From Ricordea florida (lineage: Eukaryota; Cnidaria; Anthozoa; Corallimorpharia; Ricordeidae): a DNA stretch of 64,000 bases. The stretch spans positions 20,161,504-20,225,503 of the forward strand of contig OX453283.1 in assembly GCA_949710005.1 (NCBI GenBank), given 5' to 3'. The position numbers and the translations under genes are program-made. Positions within the stretch are counted from its first letter, which is position 1; every line of letters begins with the position of its first letter. The notes under the pieces were generated by a model that worked only from the letters and a program-made list of their open reading frames with translations, was not told where the DNA came from and searched no databases. Below, one piece after another: positions 1 to 64,000 of the stretch.

Positions 1-36
1 TGTAAAGCAAAGTGTGGACTGGTCATCAGTTTGAAT

Positions 37-253
37 ATGGCGGCCAAGCAAAAGCCAAACTCAGCAAAAAGGTGTAGCAAATGGTCGGACGAAGGGCGTA
101 GAGAGTTTCCAAAAGTACTTTCTGAAGATTAAGTGTTTGAGCTAGAAACTTTGGCCTTAAAAAAGTCATCAAATGATCAAATCTTTCAAGATATCAAAGA
201 GAAAATTGACTTTCGCTTGTCAACAATCAAGCAGAACGAAGGGAGTTAAATAA
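37..253 (+). pseudogene. Myb/SANT-like protein fragment of a PIF/Harbinger element
   Basis: From an ATG at 37 the frame reads a basic start, then a tryptophan-containing WSDEGR block and a conserved-looking FELETLALKK block, as in the Myb/SANT-like (MADF-type) DNA-binding accessory protein that Harbinger transposons carry. An in-frame TAA at about 130 breaks it, so it is a pseudogene or an exon remnant. It converges on the nuclease fragment on the minus strand (ends overlap at 227-253), which is the arrangement expected of a two-gene Harbinger element. Family assignment is from motif appearance only; the left end of the element is outside the window. Confidence 0.5.
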
Positions 254-808
254 ATATCTCTTTTTAAAGCTGAAAACGTTCTTTGGTTTTGTGCTGACAA
301 AGACATGAAAGCCATCCCAAGCCCCTACACATGGGAATTCCCAGTTTTCTAGGGAGCTTTTGAGTTCCTTTCTCCATTCCTGATCATTGTTTGGCAAGCA
401 GACATATCTGTCATAAAGTGTTGCAATTAATGCAAAGCAAAGTTCATTGAAAATTACTGATGCAGTTGGTTCAGCAACACCAAATAGGTCTCCAACAGTG
501 GTAAGTGAACAGCCATGGGCTAGCCTGTAAAGGCAAATTGCTAGCTGTTTCTCAGGAGTTGTTGGCTCTTGGTTAAAATGAGTAGGCTCTTTCTCGATCA
601 AGTGCATTATTTCCCTGAGAAGGTATACAAATGTATCTCTTGTAACACGAAAATGTTTCTTGAATGCACTGTCAGACCAATCCTGGTAGCCAGATCTCCA
701 CCACGAATCATCTCTAGGCTCATTTGCACTTCTATCCTTTCGTGGTTTCTTTAGTAAAATGCAACTTATGGCGGTCGCCGCTTGAGAAGCTAACATTTCA
801 CCTTCCAC
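227..808 (-). pseudogene. PIF/Harbinger (HARBI1-like) nuclease fragment
   Basis: 193-codon open frame. Residues 34-70 carry a WWRSGYQDW...FKKHFRVTRDTFVYLL block typical of the N-terminal region of HARBI1-like transposases, followed by a helix-turn-helix-like segment (PEKQLAICLYRLAHGCSLTTVGDLFGV, about residues 85-112) and the first catalytic aspartate in GAWDGFHV (about 163-170). Family members continue through the second Asp and the Glu of the DDE_4 domain; here the frame ends about 25 residues after the first Asp, so the catalytic core is incomplete. It could be a 5' exon with the remaining exons lost. A dead element is the best reading, together with the convergent Myb-like fragment. Confidence 0.7.
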
Positions 809-1020
809 TTCAGTTTCAATCCATTTTCTTGACCTTTTTTTGTCTTCCTGAGGACATATGTAGCAGTAGGTCTTGCTTTTCTTTTCTACGTTTCAATATT
901 TGTCGAAAAAAATGGAACATTTCTATCTTGCTGAACTATAAACAAACAAGTACCTACCGAATTTCCAGCGCTTATGATGTCATACTCACAAGCAGACCCC
1001 TCTCAACCTTCTTGAGATCT

Positions 1021-2406
1021 CACTAAGGTCGTCTCGATTTTATACTAGTCGCCCTTATGATTAACTGTTAAGGTCATCTAGACGTCTTAGCCGTCTTCTA
1101 GTATAAATACGGCCATTGAATCAGGTAGAATATTTTAATTTATTCAGAAAACAGATCACATTCTTGACCTTTTTTAGTTTGCAAGATGGAACATATTTTT
1201 TACAAAAAGTATCATTCAATGAAACATCGAAAAGAATAGGTGTAAAAATGTACTAAGTGCACGACCAAATGTTTGCTCATGAAGACATCTTTCACAAAGT
1301 TTGCGGACTGACCAGTTCCGAATACGGTCAAGATCTTTTAGCATGGGTCTACTGCGAACGGTGTGTGCATATTTTGTACGTGTTTAGAGCACATTATACA
1401 CAGTATTTGCGCAAATGCATCCTAATAACCTAGCACATGCGTATTAAGGACTTGACTGCAGACTGAATGTGAAAAAAGGAAAATGAAGCCGGATTTTAAA
1501 CTCGGGCATTTGCTTTGGAAAGCCCGAGTAATTACTAGAGGTACAGTAGACAGAGTCAAGGCTCTCGTGAGCATCAACCACCAGAAATTTGAACAAATCG
1601 GAGAGAAATCAAGCCAGTCACCTATAAAAATAAGCTTTGAATAGGATATGGTAGCTTACTTGTTCTTTTAGCCTTCAGATTTTACCTCAGTTTAAGGATA
1701 ATGTTCATTTTCTGACATAATAATCCTAACAGTACTTTACTGACAACATATTTTATTGCATGCAAGGTTCCCTGTTCTTGTGGTTGGTTTAATGTGAGAC
1801 TTAAATTCAAATACTAATTATTGCTGTGGAATGCATAAGTATTAGAATTTCATTTGTTATAATTATAACTAACAATGAGTTGCCGATCATTTCATGAAGA
1901 TATAAAATTGTAATTGAAGTGCTCTGTGAGCGATGTCATCTGATTTTATCTATGATGTTTTTGTCTTAGCGTGAGATCAAGTTAAAATCATAGATTTAAG
2001 GTTACTTCCGACCTTCAGAGGCCAAAAAAATCGTTTTTCCTTTTATTTGACAAAATTTAGGTTAGTTTATTTTATTTTAAGACAAATATTAAGAATGTCA
2101 AAAAGCGCCCGAGTTAATTTCAAAAAACGTTTTCAAATAAAGTTAAACTAGGAAGGTGTCATAATCGTGTCAAAGGGCAAGACCCCTGTGGCAATTTTCA
2201 TGGCAAACGCTTATCACTCGTATTTCATGTTATTTGCATATTTGTTATTTAGATCACGTACTTGATAAATCCCATTGACAAAATCCCCTTGTGGAAGCAC
2301 TTCACGCTAACTCTGATGGAAAAATCAAAAGCAGAAAAAAGTCCTTGGGTAAAGAAAACGAAAAAAACCAGCCCAAAGAGGAAAGAAATAGCTCCATTTT
2401 GTCCAG
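1021..2406. other. AT-rich spacer, no gene seen
   Basis: No open frame with recognisable protein features. At about 1034-1045 and 1097-1106 a short inverted pair (TTTATACTAG / CTAGTATAAA) may mark the right end of the Harbinger element or a small foldback; I cannot decide which. Confidence 0.4.
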
Positions 2407-2670
2407 GAAAGAAAAAACCTTGCTGCTATCGACAAAGGCTCTTGGTTTGGGCAAACGCCGTCTAACCTCTCGGCATCTGCTGAAGATCCTGAGTGTTCGA
2501 ATATCCTTCGAGCAAGTAGCTTAAAAATCAAAGTCAATGCCAGTGCAGGTTGTGAACAAGATTCTTCGTCGGAATCTGACGAAAGCGATGAAGAAAAAGA
2601 AGAATGCGACATTAACGGCCCCAAACACTGGAGCATTGTTGATAGAGATGAGCTCAATCGACAGCGTTGA
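2407..2670 (+). CDS. Possible terminal exon, acidic, unknown protein
   Basis: A pyrimidine-rich stretch ends in CCAG at 2406, after which one frame stays open for 87 codons to TGA at 2668-2670. It begins ERKNLAAIDKGSWFG, contains a Ser/Asp/Glu-rich acidic run (SSSESDESDEEKEE) and ends GPKHWSIVDRDELNRQR. The acidic run followed by a basic-polar tail looks like a C-terminal exon. I do not recognise the family and see no partner exon upstream. Open frames in other phases here look like shadows. Confidence 0.25.
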   Translation, partial: ERKNLAAIDKGSWFGQTPSNLSASAEDPECSNILRASSLKIKVNASAGCEQDSSSESDESDEEKEECDINGPKHWSIVDRDELNRQR

Positions 2671-3754
2671 GTGAATTGCAGCTTTTGTCTCTTCGTACTC
2701 TGTTCCACACTAGCATCCACGTTTCGTAGAAAGAAGTCGCGGCAAACCCAAATTTGTCATACATAAAGGTTATTTAACAAGGTTTCCTTTCGTTGTGCAT
2801 TTGCTCTCCTTGATACAAAAACATAACCAATCACCTCGAGGCGTAATTTTCAAATTATGAAATAATTAAAACTATCCAACAGAACTCATTTCAGCAGTAA
2901 GGGTGTTTCTTAGGCTGTCCGTTGATTCGTTGTACGTTAACCAATCAAAATATCGAAAGAGCCCGACACACTTTTGTTGATTGATGCCTTGTGAATAAGA
3001 TTGTGCAGCCATTTTGCTCGTACTGCGGAATCCGATACCCGATAAATTCAATAGAAAAACCCTTGGTCGTTTCACGCCTTACCACCTTCAGACACTTCCT
3101 AAAAGAAAACATAGCTGAAATTGTATTTTTATCGGAAACTACATTTATTAAACTTTCTTATGATATAAGGTTTGTTAGGGATTTATTGAAACTGGAGCAC
3201 GTGCGACTTTTTTCATGAAGGGCACCCACGAAGGTGGGAAGTAGCCTTCATATCACTGACAGTAACATATCATTCCACATGAGAATAATAGCTTTTCATT
3301 GCTACATAGGAAGCAAAGCAAAGTGCTGTCCAAATAATATGACACAGCACAACTGACAGGAGAAACCCCAGTCTACCTCCTTCACTGTAAAAAATGAAGT
3401 TTTGAAATAAGGGGTAATAACTGAATTTCATGATAAGTTCTGCTTACCTTTCTCGGACTAGAAGAAAAAACCTGTCTAGAACTCTGTTATATTATACATT
3501 GTAAAGCAAGATCAGTAATCTTTTCTCAAGCAGAGCGATATTCGCGGTCTGTCTCAAATCAGCAAGTCCTTGCCAAACACAAATGAATTAGGAATAACTC
3601 ATTTACGTGCCATTTACATGTACCAGTAAGCAAATTATTCTGAAAACACTTGTATTTCCAGAAAAGCCCGTAAACAATCGACCATCTGAGAAGGAATAAA
3701 CCCAAATCCTTCCTGACATTTGTCACTAGGAAATTTCAAACACGTAATTTTTTT
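2671..3754. other. Non-coding spacer, nothing identified
   Basis: Only short open frames without domain features; no tandem repeat or clear inverted termini seen. Confidence 0.4.
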
Positions 3755-4180
3755 TACTTACGATTTTCTGAAGTAGGAAATTTGGAAAAGAATAAATCTT
3801 TTTATCTTCATACTTTCCAACTAGATGGCACAAATTCGTAGCCTTAACCTTAAAAGTGTCCACTGACTACTACTTTAGGCCTTACTAGCTGTTACACTGA
3901 CTAAATTACACCAAGAGGGCTTACATTTGACTTGGTGTATCTTAAATCCTCGCTTGCATATTCCGACTACTTGTCCATGAAAAGTAAAGATAAGCTCATA
4001 GCAGGGTTTATTTTTCTACTCGTGTGTAGCAAATATCTCCCTAATAACGCAGCCTTTTGTATTCACAACTATACATGTACCTAAAAAATGGTAAAATATC
4101 CTTCAAAAAGACCAAAAAACTGTTACGACTAGAAATTGAGGTAAATTTCACAACTACTTTACAAAAGGGGTCAAACAAGG
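3755..4180 (+). repeat. Dispersed repeat, copy 1 (unit A)
   Basis: This roughly 420-bp stretch is repeated in the same orientation at about 18098-18530: both contain a TTTTCTGAAGTAGGAAATTT block, a CATACTTTCCAACTAGA block, a TGTGTAGCAAATATCTC block and an AGAAATTGAGG block, in that order. In both copies it is flanked by the 60-bp minisatellite unit. It is part of an unclassified interspersed element. Confidence 0.65.
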
Positions 4181-4181
4181 T

Positions 4182-4645
4182 CCATGGAAATTTCCATGTA
4201 CCCGGTAACAGTAACATAAAAACTAGACATACAGAAAGCGAACATGGAAATTTCCATGTACCTGGTAACAGTAATATAAAAACTAGACTTACAGAAAGGG
4301 TACGTGGAAATTTCCATGTATCCGGTAACAGTAATATAAAAACTAGACTTACAGAAAGTGTACATGGAAATTTCCATGTACCTGGTAACAGTAATATAAA
4401 ACTAGACTTACAGAAAGCGTACATGGAAATGTCCATGTACCTGGTAACAGTAATATAAAACTAGACTTACAGAAAGCGTACATGGAAATTTCCATGTACC
4501 TGGTAACAGTAATATAAAATTAGACTTACAGAAAGCATACATGGAAATTTCCATGTACCTGGTAACAATAATATAAAAACTAGACTTACAGAAACCTTAC
4601 ATGGAAATTTCCATGTACCTAGTAACAGTAATATAAAAACTAGAC
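4182..4645 (+). repeat. 60-bp minisatellite, about 8 units, with palindromic core
   Basis: Eight head-to-tail units of 59-60 bp start near 4182, 4242, 4302, 4362, 4421, 4480, 4539 and 4599. Each has the palindrome TACATGGAAATTTCCATGTA or a near match, then CTGGTAACAGTAATATAAAA and ACTAGACTTACAGAAAGC. Units differ by a few substitutions and a 1-bp A-run change. The open frames that cross it on both strands are products of the periodicity (60 is a multiple of 3), not genes. One to two units each also occur at about 18007-18085 and 18536-18600. Confidence 0.9.
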
Positions 4646-4876
4646 TTTTTTAATTTTTTAACGAGGACTAGTGAGCAGCACAAAGGAGAACTTTGTAGTT
4701 GAAACCTATCAGTTTTAATTCTGACGCATTTCGTCTCAAACGGAGACTTCTTCCGGGAAATTTTTTTTTTAATTTTTTAACGAGGACTAGTGAGCAGCAC
4801 AAAGGAGAACTTTGTAGTTGTAACTATGAGTTTTAATTCCGAGGCGTTTCGTCTCAAACGGAGACTTCTGCAGGGA
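4646..4876 (-). repeat. Tandem pair of a 115-bp unit with hammerhead-like foldable motif
   Basis: Two direct copies (4646-4760 and 4761-4876) share a block running from AACGAGGACTAGTGAGCAGC to the GTCTC/GAGAC region. On the minus strand each ends in a GAAG-GTCTC-loop-GAGAC-GAAA(C/T)G motif (4721-4757 and 4839-4876). A third copy in opposite orientation lies at 17891-17990. The CTGAAGA...stem...GAAAC layout recalls hammerhead ribozymes of Penelope-like elements, but with one extra A before stem II and substitutions in two copies; see findings. Confidence 0.6.
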
Positions 4877-4908
4877 ATGAATGTTACAGCTTAGAATAGC
4901 ATATATAT

Positions 4909-5157
4909 ACACAAAATAACGCTACGTAATACACACGTGTAAGTGTGAAACTTCCCGTGGGAATGACTAATAGCATATACATGCTGTAGGCGTATGTTAC
5001 GATTAGCGCTAATCGTATGGCCCCCAAAATATAAAACACGCAGTTCCGCAATTTAGGCGTTTTTCGTAACATACGCCTACAGCATGTATATGCTATTAGT
5101 CATTCCCACGTGAAGTTTCACGCTTACCCGTGTGTATTACGTAGCGTTATTTTGTGT
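4909..5157. mobile_element. 249-bp foldback MITE
   Basis: Two near-perfect inverted arms, 4909-5000 and 5066-5157 (about 92 bp each), start ACACAAAATAACGC and end with its complement. The 65-bp centre contains the palindrome GATTAGCGCTAATC. The element is flanked on both sides by ATATATAT (4901-4908 and 5158-5165). The related locus at about 17850-17880 has the same flanks joined through a single ATATATAT, i.e. the empty site, so the ends are well supported. Superfamily is open: an 8-bp duplication would suit hAT, a TA duplication Tc1/mariner. No coding capacity. Confidence 0.85.
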
Positions 5158-5479
5158 ATATATATGTAGCATTGCAGTTATGTCTTAGCTGGCGAACGTG
5201 TCTAACACCTTTCGACCAATGGTATGTGTTGTTTTATCTTCCAATGAAAATGCGTTGCGATTGTGTCCTCTCAGATTATTTTACGAGGGGACGGGTCAGC
5301 GAGACGTTGTTTTGCCACGTCAAACCTCAAAACCTGTCGAGCATTATTGTCAGTATTTTGTCTGACTACCGAGGGTACTTTGTCGGATCATTCTGCGTGT
5401 CCTGAGCAACATTTCTAGCTGCATTCGAAGCCTTATATTATTGGTAAGAAGCTTTGTGAAGCATAATATATTGTGTAAT

Positions 5480-5717
5480 TACCTCCGCCAAGGAGGTTAT
5501 GTTTTCACGCCTGTCTGTTTGTTTGTTTGTTTGTTTGTCTGTCTGTTAATTGTTTTACGCAAAAACTAATCAACGGATTTGCACCAAATTTGGTGGAAAG
5601 GTCGCAAATATACCCAGGATCAATCGATTAAAATTTGGGATTTATCCAGATTAAACTCCGGATCTCAGATCCAGATGAGTGTAGTATCAGGTGTACATAT
5701 GTGGCGGGGCGGAGGTA
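5480..5717. mobile_element. Short interspersed element with TACCTCCGCC/GGCGGAGGTA ends
   Basis: Starts TACCTCCGCC (5480-5489) and has the exact complement at 5708-5717. Inside is a TTTG/TCTG microsatellite (5513-5546) and a stretch beginning TTTTACGCAAAAACTAATCA. This end sequence and layout are familiar from short non-autonomous elements scattered in many invertebrate genomes. The 76-codon open frame inside is not considered a gene. Confidence 0.6.
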
Positions 5718-6995
5718 TGCGCTCTACCGAGTGCCCTTCTAGTTTTTTTTTGTGGTTATGGTTTGAAAATGTCTCAATTTCAGGAAGCCATTTCCACGTA
5801 TTATATTAAAGAAAGGGGCGTTCATGTTCATCAGCAATTCTTAGTATAATTGTTGATCGTGTTGCCTTCAAGGTTGCTTTCAAGCAGCACGAACTAAGCT
5901 TGCACGGCGCTAATTTGTATAGTCCACACTGTTGTGTTTTTTACTTTGCAATTTGGATCTTTCGTGCTATTATAAAACTGCGTAGTTTTGCACGTGCTTT
6001 GCATTTGGTCGGGCATAAAGAAACACTGTCACACCAACAGCTGAGCCAATTTTCAATAAGCTTTCCACCTTGTATTGCCAAATGCGTCCAAATATACAGC
6101 TTAGTCGGATAAAACAATTCTATAGAGCATATAACAAAAGCAGTAGTTTCAAAATAAAGGGCAGGATTACAAAGATTGAAATTGGGTTACAGTTAAAGAA
6201 ATTAGAGTGATTTTCAGGATGTCAAGAAATCAAGGTCACCGTTCTTGTAACAGTTTGAGCTTTCAAGCCTTTATTTAGTCTTATATTTCTTTGTTTCTAT
6301 CATAATTGGCATTGATTTCTACCGATTCAGAGAAAAGCAAACTCCTGGGCACAATCATGACCTCACAATACATTAATTTCCCTTAATGTTCCATACCACA
6401 TACCCAACACAGTCTAAAAAATAAATTATCCAGTGTGTGTGTAGTGATCCTGAAAGTCTCTCAAGTCCTTATATTTTATTCTGGCATTAAAAACTATAGC
6501 CATTGCTTGCTATAATATGATATCTGTAATTCATCTGGATAATTTTTTTCTACATACATGTATTTATGGCTTTGAAGTAAAAGAGGGGCTCTGTCACGGA
6601 TTTTAACAGATTTTTGAGCAGCCAAAATTTATGGTGTAGTCAAAACCTAAAAATAATGGGCCATTTTTATTATCAATTGCTATATTATTTATAAGAGCAC
6701 TGAAACTGTTAACAAGCATCTTTGCCTGTGGATGGCTTGGATGGATGAGGTCATGTCTCCCTTTAGATGTTCAAAGATGTTCTTCATGGGTTAAGTTGCC
6801 TACTACTAATTTCATAATGGTTTAGACCATAAATCTGTGAAATCCCCGTACCGCATGGTATAGCCCCTTAAACATTCCAACCAGCATGGCAGAATGAGTC
6901 TGGTGAAGTAGACCAAAACATTTCAGCGCTGCATAAGGATTTGCCTACATTATTGGTGTCTTTTATCGCTTGGTAAATATGATGGACAATGCATT
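5718..6995. other. AT-rich spacer, nothing identified
   Basis: Short open frames only (the longest, 70 codons at 5900-6112, has no recognisable feature). No clear repeat. Confidence 0.4.
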
Positions 6996-7336
6996 TACAG
7001 TCTACTCCCGATAACTCAAACCTTGAAGGGAAATTGAAAAAGGTCCGAGTTATCGGAAGTTGAGAGCAAATGGCCGGAAAAAAGGAAAAAAACGGTGTTT
7101 ACCGTTTTTCTGTTCATACAATGTACAGTTTAAACAAAATAATTATTTTAGAGTAAAGAGAGGCCAAGTGAAAATGAATGAATACATTTCTAAATTACTG
7201 TTTGAATCATAATGAAGTAACAGGAGAAGTCCGGGTACAGTGTGCTGCAAACTTTGCAGGTTTCAAAGAGAACAAGGTCGGGCTACTACTGCAGAGTTCA
7301 TGTGATTTACTTTCAATGCGCCCTGACACTTCTCAA

Positions 7337-7509
7337 CGCCAGTAAATAGAGCAAGGGTAAACCGATGACACGATTCGCTACACAACTGGAACCTTTAATA
7401 AGCGTGAGTAATCACAGAGCGAGCTCACATGCACGAGAGCACGAGGATCCAGAGAGAAAGACACTACTACGCAAGCCTATAACTAGCGTACCGCTGACCG
7501 GTACTGGCG
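7337..7509 (-). repeat. Left LTR (3' LTR) of the Gypsy element
   Basis: 173 bp, identical to the right LTR at 11919-12091 except for two substitutions (about 1.2%). It starts CGCCAGTA and ends TACTGGCG, an inverted pair, instead of TG...CA. Directly inside it (about 7510-7530, read on the minus strand) is a purine-rich tract (GAAGAAGAAAAGGAAG) that fits the plus-strand primer site. Confidence 0.9.
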
Positions 7510-7650
7510 TGACTTCCTTTTCTTCTTCTCTCAAGTTTTACAAATGTGTAGCAAGCTATCCTTGGAATAATATGTAAACGACAAACAGGAACGGATATAA
7601 AACTTGTAACGAAAACTATTAATGTTCTTTGTGCCACTGGTTATGGTTAG

Positions 7651-8676
7651 TTAGTTAGAGTTGAGAACAAAGTCATTGTAACGTGCTGGACGACGTCGCA
7701 CACGTGTGGATCTGCGTGGCGGGTCACTAGTATCAGAGTCACTGGCGGGGGCGTCTATTTCTGGATCGGTGTGGGTGTCCTCACGAGGTTCGTGTCCGCC
7801 AGCAGGGAGGTCGTTATCAGGAACGTCTTGAGTAGCAGGTGTCGAGATTGCACTCGGTATGACAGGGGGAGGTGGTGGGGAGCACACTGGCTGTGCTAAT
7901 GGGGCTTCATCGGATGACGAGTCTGCTTCATCGTTGATCGCCGATGGTCGGTAGTCTGCTACTTCGGATGGAACCCGGTAGCAATCTGAGGTTTTCACAC
8001 GATATGATGTGCTACGAAGTTGAGAGCCGACAAATTTTCTGATGTTGCAGAAGGAACCGGTCACTTCTACAACCAAGTAGCGATCGCGTGCTCTAGTCTT
8101 GTTGCGGTCAGAGTACAGGTAGACTAGGTCACCAACGGTGATGTGCTCAGCTGGGTGGTCCTTGGCGATGGGGGCCTTAGCCTTCTCGCTGTGATGGTGG
8201 TTAGCAATACGCTGTTCGTGTTGTTGAACGACGAGGCTCTGGTCGTGCAGTGGTATTTGCTGGTTTGAGAACTGGTCTCGCTGTGTCCACATCTCCCTAG
8301 CAGAAAGGCCACGAGAGCGAATGTGCGAGTTGAGGATAGCTGTTGCTACTGACAGGGTCACGGGGGACACAGGACCACCTAGTGGGTCATGTCGGAGTAA
8401 CTCGTTTTCAACTTCTTGAACCGCCCTCTCGGCTACGGGGTTCTTGTTGCGATTCTTGGCATTTCCAATCTCTATGGTAATTCTGTGGTGTTTTAGTAGT
8501 AGGTCTTCTGTTAGTGCCTTGAATCCTGAGGCGGGGTCAGTGCGTATGACGGCTGACGGCCCATCAAGTGGACGCATCTGGACACAAAGGCGAATTAGGG
8601 CATCACGTAGAGTGTTGCGTCGCTCATCCTCCAGTAGAGTTGTGGCTGTGAAGGAGGTCACGCACTCACGTACCAC
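7651..8676 (-). pseudogene. Gypsy integrase catalytic core and C-terminal tail
   Basis: 341-codon frame that continues the upstream polyprotein in another phase. It reads the rve integrase core: an Asp-bearing strand in the RTDPASGF region (about residues 45-52) and a Glu-bearing helix in NPVAERAVQEVENELL (about 79-94). The first catalytic Asp (CAD, upstream of the listed start, about 8705) is in the same phase. A C-terminal SH3-like region (VGDLVYLYSDRNKTRARDRYLVVEV, about 190-215) and an acidic tail follow. It is cut off from its N-terminal part by a single-base frameshift near 8710, in a short A-run on the plus strand. Confidence 0.85.
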
Positions 8677-8702
8677 AAGAATGAGCTGTCTCGAGCGCTT
8701 GA

Positions 8703-11700
8703 TTACGTCTGCACAAATGATACGCCAACGGCATCAGGTGGAGGGGAAGACGACTGCTCCTCTTGCATTTTCGGGGTTTGGCGCAAGGCAGCACATTGGT
8801 GGCAAGCTTGAGTCACACGGTCAATGGCCTTGTCTATGTCCAGGGCATAGAGGTAGCGCTTGGTTACAGCTTTGAGTTGATGGCTGGATGGGTGACCGAG
8901 TTGGATGTGTAGTGCAGTTAAGAGTCCCTCTAGTACTTGTCGGGGGACGATAATGCATTCGCGGGTTGGTGCGAGAGGCTCGTCACGCTTGACAACAAGC
9001 AAGCCATCCTTCGCAATGGTTGCTATGTTGAGGTACCTCTTAACATCCCTCAAGTTTGTTAGCTTTTTCGAGGGACGTGTTCCCTGTTGTAGGTGCGCTC
9101 GAGTGCGGCGTAAATCGGGGCATTCAGCCTGTGTGGTCAACCAGGCGGTGCGGCTGGTGAATGGGAGGTGCTTGGTGCCACTGAGTATGTCTTGGGTAGA
9201 TGTGTGTCTGACAACAGATTCTTGAGTAAGCTTTGTGAACCCGCAAACTTGGCAAGCTTCATCTTCACAAGGGGCAGCATTACGGCTGGAGAAATCTGAA
9301 GGCAGTATCGCGGAGCTGGATACGTGTCTGACGGAGGCCTGATATCGGCTCACAGCAGACAGGAAGGTAGACACACGAGGGCTTGCTGAGAACTCTCCTC
9401 GGCAAAGTTTTTCATATGCCTGTACGCATGGTTTGCTATCCTTCAGTATGCAGGCCTTATGATGAGACTGTATTAGGTAGGGGCTAAAGTGCTTGGTGGC
9501 AATGGTGATAGCTAAAGCTTCCACCTCACATGGCAGCCACGCTGTCTGAGAGCCGCGTAGTTTGGCACTGAAAAATCCTGCCAGGCGTAGCTTGCCATCA
9601 CGGGTGACATATAGGGTGGCACCTATTCCAGGTTTTCGGACAGCTCCATCTGTCACAATCCACAGTTGATCGCCAGGTCTGGGGAGCGAGATGGTTTGGG
9701 TAGTGGACAGGGCGGCCTGGGCGTTGTGGAATGATGTTCTGAGGGCATCTGTCCACTGGATAATTTCGTTAGATTCGCGGCCAGCGACAGTGTCGTCGAG
9801 TTTGGCCAGGAGTGTAGAGCATCCAGGAATGACACGGGAGAGCACCTTAAAAGCTCCAATGAAGGATCGCATTTGGGCTACGGTGTCGGGTGCAGGGCAG
9901 CAAGCAAGGGCTGCAATGCGGTGTGGGCTGGCACTTAAGGTGCCACAGTTCCAAATCCAGCCTAGTATTGTTGTGGATTGTGGGTTGATGATGGTCTTTG
10001 ATGCGGAAAGGCGGAGATCACATTTGTGGAGGGCTCGTAAGACTTTCGTCCAGTTCTGCAGGAGTTCTTCCGGAGAGTTACCTCCGCAATACAGATCGTC
10101 TGCGATTTTAGCAACAATGCCTTCCTCCAACAGGTCACCGAGCACTCGGCTCATGAGCTCCTCAAGGGCCGTCTCCGAGCCTGGCATGCCCATGGCAGAC
10201 CGCGCATACACACACACACCCTGGAATGGTGTAGCAACGCCACAATATTTCATAGAGTCGCGTGAGAGTGGAATCTGGTAGAATGCGCTGGTCAGGTCTG
10301 TGGCGACGATGTGTTTCCACTGGGCAATAAGTCGTAGGGTGGAGTCTACGTCTGGCATGAGAGAGGGCTGAGGCTTGCTGTATTGGCCAACGTCAGCAAA
10401 GGCGGTGACTAGGCGGTAACCACCGTTGGCTTTCTTGATGAGGAAAGACGGGTTGAGGTACTCTACGGCAATGTTGATTTCTTCGGGACGGCGAAAGACA
10501 CCCAATGCTTCGAGTTCATCAAATTTATGTTGCAGCTCCAGTAGCTGGTTACGGGCATACTGCGGCAGCCGGCCTTTGCGTTGAGGGGGTTCCACTGGAC
10601 CCATGTTTACTCTGGCTTCGAAAGGACCTACTGAGCCATTGTAACCCTTGATTTTTGGATCAAATACATGGTCGTACTCATCAAGGAGTGAAGAGAACTT
10701 GGCTTTGACATCACGGGGGAGCAAGTTTGCTGGATCAAGACACACGTTTGCGGAGTGTTTGGTGCTGGCCTGAAGTGGAGGTGGTCTGGGTCGCAGCGTG
10801 GTTTGCAGCTGCGAGTTGTCGTTGCTGGCTTCTGGTGCATACACAGCGCGTACCTGACAAAAGTGCTCATTTCTCTTGAGAAAATGTGGCTGAGGAGAGA
10901 GGTTGGGGATGCGTATCTTTCCCGCGACGCTTGAGATGATGGCTGGGGTTGGCCATAGTTGGGAAGCTGTTAGCTGCCTTATGCTGGGCGCATCGGTCCG
11001 CGGTTCCAATGCATAGACAGAGTCGCGAGGGGCATCACTTGGTAAATTGACTTCAAGGAATTCTCCGGGCCAGATGGTGGTGGACGAGGAAGGGGAACGT
11101 AGCACCATGGCACAACGTGCCGCAGAGCTGCCTGTTGCAGGTTGGTGTGACCCATTGTTGTGGATGGACCCGTCTCCAAGGATTACTTGGCGCTTGGCTG
11201 GGCGTACCGCTATATCATTAGTTTCCATGAAGGGGGTCCCAGCCAGTACATCTACATCAAGGTTTTCGACGACGAGGCCTTCGAAGGTAAATATGCGGTC
11301 TTCACGGGTGAATGATAAGCGTGTTTCACCAACCACATGCAGGGGAGATGAGCCGTCTGCTTGGTGGACAGATTGAGAACTGGGCGTCACGCGGCAGCCA
11401 AGACGTTGGACAACGGTGTGGCGAATGATGTTTCCTGTGGTGCCACTGTCAATGGTTATGCGCACTGGGTGGTGTGAGTGGAACATATCAAGGTACGGCG
11501 CCTGGCGAGTCTGTATGCGGAAGACATGAGTGCTAGGACTAGGACCAGGGTCATCAGTGTCGCTGTCTGGCTCGTCTGCATAGGGTCTGGTGTCAGGATC
11601 AGCAGGGTCGTTGAGGATGTCAGTGATTTGTCTGGCCTTAGCGATGTACCTACGATCTTGTTCCGGAAGGAAACTGCATTCGCTAAGGAAATGGCCATTC

Positions 11701-11878
11701 TCGGGTCGGTTAGCCTGTTTACATAGCGGGCAGGACCTGGACGGACGGTTGGGTCGTGTGCTCACCTTGTACTGAGATCTATTGCCAATGGGTTTGCGAT
11801 AACCACTAACAGCGGTGCGCATGATTTTAGCATCATTGGTGGTGCGTATCAAGCTTTGCCTTGATATTATCGTCTAAT
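8703..11878 (-). CDS. Gypsy Pol polyprotein (zinc knuckle-PR-RT-RNase H-IN N-terminus), frameshifted at its end
   Basis: About 1050 codons. In residue order: zinc knuckle CPLC...H...C (41-59, unusual CX2CX9HX4C spacing); aspartic protease with DSG at 135-137; reverse transcriptase with [14 protein letters not shown] (516-529), GMPGSE (555-560) and active site IADDLYCGG (583-591); RNase H with TDG at 734-736 and later acidic residues; integrase HHCC zinc region near 982-1020 ending CHQC. The frame starts without a clear ATG about 40-70 nt after the primer site, so gag matrix/capsid is missing. It terminates prematurely just before the integrase core (see 7651-8676). Open frames on the opposite strand are shadows. 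Confidence 0.9.
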
Positions 11879-11907
11879 GCGCCGATTTCTTCGCGTAAGT
11901 TCGAAGA

Positions 11908-11918
11908 CGCTGCCACCA
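11908..11918 (-). promoter_or_regulatory. Primer-binding site, tRNA-Leu type
   Basis: On the minus strand, directly after the 5' LTR, the sequence is TGGTGGCAGCG. This is the complement of the CCA-extended 3' end (CGCTGCCACCA) of animal tRNA-Leu (AAG/UAG type). The match runs 11 nt and then stops. tRNA identity is from memory of the acceptor sequence. Confidence 0.75.
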
Positions 11919-12091
11919 CGCCAGTAAATAGAGCAAGGGTAAACCGATGACACGATTTGCTACACAACTGGAACCTTTAATAAGCGTGAGTAATCACAGA
12001 GCGAGCTCACATGCACAAGAGCACGAGGATCCAGAGAGAAAGACACTACTACGCAAGCCTATAACTAGCGTACCGCTGACCGGTACTGGCG
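11919..12091 (-). repeat. Right LTR (5' LTR) of the Gypsy element
   Basis: 173 bp; two differences from the left LTR (CGATTTGC versus CGATTCGC, and GCACAAG versus GCACGAG). Same CGCCAGTA/TACTGGCG ends. Confidence 0.9.
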
Positions 12092-12199
12092 CAATTTATC
12101 TATTACTATTGATTATCCTTCACAGTTGTCTAAGGTTCGATCTGAAAGAATCGGTATCCAGTCCACCATCAAACTAAACGTCTGTAGCATGTCAATGGT

Positions 12200-12402
12200 G
12201 AGGCCCTGCCAGGGTAAATTCCGACAAGCGACATGGGCCAAAAAGTAGCGACAGCGCTCAAACGAAATAGCGACAAACGACTCACGAAGACAAATGTATG
12301 TCACTAAATTTCCGACAGCGTTGTGTAGCCTTGACAAAACGCCGACACGAGACATTTTAAAATTCCGACAAGCGACCTGGGACACCCCCCTGGCAGGGCC
12401 TC
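12200..12402. mobile_element. 203-bp MITE with repeated CGACA motifs
   Basis: Inverted ends GAGGCCCTGCCAGGG (12200-12214) and CCCTGGCAGGGCCTC (12388-12402). Flanked by AATGGT on both sides (12194-12199 and 12403-12408); TCAATGGT can be read as 8 bp if the two end bases are shared. The inside contains many CCGACA, GCGACA and CGAGAC words on one strand. Not coding. It sits in the right half of the Tigger-like element. Confidence 0.75.
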
Positions 12403-12938
12403 AATGGTGTGGCACAATTTTGAGCACAGTTTGTGTTTTGAGGAGCATTCGGGGCAGATCTGACTTGTGTGGGTGTTTATTTCAAAATAAATTCAGTGTT
12501 TTTGACTACTGTACACTGTTTGCTTTGACTTGTCACATATTGACAGGCATGGTTTGAGTTATCGAGGATAAAATTATATAGAAAATGACCTGAAGGGAAA
12601 TAAAAATTTGTTTGAGTTAGCGGGAGATTTGAGTTATCGGGAGTCGACTGTATGTGATGAACTTGTGTTTAATGATTTATAATGCTTAGAATTTCTTTTT
12701 TAGCATTGATGGATAAAGATCAGGGATTGGTAAAGGGAGAGCATTCACAAACGGGAGAGAGTCTCAGTAGAGAAGAGACCAGGGATGATGAGCCAACCCT
12801 TACTCTATGTACAGCTGCCATTGAGAAATAACTTTTTTAGAGTTTTGTCTTGCTAAATTAATTTATTTTATGTTGTCCCGCTTTAAATGGTTATTAATCA
12901 TAATGACAGTTATTTCTCAAGAAGTTAAGATTGTGTTG

Positions 12939-13115
12939 TTCCAGAAAATATCCATACCCCTCCCATGGAAGGCTTATTGTTTTGAATCCCCCCACCCCTC
13001 TGGAATTTCCAGTTAAGCTCCATACTTTCCTTCTAAAATTTTGGCTTTTGAGACCCCCCACCCCCTTTGAATTTCCATTGACCTTCCATGGGGTAGGTAT
13101 GGATATTTTCTGGAA
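12939..13115. mobile_element. 177-bp MITE with 34-bp inverted ends
   Basis: TTCCAGAAAATATCCATACC at 12939 is mirrored by GGTATGGATATTTTCTGGAA ending at 13115; the arms extend to about 34 bp with small differences. Inside are two C-rich half-repeats (ACCCCCTCTGGAATTTCC-like and ACCCCCTTTGAATTTCC-like). No coding potential; target duplication not clear. Confidence 0.75.
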
Positions 13116-14465
13116 ATGCACATTTTTGTCTACATATTATGCATCAATATCTAGTTAGTAGAACATTGCAAACCTAATGTGTTAGAGAAAGAAAATAGTT
13201 TTGGCTCTATTTTATTTTCAAGACAGTTCTCTGAACCCTGATTAATATGCCAGTTTCTAATTTAATTTAATTTTTCATCCCTGCTTTTAAGGCTTAAAAT
13301 TTAGTGTAGGTAGTGGTTAGTAGATGCATTTTCAAAATCATATTTGTATAGCATATTTATTTATGTCATTAACATTTTTGCATGATGCACATATTGTTTA
13401 TTCTTTGTTGTCTCTTATCTAAAACCCCAAATGCTATGGAACAAGGCAGATGGAAGTTGAGCTTTTTTGTGTTAGCAAATATAAAGTAAACTTCTTTTTT
13501 AAGTGTCATTTACAAAGTAACCGACAGCATTAAATACAAGACGGTTCTGTTCTGTGCCAGGAATCAAGACCTCTGGGCAGGACTGAAAGCCCACCAAAAA
13601 GATGGCCAAATCTCATTGGCTGTTGAAAATTGTTCATTTCAAATGCAATCTCCGACGCACGCCCAGAGCAATGTTGTGATGGGCCACATGTATATTATGT
13701 GAAACAGAGTCTCTTTCAGAAACAAACAACAATGATTAAAACTTTCTGTTAAGGAATGGCTTTCCTTAATCTGCAGGCCACAAACCTTATTCAGTGTTTC
13801 AGACACATGCAGTGGCTTTCAACCCAGAAAATGTAACTTCAATAACAGCAAGACTATGAGTTTTAAAGGAAGTTTAAATTTGCTTGCCTCGTGACATATT
13901 AATTCCTATCAATGTCCTTGAAGTCCAAACCTGACAATGATAATAATAATACTCCATCTCATAAAGGAAGTATCTGATATCTAAAGAGTTTTCATAATAC
14001 CTTCAAACCAGAATCAAAGTATTAACATGGAATCCTGATATGTAATATTTGATTTAATATTATTTTACAAACAACACCACAAAACAGAAATTAGCGCACA
14101 GTGATGCTAAACCAAATGTAAATTAAATTTGGAAACCAGATTTAAAACTGCTTCATAGAGTGAGATGGGCAACTTCAATCACAACTAGTGGTTTGCTTAA
14201 AATTCCATGAAATTTATTAGCAAGAAAGTGAGTTTATGGAGATCAAACACATTTGAATCATATCAACCCAAAACTGGTTTTCTTGCTTTGAAATAGAAAA
14301 TAGGTGTATTTTTAATTTGAATTACTGTATTTAAGGTTATGATTTCACAGCTCTTTTAAAAATGATTTTAGTTTAATTGAAAAGGTTTGTACTTTAATAG
14401 GCCCAGAACAGAAGCCTAACAGTCCCTAGTGTAAGTTGACATGAGTAGCCAGGAAGCTTCAAAAA
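13116..14465. other. AT-rich spacer, nothing identified
   Basis: No long open frame, tandem repeat or clear inverted termini seen. Confidence 0.4.
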
Positions 14466-14762
14466 ATGCGCCCCTCATTCACGATTTTTTTCCATAATGT
14501 TTTGCTGTGTATTACTAAAGTAAATCCAATGCCATCTTTTAATAGCCTGGCCAAACCATACTTGGAGGTGTTAGATAACATGATTGATGAGGAGGAAGAG
14601 GAGTTGGAAGACGAAGAAGATGAAGAAGGAAAGGATGATCAAGAGGAACAAGAGGAAGGCCAAGAAGAACAAGAGGAAGGCCAAGAAGAACAAGGCAATG
14701 AAGATGAAGACCTCTACAAACTGTTGTTAGGTTTTGAGTTTAGTGATAGTGATGAAGATTGA
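14466..14762 (+). CDS. Possible terminal exon, glutamate-rich, unknown protein
   Basis: 98-codon open frame. The N-terminal half is ordinary (PSFNSLAKPYLEVLDNMI), the second half strongly acidic with an imperfect EEQEEGQ repeat, ending LLLGFEFSDSDED before the stop. Codons 1-20 may be intronic: TTACTAAAG at about 14512-14520 could be a 3' splice site. Acidic C-termini of this kind occur in host and transposon proteins alike; I cannot name the family. Confidence 0.3.
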   Translation: MRPSFTIFFHNVLLCITKVNPMPSFNSLAKPYLEVLDNMIDEEEEELEDEEDEEGKDDQEEQEEGQEEQEEGQEEQGNEDEDLYKLLLGFEFSDSDED

Positions 14763-16728
14763 TAATGTTTCAAATACTTTTTTTAAATTTTTAACAGTGT
14801 TTCTTAAATAGACGTGTACATGAATAATAAATAACTAGGAATTTCAGTGTGAAAGTGAGTGCTGGCGAAGGGGTATAAAACAGTGGGAATTGAATTGGAC
14901 AGTTAAAAGGTTTGGAATACTTCTTCAACTTTTGAGGGTAGGGTTGTAAAGGGTATACAGAGTAGGCACTCGCTGGATGAGTTATAACAATTGCTAAAGC
15001 AAATTGCCCAACCGTAGTTCATGCCAAATAGGCCGTTTGCATTATTACTGGTAGGTCAAATGTTCAAAGACTTCCGGGCGAGATATGAATTGATAAAATT
15101 TGGCATTTATTCATTGACACAATTTTCATACTTGCTATTACCTTGAAATGGCATTGACAGAAGTGAGCCCATGCATCAGTTGAAGGTAACAAGAGTGTGA
15201 ATAGTGTGCTGTCTCACTAGGGCTCACCAGCAATAATTGCTGGTGAGCCCTAGTGAGATAGAGAATGAGTTCAAATAAATGATACTGTTTTGATTGTTCT
15301 GTATAATATAAGAACAGCTTATTCAAATTTGCTAAAGATCAAAGGCTGAAAAAAACATGTCTACATTATTTTAAATAAATGAACCACAAGTCACTGTGTT
15401 GTTTGTAAATAGTTTTGTTGGATCTCGCTTGAAGGGGTAAAAGAGTGACAGAAAAATCCATTTTTGTTTCAAGAACCCAGTCTTGGTCATGCATGACTAA
15501 CTGTGGCCACCCTCCTTAGTTTCTGGTTAAATATATAAAAGTAATCAAAAAGCATAAACTAGTTTAGGTGAAAATACGAAGCACCGTGTTACCTGTCAGT
15601 CAACCAACAACTCCAGCTTTAACATCTCCTTTTTTATAATTTTGGGTTTTCCAGGTGTGAATGTAAGCCATAAGAAAGTTCGTTGTAAAAAAGAAGATGA
15701 AATAAAAAAAAATGGATTAGTGGCCTTACAAGAGTGTCACTGTAAAGGCAGTGATATAAGTATTATATAAGCATGTCAAAAAGTCATTTACCTGTCAAGC
15801 AGAGAATTTCCCAAACTTATGTTAAGCATGATTACAACATTATAAATCTCATGATTTTTTTTTTCTTTTGCAACATAGGCTAAAAAAAAACAGGCCTTAA
15901 AATTTACTTTTCAAAACTGTCGGGATGAAACAACAGTTTGCATCAGCCAAGGGCAGGGGGAACTCCTGTATGAAAGGGGCAGGGATGCTCGTTGTCTAAC
16001 TAAGGGGTGTGAATTTCAGATTTTTGGTCTTGCTAAGGATGTTCCAAGCAAAGTGGCAATTTTTTAACCATCAATCTCTCTTTAAGAGATTTTTAGCAAG
16101 CCATAGAAAATACAGCCAATTATAATACAGGAAAGCAAGAGAAAAGGAGGGGTCCCCTCATTTTCTCTTGAGGAAAGCAATTATATATTTGGTGGTATTC
16201 AACCCAACCTTCCCATCGTGCGCTGGGATATTATTCTCGATAACATTTAATGACATTATTTTCTATGGCACGGCATAAAATAGATACACAATAATTTCAC
16301 GTGGTGTACCATGGAGTACCCCAATTGCCACCTGTATTCTTGCGGCATACATGCCAGCCTCTATTACTTTTTCACTAAATGAACTGCAAAACACGATGTT
16401 ATATCAGTGAATAGTTTTAACCTGCCTTAGCACGTTTGGGAAAAAGTTATTGGTTCCTTTAGATGTTTCATTTAAAGTACTCGGCTAACCTTCAGGTAAG
16501 ATATCCGCACAGCCCTTTTTCAAGATATCACACTGCTCAAACAGAAATCATGAAAAGAACGAGTCAGTCAAAAATTGCATGCATGATTAAATAATGTAAG
16601 GGGTTGTGCAGAAATCTTGCTAAACTCCCTGTCAAAATAAGAGTCCCTCTGCCAGTTTTGTCCACATATTCTCTGAGCTCAAGTCACTGAAAAAAAATAA
16701 CTAGAATTGCTATGATAATGATGACGGG
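14763..16728. other. Spacer with one perfect hairpin
   Basis: No gene recognised. The only standout is the hairpin at 15212-15258, listed separately. Confidence 0.4.
15212..15258. repeat. Perfect 22-bp inverted repeat with 3-nt loop
   Basis: TCTCACTAGGGCTCACCAGC(AA) at 15212-15233 is followed by TAA and then its exact complement at 15237-15258. The arms have no mismatch. The hairpin is isolated from any coding region. Confidence 0.9.
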
Positions 16729-17062
16729 CCAAAAGCGCTATGTAGTGTTTTTAATAGGCCACAAAGCGCTTTGTGGTGTTGTGAATAGGCCACAAAGCGC
16801 TTTGTGGTGTTTCAAATAGGCCACAAAGCGCTTTGTGGTGTGAAAACTCGAAGAAAACAAATTATCTCAGAAAATAGCTGTGAGATTTTTGCGAGTCAAC
16901 GAGCCATCCAGATTTTCAATGTTAAATCCCAAAATAAAACACCACAAAGCACTCTGTGGTGTTTCGAATAAGCCACAAAGCGCTCTGTAATGTTTTGAAT
17001 AGGCCACAAAGCGCTCTGGGGTGTTTTGAATAGGCCACAAAGCGCTCTGTGGTGTTTTGATC
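16729..17062. repeat. Two arrays of about 36-bp units with CCACAAAGCGCTTTGTGG palindrome
   Basis: Array 1 (16729-16841) has four units, three with the perfect 18-bp palindrome CCACAAAGCGCTTTGTGG and a GTGTT...AATAGG spacer. After about 100 bp, array 2 (16941-17062) has four units with the variant core CCACAAAGCGCTCTGTGG, which weakens the palindrome. Open frames through it (for example 16867-17133 minus) only translate the repeat. Confidence 0.9.
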
Positions 17063-17840
17063 AAGCCAGACGTTACCATTGCTGTTTTATAAAGCAAAGC
17101 GAACAAGGAACAGCTGGAAAGCATTCTGGCCATAAAATCTACTCGGCAAGAACCTTTCTGTAATCAATGTTCGATGCTAAAATACACAGGAGATGGCTTC
17201 AGTCACCCAACAAAGAGAGAAGAGAACTGTCGCAAGCCGGCTTTCGTGCGAGTGACAAGATTGGGAGTAGCAAAATATTGCACAGATTGAGTGGTAGTTT
17301 TACAGCACCGAAACTAAAATTGCTTACACTGCTTCTCAGGGATTTTGTTTTGCCTCTGCAATATCACTGAACGATCTGAATGATTTGAGGATAATCGGAA
17401 GCACGGAGTTTTGCACTGGTTTATTGGCTGCCGGCCGGGAACACGCAGCACCACTGTTTAAATCTTAGCCTACTCGCGACACATTTTAGCTCTTCGCTCG
17501 CACGGGAACACTTGCTACGCAGGCTATTTAAATCTTCGATCGAGCTTTTTTGTTGAATTTGAAACTGGAAATATACTAAGCCGTCAATTCGCGATAGAAA
17601 TCTTGTGAGGTAAATGGAATTCTTGCAAATAGCCGCTGCATATTTCCGTTCAGAGTCAAAACAATTACAAAGTCAAATATTGCTTCCGTGCCCTACCCCT
17701 CGAAAAAACAGTTTTGCTCGAAGACCAAACTGCAGCGAAGATTAGTTACCAGTCTTATGCTGCGTGTTACTAGATAAAACCCATGATATGATTGGCTCAG
17801 TATATCACATTACGTCATAGGACACGTTCGCCAGCTAAGA
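17063..17840. other. Spacer, nothing identified
   Basis: Short open frames without domain features. The last part (about 17810-17850) begins to match, inverted, the region after the foldback MITE at 5165-5220. Confidence 0.4.
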
Positions 17841-18610
17841 CACGACTGCAACAGTACATATATATGCTATCCTAAGTTGTAACATTCATTCCCTGAAGAA
17901 GTCTCAGTTTGAGACAAAACGCGTCGGAATTAAAACTGATAAGTTACAACTACAAAGTTCTCCTTTGTGCTACTCACTAGTCCTCGTTAAAAATTTTTAA
18001 AAAAGAAATTTCCATGTACCTGGTAACAGTGATATAAAAACTAGACTTACAGAAAGCGTACATGGAAATTTCCATGTACCTGGGTCGATGAAAATTTTTT
18101 AACTTTAGATTTTCTGAAGTAGGAAATTTGGAAAAGAATATATCTTCATACTTTCCAACTAGAGAGCAAACATTCGTAGCCTTAACCCACAAATTGTCCA
18201 CTGACCTACCACATCAGGCCAAACCAGCTGTTACTTTGACTAAATTTCACCAGTAGGCCTTGCATCTGACTTGGTTTATTTATAAAAGTTTCTTGCATAT
18301 TCTGACTACTTGTCCACCAACAGTAATGATACACACATAGCAGCGTTTATTTTTCCACTTGTGTGTAGCAAATATCTCTATAATAACACAAACGTTTCTT
18401 ATTTAGAACTGCACATGTACCTTGGGAATAGAAAAAGATCCTTGAAAAAATATCAAAAATAGAAAAAGACAAAAACACTGTTTCGCCTAGAAATTGAGGA
18501 AAATTTCAGATGCTTTACAAAAGGGGTCAAACAGGATACATGGAAATTTCCATGTACCTGATTTAAAGAAAGGGTTAATGGAAATTTCCATGTACCAGTA
18601 ACAAAAATTA
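17841..18610. repeat. Dispersed repeat, copy 2, rearranged and without the MITE
   Basis: 17841-17999 is the reverse complement of the 4650-4900/5158-5220 block, including one hammerhead-like motif (17891-17930). One to two minisatellite units follow (18007-18085), then a direct copy of unit A (18098-18530), then two partial minisatellite units (18536-18600). Relative to copy 1 the B block is inverted and on the other side of A. The empty site of the 249-bp MITE is at about 17856-17866. Confidence 0.75.
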
Positions 18611-18719
18611 TTTACTACACTATCATGTAATAACTAGTGAGTATAATATTAATACACTAAATACAGTAGAAAATTTATTACAATCAATATTGCAATATAA
18701 TTAAGATGACATTTTCAGC

Positions 18720-21439
18720 TCAGTCGTCCTCTGTTCCCTCTTCATCATTGTCTGATTGTGCCTTGTGGGCAAGGGTTGTCACTTTCTTCTTGAAAATACT
18801 GACAGGCTGTGGTTTGTCATAAATACTCAGTAGATTCACTTTTAATTCAAGAGATGGCTTCAAGCAGGACGAAACTGATAAATATACAAAACAAAAAATA
18901 AGCACATTCAAATCAAAGAAATTACCACATATGTAAAACAATACAAGATGTACATATATACCTTGAATCTGCAAGTTTCCTAACTCTAACAAAATTCCTC
19001 TTGGTGGCACAAAAAGCCTTATCAGGTGCCTCATAAATTCCTCCTCCTTTTTTGCAACAAACCAATTTGTTGCACTTCTCAAAGGGGTACCAACAAAAAT
19101 AATGGATGTCTTCTCCACCACATCTGTCAATCCAGTGCCAGCTGTTGACAAAAAGGTAATACAGTATTATGCATTTAAAAGGTAGTCCTGTTGTTATATC
19201 TGGAGCTAATAGCTGCTTCTTTAAGGCTGGTTTTCACAAGTGACGGAGTCAGAGTTGTAATCAGACGTGCAGAGCAATAAGATGTAAGGGAAATCTGAGT
19301 CTGAAGGAGAATACCAATTCCGTTTAACTCCATCTCATTACGACCTGGTGAACTGTGCTCTGAGGGCCCAAGAACTAGCATTGCCATTGGTTGGTTATTT
19401 TGCTTCTGCCTTTGACTCCAACAATCTAGTTTTCACTGGATCATAAGCAACGGATAAACAACGGAGTCATAGGCAGAGTCGGACGAAATTGGAAAAGTTC
19501 TGATTCTTCTGACCCTGATTCAGTCGAGCTTATGAGTCCACTTGCAACTATGATTTTCGATTTTCACTAGATCATAAGTGCTCTTACGACTCCAGTTACG
19601 ACTTGACCTCTGACTCCATCGCTAGTTTAAACCAGCCATTAGCGGTAACTTAAATATTTATTTAACTGTTAATTTTAAAATTAAAAAGAAGTTATCCATC
19701 AACAGTATAACAACATCCGGTTGACATTAAGAGACTAATCCAATGTGAAATGTACCTTTGGCAGAAATTCCACTCCAGGCCACAAACATTACATGACCTT
19801 TTCCTCCAGGGGTACATTCTTCGAGGGATTGCAAGCTGGTCTTTGTCCTAACTACTATGGTGTAGTTAGACATGCCAGTTCTGGTATTGAGGCCACAAAT
19901 TTGCCTCACAATGGCGTTCACTTTGTCTTCACTACATGCCTTAAGGGTTGAAACACATTTTTAGTAATCTATTTCCCATTAATACCGCCAGCTTTCCATC
20001 CTCTAATTATCACATAGATTAATGTTTGGAGGCTAAATAAGCTTCAGGAGATAGACTAGTGTTTAACCCTTTAAGCCCTGAGGGGTCTCCTTGTGATGAG
20101 TAAAATCGTCTGGCGTTAGCAAGAGTAAAATCTGTTAAGATGCTATTGGGGCTTAAAGGGTTAACTGTCCTATCATTTGTTAAAAATCTGCTTAACAGCG
20201 AGGTTTATGCAATGCACTGTGGGAAGAAATTAATAAACATGCAGGAAGATTCCAAAGCTGATTATGTCTTCTAACCTAATTCCTCTCAAAAAAAAAAAGA
20301 ATTTTAATTCATATGTACATTGCAAACCTGTTTGCAAGTCACTTTTAAAAAACTTATTTAATAATTCATGCACAAATTATAAAAATTTGAATGCTAAATA
20401 TTAGTGTAGGAACAGATAAATATAGAGCTATTACGTTTCTCAAGCTATTTACAAAATTCACAAGTTGTGTTGCATCAGGACCTACAACACTTGGCTGCAC
20501 CTCATGTTTTAAAGCTTGATACAACAATCCTGCTCATTGGGTAAACATAACTAATTAAATCAAAAGAAAAATTCTGATGAGCTTACTTCCTGTGCCTGTA
20601 TCACTGTAAGATCAGCACCAGAGAATGGAACATCTTTAAATAATTCTGCAGAAATTGTATGCTCACTGGAAAACAGTGCACCATACCACAAACCATTTTT
20701 CCATGTAAGCTGCGTGGATTGACCTTTAAGGAGTACATAGTTCAAGTTAATATGTATATAGTTATAATAAGTTACCAACTCACAAACAAAAGGTCTCCAC
20801 AAGATATTGGCCACTCTATAATGTATAAGCTGGTTAAAAACAACCTTGTTACAAGCTGTGTATCTCAACTTTTTAAAGCCAAGGATCACGCTCATCACAT
20901 ACTCAGAGACTGTGACTTCTAAATACCTCATTTTAATACCACACGGAAAACACGCACAAAGGTTAACCAAGGTCCACATGTCTAGCCAAAACTAGGTAGC
21001 AATGAACTTAGGATGTCACCAAGCCTCAATGCATTTAATACAAGAAGTAAACTTCTCAGATCCTATTGACAACAGCAGCAAACTGTGTAAATTCTAAACA
21101 TTGTTATTACTATTATTTAATTCACAAATTGTAAATAATTATCAATTATTTTTAACATTTTAACATTGTAAATTTACTTAGAAGTTAGTTCTTCATAAGT
21201 ACAGATAGGTGTTCTAACAGCCAATTGTAACTAATTAATTTATTACATTAGAAAACAATCCTAAGAAAATACGCGCGCTGATTGGTTAGAATTTGTGTTT
21301 CTATAACTCGATAGAAACACAGAACTAGCGCAAGCTGTTGACGTAATGACGCGGCAAAGAGAATTTACATTTTGGTCATCAACGTTAACAATTTGTTTTC
21401 CTTTTTGTCGCGGTGTTTTCTAAAAGAAATAGAAACATG

Positions 21440-21478
<39 letters not shown>

Positions 21479-24400
21479 AGTTTGGGAGAACTCGAAAAAG
21501 CTGTGGAAACACTCGCCTGCAGTTCGTGTTCCGACAGCATTTCTCGTTCTTCCAAACTTCCACTCGTGTTTCTATTAAACAATTAGATTATGAGCTCAAG
21601 ATTTCTATCGCGTGATAGTTGACAAGGGTGCAGCCTGAGTCAACTATCACGCAGAGAAATCGAGAGCGAATAATCTAATTGTTTTAGTATAAATCTACTA
21701 GTTGTTCAAAACTTTGTCTTTTCTGGAACAGCCTCGACCAGTAAACTGTCTAAATCTTCTTCACGGACACTTCGAAAATGTGAAGAAGCGGCCGCCATCA
21801 CGCTACTCACTATCTATCACAGAATAGATAGTGGGTAGCGTAGCCAATCAGAGCACAGCATTTGTGATAGAATGCTAGTAGATTTATACTAAAACTCGAT
21901 AGAAACACCGTACATGTTTTCTATTTCTTAACTAATTATTACAGAATGGGGGCAGAAAAAAGGTACTTGAAAGGATGCCCAGAAATGACAGCTGTTCATC
22001 ACACACTTTCGTTTAATATATATGAGTAAGTGGTTCCTTACAACAATTCACCATCTCTTATTGTTCCCAGACACTTTACTTTTCATAAAAACTTGCTCAA
22101 CCTGCAGACACTTATCACTTGCATGAGATATGGAACTAGTTGGCCTTAAACCAAGGCAAATTTATTTCCTCATAGCTTGCTCAGGAAAGCAATCACAAGC
22201 ACAATCGGTATTGGCTGGGGTTTGACTCCGAATTGAGAACAGATTGGTTTTTGTTCCAGATGTGCCTAACAGTGACATTAATATTCAATATGTTTCTTTG
22301 ACAGTGTATGTATTTAGGAAAATTCCTGCTTTTCTAAGCTAAAATACCTTTTCTTGTGTTGTCATGTCACGATGAAACCGGTCCATCTTGTTGTGATTGA
22401 AGGCTATTTGAAGGACCTCTCTTTTTGGCATTTCTGTAAAAAAATTTTTCTTCATCAAATAACAGAGCTTATAAACAGCTTATAATTGACTAGAAAGCTA
22501 AAAGAGGGACAATATGACTACTGTACATGTACCAGTAATTGTTATAGGTCTAAGTAGAGTCCAATAAAAAATATCTGGTCTATTGATCTTGGCCAACATA
22601 CTAACACAATTAACCTTAAGGCAAACTCACCTGTAAGCAAAATGACTTCTGTATATTTATATTTCCAATCGTCCGGATTTTCCTGCAGTAAATGCTGCAT
22701 TGCAGCTCTCCGGTGGTTTCCACCAATCACTTCTAACTCATACGAATCTAAAAGTTCTTCCCGGAACTCTTCGTGTTTTGATACACCTTTGACAATCACC
22801 AAGAGAGGCTTCAATCCAAAGAGCACCTCATTGTCTTTGAATTCTGCAATGAGTGATTTGACAAACAGGTCATCAATATCACGGAGCTTGTATTCTTTTC
22901 GTGGCTGTTTTAACGTGGACACAAGGACATTCCGCGGACCTAAGTAGAAATATAAATTAAACTGTATGAGCAAACCAACTTGCCCAAGTCTATGGATATA
23001 TTCATGGTTTACATCTTCCTTATCATTGGATACTTGCTTAATCATCTTTGCCATAAAATAGTGAAGGTTATGGACAAAACAGTGACACCCACACTATGGA
23101 CTACCCCTAAAAAATACTAATCCAGATGAGTGCTATGTTAAGAAGCTGCGATTATATACTTACACTGCACAAAGGTTGCTTTCGTCCTGTACGGCCTTCA
23201 GCCACCATTTCAAATTATTATACTGAATAAGCAACCCTGAACACAAAAAGCGTAGATTCAAGTCATACGAAGTGATGTCAGCAGAACATAAATCATCTGG
23301 GAGCGAGATTGAGCTTGTGATAAATATTACGCCAGGTGCCTGGTGTACCTGTCATTTTCAATGCCTTTTGATAGTCCACAGAATATTTGATTTAACTTGA
23401 GTCTGCGTCATTTTGTGCTCAGCGGTTGCTCTAGAAGGAATAATTTATTTAAGATGGCAGCCGAAGGCTTGGCGGAACGAAAATAAGAAGTGAGACTCCC
23501 GAAAACCTCGCGAAGGTAATTTTTGAAGAACTCGTGATGGTTTTTCCTATCAGTAGCTTTCGTGCATTGTAAGTAAATATACAATCGCAGCTTCCTAACA
23601 TAATACTTATCTGAAATAGTATTTTTAGGGGTAGTCCATTCGGGTCGTCCATGGACTGGGAGTCAGTGTTTCGTCCATCACCAATGTGGAAAAGCTGACA
23701 AAAAACTTACACAATGATATGGCATAACTTTGTTGCGAATGATCTAAAGTTATGCCATCACCGCCATCAATGGATGAGAACTGGCTGGCTGGTGTAGCAG
23801 ACGTACTGTTGGGTGCAGTTAACACACCCGCGGTGCTAACTTCAGGGGACTGTTGGCTTGGTGTGGTACTAGTAGAGCTTGTCTCTGTGCGACGACGTTT
23901 GCTAACATTTGTTGGCAGTGCCACGTCTGGGGATTCTCGTATTGGTTTAGTACTGCCGGTAGAGCTGGTCTCACGGCTACGACGTTTTGTTTGATTTTCA
24001 TGAAACTCATCGGTAGAAGTATTAGGTCGTTTTCCGCAACTTGAATGAGAGAACTCAACATTCAATACTTTGACCACTTGCTCTCCAAATTTCGTAATGC
24101 TTCCAATCTCCTTATACAGCACCCTGTTAAGGTCATCTGTCGGATTCAAGTATGTGAGGTCCAGGAGAAGACTTTTTCCGAAACTGTATTTCACCTGAAA
24201 ACAATCAACAGCCTTAACTAAACCTCACACCGAATATTGTTATCCACGTGCATTGGAAGTAGGTTGGCACAGCTCCAATACTCTTCAGGGAAGCCACAGT
24301 CCGACCACAATATTGTCCTATCATATCAAAGCGCTCAGCAACGTTTATTTCTCCTCCGAATTTCGGAGCGATTCTGTAAGCTTTGAAAAAAACATTTAAA

Positions 24401-24852
24401 GTAAAAATGTCTCAGTCGCCAATGCAGAATACCAGTGGCCAGCATTGTGTTCTTGTTGCGGCATCATTTGAAGAAAGATCGATACAGATAACAATGCATG
24501 ATTATAACAAATGTATACGTGTAAGTGGCCTGGCCATGGTATTCTGAAGTTTAGCACCATAAATAAGGCTAATAAGCTTACTAAAATCCTGGCCAGCATT
24601 TTCAAATTTAAAGAAATAAACAGCCTATACCTTGAGCTTGCGGGAATCTTGAGCGGTTGGTTTGAGGCTAACAACGTGTCCAGGCTCGGTGCCATCCTGA
24701 GAGAGAATTGGAGAACTACTCGCTTGATGCAACGTGCGCACCTCTCCATTCTCTTCCTTAGAGAAGTACCACTTCCTCCCCAAATGATGCCGTTTTGCCG
24801 AGCGTCTTTCCTCCATAAAGTCTAAACGTATGATACTGCTAAGCAACAACAA
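18720..24852 (-). CDS. ParB-like domain protein with methyltransferase-like C-terminus, 10 exons
   Basis: Predicted exons (minus order): 24631-24852, 23711-24194, 22631-22939, 22348-22433, 22080-22101, 20619-20723, 20435-20529, 19756-19939, 18962-19141, 18720-18874. All have GT/AG borders and the phases close to 1842 nt (613 aa) without a stop. Residues 75-235 are a Ser/Thr-rich linker with basic clusters (KRRRTE). Residues about 236-380 are ParB-like: QPRKEY, VKSLIAEFKDN, GGNHRRAA (308-315), then NHNKMDRFHRDMTTQEKVEQVF, matching the ParB order. Residues about 500-562 end with NWFVAKKEEEFMRHLIRL and FVPPRGILLEL, like the conserved C-terminal end of beta-class amino-methyltransferases, but the GSG and DPPY-type motifs are not evident. 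Weak points: the 22-nt exon and a GTGCTG donor at 20618. Start could be Met13 (24816). Confidence 0.7.
19225..19637. mobile_element. 413-bp MITE, GGCTGGTTTTCAC family
   Basis: GGCTGGTTTTCACAAGTGAC at 19225 is mirrored imperfectly over about 40 bp by a block ending TTTAAACCAGCC at 19637. It lies in the intron between exons 8 and 9 of the ParB-like gene. A shorter relative is at 40606-40781. No coding frame. Confidence 0.6.
20063..20164. mobile_element. 102-bp MITE with TTAACCCTTTAAGCCC ends
   Basis: TTAACCCTTTAAGCCC at 20063 and GGGCTTAAAGGGTTAA ending at 20164 are exact complements; the TTAA at each edge would be a TTAA target duplication (piggyBac-type). It lies in the intron between exons 7 and 8 of the ParB-like gene. 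Confidence 0.8.
21295..21894. mobile_element. Cluster of three foldback/inverted-repeat structures
   Basis: (a) A 26-bp sequence at 21295-21320 recurs as its exact reverse complement at 21446-21471; each half is itself a GTGTTTCTAT/ATAGAAACAC hairpin. (b) 21580-21623 and 21639-21681 form a 43-bp foldback with a 15-nt loop. (c) TTTTAGTATAAATCTACTAG at 21682-21701 is mirrored at 21875-21894, enclosing a further hairpin at about 21801-21840. Structure (c) starts at the base after (b). All lie in the intron between the 22-nt exon and exon 6 of the ParB-like gene. Confidence 0.75.
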
Positions 24853-25087
24853 CCTTCACTCACACAATGAGGACTCACAATGTATGTGACGATACCTATG
24901 TGACACGTGCATGGAATGAATGACATCAAAATCCCATCACTCTCATTGGTCATTGTGTTTTTCGGCAAGTGATTTTGTGTTGCCTGAACAATAACGTTTG
25001 AAATCTGACACTTCCGACAGTTACGAAGTGCATGAGGAATTTTCAAAATCCTTTCTTCTTTCGAAGTGAACATAGAAATACGTAACG
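24853..25087. promoter_or_regulatory. Probable divergent promoter region
   Basis: 235 bp separates the first exon of the ParB-like gene (minus) from the ATG of the acidic frame at 25088 (plus). The head-to-head layout suggests a shared promoter. No core element can be named with confidence. Confidence 0.3.
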
Positions 25088-25408
25088 ATGGATGATTCCT
25101 CGATTGCAGAAGACCCTTTTTCGTCGTCGATTATTTCAAGTGTTGGTGAAGAGCCCTTGACATCCATATCAATGAATGACCAATTTTTTAACGAAGAGAC
25201 AATAAGCAGAGAATCAGTCGATGATGAAGTATTCGAATTTGAGCCGACATCAACAAGTACTCCTTATAAAAGGAAAAGGAAAGTCTCTGAACGCGAATCA
25301 CCAGATTCTTCGATGGGCGAAGAACCACTCTGGCTCTCGCACAGTGCTTCAATAGAGCTACACGAGGAAACTTCCAAGCTTGGAGATAGTGAAGACGATG
25401 ACCACTAA
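25088..25408 (+). CDS. Acidic Ser/Glu-rich small protein or first exon, unknown
   Basis: ATG at 25088 in a purine context (CGATGG), 106 codons to TAA. It is rich in Ser, Glu and Asp, contains a basic KRKRK patch (about residues 62-66) that could be a nuclear signal, and ends in GDSEDDDH. The twice-used GEEPL motif (about 20-24 and 78-82) is an internal echo. I do not recognise a family. It is divergent from the ParB-like gene. Confidence 0.4.
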   Translation: MDDSSIAEDPFSSSIISSVGEEPLTSISMNDQFFNEETISRESVDDEVFEFEPTSTSTPYKRKRKVSERESPDSSMGEEPLWLSHSASIELHEETSKLGDSEDDDH

Positions 25409-25997
25409 AGCTTAAGGGGTGGAAAGAATGATGACAAACTTGAAGGTAACAATTCAGTTTCAAACTTCTCTTACTTCCAAAATAGAGCGTTTTTCTTAAT
25501 GTTTGAAGATGATGGTAGTCTATGCAAGAATATTATAGATGGACTTGGCAGAAAAGTAGAATTATTCTTCGATGTGATAAAGGTGACAGATCTCGTTGTG
25601 AACAAGAGGCTTCAAAAGCCTTCACTGGGTTGCCTTTGTGAACCCTTAGTATGCAAACGGCTCAATTTTTTGAAACTGTTTTGTCAATCCATTTTAGTTT
25701 GCAGTGTGAGTTGTGTTCAATAAGAGAAGTGTACAAGGAGTTAATCAAAGGCTTCTATGAACAAACTCATGAATGCATTTAGTGACACATGAGAATTTTA
25801 GATTTCAGAACTCATTCAAATAATTTAATCAAGTAAGGCCTGTAGGGCTCTGCCATCTCGTGTTCCATTTACCAATTTAAAAAATATGCAGCCAAGGCCT
25901 GAATACAGCTTCACATTCTATATAGACAAGGGTATCTTTGAAAAAAAGAAAAGAAAACCAATTCAGTTTAAAAAAAGAACCAAAAAAAAAAAAGAAA
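25409..25997. other. Spacer, no gene supported
   Basis: A 74-codon frame at 25499-25723 has no recognisable feature; the rest is AT-rich. Confidence 0.35.
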
Positions 25998-26085
25998 GTC
26001 AAGAATACCCTATCTGGGGATTGAACTCGGCCAATCTGCTCCACAGTCCGGAGTGCTATCCATTGGACCATCCAGAATCACCATG
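25998..26085 (-). repeat. tRNA-derived SINE head or tRNA pseudogene
   Basis: On the minus strand the stretch contains a B-box-like GAGTTCAATCCCC and an A-box-like GGTCCAATGGATAGCAC at roughly tRNA spacing, and is followed by a T-rich run. The anticodon arm does not fold cleanly, so a functional tRNA is unlikely. The open frames on both strands here are typical translations of such elements. Confidence 0.5.
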
Positions 26086-27239
26086 AAACCTAGGGTATAT
26101 CTTTTATTTTATATGTTATAGATCTTCCGCTCGTACACTCTACTGAGTGAAGCTGTAAAAATGATATCTCATTTTTCAACGTTCATGAAAGGTAATCCGT
26201 CATTCCCGAGGCTTTATCTGGAAACCGATATTTAAAATGGAGATGCTGTTGTAGAATTGACAAATTTGTGGTAAAATTGACGAACGTGATTTATTTTATG
26301 GGGAAAGTGAAACCTGAAACGTGACACGACAGCACAAACTCAGCCGTGAATACTTGGCATCTTCCCTTCCTCTGACCTGTTTTGGAGGTTCAACATTTTA
26401 TTTGAAAGCGTGAAGTTCACCAGAAATAGATAAGTTCCTTAAATTGGTGGCTATGTGCCGGTTTCGGTGTCGTCGCAAATAATGATTTTGAAATTCAATG
26501 AAGCTGCATACCACCGGACTGTTTTTGCTCCAGTTGATTATATATCGGGTTTTGTAGTTTTTGTACAGTATAGAGTATCCAACGCTATAAATAAAAATGA
26601 ACACTTTATGAGAATGCTTCCCCCGATGTTTTCGATTTGATCGCTTTTGGAAGTATCGTATTTTGACGTGTGTAACGAGCTTGTTATCTCGGATTCAAAA
26701 TAATACCGTGATATCACAGCGAGCCACACTCTTGCTTTCCAAACTTCACGCGTGGATAAACTCATGAACTCGATGGACATGGTCTGCTAAGCGTGAACCA
26801 ATTCTTAAAAATAAGCTCTACATTTCCAACAGAAAAGATGTGAATCCTTTCACCGAGGGAATCGCTAACACCACAGACCTCAACGTTTAAAGACGAAAAC
26901 ACTCTCCAGCACGAAAACACATCCAGGAATAGCAAACATAGACACTAATAAAGTCATTTAGCGAATAAATCGAGTTAACAGCTCGAAAAGAGAGCAGCTC
27001 TATACAAGAAAAACACTGAGGCGAATGGAGTCCACATGAAACTTCTCACGTTCTCTTCACCATCGTGCTTACTTCAATCAGGTTGTTATGGCGATGTCCA
27101 TGCCGAGCCAATCACACAGCGGCGGCGTCTTTGCTAAGCCTTATATAGGCAATATTGTGCAAGAATTGCAATTTCTCACAGAGAAAAAAATACCAACCCC
27201 ATTTTAATACTGGATTGCCATTGCCATGGCAACCCAGTA
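26086..27239. other. AT-rich spacer, nothing identified
   Basis: Only short open frames, all with stops and no domain-like content. Confidence 0.4.
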
Positions 27240-27708
27240 ATAACTGCCGGAGTGTTGGCCAGCCTTCAGCTAAATTTGATCGATACTCACGTGGTCAAAG
27301 AGCAATAAACTGTTCAAAAAAGTGTTCTCCTGGATATACATATGCTGCTAAAATTGTTGACATCTGTGAGAAAAACAACATTTCAGTGCATACTAAAGAA
27401 TCATTTTTTCAGCTTGCAAAGATCGACAAAATAGTAGTAAACGTATTGCAACAGTTCAACGCCGGAAATGCCTTCAAATCACAACACTAAAGCCTCCCTT
27501 CATTAAGGTGGAGGATCAGTCGAGGAATTTTTGCCCCGTATATAAGGAATTTGATAAGTGGCCATCTTTTGAGGTAGAAGAAAACCAAGGTGAACTGGCT
27601 CTCTGCGAGGCAAAAAAGGTGGGAAAAAAAATTTGGTGTGAACATTGTTCACAGTATGTGTTAAAAAGTCGGCTAGAAATTCACTGTGGTGACAAGAATA
27701 TAAACTAG
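27240..27708 (+). pseudogene. Dbf4-like fragment (motif N end, motif M, degenerate zinc motif)
   Basis: Two consecutive frames in different phases. The first (to 27490) contains SRGQRAI and a segment resembling the end of the BRCT-like motif N of Dbf4, the Cdc7 kinase regulator. After a frameshift near 27480 the second reads LKPPFIKVEDQSRNF, PVYKEFDKWPSFE, which matches the Dbf4 motif M pattern, then WCEHCSQYVLKSRLEIHCGD, which resembles the start of the CXXC...H zinc motif C. Motifs N and M are next to each other without an intron, suggesting a processed copy or capture by the transposon that follows 34 bp later. Assignment is from memory of the family pattern. Confidence 0.55.
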
Positions 27709-27741
27709 CTATCACAGCTGTTCAGCTACCCACTTCATCTT

Positions 27742-28514
27742 GTGGCACACATGGACGAAAGTCCGATTCAATTTGACATGCTCTCAAATCGAACTGTCAA
27801 TAAAACTGGTGAGAAAACTGTGAATATTCGGACAACTGGAAACGAAAAGAATCGCCTGACGGTTGTCTTGACCTGCGCAGGAGACGGTTCGAAGCTGAAA
27901 CTGCTGGTTATTTTCAAATGCAAAACCATGCCCAAAATTGCAAACAAACATGGCGTCGTTGTTACCGTGCAGCAGAAGGGATGGGTGGATGAAAATATCA
28001 TGAAAATTTGGATCGAGAAAGTATGGCGATCATGAATTGGAGGACTCGGAAGACAAAGGAGTCTTCTTGTGCTTGATTCTTTCGAAGCCCATAAGACCAA
28101 GCAAGTCAAGCATTCATTCAAAAGCGGGAACACAGATTTAGTTATTCCTCGGGGTCAACTTCAGTGTTGCAGCCTTTAGATGTTTGTTTGAACAAGCCGT
28201 TCAAAGACAGGGTTAGGCAAAAGTGGATGGCATGGATGGCTGAAGGAATTCACGAACTTACGGCGGGTGGATGCCAGAAAAAATCATCCGAAGAGCTCAT
28301 GTGTCAGTGGATCGGCGAAGCGTGGCATGACATTCCAAGAGAAATGGTTGCGAATTCGTTTCTAAAGTGTGGAATTACAAATTCCTTGGACGGTTCTGAA
28401 GACGATTTTATATTTGATACCTCCTCATTTGATGAATCGATCTTGGCAGATGACTCACTCGTGACAGAACTTTTTAATGACTCCGAGTCAGAGTCAGACT
28501 TTGAAGGATTTTAA
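27742..28514 (+). pseudogene. Pogo-type transposase, DDE domain, frameshifted
   Basis: The frame from 27742 reads HMDESPIQFDMLSNRTV (first catalytic Asp), TTGNEKNRLTVVLTC, and KGWVDENIMKIWIEKVW, a typical pogo/Tigger DDE_1 order. A phase change near 28035 leads to LLVLDSFEAH (second Asp) and another near 28155 to LQPLDVCLNKPFKD; the last 116-codon frame (28164-28514) ends in an acidic tail (SESESDFEGF). The N-terminal CENP-B/psq DNA-binding part is missing and replaced by the Dbf4-like fragment. The element is dead. Confidence 0.8.
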
Positions 28515-28741
28515 GGTATCAGTATTTTTGTAAATAGGTCACTAGGATATCATTATTGCTGTGTAACAAAGATTATAAGAAAAAAAGTCGAGCTTTTCTT
28601 CTTTAAACTTGAAGTTTATGGGTACTTGTAATAAAGTGTTATAATGAAGAATATTTTGTTGTATTTTGCGCTGAACATGTTTCTGTTTGTGGCTTTAATA
28701 ACAATAGGAATTACAATTTTTTTCTAGAAAGTGTCTTGAGA

Positions 28742-28795
28742 AATAGGGTACACATTATATACGGGTGCGCATTATACACGGGTAAATACAGTAGA
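28742..28795. repeat. Probable right terminus of the pogo element
   Basis: GGTGCGCATTATACACGGGT followed by AAATACAGTA resembles pogo/Tigger termini that end in CAGTA next to TA. No matching left terminus was found upstream of 27742. Confidence 0.45.
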
Positions 28796-29526
28796 TAAAA
28801 ATAGTATTGATAGGAAATGTGAAATGCGCTGGTCAATAAACAGCCAAACGATACTTTCAATTACAATTTTTTTTTTGTTTTTCCCTTTCGTTACCTTGCG
28901 CATAGAGATAGTTGCTGTATGTGATAATTTCAGAGCAAATTTGCATCGCCTTGTGATTGAAATCTTGTTTCAGGTTGAAAAAAAAAAAGAAATAAGACTG
29001 GCACCATTCCAATCAATTAGGTTCTTCACTAGCCTGAAAAAAGAGAGAAAAATTAATACTAGATGTAACAAGTCTACACCACCCCACCACTTCCTCCCAG
29101 CATGCTATGAGTGAGCGAACGGCTTATAACTGAACTTGTTGATTGCAAAGGGCAACATTATTTAAACTAGTTGCCATTCGGCCAAACGAACCTTTTATTC
29201 ATCGTATGTTTATCTTAATTGATCTGTTTTGTCTGGTGAGAATTGTGACCTTTCATGGGAAAACGTACACTAACGACTTTCCATTAAACAGGTCAAACGA
29301 ATCACTACGAACGAGTGACCAAGATGTTCAAACGGCTCAGGAAAAATTCCGAACGGGTGACAAAGTTGTTCGAACGGCTCGTGAAAAATGTCAAACAGTT
29401 GACTTATACAAAGTCTAAAGAAAAGAGATCTCTGGTTTCATTTGGCGCAATTTTGTGATTCAAACGTTGAAATTATCTTCCCTTTAAGAAAATATAGTCT
29501 AAAGACTATACCTTCTAAAGACTATA
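28796..29526. other. Spacer with a short imperfect repeat
   Basis: At about 29293-29405 a roughly 40-bp unit (GAACG...TGACAAAG/TGTTC...AACGGCTC) is repeated two to three times, which gives the 91-codon frame at 29143-29418 its repeated QTAQEKFRT/RTAREKCQT pattern. No gene assigned. Confidence 0.4.
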
Positions 29527-31350
29527 CTTTGTACCAATTGTAGAGAAGTGAATGTTCACTTCTCTACAATTGGTACAAAGCTCGCAATGAAACTGAAATC
29601 CTTCATTACCTTACCATCTCCCCCCGCAAGGTCTACTGATTTGCCAAAGTTTGTTTTCAAACCAATCACCGAAGAGTTCGTACGCGGCCAACTTAAACAA
29701 CTTAGAACTAACAAAGCAATTGGCCTAGATAATATCAGTGCTCGTCTTCTGAAAGATTCGGCTAGCGTAATTAGTAGAAGTCTCACGAATTTGTTTAATC
29801 AATCTTTGGTCACTCGTAGCTTCCCTTCCCTATGGAAGTTTGGAAAGGTATCTGCCCTCTTCAAAAAAGGCGATCGCTGTGACCCAAACAACTACAGGCC
29901 AATTACTGTGCTACCTACGTTGAGCAAGATTCTGGAGAAGGCAGTACATAACCAACTCTACTATTTTCTCAATGAAAACAAGACCTTTACCTCCAAGCAA
30001 TTTGGTTTTCGACCTAAGCTATCAACTAATACAGCTTTGACACACTTTACAGATAACATCCTTCTGAACATGGACTCTGGTCGTCTTACAGGGGCTGTTT
30101 CCTTGGATCTCTCGAAAGTGTTTGACACAGTTGACCACAACCTTTTACTTCATAAGCTTAAATCGGTCGGACTCTCAGATGACACTAAATTGGTTCCAGT
30201 CATATCTCACGAACAGAAAACAAAGGACGTCTGTCGGAGATGCACTCTCTGTTGCTGTGCCAATAACTGTTGGGGTCCCTCAAGGAAGTATATTAGGACC
30301 GCTTCTTTTTCTTATTTACGTAAATGATTTACCATCATGTCAGCTTGCCAGTGAAATTATTCTTTACGCTGATGACACTGTGATTTATTACTCATCGACT
30401 AATCTGTCTGACCTTGAAAGTAAGTTAAATTCAGATTTGGCTACAATTTCCAACTGGTTTTCGAGAAATCTGTTGACCTTAAATATCTCTAAATGTAATT
30501 ACGTTGTTTTTGGTAACTCACGGAAGCTTAAACTAGTTACTGACGTTTCTCTTAAAGTAAATTCCTCTGCTATTGATAGGTCTGAGTCGTTTAAGTACTT
30601 GGGAGTGGTTATAAACCAAACTATGTCTTGGTCCGAGCACATTGACACTATCAGTACAAAGATCAATCAAAGGATTGGAATGATAAAGAGAATACGACAT
30701 CTTTTACCTCTACATGCTAAGCTAACACTATACAATTGCTTAATCATCCCACTGTTTGACTATGGAGATACAGTGTGGGGTGATAAAAATAACGACACGC
30801 TTATGGGTCAGCTGCAAGTTCTTCAAAACAAGGCAGCCAAGGTCCTGCTTAATTTACCACCAAGAAGTTCATCAACTGAGGCACTAGATCGTCTGGGCCT
30901 AAAGACCCTCTCAAAGAGACAACACTTCCATCGCTGTGTTATGATGCAAAAATATCTGTTGGGGGAAATTGATTTTGAATTTGACGTTAGATGCAATAGT
31001 AGTTTTCATTCTTATCCAACTCGTAGAAGTAATGATTTACACCTTCCTCGCGTGCATACCAATTGGGGCAAGCAAACTTTCATTTACCAAGTCTCTAAGG
31101 ACTGGAACAACTTAGACAATGACATTAAAAACTGCAAATCATTGTCCCTTTTTAAAGCAAAGCTTAAATGTTTGTGAATGATGCACTCTCTGATTGTTTA
31201 GCTATTTTTAAATTCGCTTGATATTGTGAAAGCATTTTTTAGGTAGTTTTTTTTTATTTTTAATTTGCAGGGCCCCACTGAAAACCGCCAAGGCGAGTGG
31301 GCTCCCTGGATAAATATCATTATTATTATTATTATTATATTATTATTATT
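29527..31350 (+). mobile_element. 5'-truncated CR1/jockey-type LINE with ATT microsatellite tail
   Basis: The coding part begins abruptly inside the reverse transcriptase N-terminal region at about 29555, preceded by a 26-bp inverted copy of its own start (29527-29552). The 3' UTR ends GGCTCCCTGGATAAATATC and passes into (ATT)n at 31316-31350, a tail type common in CR1/L2-like LINEs. See the two pseudogene frames for domains. Confidence 0.75.
29555..31177 (+). pseudogene. LINE reverse transcriptase, one frameshift
   Basis: First frame (to about 30175): FVRGQLKQLRTNKAIGLDNI, LWKFGKVSALFKKGDRCDPNNYRPITVL, and TGAVSLDLSKVFDTVDHNLL with the first catalytic Asp region. A frameshift near 30175-30190 moves to the second frame (to 31177): NWFQSYLTNR, VGVPQGSILGPLLFLIYVND, the YADDTVIYYSS active site (about residue 83 of that frame) and a thumb/C-terminal part ending LSLFKAKL. 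No endonuclease domain is present because of the 5' truncation. Clade is CR1/jockey-like by motif style. Confidence 0.85.
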
Positions 31351-31589
31351 TGCTGCGCCGTTTTGCGAAGTTACTTTTCCTGCAAGAGAAAGTTGTGTCA
31401 TTCGAACTGCATCGGTAAGTAGGTGTTTGTTGTCTTTCGAAGCATCTAAACAATTGCCAATTACCTTTTCAAATAATTCTCCAATGTATTAACTGATTTA
31501 TCGATGCGTTTTCGGAGATCGAAGGAGCTGAATGCTTTACACACAGTCGTGTTTGGGGGTCAGTAAATTATTTGTCTGATAAGACTAAA
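31351..31589. other. Spacer between two LINE insertions
   Basis: No feature seen. Confidence 0.4.
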
Positions 31590-31940
31590 CTTTTTTTTTT
31601 TTTTTTTTTTTTTGCGGTAACTCATCTTTATTACATGAAACAATGGATTCATACAGAGTGAAATGACAAGACAGTAATTACTTACAATACTAATATCGCT
31701 TACGCCACTACTGACATTACTTACAATACAACCATTACCTACACTACGATTACTACTAACACTACGATTACACATAACAACTACTACAGATGTTCTGCCT
31801 ACACAACTGATAATACAAATCTTGCTCTACATTGTACTCTATTTACACAATTACCTCATATAAAATTACAATACAATTATTTGAATGAACATGGGTGATC
31901 ATGAATGTACATATAAATTCACATCATTTACAAGCAGCAC

Positions 31941-32927
31941 TTACTCCTTTACAAGAAAAATTGGATTGTTATTCAAAACTAGGCTCCATTTTGCCTGAAA
32001 ATGTTTTAAGCTTAAAATGCTTTGAGAGGCTATAAACTTTTCAATTTCATATTTTCTCTTGACCACATCTTCGAAAGGCAAAAAGAGAGGAATTTGTTTA
32101 TTTTTGCGACAATCCCATAAATAAATTTTACCTAATATGATAAAGTAGTTGAGCAAGTTAGATCTTTGATCTAATATTCCTAATATAATGTCAATATATT
32201 CCAGTTTTATTTTATTTGTTACTGTTAACCAAAAGTTTTCAAATTTAGTCCAAAATTCTGTTGAGAGGAAGCATCGATAGAAGAAATGTTCTAATGTTTC
32301 TCGAGAGGTTTGACAAAACGTACAAAGATCGCTTTGAATCCTTCCGATTTTTGCTAATCGGGTATTCAAAAACAAAATATCGTTTAAAATTTTGAACTGA
32401 AAACATTGTACACATGTTTCAAGAGCAACTGATTTTGCCAGTACAAACGCTTTTCGAGTATCTTCTTCACTTAGAATAAAATCTGACATTAGTTTAGAGA
32501 ACCCTCTTGAATGTTTAGCTTTTTCTTGAATGAGTAAAGCATAAAAATTTCTACTTTTGCTCGAGAGAGGATCAAAATCTTTGTTACCACATTTTAACTC
32601 GAGTATATTTAAAACATTTCTATCGACGATGAGATTCTTTAAATGCTTTGGCACAGAGAGACGAACAGCAGACCACGTCAAGTAATTTGAGCCTATTAAT
32701 CCCTTGTTCTTTGCTATGTTAAAAGATTCAACATTGTTTCGAGAGTACATTAAGTCGCTGATAAAAATTATCCCAGCATTCATATAGTTATGATAACAAA
32801 TTGGTTTACCGTCTATCTTTATATTACAATTATACCAAATTATGGAGTCAAAAGCTTTAGAGTCATGTGATGGTGCGACGCAGGTAGGACGCACGAGTTC
32901 GAGCTCTCCACTTTGAAGTTTGGTCAA
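31941..32927 (-). pseudogene. L1/Tx1 ORF2 C-terminal part
   Basis: 328 codons, open further upstream to about 32995 but without RT motifs. It contains the zf-RVT-like block CTFCQTSRETLEHFFYRCFLSTEFW (about residues 203-227) that follows the RT in L1/Tx1-clade ORF2 proteins, and ends near the poly(A) signal region. The RT and endonuclease parts are absent, so only the 3' third was inserted in this orientation. It resembles the C-terminus of the element at 43298. Confidence 0.75.
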
Positions 32928-32977
32928 TCTCAGTTTCTCGACGGATGACGATTTTCTAAGCTCGATAAACGTTCTAT

Positions 32978-33775
32978 ATGAATGTGAGAACCAGATCTAA
33001 AACCTTACAAATGTCCAATACTGAGTCAACCTTAAACAAGCTGGACGCCGTCCTTGCCAAAATAAACGAATTACTCAAGTCAAGAGACTTACAAGAAACA
33101 AAGTTGAATAGTATCCTTGAGAAATTATCCAATTTAGAGAGTTCACAGAGAAAAACCGCTGCCGATGTTGATGCCCTGAAAGAAAGCTACCGCTCACTAG
33201 ACGCGCAAATGATAGATGTAGATAATGAGCTGACTCGCAAAGCGAGCCGCGAAGAATTAGCGTCAGCTTATAAAAAGATGGAGGACCTAGAAAATAGGTC
33301 AAAGAGAAATAACATTGTTATCTGGGGTCTCAAGGAAGGTGCAGAAGCCGCACACAATTCCTTCGAAGATTTTCTGAGAGTTGAATTCTTCGAGAGACAC
33401 ATGCAACTTCAAAACATTGAGGTGATGAGGGCCCATCGAACAAATGTCAACCAACGAGCCAGGGAGGCGAACACCTCTACGGTTAGGCCGATTCATATCT
33501 ATCTTTTGAGATACTCTGACAAAGTTCAAATTCTTAAAGTCGCTGCAAATGCTCTGAAGGACAATCCCTTTCTGGACAGTCAGATTTTTATTTCTGATGA
33601 TGTCTCAAAGAACGTCCGTAAAGACCGAGCAAAGCTTCAAAAAGACTATCTCGAGGGGATTAAAGAAAGAAGTGATGTTGAATTTGCATTCATACCTTGG
33701 TCGGTACCGGCACAAATCTTGTTCAAGGATCGAAACTGTTCAAGATTAAAATCTTTTAAGCTTCCGGATGAGTAA
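32978..33775 (+). CDS. L1/Tx1-type ORF1 protein
   Basis: 265 codons, intact. Residues 15-110 form a long heptad-rich coiled coil (LNKLDAVLAKINELL ... LEKLSNLESS), followed by NRSKRNNIVIWGLKEG (about 105-120), the entry of the RRM-like domain, and a C-terminal domain with QIFISDDVSKNVRKDRAKL. This is the usual layout of L1 ORF1 RNA-binding proteins (Transposase_22). ATG at 32978; a second in-frame ATG at residue 11. Head-to-head with the ORF2 remnant. Confidence 0.8.
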   Translation: MNVRTRSKTLQMSNTESTLNKLDAVLAKINELLKSRDLQETKLNSILEKLSNLESSQRKTAADVDALKESYRSLDAQMIDVDNELTRKASREELASAYKKMEDLENRSKRNNIVIWGLKEGAEAAHNSFEDFLRVEFFERHMQLQNIEVMRAHRTNVNQRAREANTSTVRPIHIYLLRYSDKVQILKVAANALKDNPFLDSQIFISDDVSKNVRKDRAKLQKDYLEGIKERSDVEFAFIPWSVPAQILFKDRNCSRLKSFKLPDE

Positions 33776-33981
33776 ATACGTTCAACTTGTTTTTGAAATT
33801 GTTTTTACTGACGGAGGAATATGTCTACGCTTTGACGTTTATTAATATTTAGCTAAAAATGTCTTCGATTGTTATTGATCTAGTTATCTCGCTGTTAATA
33901 TTCTGATATTGAATGGTGAGCTTGTTCGTTACGCTAGTTATTAATTTGAGTTCAGATTCATTAACACCGATATTGACATCT
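33776..33981. other. Spacer, possibly ORF1-ORF2 intergenic part of the LINE
   Basis: No frame recognised; the inverted LINE segment may extend into it. Confidence 0.35.
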
Positions 33982-34452
33982 CCCTTACCAAAAAACAACT
34001 ATGGGAATGATATGGCAAAGCTTGGGCCATACATGGCCCATATGTGGGAATGGTATGGGAAGGCTTGGTGATGGTATGGAACTGATGTGGGACCTAATTT
34101 TGGCAAAATGTAACCTATGGAAAATATATGGAATGAAAAGGTGATGCCATTCATTATATGGGAGAGCTATGGCAACACAATGTCCATATATATTCCATAG
34201 CACTGACACACATGCTTGCTGCACAACTTGTGTGGAAATGATATGGGGCACCCAATTGTTCAATGTTCCATAGATTATCCATACCACGTGGTATTCACTT
34301 TCTTAAGTTCCATAGAATTTCCATATGATAACTTCATTTGGAAATATCTCCCATAGAGTTTCCATATGATAACTTCATTTGGAAATATCTCCCATAGAAT
34401 TTCCATATGATAACTTCATTTGGAAATATCTCCCATAGAGTTTCCATATGAT
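33982..34452. repeat. CCATA-rich repeat element with a 44-bp tandem tail
   Basis: Starts CCCTTACCAAA at 33982 and is dominated by ATGGGAATG, GGTATGG and CCCATAT words. At 34309-34452 a 44-bp unit (TTTCCATATGATAACTTC then ATTTGGAAATATCTCCCATAG) is repeated about 3.3 times. The same word set with the complementary end TTTGGTAAGGG occurs at 41590-42119, so both belong to one family. Confidence 0.6.
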
Positions 34453-34911
34453 GGCTTTACAGAATCTCTGTGAAGCCGAAGCATAACTGAAAAAGTTTGG
34501 TATGCAAATTCTTTGCAGAGTCCATGTTATGGAAACCTGCAAACAGTACCTTTCAAATGATCCATCTAAGTTTGATGTGACAGTTGTGAATTAGGGATTT
34601 AAGTAGGGAGTCCTGAGTTTCAAATAGAACAATTTTTTAAAAATAGCATTTTTATTACAATACCATGCCTCTTAGTGTCTATAGTAATAATTACAAGTAC
34701 TTGTTAGATAGGATTCTTTTGGATTATTTAACAGTCAATTTGGCTAATCATTTCCATACTCAGCAGACTATTGAATTCATTAAAATGGGAATTTGATTAC
34801 ACTACTTTTCGATAACCTGCCCTACAAATAAAAAAAAAATGCAAAATGTAAGCTGACTCTTGATATTAATTTGACCGTCTACTGATTGGACTTAAGATCT
34901 TAAAGTACTAT
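34453..34911. other. Spacer, nothing identified
   Basis: AT-rich; CACTAC at about 34800 could be an EnSpm-type terminus but no partner was found. Confidence 0.3.
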
Positions 34912-35448
34912 TCAGTCTCTTTCAATATGGTTTGGAAAGAGAGCTGCATATCCCAAAGTGCAGTCAGAAAACTCCATGTAAACACATATGTCAATGATGT
35001 CTTCAAGAAGGACAACAGTGAATCTGTTCCTATTGGGCTTCTGGAGACAGACAATGTGGGTCACAGGGTTCCCCAATACTTCATGCAATTTACAGACATG
35101 TTGATTGGCCATTGTCAGTTTAGAAACTACAGCTCCACAGGACATTCTTGGATCATCCCTGACCACAAAAAACACTTCGATTTGCCCATAACAGATGCTT
35201 TCTCCTTGCTGGTAAGCAATGGTGTAGTTGTTTCTTCTGTACACCCTTTTGTATGTTCTCGAGTGGAATGTTGCTCCTCCAATTTGGAGCCTTGAAAAAA
35301 ATGTCACTTCAGAAATTGACTCCACACCCAAAAACGTCAGTAGATCGTCATCATAGTCTGCATCAGCAGATCTGCGTTGTTTGAGTGCCCCGACTACGAA
35401 GTAGTCTTCCTTCAGGTGTGTTCTATTTGTCCTGAAAATAAAATAGTT
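34912..35448 (-). pseudogene. EnSpm-like transposase, C-terminal exon
   Basis: A TTTTCAG acceptor precedes 35448. The frame reads HLKEDYFVVGALKQRR, FFSRLQIGGATFHSRTYKRVYRRNNYTIAYQQG, YGQIEVFFVV, and ends FPNHIERD. This series (short hydrophobic-basic block with HSRTY, then YGxIE) is typical of the C-terminal part of animal EnSpm/CACTA transposase genes. Its acceptor phase does not match the donor of the 35597 exon, as expected if intermediate exons are lost. Confidence 0.6.
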
Positions 35449-35596
35449 ACCACTGTGAATCTGTGTGCTGTGCAATCATGATACAAGAGCCATGCATGCT
35501 TTCTAAGGCCTAAACTGTTCCTCCAGGTTAAAAATCCCCAAATCATGATGAATTGCTAGATAAAAACTTTGTATATAAAATACAAAAAACTTACCA

Positions 35597-36450
35597 GTGA
35601 AAAATGTTCGTAGCTGCTTTTCCACAGGTACTTCGATGAAGAATCTATTAGCTTTAGAAACGTTTTGACCACAAATGTTACAGCGTCCAGTGCCTTGACC
35701 AAAGTAGGCTTTACAATAATTACAAAAGTAGTGCTTTTCAATGTCTCCCTTCGCTTGACTTACGAATTCCAACAGCTTTTTTACGGACGTTTTGCAGTTG
35801 TTGGGCCGAGGACAGTGTGCTTCAATTACTGAAAGCAGATCGTTAAATGCTTCACGTGTAAGCTTGTGCTTCATAACGAATGTCAACAACATAACAACAC
35901 TCATGCTGCTCGTGAGTGGAGCGCCTGAATAAAGGGTATCATCAGTTTCTGACTCGCTTGCAGAATCTAAGCTAGCATCGTCGTCTTCCCTGAGAAAACG
36001 CGTGTACGAAGTGCCAGGAGTCGACAGTTCTTCATCACTGGCGTCCCCATCCAGTCCCAAATCTCTTGTTTTCGAGATCCCTGGCAATTGTTCATCGCTT
36101 GACAGTGTTGCTTCAGAACTATGAACATCCCATTGAAGAGTGGATTCTTCAAAATTGAAGCTCGTCTCTTCACAGCTGTCGATCTCTGGATCTTCGTTGT
36201 TACGACTTTGAGATACATATGAACAAGAATCAGCTTTTCGGCGGTTAAGCCTTCGACTTTTACTTCGTGCTGCTTCAAATTTGTACGGATTATAATGACG
36301 CAGATATTTTTTGTACCTTCCTCTTCGATACCGTCCATGTTCGTCCATGTCGTCCGCCATGTTGAGAGTAAATGACGTAAACTTGAATAAGTCATGTGGA
36401 CATGTCATGTGACATTGTGCAGCCAATAACGTGACAGTAGAAAAGAGCAT
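35597..36450 (-). pseudogene. EnSpm-like transposase, N-terminal exon
   Basis: Likely start is the inner ATG at about 36360 (MADDMDEHGRYRRGRYKK); the frame is open from 36450. Basic N-terminus, acidic Ser/Asp/Glu linker, then LYSGAPLTSSMSVVMLLTFVMKHKLTREAFNDLLSVIEAHCP, a conserved cap-like block of animal EnSpm proteins, and a zinc-ribbon-like C-X2-C ... C-X2-C (YFCNYCKAYFG...GRCNICG). A strong GTAAGT donor lies at 35595-35596. The central DDE (Transposase_21) exons that should follow are missing; the C-terminal exon starts only about 150 bp later. Confidence 0.6.
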
Positions 36451-37257
36451 CGTTTCTTCGCGCGGGTTTTGATTTTGGTCAAAGGTGACGCATTCGAGCG
36501 TGCACGTTGGGCATTTAATCTGACATTGTAGCTTTCTTTCGGTTGAAAAACTCGTGTCGCGTGTTGTTTACTGTTTAACAGTACTCAAGACAATAAGAAA
36601 TGACAGGAAAATTCAAGAAAAAGGACAACCCCAGCTCGCTTAAGAGAAGGTAAGTTCGAAGTGGGAAAGTTTTCATAACGCGATGGACACGATCGCAAAT
36701 CGATACTAGCTAAAGAATGTTAGACATTATATTCCATTGCTGTTAAAAATGCTTCTCCTACAATCATTGATAACTATACGAACAATGCTTCTGTATTGAA
36801 GTTAATTTAGAGCTACACTGGTTCAGGGAATTGTCGTTTCTTCGAGTAAAAGTTGTCCAACAACCACCCATAGAAATCACTAAGCCGTCCATTGTATGAC
36901 AACAGTTAGTTAATATAGCTTTCCTACAGTAAAAGAAGTGAAGGAACAATATGAATTTACCTAAAACTATAAAGATAATTCCTACTTTAGTCTGTGAAGG
37001 TCGTTAATTTAAGTGTACTCTTTGTTAAACAAACAACTGGAATAGAACGATCGGCAGAAGACGCTTACATCATGATCACGTGACTGAATGGCGGGAAACC
37101 AATAAATTTTTAAAAGCTCTTGAGTTTTATGGAAGAAAAAACTGAGTAAAACGTTAAATTTTGTTTTAGCTGTAATTTCACATTGCTACTCTTGGCTCAA
37201 TGAATTGCTTACCAAGAAATAAAGCTTGAAAATGTAAAAAAAATTAATTTCACAGAG
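36451..37257 (+). other. Possible first exon of the BEN gene, and intron
   Basis: ATG at 36600 gives MTGKFKKKDNPSSLKR up to a GTAAGT donor at 36650, but it ends in phase 2 whereas the next exon needs phase 0 or 1. It may be a real first exon with a different start, a 5' UTR exon, or chance. Confidence 0.3.
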
Positions 37258-40200
37258 TTGTGGTACCTTGTGATGTACGAGGATGATGCCAATCTGAGGG
37301 TTTTAGGGCAACACGAGGTCCGACACATCTGTCCCGATGATGAAGATGACATCCAAGTTGAGGACATGGTAGATGCCATTTGGCTTCCCAATGGCCAGTA
37401 CTATGATGCAAAAGTGCTTCAGATAGGAAGTAAGTTCCTTTTTTTGCTGCAGTTATAGCTATATGTAGCGAACCATTAATCAAAAACTCTGTGTAGAATG
37501 AATTTCTAGGAATCTTCTTCCAGGAAGATTAATCTTGTACCAGTGTAAAATTTTCACAACATTCAATGAAATTAGATTCGACAAAGAGAATTCCATTAAA
37601 TACAAAATCAAGCAGTGTATTGCACTATTCAAGTTTATAAAATTTGCTGGATGGAAGTGATTAATTTGTTCATGGTAATTGCTTCAGGCCTTTGGCTGTT
37701 CAACTGAAGATTGAACTGTATATCTAGCCATAAACCTAACTGTGATACCCGCAGTGTAAATCAGAATACAATACATAAGATTTCATAGAATTTCAATTGA
37801 AGTAGGTCTCTTTATTGGTTCACAAGAGCTTGATTGTTCTTACGGATGATCCAGGTGTGCAAAGAGGGTGACCTGCATATACAGATAATACTCTCTGATA
37901 TCGTTATTCTTTTTTGGTTTTGCATGCAAATAAACATAACAACAGACAGAGCTAGGTAACTCTCTTCCATTTCCTGAAGGCAGATGTAAACAGGCCTTTA
38001 GTGTAACCAGCCGAGTGCAAAGGTCGTTTTGCATTAAATGTTAATTGATAAAATTATTATTTTCATAGTAGAAGCACATGAGGTTTACAACTTCTCTCGT
38101 TAATACCTTTTTATTCTGTAGCTGACAAGAATGAGCTCATGAAAGAGAGAATGAGGTTGGAGAAAGGTAAAAAGAATGCAGATAAGGAAGGTTCAAAAGG
38201 CCAGCAGAAACGAAAGAATCAGATGGATGGTGCAGGGCAGAAGAAAAAGAAAAAGTCAGACAACCAAGCTCAGAATGATAAAGAGATGGACCAAAAGACA
38301 AAAGAAAGAGAAGGAAAGAAAAAGAAAAGAGAAGAGGAACAAAAAAGGCAAAACTTCCTTCAAGAAGCAAGAAAAGCACAAGCAGCACAAAGGTGGTCGT
38401 CCACTTGCTCAAATTCTGATGTTACAATTGTAACGCCTCAAAGTGTCAACTTTACACCAGTGCCACTTCATCGAGGTAATGGGTCTTCCACACCGCTGCC
38501 TTTATCATCTCCCCAAGATCTGCCTTTAACATGTACTTCAGCACCATCACATGCAGTTAAGCAAACAAATCAGCTGTCAGCTTATCCAATGACAACAGAA
38601 CAAGACACAACACCCCCTCTACACTCAACACCAGCTCAAAGCACAGCACTCAATCAACGTACAACACCTGCCCCACCAAAGACATCCACTCAACGCACAA
38701 CACCTCCTCAACGCACAACACCTGCTCAATGCACAAATAAAACTCCAGCTGCAAGAAAGCAAGCAGCAACACCACGAACATCTCATCCAAGAAGAGGAAT
38801 CCATTTCGAGAGTGCTGTTGGTGACAGCAGTGAGGATGAAGTTAGCGAGGAAGATGAAGATTGCAGTAGTGTGGCTGATGAAAGTGGCTCTAGTGGCAGT
38901 TGCTGCAAGGAGCAGAAAATTGAAAATGAAGCGTTGAGAAAGCGACTGGAAAAAGTCCACAGAAGGCTAAACATTGCATGTAAGTAAAGTTTCTGTTCTG
39001 AGATGCAAACTGTTGGATATAAGCAAATTTCTGAACCTATTGGCAAGATGTGTGAGCATTTTAAATGCTATTTTACTGGCAGCTTCTGCAATTTGTGTAT
39101 CTGTTGCTTTTTTATCAATTTAATTATTTTATGTTGTCTTACAGTGAAGGTAAAGACGGTTAAGGAGGTAATAAAGAATAGGCCAGCAGCTGGTATCCTT
39201 GACAGGGCACTTGCTGAAGAGTACAGGGTAATTTTCAATGCTTTTGTGTATTGCATTTGGTCCAGATGCAGTGATTCTATGTTACAGTACATGATGCAAC
39301 ACCTATTAATAATGACCAGAAAGAAAGGTAGAAGTGAAATACCATAAAATTCCGGTTATAAACCCTGGGATTATGCAACTTTGTAATGGGGTTTGGGGTG
39401 GGCTTATAAGCTGAAGGGCTTATAACCGGGGGGGGGGGCGGGGGGGCTTATAAGTTGAATAAAAAAAGTTTCGAAACCAGCCACGGGTCATTTAACCCTG
39501 TTAAGTGCTGTCATCCAGCAAAGGGGGGCTTATATCCGGGGGGGGGGGGGTGGCTTATAACCGGATGTATTTTTTTCTTTCCAGTTAGGTGGGCCTATAA
39601 CCGGGGGGGGGTGGGGGCTATAACTGGAATTTTATGGTATCAGATTTTGTTAATATAAGATTGTGCAATTGCAAACACTTATGTTGGATTGTTTTTATTT
39701 TCAGATGATAGAGGTAATGGAGGGAGCAGGGGTTTTCTGGTATTCTCACCAACGGGCATATTGTAATGCGTTCAAAACTTGGCAAGGCTACATCAATGCA
39801 GCAACTGACATGTTTTTTACAAAGGAGACTCTTCCTGTGTCCTGCACTATGGGAAATGACAAAAAAAGCAAAAATGGTGCTGGCCATCAGCCATTGAACC
39901 CTGTTATCGTCCAGGCCCTTATTGCTAAGTTTGTATCATATTCTATACTATAAAATAAACAAGATACAGTACTGTGCATATACTGATTGGTTGAAGTCAT
40001 TTACCTTGAGTTTATAGAAAGAGAACATTTTCTTAGCATTGATTTTGTTTTCTATGGTTTCCTTTAGGGTATGGAAACACTTACAGGAGTTTTAGAGAAC
40101 TCGATCAGATCTTTTGTTCTCCCAAACTTATGCAAAGTTCTTTCTACGTCCAGTTACTTGGGCCTCCCACTATTAGTTAGTTTTCAGGTGGATAACTCGT

Positions 40201-40517
40201 ACTCCTTCCGCGACCCAAACATTATTTTTGGTGGCCTCCTCTCTCAAACATGCTAGGACACTGAGCCTGCGCACTTGTATAGATACCGCTGACCAGAAGT
40301 ACCAGCTACTCTCTGTTATTAGCTTATTAAATTGCATTTAACAGCATTAGAAATAAAATAATATTAATGAACTTCTTTTTCAGGTAAAGTCTCCTCTAAA
40401 TTTGCAAAAGATGGGCCAACACCCAGCCAACTTGTTCAGAAACTAAATGTCAAGTGTGTAGAGGCACGAAGGCCACCAAGAAGTCGTACCACACCAGCTG
40501 TTCAACAATCAGAATGA
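37258..40517 (+). CDS. BEND5-like BEN-domain protein, multi-exon
   Basis: Exons 37258-37429, 38122-38979, 39145-39227, 39705-39932, 40384-40517. The first reads LWYLVMYEDDANLRVLG ... VDAIWLPNGQYYDAKVLQIG and runs into TDKNELMKERM, the layout of the BEND5 N-terminus. Exon 2 is a Lys-rich then Thr/Pro/Gln-rich linker (TTPPQRTTPAQ repeats) with an acidic EDEVSEEDED run and a short coiled coil. Exons 3-4 hold the BEN domain: ILDRALAEEYR, GAGVFWYSHQRAYCNAFKTW, ATDMFFTKETLPVSCTMG, HQPLNPVIVQALI. The last exon reads KFAKDGPTPSQLVQKLNVKC and ends in TGA. Phases agree from exon 1 to exon 4; the 39932/40384 junction does not. BEN domains bind DNA in chromatin repressors; about 490 aa. Confidence 0.65.
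39340..39639. mobile_element. G-rich MITE in a BEN-gene intron
   Basis: TACCATAAAATTCCGGTTATA at 39340 is mirrored by TATAACTGGAATTTTATGGTA ending at 39639 (one mismatch), with TA at the edges (Tc1/mariner-like). Inside are direct repeats of GGCTTATAACCGG and four G-runs of 8-13 bases. Confidence 0.8.
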
Positions 40518-40605
40518 AGTTATAAGGACAGTTTTTTTATGTTCAAAGTTACATTATTTTGATTCCATTGTTTTGTTAACATACATTGACAGCTTTATTG
40601 AGATA

Positions 40606-40781
40606 AGGCTGGTTTTCACTAGCGACGCAAGCATGCATAAGCGCAAGCAACACACGCAGACACAGTAACGTGTTGTTCATTAGTGTTATTTGTTAGGACA
40701 AAGGGTGCTAACGAACAACATGTTACTGCGTCTGCGTATGTTGCTTGCGCTTATGCTTGCGTCGCTAGTGAAAACAAGCCT
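40606..40781. mobile_element. 176-bp foldback MITE, GGCTGGTTTTCAC family
   Basis: AGGCTGGTTTTCACTAGCGA at 40606 and its inverted counterpart ending 40781 (TCGCTAGTGAAAACAAGCCT) form arms of about 72 bp with few mismatches and a loop near 40680-40710. It lies just after the BEN-gene stop. End sequence is shared with the 19225-19637 element. Confidence 0.75.
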
Positions 40782-41589
40782 ATAAGGGCAGAATTTTCTC
40801 AGATATTTTATCTTGACCCTTATTTGCATAATTTATTAATAAATATTTTCATTATTTATTATTATTTTCTGATACATTATTTTCTATATTATACCAGTTT
40901 TAAAAGTTTTTTTTAAATTTTTCATCGTATTATATAAGAACAGATTTTATCTTCATCTCTTTTTCATTATACAATACCATTTTAAAATATTTCTTCATGC
41001 TATTAATTATACAGGGGTTTCAATAATGATTTCTATAAACAGCTTTTGATGGTGGAATAGGCAGCTGTGATCAAAAAAGGGGGATGTAATGCCCCTTTTC
41101 CCTAGTGGGGTCTGGTGTACACCCCGGCCCAGAAAACTTGAAGTCTAGAAGCTTGGTAGTGCAATTTCCACCATTCTGTGCATCAAAGAGTACTGTTGAG
41201 GATTATGTTGAAAACAGAACATATGTTTTATGAAAAAACTACACACCTTTTTAGATGCAAATCTTAGAAATGAAATCTTAACAAATGGCAGTGAGAGGCC
41301 CTATATATTAGGCTGCTGTAGACTGCATTTTCACCACTTTTATTGAAACCCTGTTATAATAGCAAATGTCACAAAAAGGTTTCTTCTCAGTTGTCGAAAT
41401 GTATGATACAGCTCATTTATCAAATTAAGAATTACAAGGCTATAACATGTAGTTTGATCAGAAGAGTATTAAAGACAGTTGTGATCCCAAGATATTTGAG
41501 TTGTTCAAGATTGTGTGGGTATGTGGTAAAACAAATACCAGGCAATAAGTGGATTTGATTTTTTGGCTAGATGCACCCAGTTCTTCATC
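40782..41589. other. AT-rich spacer, nothing identified
   Basis: No supported gene; a 71-codon frame at 41343 has no features. Confidence 0.4.
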
Positions 41590-42119
41590 ATATGTCATTA
41601 CTATGGAATGTGCACCATGAGTATCCATATCATTCCCATATCAGTCTGCCTGGATGATATGGGAATACTACGGAACTTTACAGAGTACATAGCATTTCCA
41701 TATCAGAAACCAGGAGAGTGGATGATATGGGAATGGTATGGACTTTACCAGCATAGCATTCCCATATCAGATAGTGGTTTGATCGGATGATGTGGGAATG
41801 GTATGGGGAGCTGCCAAAACCGTATCATTTCCATAGTTGAGGGTCGGCAATCATGTGGTATTGATATGGGGCTGACCCATACCATTTCCGTACTATGTAC
41901 TATGGGAAATGTATGGTGTGCTGCCAAATACGTAGCAATCCCATAGTAAAAAGCTATATGAATTATATGCTGAATGAAAACTGTGACTTATATGGGTTTG
42001 ATATGGAAAGTAATATCCCATACAAAATCCATATATAACCCACACCAGGGCCATAGGTCATGCCATACCATTTCCATACTTGGGCCATATCTGGCCCACA
42101 TCATTGACTTTGGTAAGGG
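41590..42119. repeat. CCATA-rich repeat element, second copy
   Basis: Repeated ATGGGAATGGTATGG, CCATACCATTTCC and CCATATCA words end in TTTGGTAAGGG at 42109-42119, the inverted form of the CCCTTACCAAA start at 33982. Open frames here translate the repeat. Confidence 0.6.
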
Positions 42120-42314
42120 TGGGTGTGGGAGTGTGGGCTCATTTCACTAACTGCTCACAATAATTGTGCCAAAGGAATGCCCTGCAAGACTCTCTTGTAA
42201 AAGAAGCAGGGCTCCTCATAAAACAATGGTCAAAGTACCCTCTAGTAAGTGCTTCTTTTATATGGACAGGGATTCTAGTATACCTGAATTCAAAAGGCAA
42301 AAAATCATGTTCTT

Positions 42315-42994
42315 TTAGGTAGTTAAATCACTGTTAAATCGAAAATAGATTATGATGCTGTGAATTGCTCTCTGAAGTCCATCACTTACTGTTTCAGTTT
42401 TTTTCTTTAGTTCGCCAGAGTACTTACGTTTGATGTGAAGAGGAATGACATCTTTGAAGATGGCAAATGCAGGCAAATTCTCCACAATAACCCTTCCCAC
42501 AAGAACAACAAAATCAGATACGAGAGAATTCTGATAATCTAAACTTGGCAGAAATGCACTGTTAGGAAGTTCTTGCAAATTTCCTGTTTGCACATCATTT
42601 TCTAGATGCAGTGGATTCACCCTATCGAGATGGGCGTTATGATTACACCAGTGGTAATCTTTATTTTGGTTATCGAAGGTCATATCTGAGGCCAGAACTT
42701 TTAAATGTCTAACACAATATTAAAACTGCTTGGCCGTTCTTCTTCAATTTGCAGAATTTTTTTGTCTACATCAGATACTGCAGCGTGAATTTGGCTCAAC
42801 TGATTGTGGACATCTTCCCCTAAAAGTGACCGCTCATTAAGTTCCTCTTTTGTTAGTTCCAGCCTCTGGTTTTCGTCCACTGCTTCCTTTTTTTGCATCA
42901 TGTGACTTGATATGCAGTCCTTCCATTCGTGTAGCTTGAGATCATAATCCTGTCCAATTATATCAAGGGCTTTATTGATGCTTTCTGGAGACAT
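42315..42994 (-). pseudogene. DUF6589-like fragment, frameshifted
   Basis: First frame from the ATG at 42994: a charged helical segment (KEAVDENQRLELTKEELNE). A one-base shift near 42710 joins it to a second frame reading VRHLKVLASDMTFDNQNKDYHWCNHNAHLDRVNPLHL, FLPSLDYQNSLVSDFVVLVGRVIVENLPAFAIFKDVIPLHIKRKYS, a pattern I associate with the DUF6589 family that is multiplied in cnidarian genomes and probably derives from transposons. The 1-bp-distant LINE insertion at 42996 cuts it from any upstream exon. Confidence 0.45.
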
Positions 42995-43008
42995 TGTGAT
43001 CCCAAGAT

Positions 43009-46000
43009 TTTTTTTTTTTTTTTTTTTAACATTTTTTTTTATTAAGATTTTTACACACTACGTACAAAACTAATACAGGTACACTATTTTACATTTCACT
43101 ACAGTTCCTTACTCTAAATGACGATACAAATACAAATGCCACACTACTTACACACACACACACACACAAAAAAAAAATAATAATAATGATAAACTGCATA
43201 CAAAAAGAGAAAAACTTTTCTATTATCTAAGGTCAAAAATTCAGAAAACAAAAAGTACAAAGTTAGGCATGCTTAAATCATCATTAAAAATAAGTTATCA
43301 AGAAAGCCAAGAGAGAAGGTGATCCCACTTTTTGTAATGATTAATTAGAATTCCGTTCTTTTTTGCTATATATAATTCCAATTTATAAGTTGCTTTTAAC
43401 CTAGCTTTGAAGACTGTGAGTGATGGACTGGCCTTAGAGAATTTACACTTATAGATAAAATATTTAGCCAGCAAAATAATATGATTAACCAAAAGAAAAT
43501 CTTTGTCAAGGTCAAATTTTCCAAAAAGAATGTCCAAATGAGAGACATTAAGCAAAATATTGACTTCATCACCGAGCCAAGATAAAAGTTCTTTCCAGAA
43601 GAATGTTGATGACTTACAAAAATACAATAAATGCTCCAGGGATTCCTCTTCTTCATTACAGAACACACATAAGGGGGACTCCACCATTTTGAACTGGTAA
43701 AGTTTCTTATTGGTGAAAACAATAAGGTTTAATAATTTATATTGGAATTCTCTGAGTTTTGTATCCAAAGTAGTTTCAAAAGCTAAAGAATATAACCTTT
43801 TCCAGTCTATGGAAAGATCCGGGTATTTACTCAAAATTTTAGCTTTAGCGGTGGCTGTGGTTTGCTTAACAGAACGAAATTCCCTATAAACCAATTTGGA
43901 CGTGATATTAACAAGGTCAATCGTTTTACCAGCAATTGTTAATTCAAAACAAGTTTGATCCAACGGAGAGGGAGTACAGTAAGGGTTTGTTTTGATTATA
44001 GAACGCCATTCATTTGGAATAGCATCAATAACCCCCATTAGGGAAAAAAGGTAACCAGGAGATAAAGAGGAACTGAGAATTTTGTCACTTTTAAGAAAAA
44101 TACCTTCCTTTGAAACAAGATCGCCAACTTTAAGAACTCCTTGCTTATAGAAAATCGGTTGAAAAATGGATTTTCCCTCACTCAAAATATACTTATTGTT
44201 CCAGATAATTTGGTTCATTATCCCTTTATAGGTTGTCGAATCATAATAAGTCCTTGAGGACCAGGCTTTCAAGCACTCCTTATAAAAGACCGGAAGTGAA
44301 ATGGATAATTTCCGACAATCAAAATTACAATGCAATAAAAATTTCCCGCCAACTTTCTTGAGATAAAAATCCAGAACATACTTCCAAGGACTTTCATAAT
44401 TCTCAATGTATTTCTTCAGACACATGATTCGTTGAGCAAAGATCATAGATTCAAGATCCAGCATTTTCAAACCTCCATCCTCTATATCATTAATTAAGGC
44501 TGAGCGTTTGATTTTATCTTTGCCCTTCCAGATAAAGGAATAAAGTTCTTTATTAATTTCTTTAATAAATTCAGTTGACAATGGAATTAGACTAGCCTTG
44601 GACATAATTTTGGGTATGGCGAAAGACTTAACAATTTGTATTCTGCCAATGAGCGTCAGACCTCTCCATTTCCACATATTTAATACTTCTTTAATTGATT
44701 TAAGGGCAGAGTCAAAGTTGGATTTATTCCTCAATATGTTATTGTAGTCAAAGTGCACACCAAGAATTTTAATAGAAGTTTTAAATTCATGAGGGTACAT
44801 TTCACGCTCTAGTTTCCTTGTACCAATACTGAAAAATTCAGTCTTCTCCTCATTAACTTGGAGACCAGAACATTTCGAGAACGCACTATGACAATCTCGT
44901 AAGCAATCATAGGAGGATTTGTTTCGGAGAAAGCAAGTCAGGTCATCCGCAAACTGAGACAATTTAACCTCTAAATTATCAATTTGAATACCCTGAATTT
45001 TTTCATTTTGTCGAATACTACATGCAAGAATTTCCAATCCTAATATGAAGAGAAGAGGTGATAATGGGTCGCCTTGCCGCACCCCACGACCAACTGCAAA
45101 ATAATCTGATGAAAAGCCATTATTAATGATGCAACTTGATATATTTGAGTAAAAAGTACGAATCCATTGGATAAAAGATGGCCCAAAATTAAATGCGTGC
45201 AAAACTTTTAAAAGATAAGACTGATCAAGAGAGTCAAATGCTTTCTCAAAATCAATAGCAACAAGAATGCCCGACATTTTCTTACATTTGGTGTATTCCA
45301 AAATATCCTCAATGGTTCTGACCGCGTCAAAAATCGACTGTCCTTTCACGTACGCATTTTGATTGTAATGTATTAACCTAGGTAAGATTGGTTCCAATCG
45401 TTTGGCTAACGTTTTGGAAGCGATTTTAGTGTCAACATTGATAAGTGAAATGGGACGCCAATTTTTAATCAACCTTTTATCCTTGCCCTTCTTTTCCAAC
45501 AAAGTAATTACAGCTTGTTTTTGAGAATTGGAAAGTTCGCCATGTTCATGTGCATAATTATAACAATCAATCAGGTGTTTGCCCACAAGCGGCCAAAACA
45601 CCAAATAAAATTCTACCGTAAGACCATCATTCCCTGGGGTTTTGTTCTTTTGAAAAGTTTTTAAAGTATTAAAGCATTCACCTACCGTTAAGTTTTTTTC
45701 ACATCTGCTCCTTTGTTCCACAGTCAATTTAGGGATATGTACACTACTCAGAAGTGAATCTGTCAAGGCGTTACTGTTTTCATTGGATCTATTTTGATAA
45801 AGATCAGAATAGAAGGAACGAAGTTCTTTTATAATCACCTGAGGGTCTGAAGTTAAGGATTCGTCATCTTTGAATAATTTCCGAATTGAACTTTTTTTAC
45901 CTCTGGAATTTTCTAAATTTAAGAAATATTTACTGCTTTTTTCACCTTGTTCGTACCAGGTGGCTCGAGTTCGTATTATTGCCCCCTGGGTGATGTAGTC

Positions 46001-47188
46001 ATTCTGAAGCTCATACTCTGTTTTTATAACTTCGAACATATTCATATTTTCTGGCGAGGGATCTTGATCACACATTTTTTGGCAGTCGTTTAGTCTTGCC
46101 TCTAAAGTTGCCATTTTTGACCTTCGCTCTTTAGCCTTCATCTTACTATAAAAAATGCTTTCTTGGCGAATCTTGTACTTCATCAGATCCCAAAAGAGCC
46201 TTGGATCTTTGACTTCTTTAAATTCATCGTTCCATAATGGATATTTCGTATTAATCAAGGACACATATTCCTTATCATCCAATAAGCTAGAATTAAGCTT
46301 CCAATAAGAAGGACCTCGGGGTCCATTTTCAGTTCCATTCAAAGATAGCACAATTGCGGAATGGTCGGATTTAAGCGATGGAATGACATCAACATTATCA
46401 ATATCCTCCTGCATACCACTACTTACTAGCCAGTAGTCCAGCCTCCTCTGAATTACGGGAGTCTTCTGACGCCAAGTAAAACGTATTTTCTTTGGGTTTC
46501 TAATCCTCCATATATCAACTAAATCATTGATAATACATATGTTTTCTATTGTCTTAACTGATTCTTTTCGTTTTGGATTTCCGCCATTACCATCCAAATC
46601 GGAGTCGAAAATTGCGTTAAAATCCCCACCAATTACAATATTACAATCGTCCTCTAAACAAAAATTGTCCAGTTCTTCTCCAATTTCTTCAAAAAAGGTT
46701 AATTGCTCATTTGTTTTGTTTGGGGCATACAGGTTGACAAAAAGAAAGGGATAATCTTGAACCTTTGCTTCTATAAAGATAAAACGCCCATCTTTGTCAA
46801 TTTTCGAGGATTTCAGTTCGAATTCCAAGTTATTTTTAATAAGAATGAGGACGCCCTTACTATGAACCGTACCATGAGAGAAAAAACATTTCTCCTTTCC
46901 ATTGAAATTTCCAAATATTTTCCACCTCAGGAGTGCTATACGATTCTTGCAAAAAACAAATATCCGCATTATTTTTCATCAACCACCCAAACAATGCCTT
47001 CCGTTTCTCAAAAGACCGAATCCCCCCAGCATTTAAAGACAATAACTTAAAGTTAATATTTTTAGAAGCCATATTTAAATGATAATCCATTCAGAAACCA
47101 CCCATTTAAAACAAGTAGATTCATTAACTGTATAGCCAGCTTTAAGTGAGAGTAACCTTAAATTTGCATTTGACCTTACGTTAAACCA
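43009..47188 (-). mobile_element. L1/Tx1 LINE insertion with 13-bp target duplication
   Basis: GTGATCCCAAGAT occurs at 42996-43008 and again at 47189-47201, immediately outside the element. On the left it is followed by poly(T) (the poly(A) tail of a minus-strand element); on the right the element starts shortly upstream of ORF2. ORF1 is absent, so the copy is 5'-truncated near the ORF1/ORF2 border. An AC repeat and AATAAT run lie in the 3' UTR (43150-43190). Confidence 0.9.
43298..47090 (-). pseudogene. L1/Tx1 ORF2: APE endonuclease, reverse transcriptase, zf-RVT
   Basis: Starts with ASKNINFKLLSLNAGGIRSFEKRKALFGWL (endonuclease entry, N of LSLNAGG) and FLQESY; a one-base frameshift near 46880 moves to the 1223-codon frame with IVIGGDFNAIFD and SDHSAIVLSL (endonuclease Asp/His motifs), NKTPGNDGLTVEFY, WRPISLINVDTKIASK, VAIDFEKAFDSLD, GVRQGDPLSPLLF and the active site SQFADDLTCFL (about residue 673), then a zf-RVT-like CVFCNEEEESLEHLLYFC near the C-terminus. 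About 1260 residues in all, normal for the clade. The frameshift is the only defect I see, so the insertion is probably young. Confidence 0.9.
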
Positions 47189-47201
47189 GTGATCCCAAGA
47201 T

Positions 47202-48329
47202 GATTTAATCTAACAAGGGCCTGAGAAAACATACAAGAAATGATTCTGCTTCTAAATGACAAGCAAGTATACTAACGTATTCTAAACATATGGAAGTGTG
47301 CATGTGAATGGCTGGGTGCAGGGAAAATATTAAATTCATTTCTGCATTAGGGGTCCCCTGATCTAATCGTTTTTGTTTCAGCACTGGACCTTTAGAAAAT
47401 AATTATAAGACATAGCAAGGTCTCACTTTAGCAATTATTTAATCCCACTATTCTTAACACTGTGGACAACAAGGCGGAAAAACCACAGCGCATGCGCTAC
47501 GAAAAACTCGACTGTTACAAATTAAAAATGGCGGACGACAAATTGTATTTTGCCACGTAATTGGGGTCCAGTTTGTGCCCGCACATTGGAGTACAAGATG
47601 CGATTGCCCATCAACTTTTCAGTTCAATCCCTTGGATTTCGTGTGGTTTTTTTAAACGACAATCGGATGTTTTTTCGTAAGTGTTTTCTATATCATTGTA
47701 CTGTCTTTGACGATAGCTGTTCTCAAAGGTAGGCATTCAGTGGACCTTAGAATTTCTCGTTGTTTAAGGCCGTCGATGAATATTTAAGGTCAGAATTTTC
47801 GTAGTAGAAAGTTCGATAATTTCCACACAAAATATCAAATATGACTTTTTTTTCCGTTCCAATGACTTTTTTTAAACGCCTTTCAAGTTGTAACTGTGAA
47901 GTGGTGGCAAAGGAATCATGTAAGTCTCTCCTCCTGGCTTCGTTAAAATCGTCGCACTGGTTTTGCCTCTCGGGTAAGCAGTTCTTCGTCTTTACAAAGC
48001 TAATTCATCTTCCTTTCAGTTTTATCAAAACCTTATATATCTTGTAATATATGATCAGGTCAGTGATTTATTCCTTGTTTGTTGTTAATGCTCCTTTTAA
48101 GTGAATGTGTTTGAACCTGAGCATATTAAAACATTTTACTTTTAATAACCTTGTTGTTGTGTTGTCCTTGTTGAGTTGTCGCCATTTTCTGCGCACCGGC
48201 CACAGGCCGGCAGTTTTCCCGCCGTTTTTGTAGCCGCCTGTCACTGTGGGCAATTAAAGGCTCCGTTGTTGCCATTGTAAACAAAACAGCGACGGTAAGA
48301 AAAAAAGACTGTAAAGTTTTGTTTCCATA
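47202..48329. other. Spacer, no gene supported
   Basis: ATGGCGGACGAC at 47528 resembles a start context but the frame closes after ten codons; other short frames lack features. CCGGCCACAGGCCGG at about 48197 is a small palindrome. Confidence 0.35.
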
Positions 48330-49238
48330 ATGTTCTGTTCAAAGGCCCCGCGAAGTTTACGGAACAAAGAAAACTGTTTGTTGAGTAGCGTAGGTTGCTG
48401 GGGAAAAATTTCCCGTCTGAATAATAATGAGTGTAAAAAATACGGTTTCGAGGAGGGTGAATGTCTATGCGTAAGACATTTTGATGAGGAGAGGAAACAG
48501 AAACAGCAGCCTGGGTGCTGCTTCCCAAAAAGGTCGTTGGAAGATACATGCTCTGGGGTACTAACCAAATGTGCCCAGCGTCTGGTCGCCGTGTTTAAAG
48601 AGCTTGATACTGTCAAAACGGGTTATGGCAAAATTTGTCTTGGCCATTTAAAACAGGCGGATAGCGACGAGAGGATAACTGGCAACAAGTGTTATGTTTC
48701 TGCCAGAAAGGTGAGGGTTTTGCACTGATATTCCCAGTTCGCTTTCCTTTCCTTTGCAAGTAGGAAATTATTACTGTCATTTGTTTTAATAGCGACAACA
48801 CTCTCGCGGCGAAAATGAAGCGAGGCCCACAAAGGTTTCCCCAAAGGATGTACCTAACTGGTGTGAGCTTCTTACAAAGCTGGAAACACTTGAACAAGAA
48901 AATAAAGAGCTCATAGAAAAGAATTCACACCTGAATAACCATATTAAAGGTGTGTTTCATTTTTGTTTTTTAATGGCTTTATTGCATTAAAAGGGTTTTC
49001 TTATAAAAGTTGTTATTGTTTCAGGAAAGTTTAAACTGTTATACAATTTTGCTTTTCTAAAATGGAACATTTCAAAATCCAGTTTCAAAGAAAACCCTGC
49101 TAAATAAAAGATCAATAGACAACAGAAATTAACAATTTTCCCAACATTTGAAGTGATAGAACAGAACAACAAGGAAAAGCAAAACACGATTGACGAGCTC
49201 CAAGCTGAGACCAAAAAGCTAGCAGAAAAAAATACAGT
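48330..49238 (+). CDS. Cysteine-rich then coiled-coil protein, three exons, unknown family
   Basis: Exon 48330-48711 (MFCSKAPRSLRNKENCLL..., with GECLCVRHFDEE, QQPGCCFPKRS and YGKICLGHL, i.e. spaced Cys/His pairs suggesting metal binding) joins through a GTGAGG donor to 48794-48950 (ELLTKLETLEQENKELIEKNSHL) and 49151-49239 (IEQNNKEKQNTIDELQAETKKLAEKN), both strongly heptad-like. Upstream and downstream partners are uncertain. It may be the N-terminal part of a larger gene continuing at 50577 and 51413. Confidence 0.4.
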
Positions 49239-50576
49239 CAGTAAGTTAACTTTTTATCCTGTCCAATCATACTGAGAAGAACATTTGACTTTATTCCATC
49301 AACAGAAATCACAATGTCGTACAAGTTATGTGAGATAGGTAATAGTGACACAGGAATCGACTTTTCCACATTGCTAAAAATGAAAAGAAAGATTTTAAGT
49401 GTGCCTTTCCACAAATAGCGACCCAAGACCGGCACAAGTCAGAAAATCGATTCCGCTCATATTTTGCACATAGATAGGTCCTAGTGAGAAACTAAACGGA
49501 CTGCAGTTAGTTTGTCCTGATACAGCCTCCTTTCGTAGAAATATGCAAAAAAACGATTTCGCCCCGTTTGGGCTCAAAATCCACTTCCGGTTACACTGAA
49601 TTTTGTGAAAATTTGATCACCTCGCGCATTAAACTACAGCTGTTTATGAATCTTTCAATGATATTAATAATCTATGTAGGTCTTCATTGTTTGACTGAGT
49701 GAAAAATAAAACCAATCGAAATTAGATTTGAGGCCGAAACGAGCCTAAACTGACAGGCTAAATTTGTAAATATGTCGCAATGCCAAATTGTGCAGTAAAA
49801 CATTGCCATTTTTTTCTATGTGCGATAACTTTAAATGTCGTAAAAACTCTTTCTGTGGGTTGACTATACACCAATCTGCTATAATATTAAAAGAAATCTC
49901 TGGGGAAACGTTTTCCAGTCGCCCGCTTTGGCCTGTGTTGATCACTAATTTTGCCGAAAATTAAAGCGGTGTTGTGTGTGTAAACAATTGCGTGACACGG
50001 CTGGTAAACGTCGAATAAAATTGTCCTTCTTTTGAAATGAACGTTTGACGCTCTTGTCAGAAATTCGGCCAAAAAAATCATGCCTATAAACTGGCCAGTT
50101 GGTGAACTCTTTGATCGAAGAAGTAGGAGCAACATGAGATTTTCTCCATTCACCCGTTTTAGAAACGTGCGTGATCTCTACATATTTTTTGATCACAAAA
50201 CGTTACACGGTGATTAATTCAGTTAAATTAACAGAAGTTTGGTTAAGCTGCTGTTCTCACAATCATTCACAAAAACAGGTCTTACTGAAAATTAAAGAAT
50301 TTTATTGTAAACGGGTCAAGTGAAAGCAGAACATTTCTTTTCCCAGTTATGTACAAAGATCTATTTTCATTCACGAAATAGGACTTTTCAAACGACTAAA
50401 ATTTTGAATAAGATTAACCTCAGAATTTAAAGCAAAAGTTGTACAAGTCTTGAATCCAATTTCTTTTAGCTGTTGTAGCTAATTGCTTGATTAAATTATC
50501 TTTATTTTGCGAACGAGACTAAATTGAATTCCGTACTTCTGTAAACTCGGCTCTTCGCTGTAGCGGATAAAACAAA
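49239..50576. other. Intron or spacer, nothing firmly identified
   Basis: ATGCCAAATTGTGCAGTAAAACATTGC-like start at 49781 (MPNCAVKHC) recalls a THAP N-terminus but decays at once. The minus-strand frames at 49745-50196 have no recognised family. Confidence 0.3.
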
Positions 50577-51141
50577 ATGGATGTTTGCTGTTCTTTGAAG
50601 TTAACTGTTGGTGGTCAGTGTTCCTTTGATTGCAGAGACAGAAATCAGTCTACGGAGATAGTTTCACTACTTTCATGTACTAAGAATATAACACGACACA
50701 AGTCACTTTGGCAGTTCCATGATCTCGAAAGTGAAATGGAGTTGATTCTTGCTCGAGCTGCGATGTTTACGCAAAATGTCAATGAAATGACTGTTTGCCC
50801 ATCACATCGTTCATACCTTGGTCTCGGTTGGACAAGGGGAACCGAGCGATGTAGGGTACCTCAAGAAATATCCAAGTATAAAATGGACAGAGGAGAATGT
50901 CCAAGAGTTAAAAGGGGAATAAACAAACTCTTCTCCAAATTAACCTTGACAAGAACGGGACATTTGGTTCACGTGGGATCAGGTAGATATCGACATCTCA
51001 CTCAAATTATTGCTTCTTGTCTGAATGCAGTCATTTCGACTTACGTCTGATATGTTTCCTTCTGTCACTTTAGGTATGTGCAGATCATGCAGGGGAATTT
51101 TGAGTTCAATTTCCGAAGAGAAAAAACTGTCAAAATTAGGA
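50577..51141 (+). CDS. Cys/His-rich uncharacterised domain, two exons
   Basis: From ATG 50577: ELILARAAMFTQNVNEMTVCPSHRSYLGLGW, TERCRVPQEI, RVKRGINKLFSKLTLTRTGHLVHVGSG, then a GTAGAT donor at about 50986 joining to 51074 (GMCRSCRGILSSISEEKKL, stop at about 51141). The CPSHR...RCRVP...MCRSCR spacing looks like a metal-binding module. I have a general impression of it from cnidarian predicted proteins, without a name. Confidence 0.35.
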
Positions 51142-51408
51142 TAAGAGAAACTGCCACCGGTTGTCCCTGCAGATAACCAGGATGACGATGTTGTCAGTCA
51201 AATGAAAGAATTGACATTGGTAAAATGATCATGAAAGCCCTTTTCCAAAATATTTTCAAGATGTTTTAGCGAGTATAGAACTCAATTATTTTTGGACTCG
51301 AATAAGAAAATACCAGACATGCACGCACAGCACAGGGATCCTTTGCGGACAGATTCCTGATCAATATCCCAGCAACACCACCCTGCGAGCAGAGCCATTC
51401 TTTTTCAG

Positions 51409-51651
51409 TGAGCTAATAAACTTGACAATTCTGAGACGCGGGGATGTTAACAGAGGCAGTGTCGAATTGTTGCCTTTTCTACCATTACAGTGGTTTTTAA
51501 GTGGCACGATGCTAAAATTGCCAAACTTTGGGTTCAAGGAACTGGAAATTGTTGCTGATCGGCTGGGAGAGCTTGGAATGGGTATGCCCTGGGCAAAACA
51601 AAAAAAGCAACAACTGAAATTGGCCAAGCGTTACCTTAAAAGTGACTTCAA
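51409..51651 (+). CDS. Exon of unknown protein
   Basis: A TTTTTCAG acceptor at 51408 and a GTAAGA donor at 51652 flank an 81-codon open segment: ELINLTILRRGDVNRGSVELL, FLPLQWFLSGTMLKLPNFGFKELEIVADRL, and a basic end AKQKKQQLKLAKRYLKSDFK. Clean splice sites on both sides make an exon likely. Its partners may have been separated by the LINE at 51.7-56.15 kb. Confidence 0.4.
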
Positions 51652-51718
51652 GGTAAGAACCACGAATAACCTCTTTAAGACTGTAAAGGAATAAACAATG
51701 CAGTAGTTCTCAAACCAT

Positions 51719-52228
51719 CTATGCTTGTTTAGCATAATTTCTCATACGATCCTTTTTGTTTCTTTCAAGGTGCATGTTTCTGAGTCGTCGAAAGTTCCAG
51801 ACCATTGTAGATGTTTTGCGCTCAGTGATGCCAAATGTCCTGAATACCAGGGGAATGTAGTCATACCCATGACATAGACATTCTGCCTCATGAACTGCTT
51901 TTTTAAGCGAGCTCACTTCTTGTTTCAGCTTTTTGTTTTCCGTTTCTAAGCTTTCCAGTTTTCCAATGTGAAACTCTAGCGACTTCTGCAGTTCTTCGTA
52001 TTGATTGTGTAAAGCTCTGTTCTCTTTAAGAAGCTTGTCGGTGTTTCGTTGTATGGTGTTCAGTGCGATCCAGATACTTGACATATCAGCGTGTTCGGCC
52101 ATGTGCTCTGTGGTCTTTGCAGTTTTATTTGGCGGGATTTCAGGAGAGCTGCCACTACTTGGTCTTTCGCCTCGCTTTCCTCGAATGATAAGCGGACTTC
52201 CATCGCTTTCGCTTAACTTATCAGCCAC
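51719..52228 (-). pseudogene. Coiled-coil ORF1-like frame, antisense to the LINE
   Basis: 169 codons beginning at a GTG (no ATG; the preceding codon is a stop): ADKLSESDGSPLIIRGKRGE, a Pro/Ser-rich segment, then a long coiled coil (LLKENRALHNQYEELQKSL, LESLETENKKLKQEVSSL). Looks like the N-terminal half of an L1/Tx1 ORF1 without the RRM part. It faces away from the ORF2 at 52473. Confidence 0.4.
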
Positions 52229-55200
52229 TCATTTACGATGCGGAGAGTTAACAAGGCGGACTACTCATAAATGCCGCCGTCCATCTTGACCATCTTGGCC
52301 ACTCTGACAAGAAACAGCCTCGACAAGACTCTTACAAATCTCTGGTAGACATGGCGCGTGATCTCCAACAGCAAACACCCACGTTATTTGACTCAATCGC
52401 TCATTAACTGGTATTTCTTTGCTTTCAATGCACATCCAGGTCCTTTTTCTTTATTTTTTCCTTTCCATTATTATGGCTTTAACTATTCCCTCTCTTAATG
52501 TTAACGGTCTTGCGGAACGCCATAAGCGTTCCAAAGTTTTTGAGTCTCTTAAATCTTTTTATTTTGACATCATATTTTTACAAGAAACGCATCTTGCAAA
52601 TGACACGCAAGGTAAGGCGTGGGAAAATGACTGGGGGGGCCAGTGCATATGGTCCCCCGGGTCAAATAGATCCTGTGGTGTGGCAGCTCTTGATCACCCC
52701 AAAAGTTCAGTCAAAATTACCAAATTTCATGCTGATTTGGCAGGGAGAGTTCTCACGGTTAAAGTTGAACACGAGCAACATTGTTTTCAGGTCATTAACA
52801 TATATGCTCCAAATCATCCGCGCGAGCGTGAACTATTTTTTGACGACTTATGGCGCTTTAAATTTTTTAATTTAGATACTATCCTTGTGGGTGATTTTAA
52901 TTGCATTCCAGATATTATTTTAGATAAATGGGGAGGTGACGATGGCTTGGGAAACCGAGCTATCTCCCAGCTCCATGCTTTCACGGATTCTCTTTCACTG
53001 GAAGATTTCTATCGTGTTAGCAATCCCACTGGCAAAATTTTTACCTTCGCATTCAATTGGCAGCCGTTTAGATCGTTTCTATACGCCTAAAACCTGGAGG
53101 TCACGCGTGATCAATCACGCGTTAACACCTTTCACTTACTCTGATCATTCTTTAATTACCTTAAAATTTTCCCACGGCCCTCGCAAATCCTGGGGGAGGG
53201 GTGTATGGAAACTAAATACACAGCTGTTAAAATCGGAATCTTTCTGTTCAGCTGTTGATTCTTTCTGGACGGAATGGCAAGAATATAAACCTGCTTTTAG
53301 CGACCCCCGCGTCTGGTGGGACGCGGGTAAGCTTCAAGTTAAGGAACTGGCCATCGCTCACAGCGTAGCTTACGCTCGTGAGCGTAAACAGACAAGACGA
53401 CTACTCGAACAGGAATTTCGTCTTATCTTGGCACGCGGTGATGCCAACACCGCTACTGATCAAACCCGCTTAACAGAGATTAAATCCCTTTTAAAAGCGT
53501 TGGACGATCAAGTTATTCAAGGTTATATAGTCTGTAGCCGTGAGCAGTGGCTAGAACACGGTGAACAACCTACTAAATATTTTTATCAACTTGAACAGTC
53601 ACGTCAGACACGCAATGCAATCACAGCTTTGCGCGATGGCGCTGAAACTGTTACTTCAGATAAAAATATATTACGTGTTTGTCGCGAATTTTATTCTAAT
53701 CTCTACACAGCTTAACCGGTTGATTTAGAATGCCAAGATTGGCTTTTAAATCAACTCGACAAGTCTCTGACATCCGAAGATCAGGCTAAATGTGAGGGCA
53801 TTCTCACGCTCTCTGAGTGTTTAGAGGCCCTCAACCAAATGTCCACCAACAAGGCACCTGGAGCGGATGGTCTTCCGACCGAATTTTATCAACGTTTTGG
53901 GGGTTTGCTAGGAGAAGATCTCGTAGCTACCCTTAATTATTCTTTCTTACATGGTATGTTATCCGACTCCCAGAGACAGGGTATCATCCGACTTTTATTT
54001 AAGAAAGATGATTCCCTGCTACTTAAAAATTGGCGACCTATCTCGTTACTCAACACGGACTACAAGATCTGTACCAAAGTTCCTGCCAACCGACTCCGTA
54101 AAGTTCTCTCTGTAATTCTTCACGAAGGCCAGACCTGTGGCGTACCTGGCCGGAGTATTTTTGAGAACCTCTTTCTTCTCAGAGATACTTTGGATTATGT
54201 TAATCACAAAGAGCTTTCTGCTGTAATTATTAGTTTAGACCAGGAGAAGGCCTTTGACCGAGTTAACCACAATTTTCTCCAACGCATTCTTGAACGGTTT
54301 AATTTCGGTCCTAATTTTCGTCACTGGGTTCAAACCGTTTATACGGACATTTCATCTTGTGTCCTTAACAATGGGTGGTTGTCTTCCAAATTTTCTTTGA
54401 CGCGCGGGGCTCGACAGGGTTGTCCTCTTTCGCCCTTATTGTACTGTCTTGTTTCAGAAACTTTGGGTCAAGCCATACGGCGAGACCCTCACATTGAGGG
54501 TATTCAAATCCCTGGCTCATTAGGCAAGGAAAGCAAAGTGTCCCAATATGCGGACGATACCACTTTAATTTTAGCTAAAGATTTTTCTGTCACACGAAGC
54601 TTTAACATAATTAACACCTTTGAAAAAGGCTCTGGCTCACGACTTAACGCGCAGAAAACTGAGGGCTTGTGGATTGGCTCTTCAGCTGGCTGGTCCTCAG
54701 GCCCAGTTAACATAACATGAACTACTGATAAGCTTAAAATTCTAGGCGTTTACTTTGGTAATACTAACATCGATCATGCTAACTGGGATAGTCGCATAAT
54801 TAAATTAGAAGCACGTCTTAATCGTTGGAAACAACGCACATTATCGCTTAAAGGAAAAGCTCTACTCATTAACTCTATAGGGGCCTCTGGCCTTTGGTAC
54901 ACCGGTACTGTTTTACCCTTGCCTGAATGGGCTTTTACCCGTATCACTAAAGCCATTTATAAATTTTTGTGGAACGATCAGACCGAATCTGTCAAAAGGA
55001 CTACATGCCAACTTCCGTTGTCTTGCGGTGGTTTAGCCGTGGTTAATCCCGGTGATAAATCCAAAGCGCTTAAATTGCGCTGGATACCGTGTGTCGGCGA
55101 CCCGACATACGTATCCAAATGGGTTTTCTTTGCCAGGTACTGGATAGGTCTGGCTTTAAGTCGGCACGTAAAAAGCTGGGACTTTTTACGCTCCAACTCA

Positions 55201-56147
55201 CATCCCAAATACATTGGCGCTGACCCGCCAATGCATTTTCAACATATTTTGACGGCACTCAACCGTTTAAATGTGGAATTAACTACTTTACCGAGTTACA
55301 GAGTTAAGACTTTTTACAAACAGCTTAATCACCCTGCTCCCCAATACCTGCCTTGCACAGGTACTTGGGAGAGACAACTCCATACATCTCTACCCTGGAC
55401 CACTATTTGGTCTAGCATTTATGGTGGGTTAAGTACTAATTGGGAAGCCGACATAGTGTGGCGCCTTGCGCATGGAGTATTAAAAACCCGAGCTTATCTC
55501 AAACATTGGCGCCGTCTCGCCGTGTCTGCTAGTTGTGCCCGCTGTGGGCGTATTGAGTCATTTTCCCACGCCTTATGTAAGTGTACTGTTGTTCCTTGCG
55601 TTTGGATGGCTAGGAATCTAGCCACTTTCGAAAATACCAATTTAACAGCTTTGGAAATTCAGCATAGAATTTCCTTTCGCGTACGACAACGGCTTAAAGC
55701 CGCTTATCGCGACCAGGCTCTGGAACTCCCTGCCCATTAACCTTAAGAAAGGAACATGTGTAACCTCATTAAAAAAGGCTATTTATAGTCATCTTTAAAC
55801 AAGATACAATGACATTGATCATTTTAGCTTAAGTGTAACTTAATTTTATTTCTTAGTTTTATGCTAATCTGGCATTTCACAACCTCCCTTTCGCTTGAGC
55901 CATCCTAGCTGTATTATTATTGTAATTATAGTTTGTAGATGTTCTTTGTAAGGATATTTTAATTGTAATATAGTTTTTACTCTTTTAATCTTATTCATAT
56001 ATATATATTTATAGTTCTTTTTCTTTAACGATATGTATTTTGTTACTTAATTTCTTGTTTTACAATTTAGTTTGAGGGCCACCAGTTATTCAGTTGAAGT
56101 ACTGTCCCGTGTTACCCTCGTTAAATAAAGTTGATTATTTATTTATT
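52229..56147 (+). mobile_element. L1/Tx1-type LINE, ORF2 nearly full length
   Basis: ORF2 occupies 52473-55740; the 3' UTR runs to an ATTTATT repeat ending about 56147, where the sequence changes to a MULE-like frame. The left limit is uncertain; no target duplication was found. Confidence 0.7.
52473..55740 (+). pseudogene. L1/Tx1 ORF2 with frameshift and two stops
   Basis: ATG at 52473. Endonuclease: MALTIPSLNVNGL, DIIFLQETHL, INIYAPNHP, TILVGDFNCIPD, and after a frameshift near 53070 LDRFYTPK and TYSDHSLITL. RT: STNKAPGADGLPTEFY, KNWRPISLLNTDYKI, SLDQEKAFDRV, RGARQGCPLSPLLY, QYADDTTLILA (about 54543-54576). C-terminal zf-RVT-like CARCGRIESFSHALCKC near 55535. In-frame stops at about 53713 (TAA) and 54718 (TGA). 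Codon use is more GC-rich than the 43-kb LINE, pointing to a different family. Confidence 0.85.
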
Positions 56148-57069
56148 ATTCGCGATGACAGTTGGAAGGGAACTAGCAAATACCATAATAAAAGGGTGCA
56201 GTGTCCACTGGAAAACATCTGTCAATCGCGTATGTAAACTGGTGACAAAAAACAAAGATGAATTCGACATATTTAAAAATCTAGCTTTCCAGGTTCCTCA
56301 AGTAAAAGAACAAACTGATGTCCTATTGATCTTCGATGTTCTCTGCGCAAAAGTCCCTGCATCGAGAGCGTCACATCTACTACCGTAACATTTAGCTATT
56401 AAGGCAAAGGAGTTAAACACCAAACACTGGGAGAGATTAGAACACTGGTCTTCATGGTGGACGAGAGACAGAACCCTACAGATGCTTTGTAAAGCCTTTA
56501 CACTGCGAGACCAAGAAGATTGAACAGCTAACACCAACAATCCTGTAGAATCTCTCAACAGACAATCAATTCTGGATGGAGGCAGCAATTTATCTGTACT
56601 TCTAAAAAATATTTACTTGGAAGATAGATTACATGCCATAAAGATGGTGGCAAAAGAAGCAAACATCAATATTGCATGCGAATCAGGTTGTCACAAAGCT
56701 AATCCCAACAAGCGCAAAAGGAAACGATCAAGCATTGTCAAGTTCCACGATGGGACATCGATTACAGAACAAACCCCACCAGACAAACGGCGTAGGATCA
56801 TGAGCAATGAGAAGCCCAGCAAGCGAAAAACAGGCCAATCTTTGATAGGCTCTAAAGTCGAGGTGGAGTACCAAGAGGAAATACGCGGAGATATAAACTA
56901 TCTTGGATGGTTTAAGGGAGAGATAGTAGCCTACAATAGAAACACTGGCTATCTTGTCAAGTTTGAGCCTCGTGAAGATGGAGTGGTGGAGGAAGACTGG
57001 ATACCTATTATTATACCTACTATACCCACGGCTGAATTTCCTGATCCGCTGAAAGCGAATCTAACATGA
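56147..57069 (+). pseudogene. MULE-like transposase C-terminal part with Tudor-like tail
   Basis: One frame with two stops (TAA 56386, TGA 56521): IIKGCSVHWKTSVNRVCKLV (the CxxH/HW signature after the MULE DDE core), [60 protein letters not shown] basic KRKRKR patch follows, then [39 protein letters not shown], a Tudor/chromo-like barrel pattern. The upstream DDE part is not next to it; the LINE ends right where this frame starts. Confidence 0.6.
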
Positions 57070-57384
57070 GCACAAGCAAGTCGAGCATGTGCTCCAAAGA
57101 GAAAAGCTCCGAGATCAAGAGCGGAACCAGTCACAAAGAAAGAAAAGTTACACAAAAACTGTGGCGAACAATTACTGGACTACTGTACACCGACTGTCGA
57201 TCGCAAGTCACCAGAATCTGGATTGACGGTCGATGCCATCCTAAACAAACTCAACGAATCTCTAACCAATGAAGAATGTAATGCGATGCCACATGTGTAT
57301 GAGCACTCTACAGGAAAGCTGGTTTCTGATCAAGGCTCTCAGACCTTGTACTCTAAATATGAGTTATAAGCAAAGGTCCAGACC

Positions 57385-57750
57385 ATGATTTTGAAGAATG
57401 ATGTTGCCACGAGGAAACCTCAGGCTCACACAATAGTAACTACTCTATCTTACGAAAACATCGTGCGAGGTGCAAGTCTTATGAAACACTTCATTGGCCT
57501 CTCACCTCCACAGTTTGAGATTTTGCATAATTTTATAGACGATGTTTGTCCTTTGGAGACCATAAACTATTGGACTAGTAAAGATTGCCCTGCAACGGAA
57601 AATGCAAGAACTGGCCCAAGAAGTGATTTTTCATCAAGGGAGAAGCTTTTTATTTGCCTTCTGAGACTTAGGAGAGGACTTACTCTCAAGACTCTAGCAG
57701 CTCTTCTCAGTACACCTCCAGAGGCTGCTAATTCCCATTGGCTAAAATCG
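57385..57750 (+). pseudogene. HTH_Tnp_4-type N-terminal fragment of a HARBI/IS4EU-like transposase
   Basis: Reads ASLMKHFIGLSPPQFEILHNFIDDV, INYWTSKD, GPRSDFSSREKLFICLLRLRRGLTLKTLAALLS: the GL..FE.L / GP...L....LFL.RLRLGL helix-turn-helix that precedes DDE_4 domains. The catalytic part is absent. Different from the 227-808 copy. Confidence 0.55.
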
Positions 57751-57847
57751 CTTATCTGTCCTGTGATTGGTTCATTGGCTTTAATTTATTGCAAATGACT
57801 CATTCGCATGCACGCAACATTCAGGCCACTTAATGAGCATTTGACAA

Positions 57848-58320
57848 TTGACGAGTGAAGCAAAGCAAAGTGAATTACACATGGATGCTATTGCATGCAA
57901 ACTTCGGGATTTACATTCAAAAACCAAACAAGAGCAAGCAGTGAGAAACCTGTATCTGGGAAAAGACGTCCTTGCTGCCATTCTGCCTACTGGATTCGGC
58001 AAGAGCCGCATTTATCAAGCGTTTTCTTTACTGAAAAGCTGTGAAAATACCGGCGCAACATTGTCATTGCTCCATTAACAAGTATTATTGAAGATCAGTT
58101 GGCCGACTTGCGCTCGCGAGGTTTTCGTGCTGCTGCGTTGTCTTCTTTAAGTTCAGCTGAATTAGAAGAATGCAGTTTAGAAATACTTTGCTCAGCAGAG
58201 GAAGCAATTTCCAAGGAGTTAACCAGCTTTCTAAAGAAAGAGAGTTCCGAGCATCACCAGCGCGTGTGCTGCATCGTTGTTGACGAATGTCACACAGTGG
58301 AAACGTGGACAGGCAAGAGG
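57848..58320 (+). pseudogene. RecQ-like helicase exon fragment, frameshifted
   Basis: Contains KQEQAVRNLYLGKDVLAAILPTGFGKSRIYQAF (Walker A GFGKS), then after a frameshift near 58050 VIAPLTSIIEDQLADLRSRGF (motif Ia) and RVCCIVVDECHTVETWTGKR (DECH motif II). A GTAACT donor directly after GKR at 58321 suggests this is an exon. Only helicase motifs I-II are present. Such solo RecQ-like exons are frequent in cnidarian genomes, in my recollection. Confidence 0.7.
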
Positions 58321-59170
58321 AGGTAACTTCAGTTTGTTTAGTACCTTTCGCCTATCATGTAATTTTAGTAGCCAGAGTTACTAGCGTTCTCGTCTGTCAA
58401 GAAGGGAGATCAGAAACTAACTGGGACAAGCCCAGCCGAACTTTCAATAGCTTCGGTTGTTTCGCCTCGCAATTTTAAATTTTCCAATTTATTTGTTTTG
58501 TACATCCTGTACTACACGTGAGTTTGACAGAACACGTCACCTTTTTATTTCCGGTCCTCACAAATTATGCGTATCAGTTACAAATTATGCGTATTATTGA
58601 CATAATTACGTGAAAAGATTTCTCCCGTTTAAGAGGCATCTAGCGGCTGGCGTTCTTTCTGCCCCGCCGTCGCTTTGCTCTCTCGCGCGCGATTTCTCGC
58701 TCTCCCTAGCCAGCCTAGCCTGCCATCGCTTTGCTAGCGTGCGAGATTTCTCGCTCTCCGTGACTGACTAGAACGCCAAGCTACGCTGGCTAAGTTTTCC
58801 TTGGACTCATGAACATAGGACAGGACGATTGCCCTCTGGTATCACAAAACGATTTGGTTACTGGGCAGCAGAAGATTTTAATCATTTTGCATTTCCTGCC
58901 ATGGAAGCCTGCTAAGCTCGAGAAATTCTCTGTTGCCTTGCCCATATTATTGGGTTTCTTAGCAACCATGCTAGAAATGGCTGGAGCCAAGCTGATACTT
59001 CTACATTTCATGAAATGTGTGTGTGAGATATGCTGCACCAGTAGAGAAGACCCATGTAATCACTTTGCACAATTATTTTTGAGTACAAGTACCATTTCCT
59101 CCAAAGCTCGCAAGTACTGCCGTGTTACATTAAAAATGTACAGGTGATACAGTCTATTCTTTATTGTTTG
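58321..59170. other. Spacer with a short duplicated block
   Basis: About 58650-58700 and 58728-58760 share a CGCTTTGCT...GCG(A)GATTTCTCGCTCTCC block. The 112-codon plus frame at 58809-59147 has no recognisable domain. Confidence 0.35.
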
Positions 59171-59259
59171 TGAAAGAAAAGGGAGGAGGGGAAAGGGGGG
59201 GGGCTTATTAGAGATGGTAGGCTTATTAGAAGATGGGGCTTAATAGAGGATTTATCACT

Positions 59260-59840
59260 ACTGGAGTCAACCATGTGAAATATGTGTGAAGGTAGTGTGA
59301 AATACATGTGAAATATGTAACCATGTGAAAAATGCAGAGAACAAGTTGTGTGAAAATTTAGAACGTGTGAAAATAACAAATGAAATTCCAGTGCTCGACC
59401 TTAGCAGAAGTCCACTAGTCCTGGACTAGTGCAAAATGCTTCTGGACTAGTAGAAACTTAGACCCACTAGTCACAGGACCAGTAACTACTTTGTAGTTTG
59501 TAATGTTTAAAAAATAATACAAGGGGAAAACAAAATATACGTCTTGTAAATGCTGTTTCGATGTGTTCCTCGCAATGTTCCGACTACCACAGGACTACCA
59601 CAGATTTACTCAGGACTAGTAAATTTTCAGTTGAACTAGTCCAAGGACCAGCGATTTAAAAAGTTAAGGTCGAGCACTGAATTCTCCTATCAATTTCACA
59701 TGTTCTTTGACAGGTATGGACTATATGAAAAATCATGTGAATATTTTTATCCACCAACATCAGGTAGTTATGCATGTGAAACAGAAAAATCCTGTGAAAA
59801 AGTATGTGAAATGAAAACTACGTGATAAGTAAAAATGTGA
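59260..59840. repeat. Irregular ATGTGAAA-rich repeat interrupted by a MITE
   Basis: ATGTGAAA/TGTGTGAAA words recur at irregular 15-25 bp spacing at 59260-59388 and again at 59690-59840, on both sides of the element at 59389-59679, so the MITE appears to have inserted into it. Confidence 0.6.
59389..59679. mobile_element. 291-bp hAT-like MITE with ACTAGT repeats
   Basis: CAGTGCTCGACCTTA at 59389 and TAAGGTCGAGCACTG ending at 59679 are exact complements; CAGTG-type ends are typical of hAT. Shared flank AATTC (59384-59388 and 59680-59684) may be the remains of a target duplication. Inside, GGACTAGT or CACTAGTC occurs about eight times. Confidence 0.75.
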
Positions 59841-60489
59841 TATAATCACAATTCAATTCTATAAAAGTGCTTTCACCTTAATCACGTTGACCCGATTTGT
59901 CTGATTTCTTTTCAAGCATGCACAAATGTACTGTATGTAATCTATCCAATGTACTGTGGAAAATATACTATAATGATCTGTATAAATTGATGATTCTTCA
60001 ACAAGATATACTTCATTTAAGGCCAAAGGCATGCACAATGTGTGAAATATTTGACAATTCCATCCATATGTACGTGTATTGCTCAAAAGTTTAAAATCCA
60101 TAACAGTGATTCGTTACCATCGTCCACAGCTGTTACAAGTGGGAAAGAAAGGCAATTAAGTGAAACAGTCTATGTCAAATATTTTTGTGTCTACATAGTA
60201 AAGAAGACTCTCAACGTCTTGTTTGCATGATTTGTAAAGTTTCACGGTCACAAATTCACTCTCTACCATAAAGCAAATCATACAATTTGAGGAATTGACT
60301 TATCCTTCCAATTGGTGTCTTCTCTCCACAACTGATCTGCACAACGGACGAGACAACAGCTCCAGAATCCAGTGAAGAGGATTTCAAAACAGGTGTCTTT
60401 CAATGGAGTCGTTTCTCTGTGGAAAATGTTTGCCAAACATTCTGTTCACTGTCCGTAACTGAAGAAAGGGCTCCACATCCTACCTGAAT

Positions 60490-61844
60490 GCAAGCCCAAC
60501 AAGAATTGCACAGATTAAGGAAGAAACAGCCACGGATGAAGAGTGTCTCTCACTTCGTTCAATCATCACCCAAGGATGGCCTGACACAAGATCAAATTGC
60601 CCAGTACACCTTCATGCATTCTGGAATTATTGCAACAAACTAACAGTTGCAGATGGAGTAATCCTGAAGGGTACACACATTCTTATTCCAAAGAGCCTCC
60701 AGGCAGATGTATCGCAGCAACTACACTGTGCACACCAAGGAGCAGAAAAATGCAAGCTTTGTGCCAAGGGTTCCGTGTTCTGGGTCAACATAAGCTGCGA
60801 CATAGAGAAGATGGTAAAATGCTGCACCCCATGTCAGCATAATCAAAACATGAATGCAAAGGAGCCCCTCAATCCTCATGACATTCCACAGAAACCCTGG
60901 CACACACTTGGATGTGACATATTCTTTTGGAACAACTCACCTTATTTGCTGTTATCTGACTATTACAGCAAGTTCCCGCTCGTGCGGAAGTTGACCAACA
61001 TCCAGTCAGACACAATAGCACATCTGAAATCCATATTTGAGAACACGGGATTCCAGATAAACTTGTCACTGGCAATGACTCCCAGTTTACTTCTGCATTA
61101 TTCCAAGACTTCTCCAGCACATATGGTTTCATCCACATGACAACTAGTCCCTATTATCCGCAAGCCAATGGTTTCATCAAGAGTACCATACAGAATCCGG
61201 TGCAGATCCTCATCTCACCGTATTATGCCTCCGCAACACCCCACTTAACCGCAACATCGCATCACTGGCAGAGCTCCTGGACTCTAGAGTATACCAAGCC
61301 AACTTCCCTTCCATATCCAAACCTGGTCTGTCATTATCTGCAGATGGAGCGGTAAAACACTAAGCTCCAAGCACAACAAGATCAGCAAAAATCACAATAC
61401 AAGTCTTCCAAGCCCCTTCCCGCCATACACGCTGAGGACCCAGTGCATGTACTTAACCCACATGACCACAAGTGGGAACCTGGTATTGTCAAGTGTAGCA
61501 CGCACGCTCCTCGCTCATACATGGTCACCATGGCAAATGGCAGTACCCTCAGGCGAAACCGCAGTCATATTCGACCAACAGGAGAGAATATTTACATCCA
61601 AAACAACATCCCCAGTGATGAACCACTAAGACCCCTGAATGCCATCTGCAGCACCATACCCAGCACCTCACGTGACAACTGTGAACAGACCACACTGGCC
61701 TATGATGCACCTGCCCATACACCACAGCTGAGATGTCCAACTCCAGAAGCTCCGCGCCGCAGATCTCAAGACTTGTCAAGCCCACTAACCGATTGGATTT
61801 ATAAATTGAACATAGGCTTATCATGTTGTTGTTTTGGTTGCTAA
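60490..61844 (+). pseudogene. Gypsy integrase region, several frameshifts
   Basis: Frame 1: GWPDTRSNCPVHLHAFW, VADGVILKGTHILIPKSLQADV, then the HHCC zinc region (LHCAHQGAEKCKL ... CTPCQHNQ), WHTLGCDIFFWNNSPYLLLSDYYSKFPLVRKL (first catalytic Asp) up to about 61050. Frameshifts near 61060 and 61137 lead to MTTSPYYPQANGFIKSTIQ (Glu-region helix, Glu not preserved) and, from about 61430, DPVHVLNPHDHKWEPGIV ... GSTLRRNRSHIRP (C-terminal SH3-like tail). RT and protease are not upstream, and LTRs were not found. Different family from the 7.3-12.1 kb element. Confidence 0.8.
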
Positions 61845-62311
61845 GTTTCTTTCAAGGTCACTTGTTGTATGCGACCTTCATGTTCCATAACATTTTTGTT
61901 TCCTTATTATCTAGTTCTCTTTTGCGAGTTCATAGCTCCTTTCAGAAGGACAGGGATGTCATAGTTTACATGCGGTTTTATACATTCACGCAGAATGTCG
62001 GTGTAGAAACTCCCTCGCTGGAATAAAAAGTTGTTGTGTTTACCACCTTGAATCTCATTGATTCTCATCCATCCTTACTCAATACTGCGACAAATAGTGA
62101 CTGGCAGACTATCAGCACTGCAAGAGGCATTACAGCTGATGATGTTCCAGGTTTTGGATGGTGTTCCAGACATCTGTGGAAACCAGAACACTCTTTTGCT
62201 GACCCAGACAAGGGAGACACTGTTGCTGTACTTGAGAATGTGGTGAATTAAAATCCCAATTCATATATAACCACTGTAAACTGTATGTAATGTCAAGGTT
62301 TACCTTTTTTC
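61845..62311 (+). other. Probable 3' region of the Gypsy remnant
   Basis: GGAATAAAAAG at about 62020 resembles a polyadenylation signal, and the region could be LTR, but no second copy is in the window. The 71-codon frame at 62036-62251 has no identified family. Confidence 0.3.
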
Positions 62312-63040
62312 CTAGGATTCGTCTATACAAGTCCACAAACCGTGGGAGCAAAATGGATAAAGTATGCAGAGGCATACCAGATTCCAAGGAACTTTTAAGA
62401 ATTTATGGCAAAGGGAGTTCAAATTCCAAGCGTATAAACATGGTTTTGCAATGCCCTAGAAATGGAGGTTTGTGTAGTCTTTCATAAGCAATGAGGGGTT
62501 TGTGTCTTTGCAGTCAGCTTATAAATATCCTTGGCCAAAAGCAAAAAGAATTGAAATTGCAAGTTACGAAGAGCTTTGTGCCAGCTGTTTCATTGGTAAT
62601 TCAAAAGGCTAAATGTTTTTTTTTTTCATCCGAGGATCTAACCTTAACCCTCAGTCTGCACCAACACCAGGAGAAAGCAGTCCCAACCTTTCTTCTCCCT
62701 CTCTTCAACTGAATCCCGATTCCAATGCTACCTCCCTCCGTCCCTCTACGAACCAATCCCAACCCTCCCTTTCCCCTGCTCAGCCCATTTCCAACCCACC
62801 CTCCCTCCCTCCCTCCACAAATCAATTCCAGCCCTACCTCCACCCTGCTAGACCCAGTCCCAACCCTCCCTTGCTTCCTCAACAATCTACCACTCACCCA
62901 AATCCCACCTCGTCTCAAACAAGTGTGACAAACTCAGTCATCCAGCCGGAGACTTCCAGTGGTGCAACAAGTGTGGCAAGTGGTGTTGTAAATCAGGTGG
63001 ACTTGACATTACGGAATGATTTCCGCACAGGTCCCTACTT
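62312..63040 (+). CDS. Possible exons of an unknown gene with Pro/Ser-rich part
   Basis: A TTTTTTCCTAG acceptor at about 62316 precedes a frame with GAKWIKYAEAYQIPRNF in one phase, and a TTTGCAG acceptor at about 62508 precedes SAYKYPWPKAKRIEIASYEELCASC. From about 62637 a Pro/Ser/Asn-rich frame (NLNPQSAPTPGESSPNLS...) continues to about 63030 through a CCCTCCCT-rich tract. The pieces may belong to one gene running out of the window, or be chance; no domain recognised. Confidence 0.25.
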
Positions 63041-64000
63041 CATTATGCATACACAACAAATTAATTATGCACTCGCTCTATTGTTTTGAAGAACAATACG
63101 TATGCCCAAGGGAATCGAACATATACATGGCTAATTTGTACTTACAGGATCAAAAAAATCTAATTCTCTCTCCCTATCTCTCTGTCCTTTTTACTTACAC
63201 CGTGTTTGTTCCATTTCGTCCCAGCTTTCCTCTTTCGATTCCCTTGTCCTGTCTATCTTTTTCAGGTACGCTTTCCTTTTTCTGTCCATTTGGTCTCCCG
63301 CAGTGTGCCTTGAACTCCATACCTCTGTAAACCTCTGGATTACTTGTCCCTGTTCTAGAGCTAACAAGTCAAGTTGCTGATTCCTGTCTTGATTGTAATA
63401 TTTATTTGGAATTCTGGAATTTACATTATGTAGTAATTAATGAATTTACATTATGTAGTAATTAAATTATTAATCAAATCATCAGGATTCTAAATATTCT
63501 ATGTAGAATTTATGGAAACTTATACTTTTGGATAACAGAAACAAACTCGAGATCTGTCCACATTTTGTTTCTTTACGAAGATAAAAGACAGATTAACTTA
63601 AGAAATGGTCAAAGTTTAAAAACTCCCCTAAAATTGAAATTGCTTAAATATTTTAGTATAATTTTCACACTTTGCAAAGATTTCATAACACATCTGGTGT
63701 ACTGATATTGTGTACTGTAATAATGAAGAAACATATCTATGCACACACTCGTTAAAGGACGTTGAGAGGGTTGATCCCCTGTTCCCTTCCAGGATGCATT
63801 TATAACAAATTGTCTTACTTTCTGCAGTAATGAGCAAACTAGTATTTTCTGTTGTTATATAATTTATGTTATGTTTCATTATGTTATATTTGGTACCCTA
63901 TAAGAATCTACACCCCAACAATAGATGCTATTATCAATGTTCTAAACTCTTCTTACCATTTTGTGTTTGTTATGACAGTGAAAAGAAAATTTGGAAACAC
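63041..64000. other. AT-rich end of window, nothing identified
   Basis: A 24-bp direct duplication (GAATTTACATTATGTAGTAA) at 63415-63465 is the only repeat seen. Confidence 0.4.

Follow-up and report, generated by a model that had tools for sequence, protein, structure and literature searches.

A probable broken duplicate of an intron-rich gene with a ParB-like region and a methyltransferase-derived C-terminus in Ricordea florida

Introduction

Bacteria, phages and conflict systems are the known settings of ParB-methylases. In the Bacillus cereus fusion Bce_0392, and in phage and prophage fusions of a ParB-CTPase fold with N6_N4_Mtase, a ParB-type domain is combined with an adenine methylase or a PF01555 methyltransferase, as set out in the portions of PMC5512222 and PMC12704722 used here. 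The coral gene family described below resembles these systems in that a probable ParB-type domain is fused to a PF01555-derived methyltransferase. It differs from them in its eukaryotic genome, its 10 introns, the region of about 195 residues between the two parts, its degraded catalytic motifs, and a ParB part that the PF02195 model does not see. No ParB-methylase fusion in an animal was found in the literature searched.

In bdelloid rotifers, the animal gene N4CMT encodes a PF01555 methyltransferase that came from bacteria or phages, and it is stated in the portion of its description cited here to have no eukaryotic homologs (PMC8885841). The coral family, too, places a PF01555 methyltransferase, apparently also of bacterial or phage origin, in an animal genome. 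N4CMT, however, has a chromodomain as its fusion partner and retains the motif SPPY, whereas the coral family has a ParB-like domain and the motifs QAQE, EIPK or DVPK; its 774-aa protein lacks SPPY and has no chromodomain match in Pfam up to E 10. The most common eukaryotic representative of the ParB/Srx fold is sulfiredoxin (PMC12704722, in the portion used here). If the ParB assignment holds, sulfiredoxin and the coral ParB-like part would share a fold superfamily. Sulfiredoxin is not known to have a methyltransferase part and is an enzyme that repairs peroxiredoxins. If the readings given below are true, selection in an animal would be acting on a ParB-fold protein that is not sulfiredoxin, and animals would have another PF01555 lineage beside N4CMT, the second of its kind.

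Results and Discussion

The window holds eight exons of an eleven-exon gene

The window is the whole 64,000-nucleotide stretch of Ricordea florida DNA analyzed here. The initial annotation had described in it a multi-exon eukaryotic gene of ten GT/AG exons, closing in phase to about 613 codons, with a ParB motif series and a methyltransferase-like C-terminus. The motifs themselves are there: QPRKEY..SLIAEF..GGNHRRAA and DRFHRDMTTQEK lie on minus-strand exons 3 and 4, and the C-terminal motif is encoded by exon 10 as NWFVAKKEEEFMRHLIRLFVPPRGILLEL (Table 1). The gene is indeed an intron-bearing gene of a eukaryote, but comparison with a copy on C3 supports eight exons in the window in place of ten, and the window locus does not appear to be a working one, with three exons missing and neutral-like evolution. 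Two candidate exons, at window positions 24381 (AYRIAPKFGG) and 23237 (LLIQYNNLKWW), were rejected because they do not fit in phase; exons 1, 2 and 3 connect directly, one to the next.

The copy on C3 (C3:17289924-17297018, also C3:17.29), a different chromosome from that of the window, has 11 exons and 774 codons, with all junctions in phase. It is 92-97% identical to the window copy and carries all eight window exons within its frame at 95.5-99.4% identity, a recurrence which argues that the window motifs exceed chance. Its protein begins with a KWYF motif and a Ser/Thr-rich basic linker, continues with the ParB/sulfiredoxin-like domain (residues ~230-361) and a helical-looking middle region (362-557), and ends in the methyltransferase-derived C-terminus (557-774), so that one frame joins the two parts if the ParB part is accepted. 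Exons 5-7, which encode residues 362-557, were not found in window positions 17501-25500. Homologs of these exons are present in paralogs that also carry the ParB-like exons, and the C3 state is therefore ancestral.

In the window copy the single frame is broken. When its eight exons are joined, a stop arises at codon 396 of 573, because the phase 0 end of exon 4 does not suit exon 8, which requires phase 1. Within each of the eight exons there is no stop or frameshift, and the copy is thus not long dead. A further copy at C12:10.49 has the same deletion; six of the eight window exons could be compared in it (96.1-98.9%), exons 1 and 8 lying outside the compared sequence, and gaps totalling 4 nt in its exon 3 break the frame. 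The divergent partner ORF has zf-U1/zf-DBF matches that are weak and below cut-off. A reading of window positions 17890-17945 as a hammerhead ribozyme was rejected: Rfam gave nothing for the window stretch and, with E up to 0.5, no hammerhead for L022.

Table 1. Positions of features at the window locus and their comparison with the C3 copy.
Feature	Position	Strand	Description
Downstream dispersed repeat	18005..18600	.	remnants of 60-bp minisatellite on palindrome TACATGGAAATTTCCATGTA, seen by eye
Exon 11	18720..18874	-	C-terminus and stop; 95.5% vs C3 exon 11
Exon 10	18962..19141	-	'KK..LIRLF.PP.G.LLELG', counterpart of KP..LI....P...LDLCSGTG in C8 paralog (aligned); 99.4% vs C3
Exon 9	19756..19939	-	methyltransferase-like middle part; 96.2% vs C3 exon 9
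Exon 8	20587..20723	-	methyltransferase-like half begins; degraded DPPY-type motif near end; 97.1% vs C3; out of phase with exon 4
High-copy repeat	21243..21930	.	occupies place of C3 exons 5-7; no counterpart of C3full 9875-11091
Exon 4	22348..22433	-	ParB-like Box III region (HNKMDRFHRDMTTQEK); 97.7% vs C3 exon 4
Exon 3	22631..22939	-	ParB-like domain core (QPRKEY..GGNHRRAA); collinear with ParB boxes; 99.0% vs C3 exon 3
Exon 2	23711..24194	-	Ser/Thr-rich linker, basic KRRR stretches; 97.5% vs C3; gaps total 18 nt
Exon 1	24631..24816	-	start codon 24816; KWYFSKEE N-terminus; open; 98.9% vs C3 exon 1
Divergent partner ORF	25088..25405	+	shortened here, 106 codons; 350 codons in C3 copy

Constraint is found on the C3 side only

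We performed a three-way comparison of the window, C3 and C12:10.49 copies over 6 of the 11 exons (2, 3, 4, 9, 10 and 11), with one three-state site set aside and exon 2 compared after removal of gap columns. Lineage-specific changes on the C3 side, which would also take in any that arose along the branch common to the window and C12:10.49 copies, number 12 synonymous to 4 nonsynonymous (P=1e-5 vs neutral). The corresponding counts are 5/10 for the window copy (P=0.22) and 2/20 for the C12:10.49 copy (P=0.97). Constraint is thus confined to the C3 side, and the window copy is not different from neutral. Taken alone, the plain pairwise dN/dS of window vs C3 (0.29) would suggest constraint. Introns differ between these two copies by 2.3-4.8% in the five measured; intron 3-4, which has an insertion in C3, did not align (0.415 differences) and was left out. 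The suggestion that the gene was domesticated fits the constrained C3:17.29 copy.

With exons 5-7 missing, a stop at codon 396 and 5/10 changes, the window copy shows neither the complete frame nor the constraint of a functional gene, and it is most likely a pseudogene that could yield at most a truncated ParB-like product. That it still works in shortened form, through exons 1-4 with a short novel tail (~395 residues) or through exons bridging to exon 8, seems to us very unlikely. All eight remaining exons are open and the overall dN/dS is low, and the intron between exons 4 and 8 alone could supply 47 open single bridging exons of at least 30 nt; yet the window-specific changes look neutral, exons 9-11 lie downstream of the stop, and the sister copy with the same deletion has the frame-breaking gaps in exon 3. 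Exon chains that close in phase are cheap to obtain from chance splice sites, and open exons in such a copy can lead a gene finder astray: the three in the centre have been lost here, and the frame can be closed through splice sites that arose by chance. In our judgement the window locus is probably a segmental duplicate, now broken, of an animal gene whose intact, constrained member lies on C3.

The N-terminal half is probably ParB-like

The ParB domain proposed in the initial annotation stands as a motif order, although neither Pfam nor the PDB gives a sequence match for ParB. In a five-row alignment (A1) the region has, judged by eye, the order beta-alpha-beta-beta-alpha-beta-alpha, and the Box II P-motif GxxR follows the third strand as GNHR in all five rows, two of which are the near-identical C3 and window copies. 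A distant relative at C4:17.90 has GAHN at this place and lacks GxxR. PF02195 found nothing above cut-off in the window ORF with exon 3, the 774-aa protein or any A1 row (0/5), and an exon-by-exon search of the whole genome with this model returned 0 candidates. Neither Pfam nor NCBIfam gave a ParB match above cut-off, and a PDB sequence search gave no ParB.

Profile comparisons were weak, as were HMM searches of the ParB-like part against ParB in both directions. With hhalign, A1 matched ParB at a probability of 2.2% (score 19.2, a score reached by 3 of 200 later column shuffles). A second five-paralog profile, made from A1 after this first result by taking in the distant C4 relative and leaving out the row of the window copy, matched 63 phage ParB domains at 16.7% with a score of 25.9, and none of 200 column shuffles did as well. 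When the family profile was run against 2,099 viral ORFs, 99 of them ParB-like by motif, ParB was not ranked first and made up 2 of the top 25. In searches of viral contigs, prokaryote genomes, phages and plasmids, two scans gave no relative of the ParB-like part at E <= 1e-3, and six phage records with E 0.3-3 aligned over 37% of the query. A single-sequence AlphaFold2 model had a pLDDT of 45.7 and was uninformative for fold.

Residues 230-361 might instead form a different alpha/beta domain, attached to the relic of a methyltransferase, with a ParB resemblance due to chance, as the silence of the libraries, the low hhalign probabilities and the viral ORF ranking would allow; among Pfam models under their cut-offs, Glyoxalase_2 scores best (E=0.005), ahead of the ParB-related DndB (E=0.05) and ddrB-ParB (E=0.18). 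We hold this to be rather unlikely, since the ParB elements stand in the right order with GxxR kept, no shuffle equals the score of the five-paralog profile, and the known ParB-methylase fusion architecture raises the prior. From these sequence comparisons the ParB assignment is probable, though not proven.

The C-terminal half descends from amino-methyltransferases

The C-terminus had been ascribed to beta-class amino-methyltransferases, and this descent is supported through a paralog on C8. The C8:28.83 paralog passes Pfam PF01555 (E=1.4e-8, 35.4 bits, cut-off 26.7) and matches a PHROG DNA methyltransferase family at E=1.3e-8. Comparison by hhalign with an alignment of 4 phage methylases gave 96.6%, and DpnA in the PDB was matched with the profile at E=0.004. 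A composite of the C5/C12 type reaches 19.7 bits against PF01555, under the cut-off; the C3 protein does not match this model, with its methyltransferase part as the sole query, no family came below E=0.1, and no single exon passes PF01555 genome-wide. In searches of viral contigs, prokaryote genomes, phages and plasmids with the methyltransferase part, two scans gave no relatives, and phages and plasmids gave generic DNA methylases. Methyltransferase-like exons at C2:41.73 and C10:26.84 are of another kind, the DPFVGR.T type.

The SAM (GSG) and DPPY-type motifs had been reported as not apparent, and both are lost in the window/C3 type. SAM-binding motif I reads ELGNLQIQVSS there, while it is kept as DLCSGTGN/GSA in C8 and DLCSSTGN/GSA in C5/C12. 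The counterpart of the catalytic [DNS]PP[YFW] is QAQE in window/C3 and EIPK or DVPK in the paralogs, degraded in all three types read; this motif-IV position was assigned by eye against phage methylases, as automatic alignment did not place it. Because the paralogs have decayed to different degrees, they offer a way to ask what binding function was retained by selection.

Because of this degraded counterpart and the SAM loop lost in the window/C3 lineage, the methyltransferase part would no longer transfer methyl groups. The ParB-like part may bind nucleotide through GNHR (Box II, GxxR), and with methyl transfer lost the C3 protein would act without catalysis, as a nucleotide-gated factor that binds nucleic acid or chromatin and was recruited from a ParB-methylase of bacteria or phages. 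We tentatively propose, as a possible history, that a ParB-methylase of phage, bacterial or large-virus origin entered the animal lineage ancestral to corals, gained introns and a middle region and spread to at least 24 loci, losing methyltransferase function stepwise (the catalytic motif, then the SAM loop), with at least one non-catalytic member kept by selection in this role. An animal ParB-methylase that is constrained, intron-rich and catalytically degraded would reveal a further way for these modules to turn into chromatin or defence factors.

Family copies and mobility

The count of at least 24 family loci in the genome uses matches at E < 0.01 clustered within 80 kb; rows at E >= 0.01 were dropped, including C10:1.46 (E 0.017), which is a real fragment. 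Diverged relatives elsewhere in the genome have 24-41% identity, and one at C12:2.31 Mb was discarded as a single weak piece. Repeats adjoin several copies. For the repeat inside the window gene, a 219-nt piece matches at 96-100% in the 40 scored of 968 candidates, plus 7 short matches, and the C12:10.49 copy shares it at 95%. A 253-nt probe of the downstream repeat gave matches of at least 190 nt in 25 of 30 cases, and 60-bp arrays are found at other copies. Four 3'-half copies, 99.1-99.97% identical, have differing start points and a common downstream repeat and minisatellite; in both copies examined the 3' end falls at the same point.

The number of loci, the shared downstream sequences and common end point of the 3'-half copies, and the repeats beside copies and inside the gene could mean that the family is cargo or product of a mobile element and not a host gene, its copies having spread by transposition. 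We regard this as unlikely: the C3 copy, with its 11 exons, is under constraint, and no target-site duplication was seen by eye at the two copies for which both ends were available. Window positions 18005-27696 make up the unit that C3 shares; its only ORFs of at least 150 aa are two that belong to the gene, so nothing this long encodes a transposase or reverse transcriptase. The 3'-half copies carry exons 8-11 or 9-11 only and look as if the downstream repeat had captured parts of the gene.

Intact and broken copies of the gene

Searches of the 537.8-Mb assembly (48 contigs), in which the window lies at C12:20161504-20225503, returned 19 matches to the ParB-like exons and 16 to the methyltransferase-like exons, at E values up to 10. 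The relative on contig C3 at 17.29 Mb aligns with the window from w18005 to w27696 (w, window position) in pieces of 92-97% identity, with insertions on either side, and it has, between exons 4 and 8, 1.2 kb that is missing from the window and carries three more exons. The C3 gene has 11 exons, all in phase, which join into 2,325 nt (774 codons plus stop). Eight of these 11 exons were found in the window copy at 95.5-99.4% identity. The other three, exons 5-7, were not found there by comparison with C3, and a 688-bp repeat occupies their place; a 219-nt piece of this repeat gave 968 first-look candidates genome-wide, and the 40 that were scored all matched at 96-100%. In the window copy the phases of exon 4 (ending in 0) and exon 8 (starting in 1) do not agree, and its exons, once joined, run into a stop at codon 396 of 573. 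A third close copy, C12:10.49 (contig and Mb), has the deletion and repeat in common with the window copy, and its exon 3 has gaps totalling 4 nt. We conclude that the window locus is very probably a broken duplicate.

The initial annotation had read this locus as a ten-exon gene of about 613 codons. The motifs it quoted are present on the minus strand where it placed them; the gene cannot be read as that chain, however, and the window alone does not suffice to read it. Because the intron between exons 4 and 8 of the window copy offers 47 possible open bridging exons of at least 30 nt, a chain that closes in phase is no evidence for a gene. Exons 5-7 are the ancestral state, not an insertion into the C3 copy: in the diverged paralogs C12:13.17, C5:11.48 and C8:28.83, homologs of exons 5 and 6 come after the ParB-like exons, and two of these paralogs (C8 and C12) also have a homolog of exon 7.

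Over the eight shared exons, window and C3 copies differ by dS 0.052 and dN 0.015 (ratio 0.29). Changes were divided among lineages using C12:10.49, with six exons comparable, giving synonymous/nonsynonymous counts of 12/4 (C3), 5/10 (window) and 2/20 (C12:10.49). One-sided probabilities against the neutral nonsynonymous-site share are 1e-5, 0.22 and 0.97, respectively, and constraint is therefore seen only on the C3 side.

The methyltransferase half

The 774-aa C3 protein matched no Pfam family above its cut-off. The C-terminus was identified by way of the diverged paralog C8:28.83, in which EKPVDLYERLIAIYDCPHSWILDLCSGTGN and GSAAAACAEKGHNCIIAEKDEQKL are encoded by separate exons. When joined, these exons match PF01555 (35.4 bits, cut-off 26.7), bearing out the C-terminus of this type that had been proposed, and also match PHROG DNA methyltransferase families and, in tblastn, phage DNA methylases. 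An alignment of three coral types scored 96.6% in hhalign with four phage methylases, and as a profile against PDB it matched DpnA (E=0.004). Judged from these matches, the C-terminus is very probably of methyltransferase ancestry. The C3/window counterpart of the C8 motif is KKEEEFMRHLIRLFVPPRGILLELGNLQIQ/VSSCLKPSLELKVNLLSIYD, with the exon break at the same place and without the glycine loop, and this type would have lost SAM binding. At the DPPY position, placed by eye, C3 has QAQE, C8 EIPK and C12 DVPK; methyl transfer would be lost in the C3/window, C8 and C12 types alike. At C8:28.83 the ParB exon is altered at its 5' end, and another copy lies close by in inverted orientation.

A second N6_N4_Mtase-like kind (DPFVGR.T..IVAK..GLD.IGIDIDPE) occurs in several copies, under the Pfam cut-off.

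The ParB-like half

By eye, residues 230-361 run as a strand (KVLVSTL), QPRKEY, a helix, strands (PLLVIV; YELEVIGG), the NHRRAA helix, a strand (YTEVILL), a helix and HNRMDRFHHDMTTQEK. These elements follow the order of ParB Boxes I-III and include the GxxR that is described for Box II (PMC12704722). A first profile, A1 (five rows, including the near-identical C3 and window copies), reached a probability of 2.2% against 63 phage ParB domains; a five-paralog profile including the distant C4:17.90 relative reached 16.7%, and 0 of 200 column shuffles attained the real score. Reciprocal HMM searches between the family and ParB were weak, and a single-sequence structure model of exon 3 was poor (pLDDT 45.7). 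Library and PDB sequence searches with this part found no ParB above cut-off. We consider a ParB/Srx identity of residues 230-361 probable. Tentatively, the intact gene could encode a non-catalytic nucleotide-gated binding factor, a reading we hold at less than even chance.

The C4 relative is 24-28% identical to the ParB-like exons of the family and has GGAHN in place of GGNHR, then a stop codon, then HNLTGELRHSITFLEEV.

ParB-methylase fusions are described from bacteria and phages (PMC5512222, PMC12704722), and in the discussion of PMC12704722 sulfiredoxin is given as the most frequent ParB-fold protein among eukaryotes. An animal PF01555 protein, N4CMT of bdelloids, is stated to be without eukaryotic homologs (PMC8885841). 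No animal ParB-methyltransferase appeared in the literature searched (titles and abstract starts of the best matches, with few subscription papers and no animal protein database).

Gene family, repeats and neighboring ORFs

With a limit of E < 0.01 the family counts no fewer than 24 loci, several being fragments or stop-interrupted. Four places in the genome carry copies of the 3' half of the gene, 99.1-99.97% identical to C3, from gene pieces that adjoin a downstream dispersed repeat. Their 5' ends are ragged, with differing start points, and all four have the repeat and its 60-bp palindromic minisatellite in common. In two of the copies the 3' end was also retrieved, and it falls at the same point in both. 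We read them as gene pieces probably carried along by the repeat.

The C5:26.92 copy adjoins a 75-bp array with core GGAAATTTCC, as in the 60-bp minisatellite. At C3:7.37 Mb a 131-bp tandem unit borders on a truncated piece of the gene, and a similar motif, CTGAAGAAGTC..ACGCGT, lies beside the window copy; Rfam gave no hammerhead at either.

At C3 the divergent ORF runs to 350 codons, and in the window copy it is shortened to 106; further copies lie at C12:19.19 Mb (identical over 106 residues) and C14:9.69 Mb (76%), and its C-terminus has zf-U1 and zf-DBF matches, both under cut-off. Four of the eight window ORFs given to Pfam match RVT_1, one with RNase H domains and one with zf-RVT in addition. 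At C12:13.17 the nearest last-exon match is about 72 kb from exon 10, and the large ORFs directly after that exon presumably resemble Helitron and LINE proteins.

Coordinates of features in the window and elsewhere in the genome (L, stretches taken from the same genome)
Feature	Position (strand)	Remark
Retroelement ORFs	w8703-11852 (-); w29548-30327 (+); w43298-46969 (-); w53839-54720 (+)	Pfam RVT_1
Downstream dispersed repeat	w18005-18600; also L029, L031, L037, L165, L166	60-bp minisatellite on palindrome TACATGGAAATTTCCATGTA
Divergent ORF, head-to-head with ParB-like gene	w25088-25405 (+); L036 5201-6253 (-)	upstream region in common
Second N6_N4_Mtase-like kind, exons	C2:41731093-41731221; C10:26.77-26.84 Mb (L167, L168)	
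Very distant ParB-like relative	C4:17901037-17901432 (-)	
131-bp tandem unit	C3:7368563-7368803 (L022 392-632)	
Motif similar to tandem unit	w~17890-17945	
Stretch at the C12:13.17 paralog	C12:13178200-13185500 (L056)
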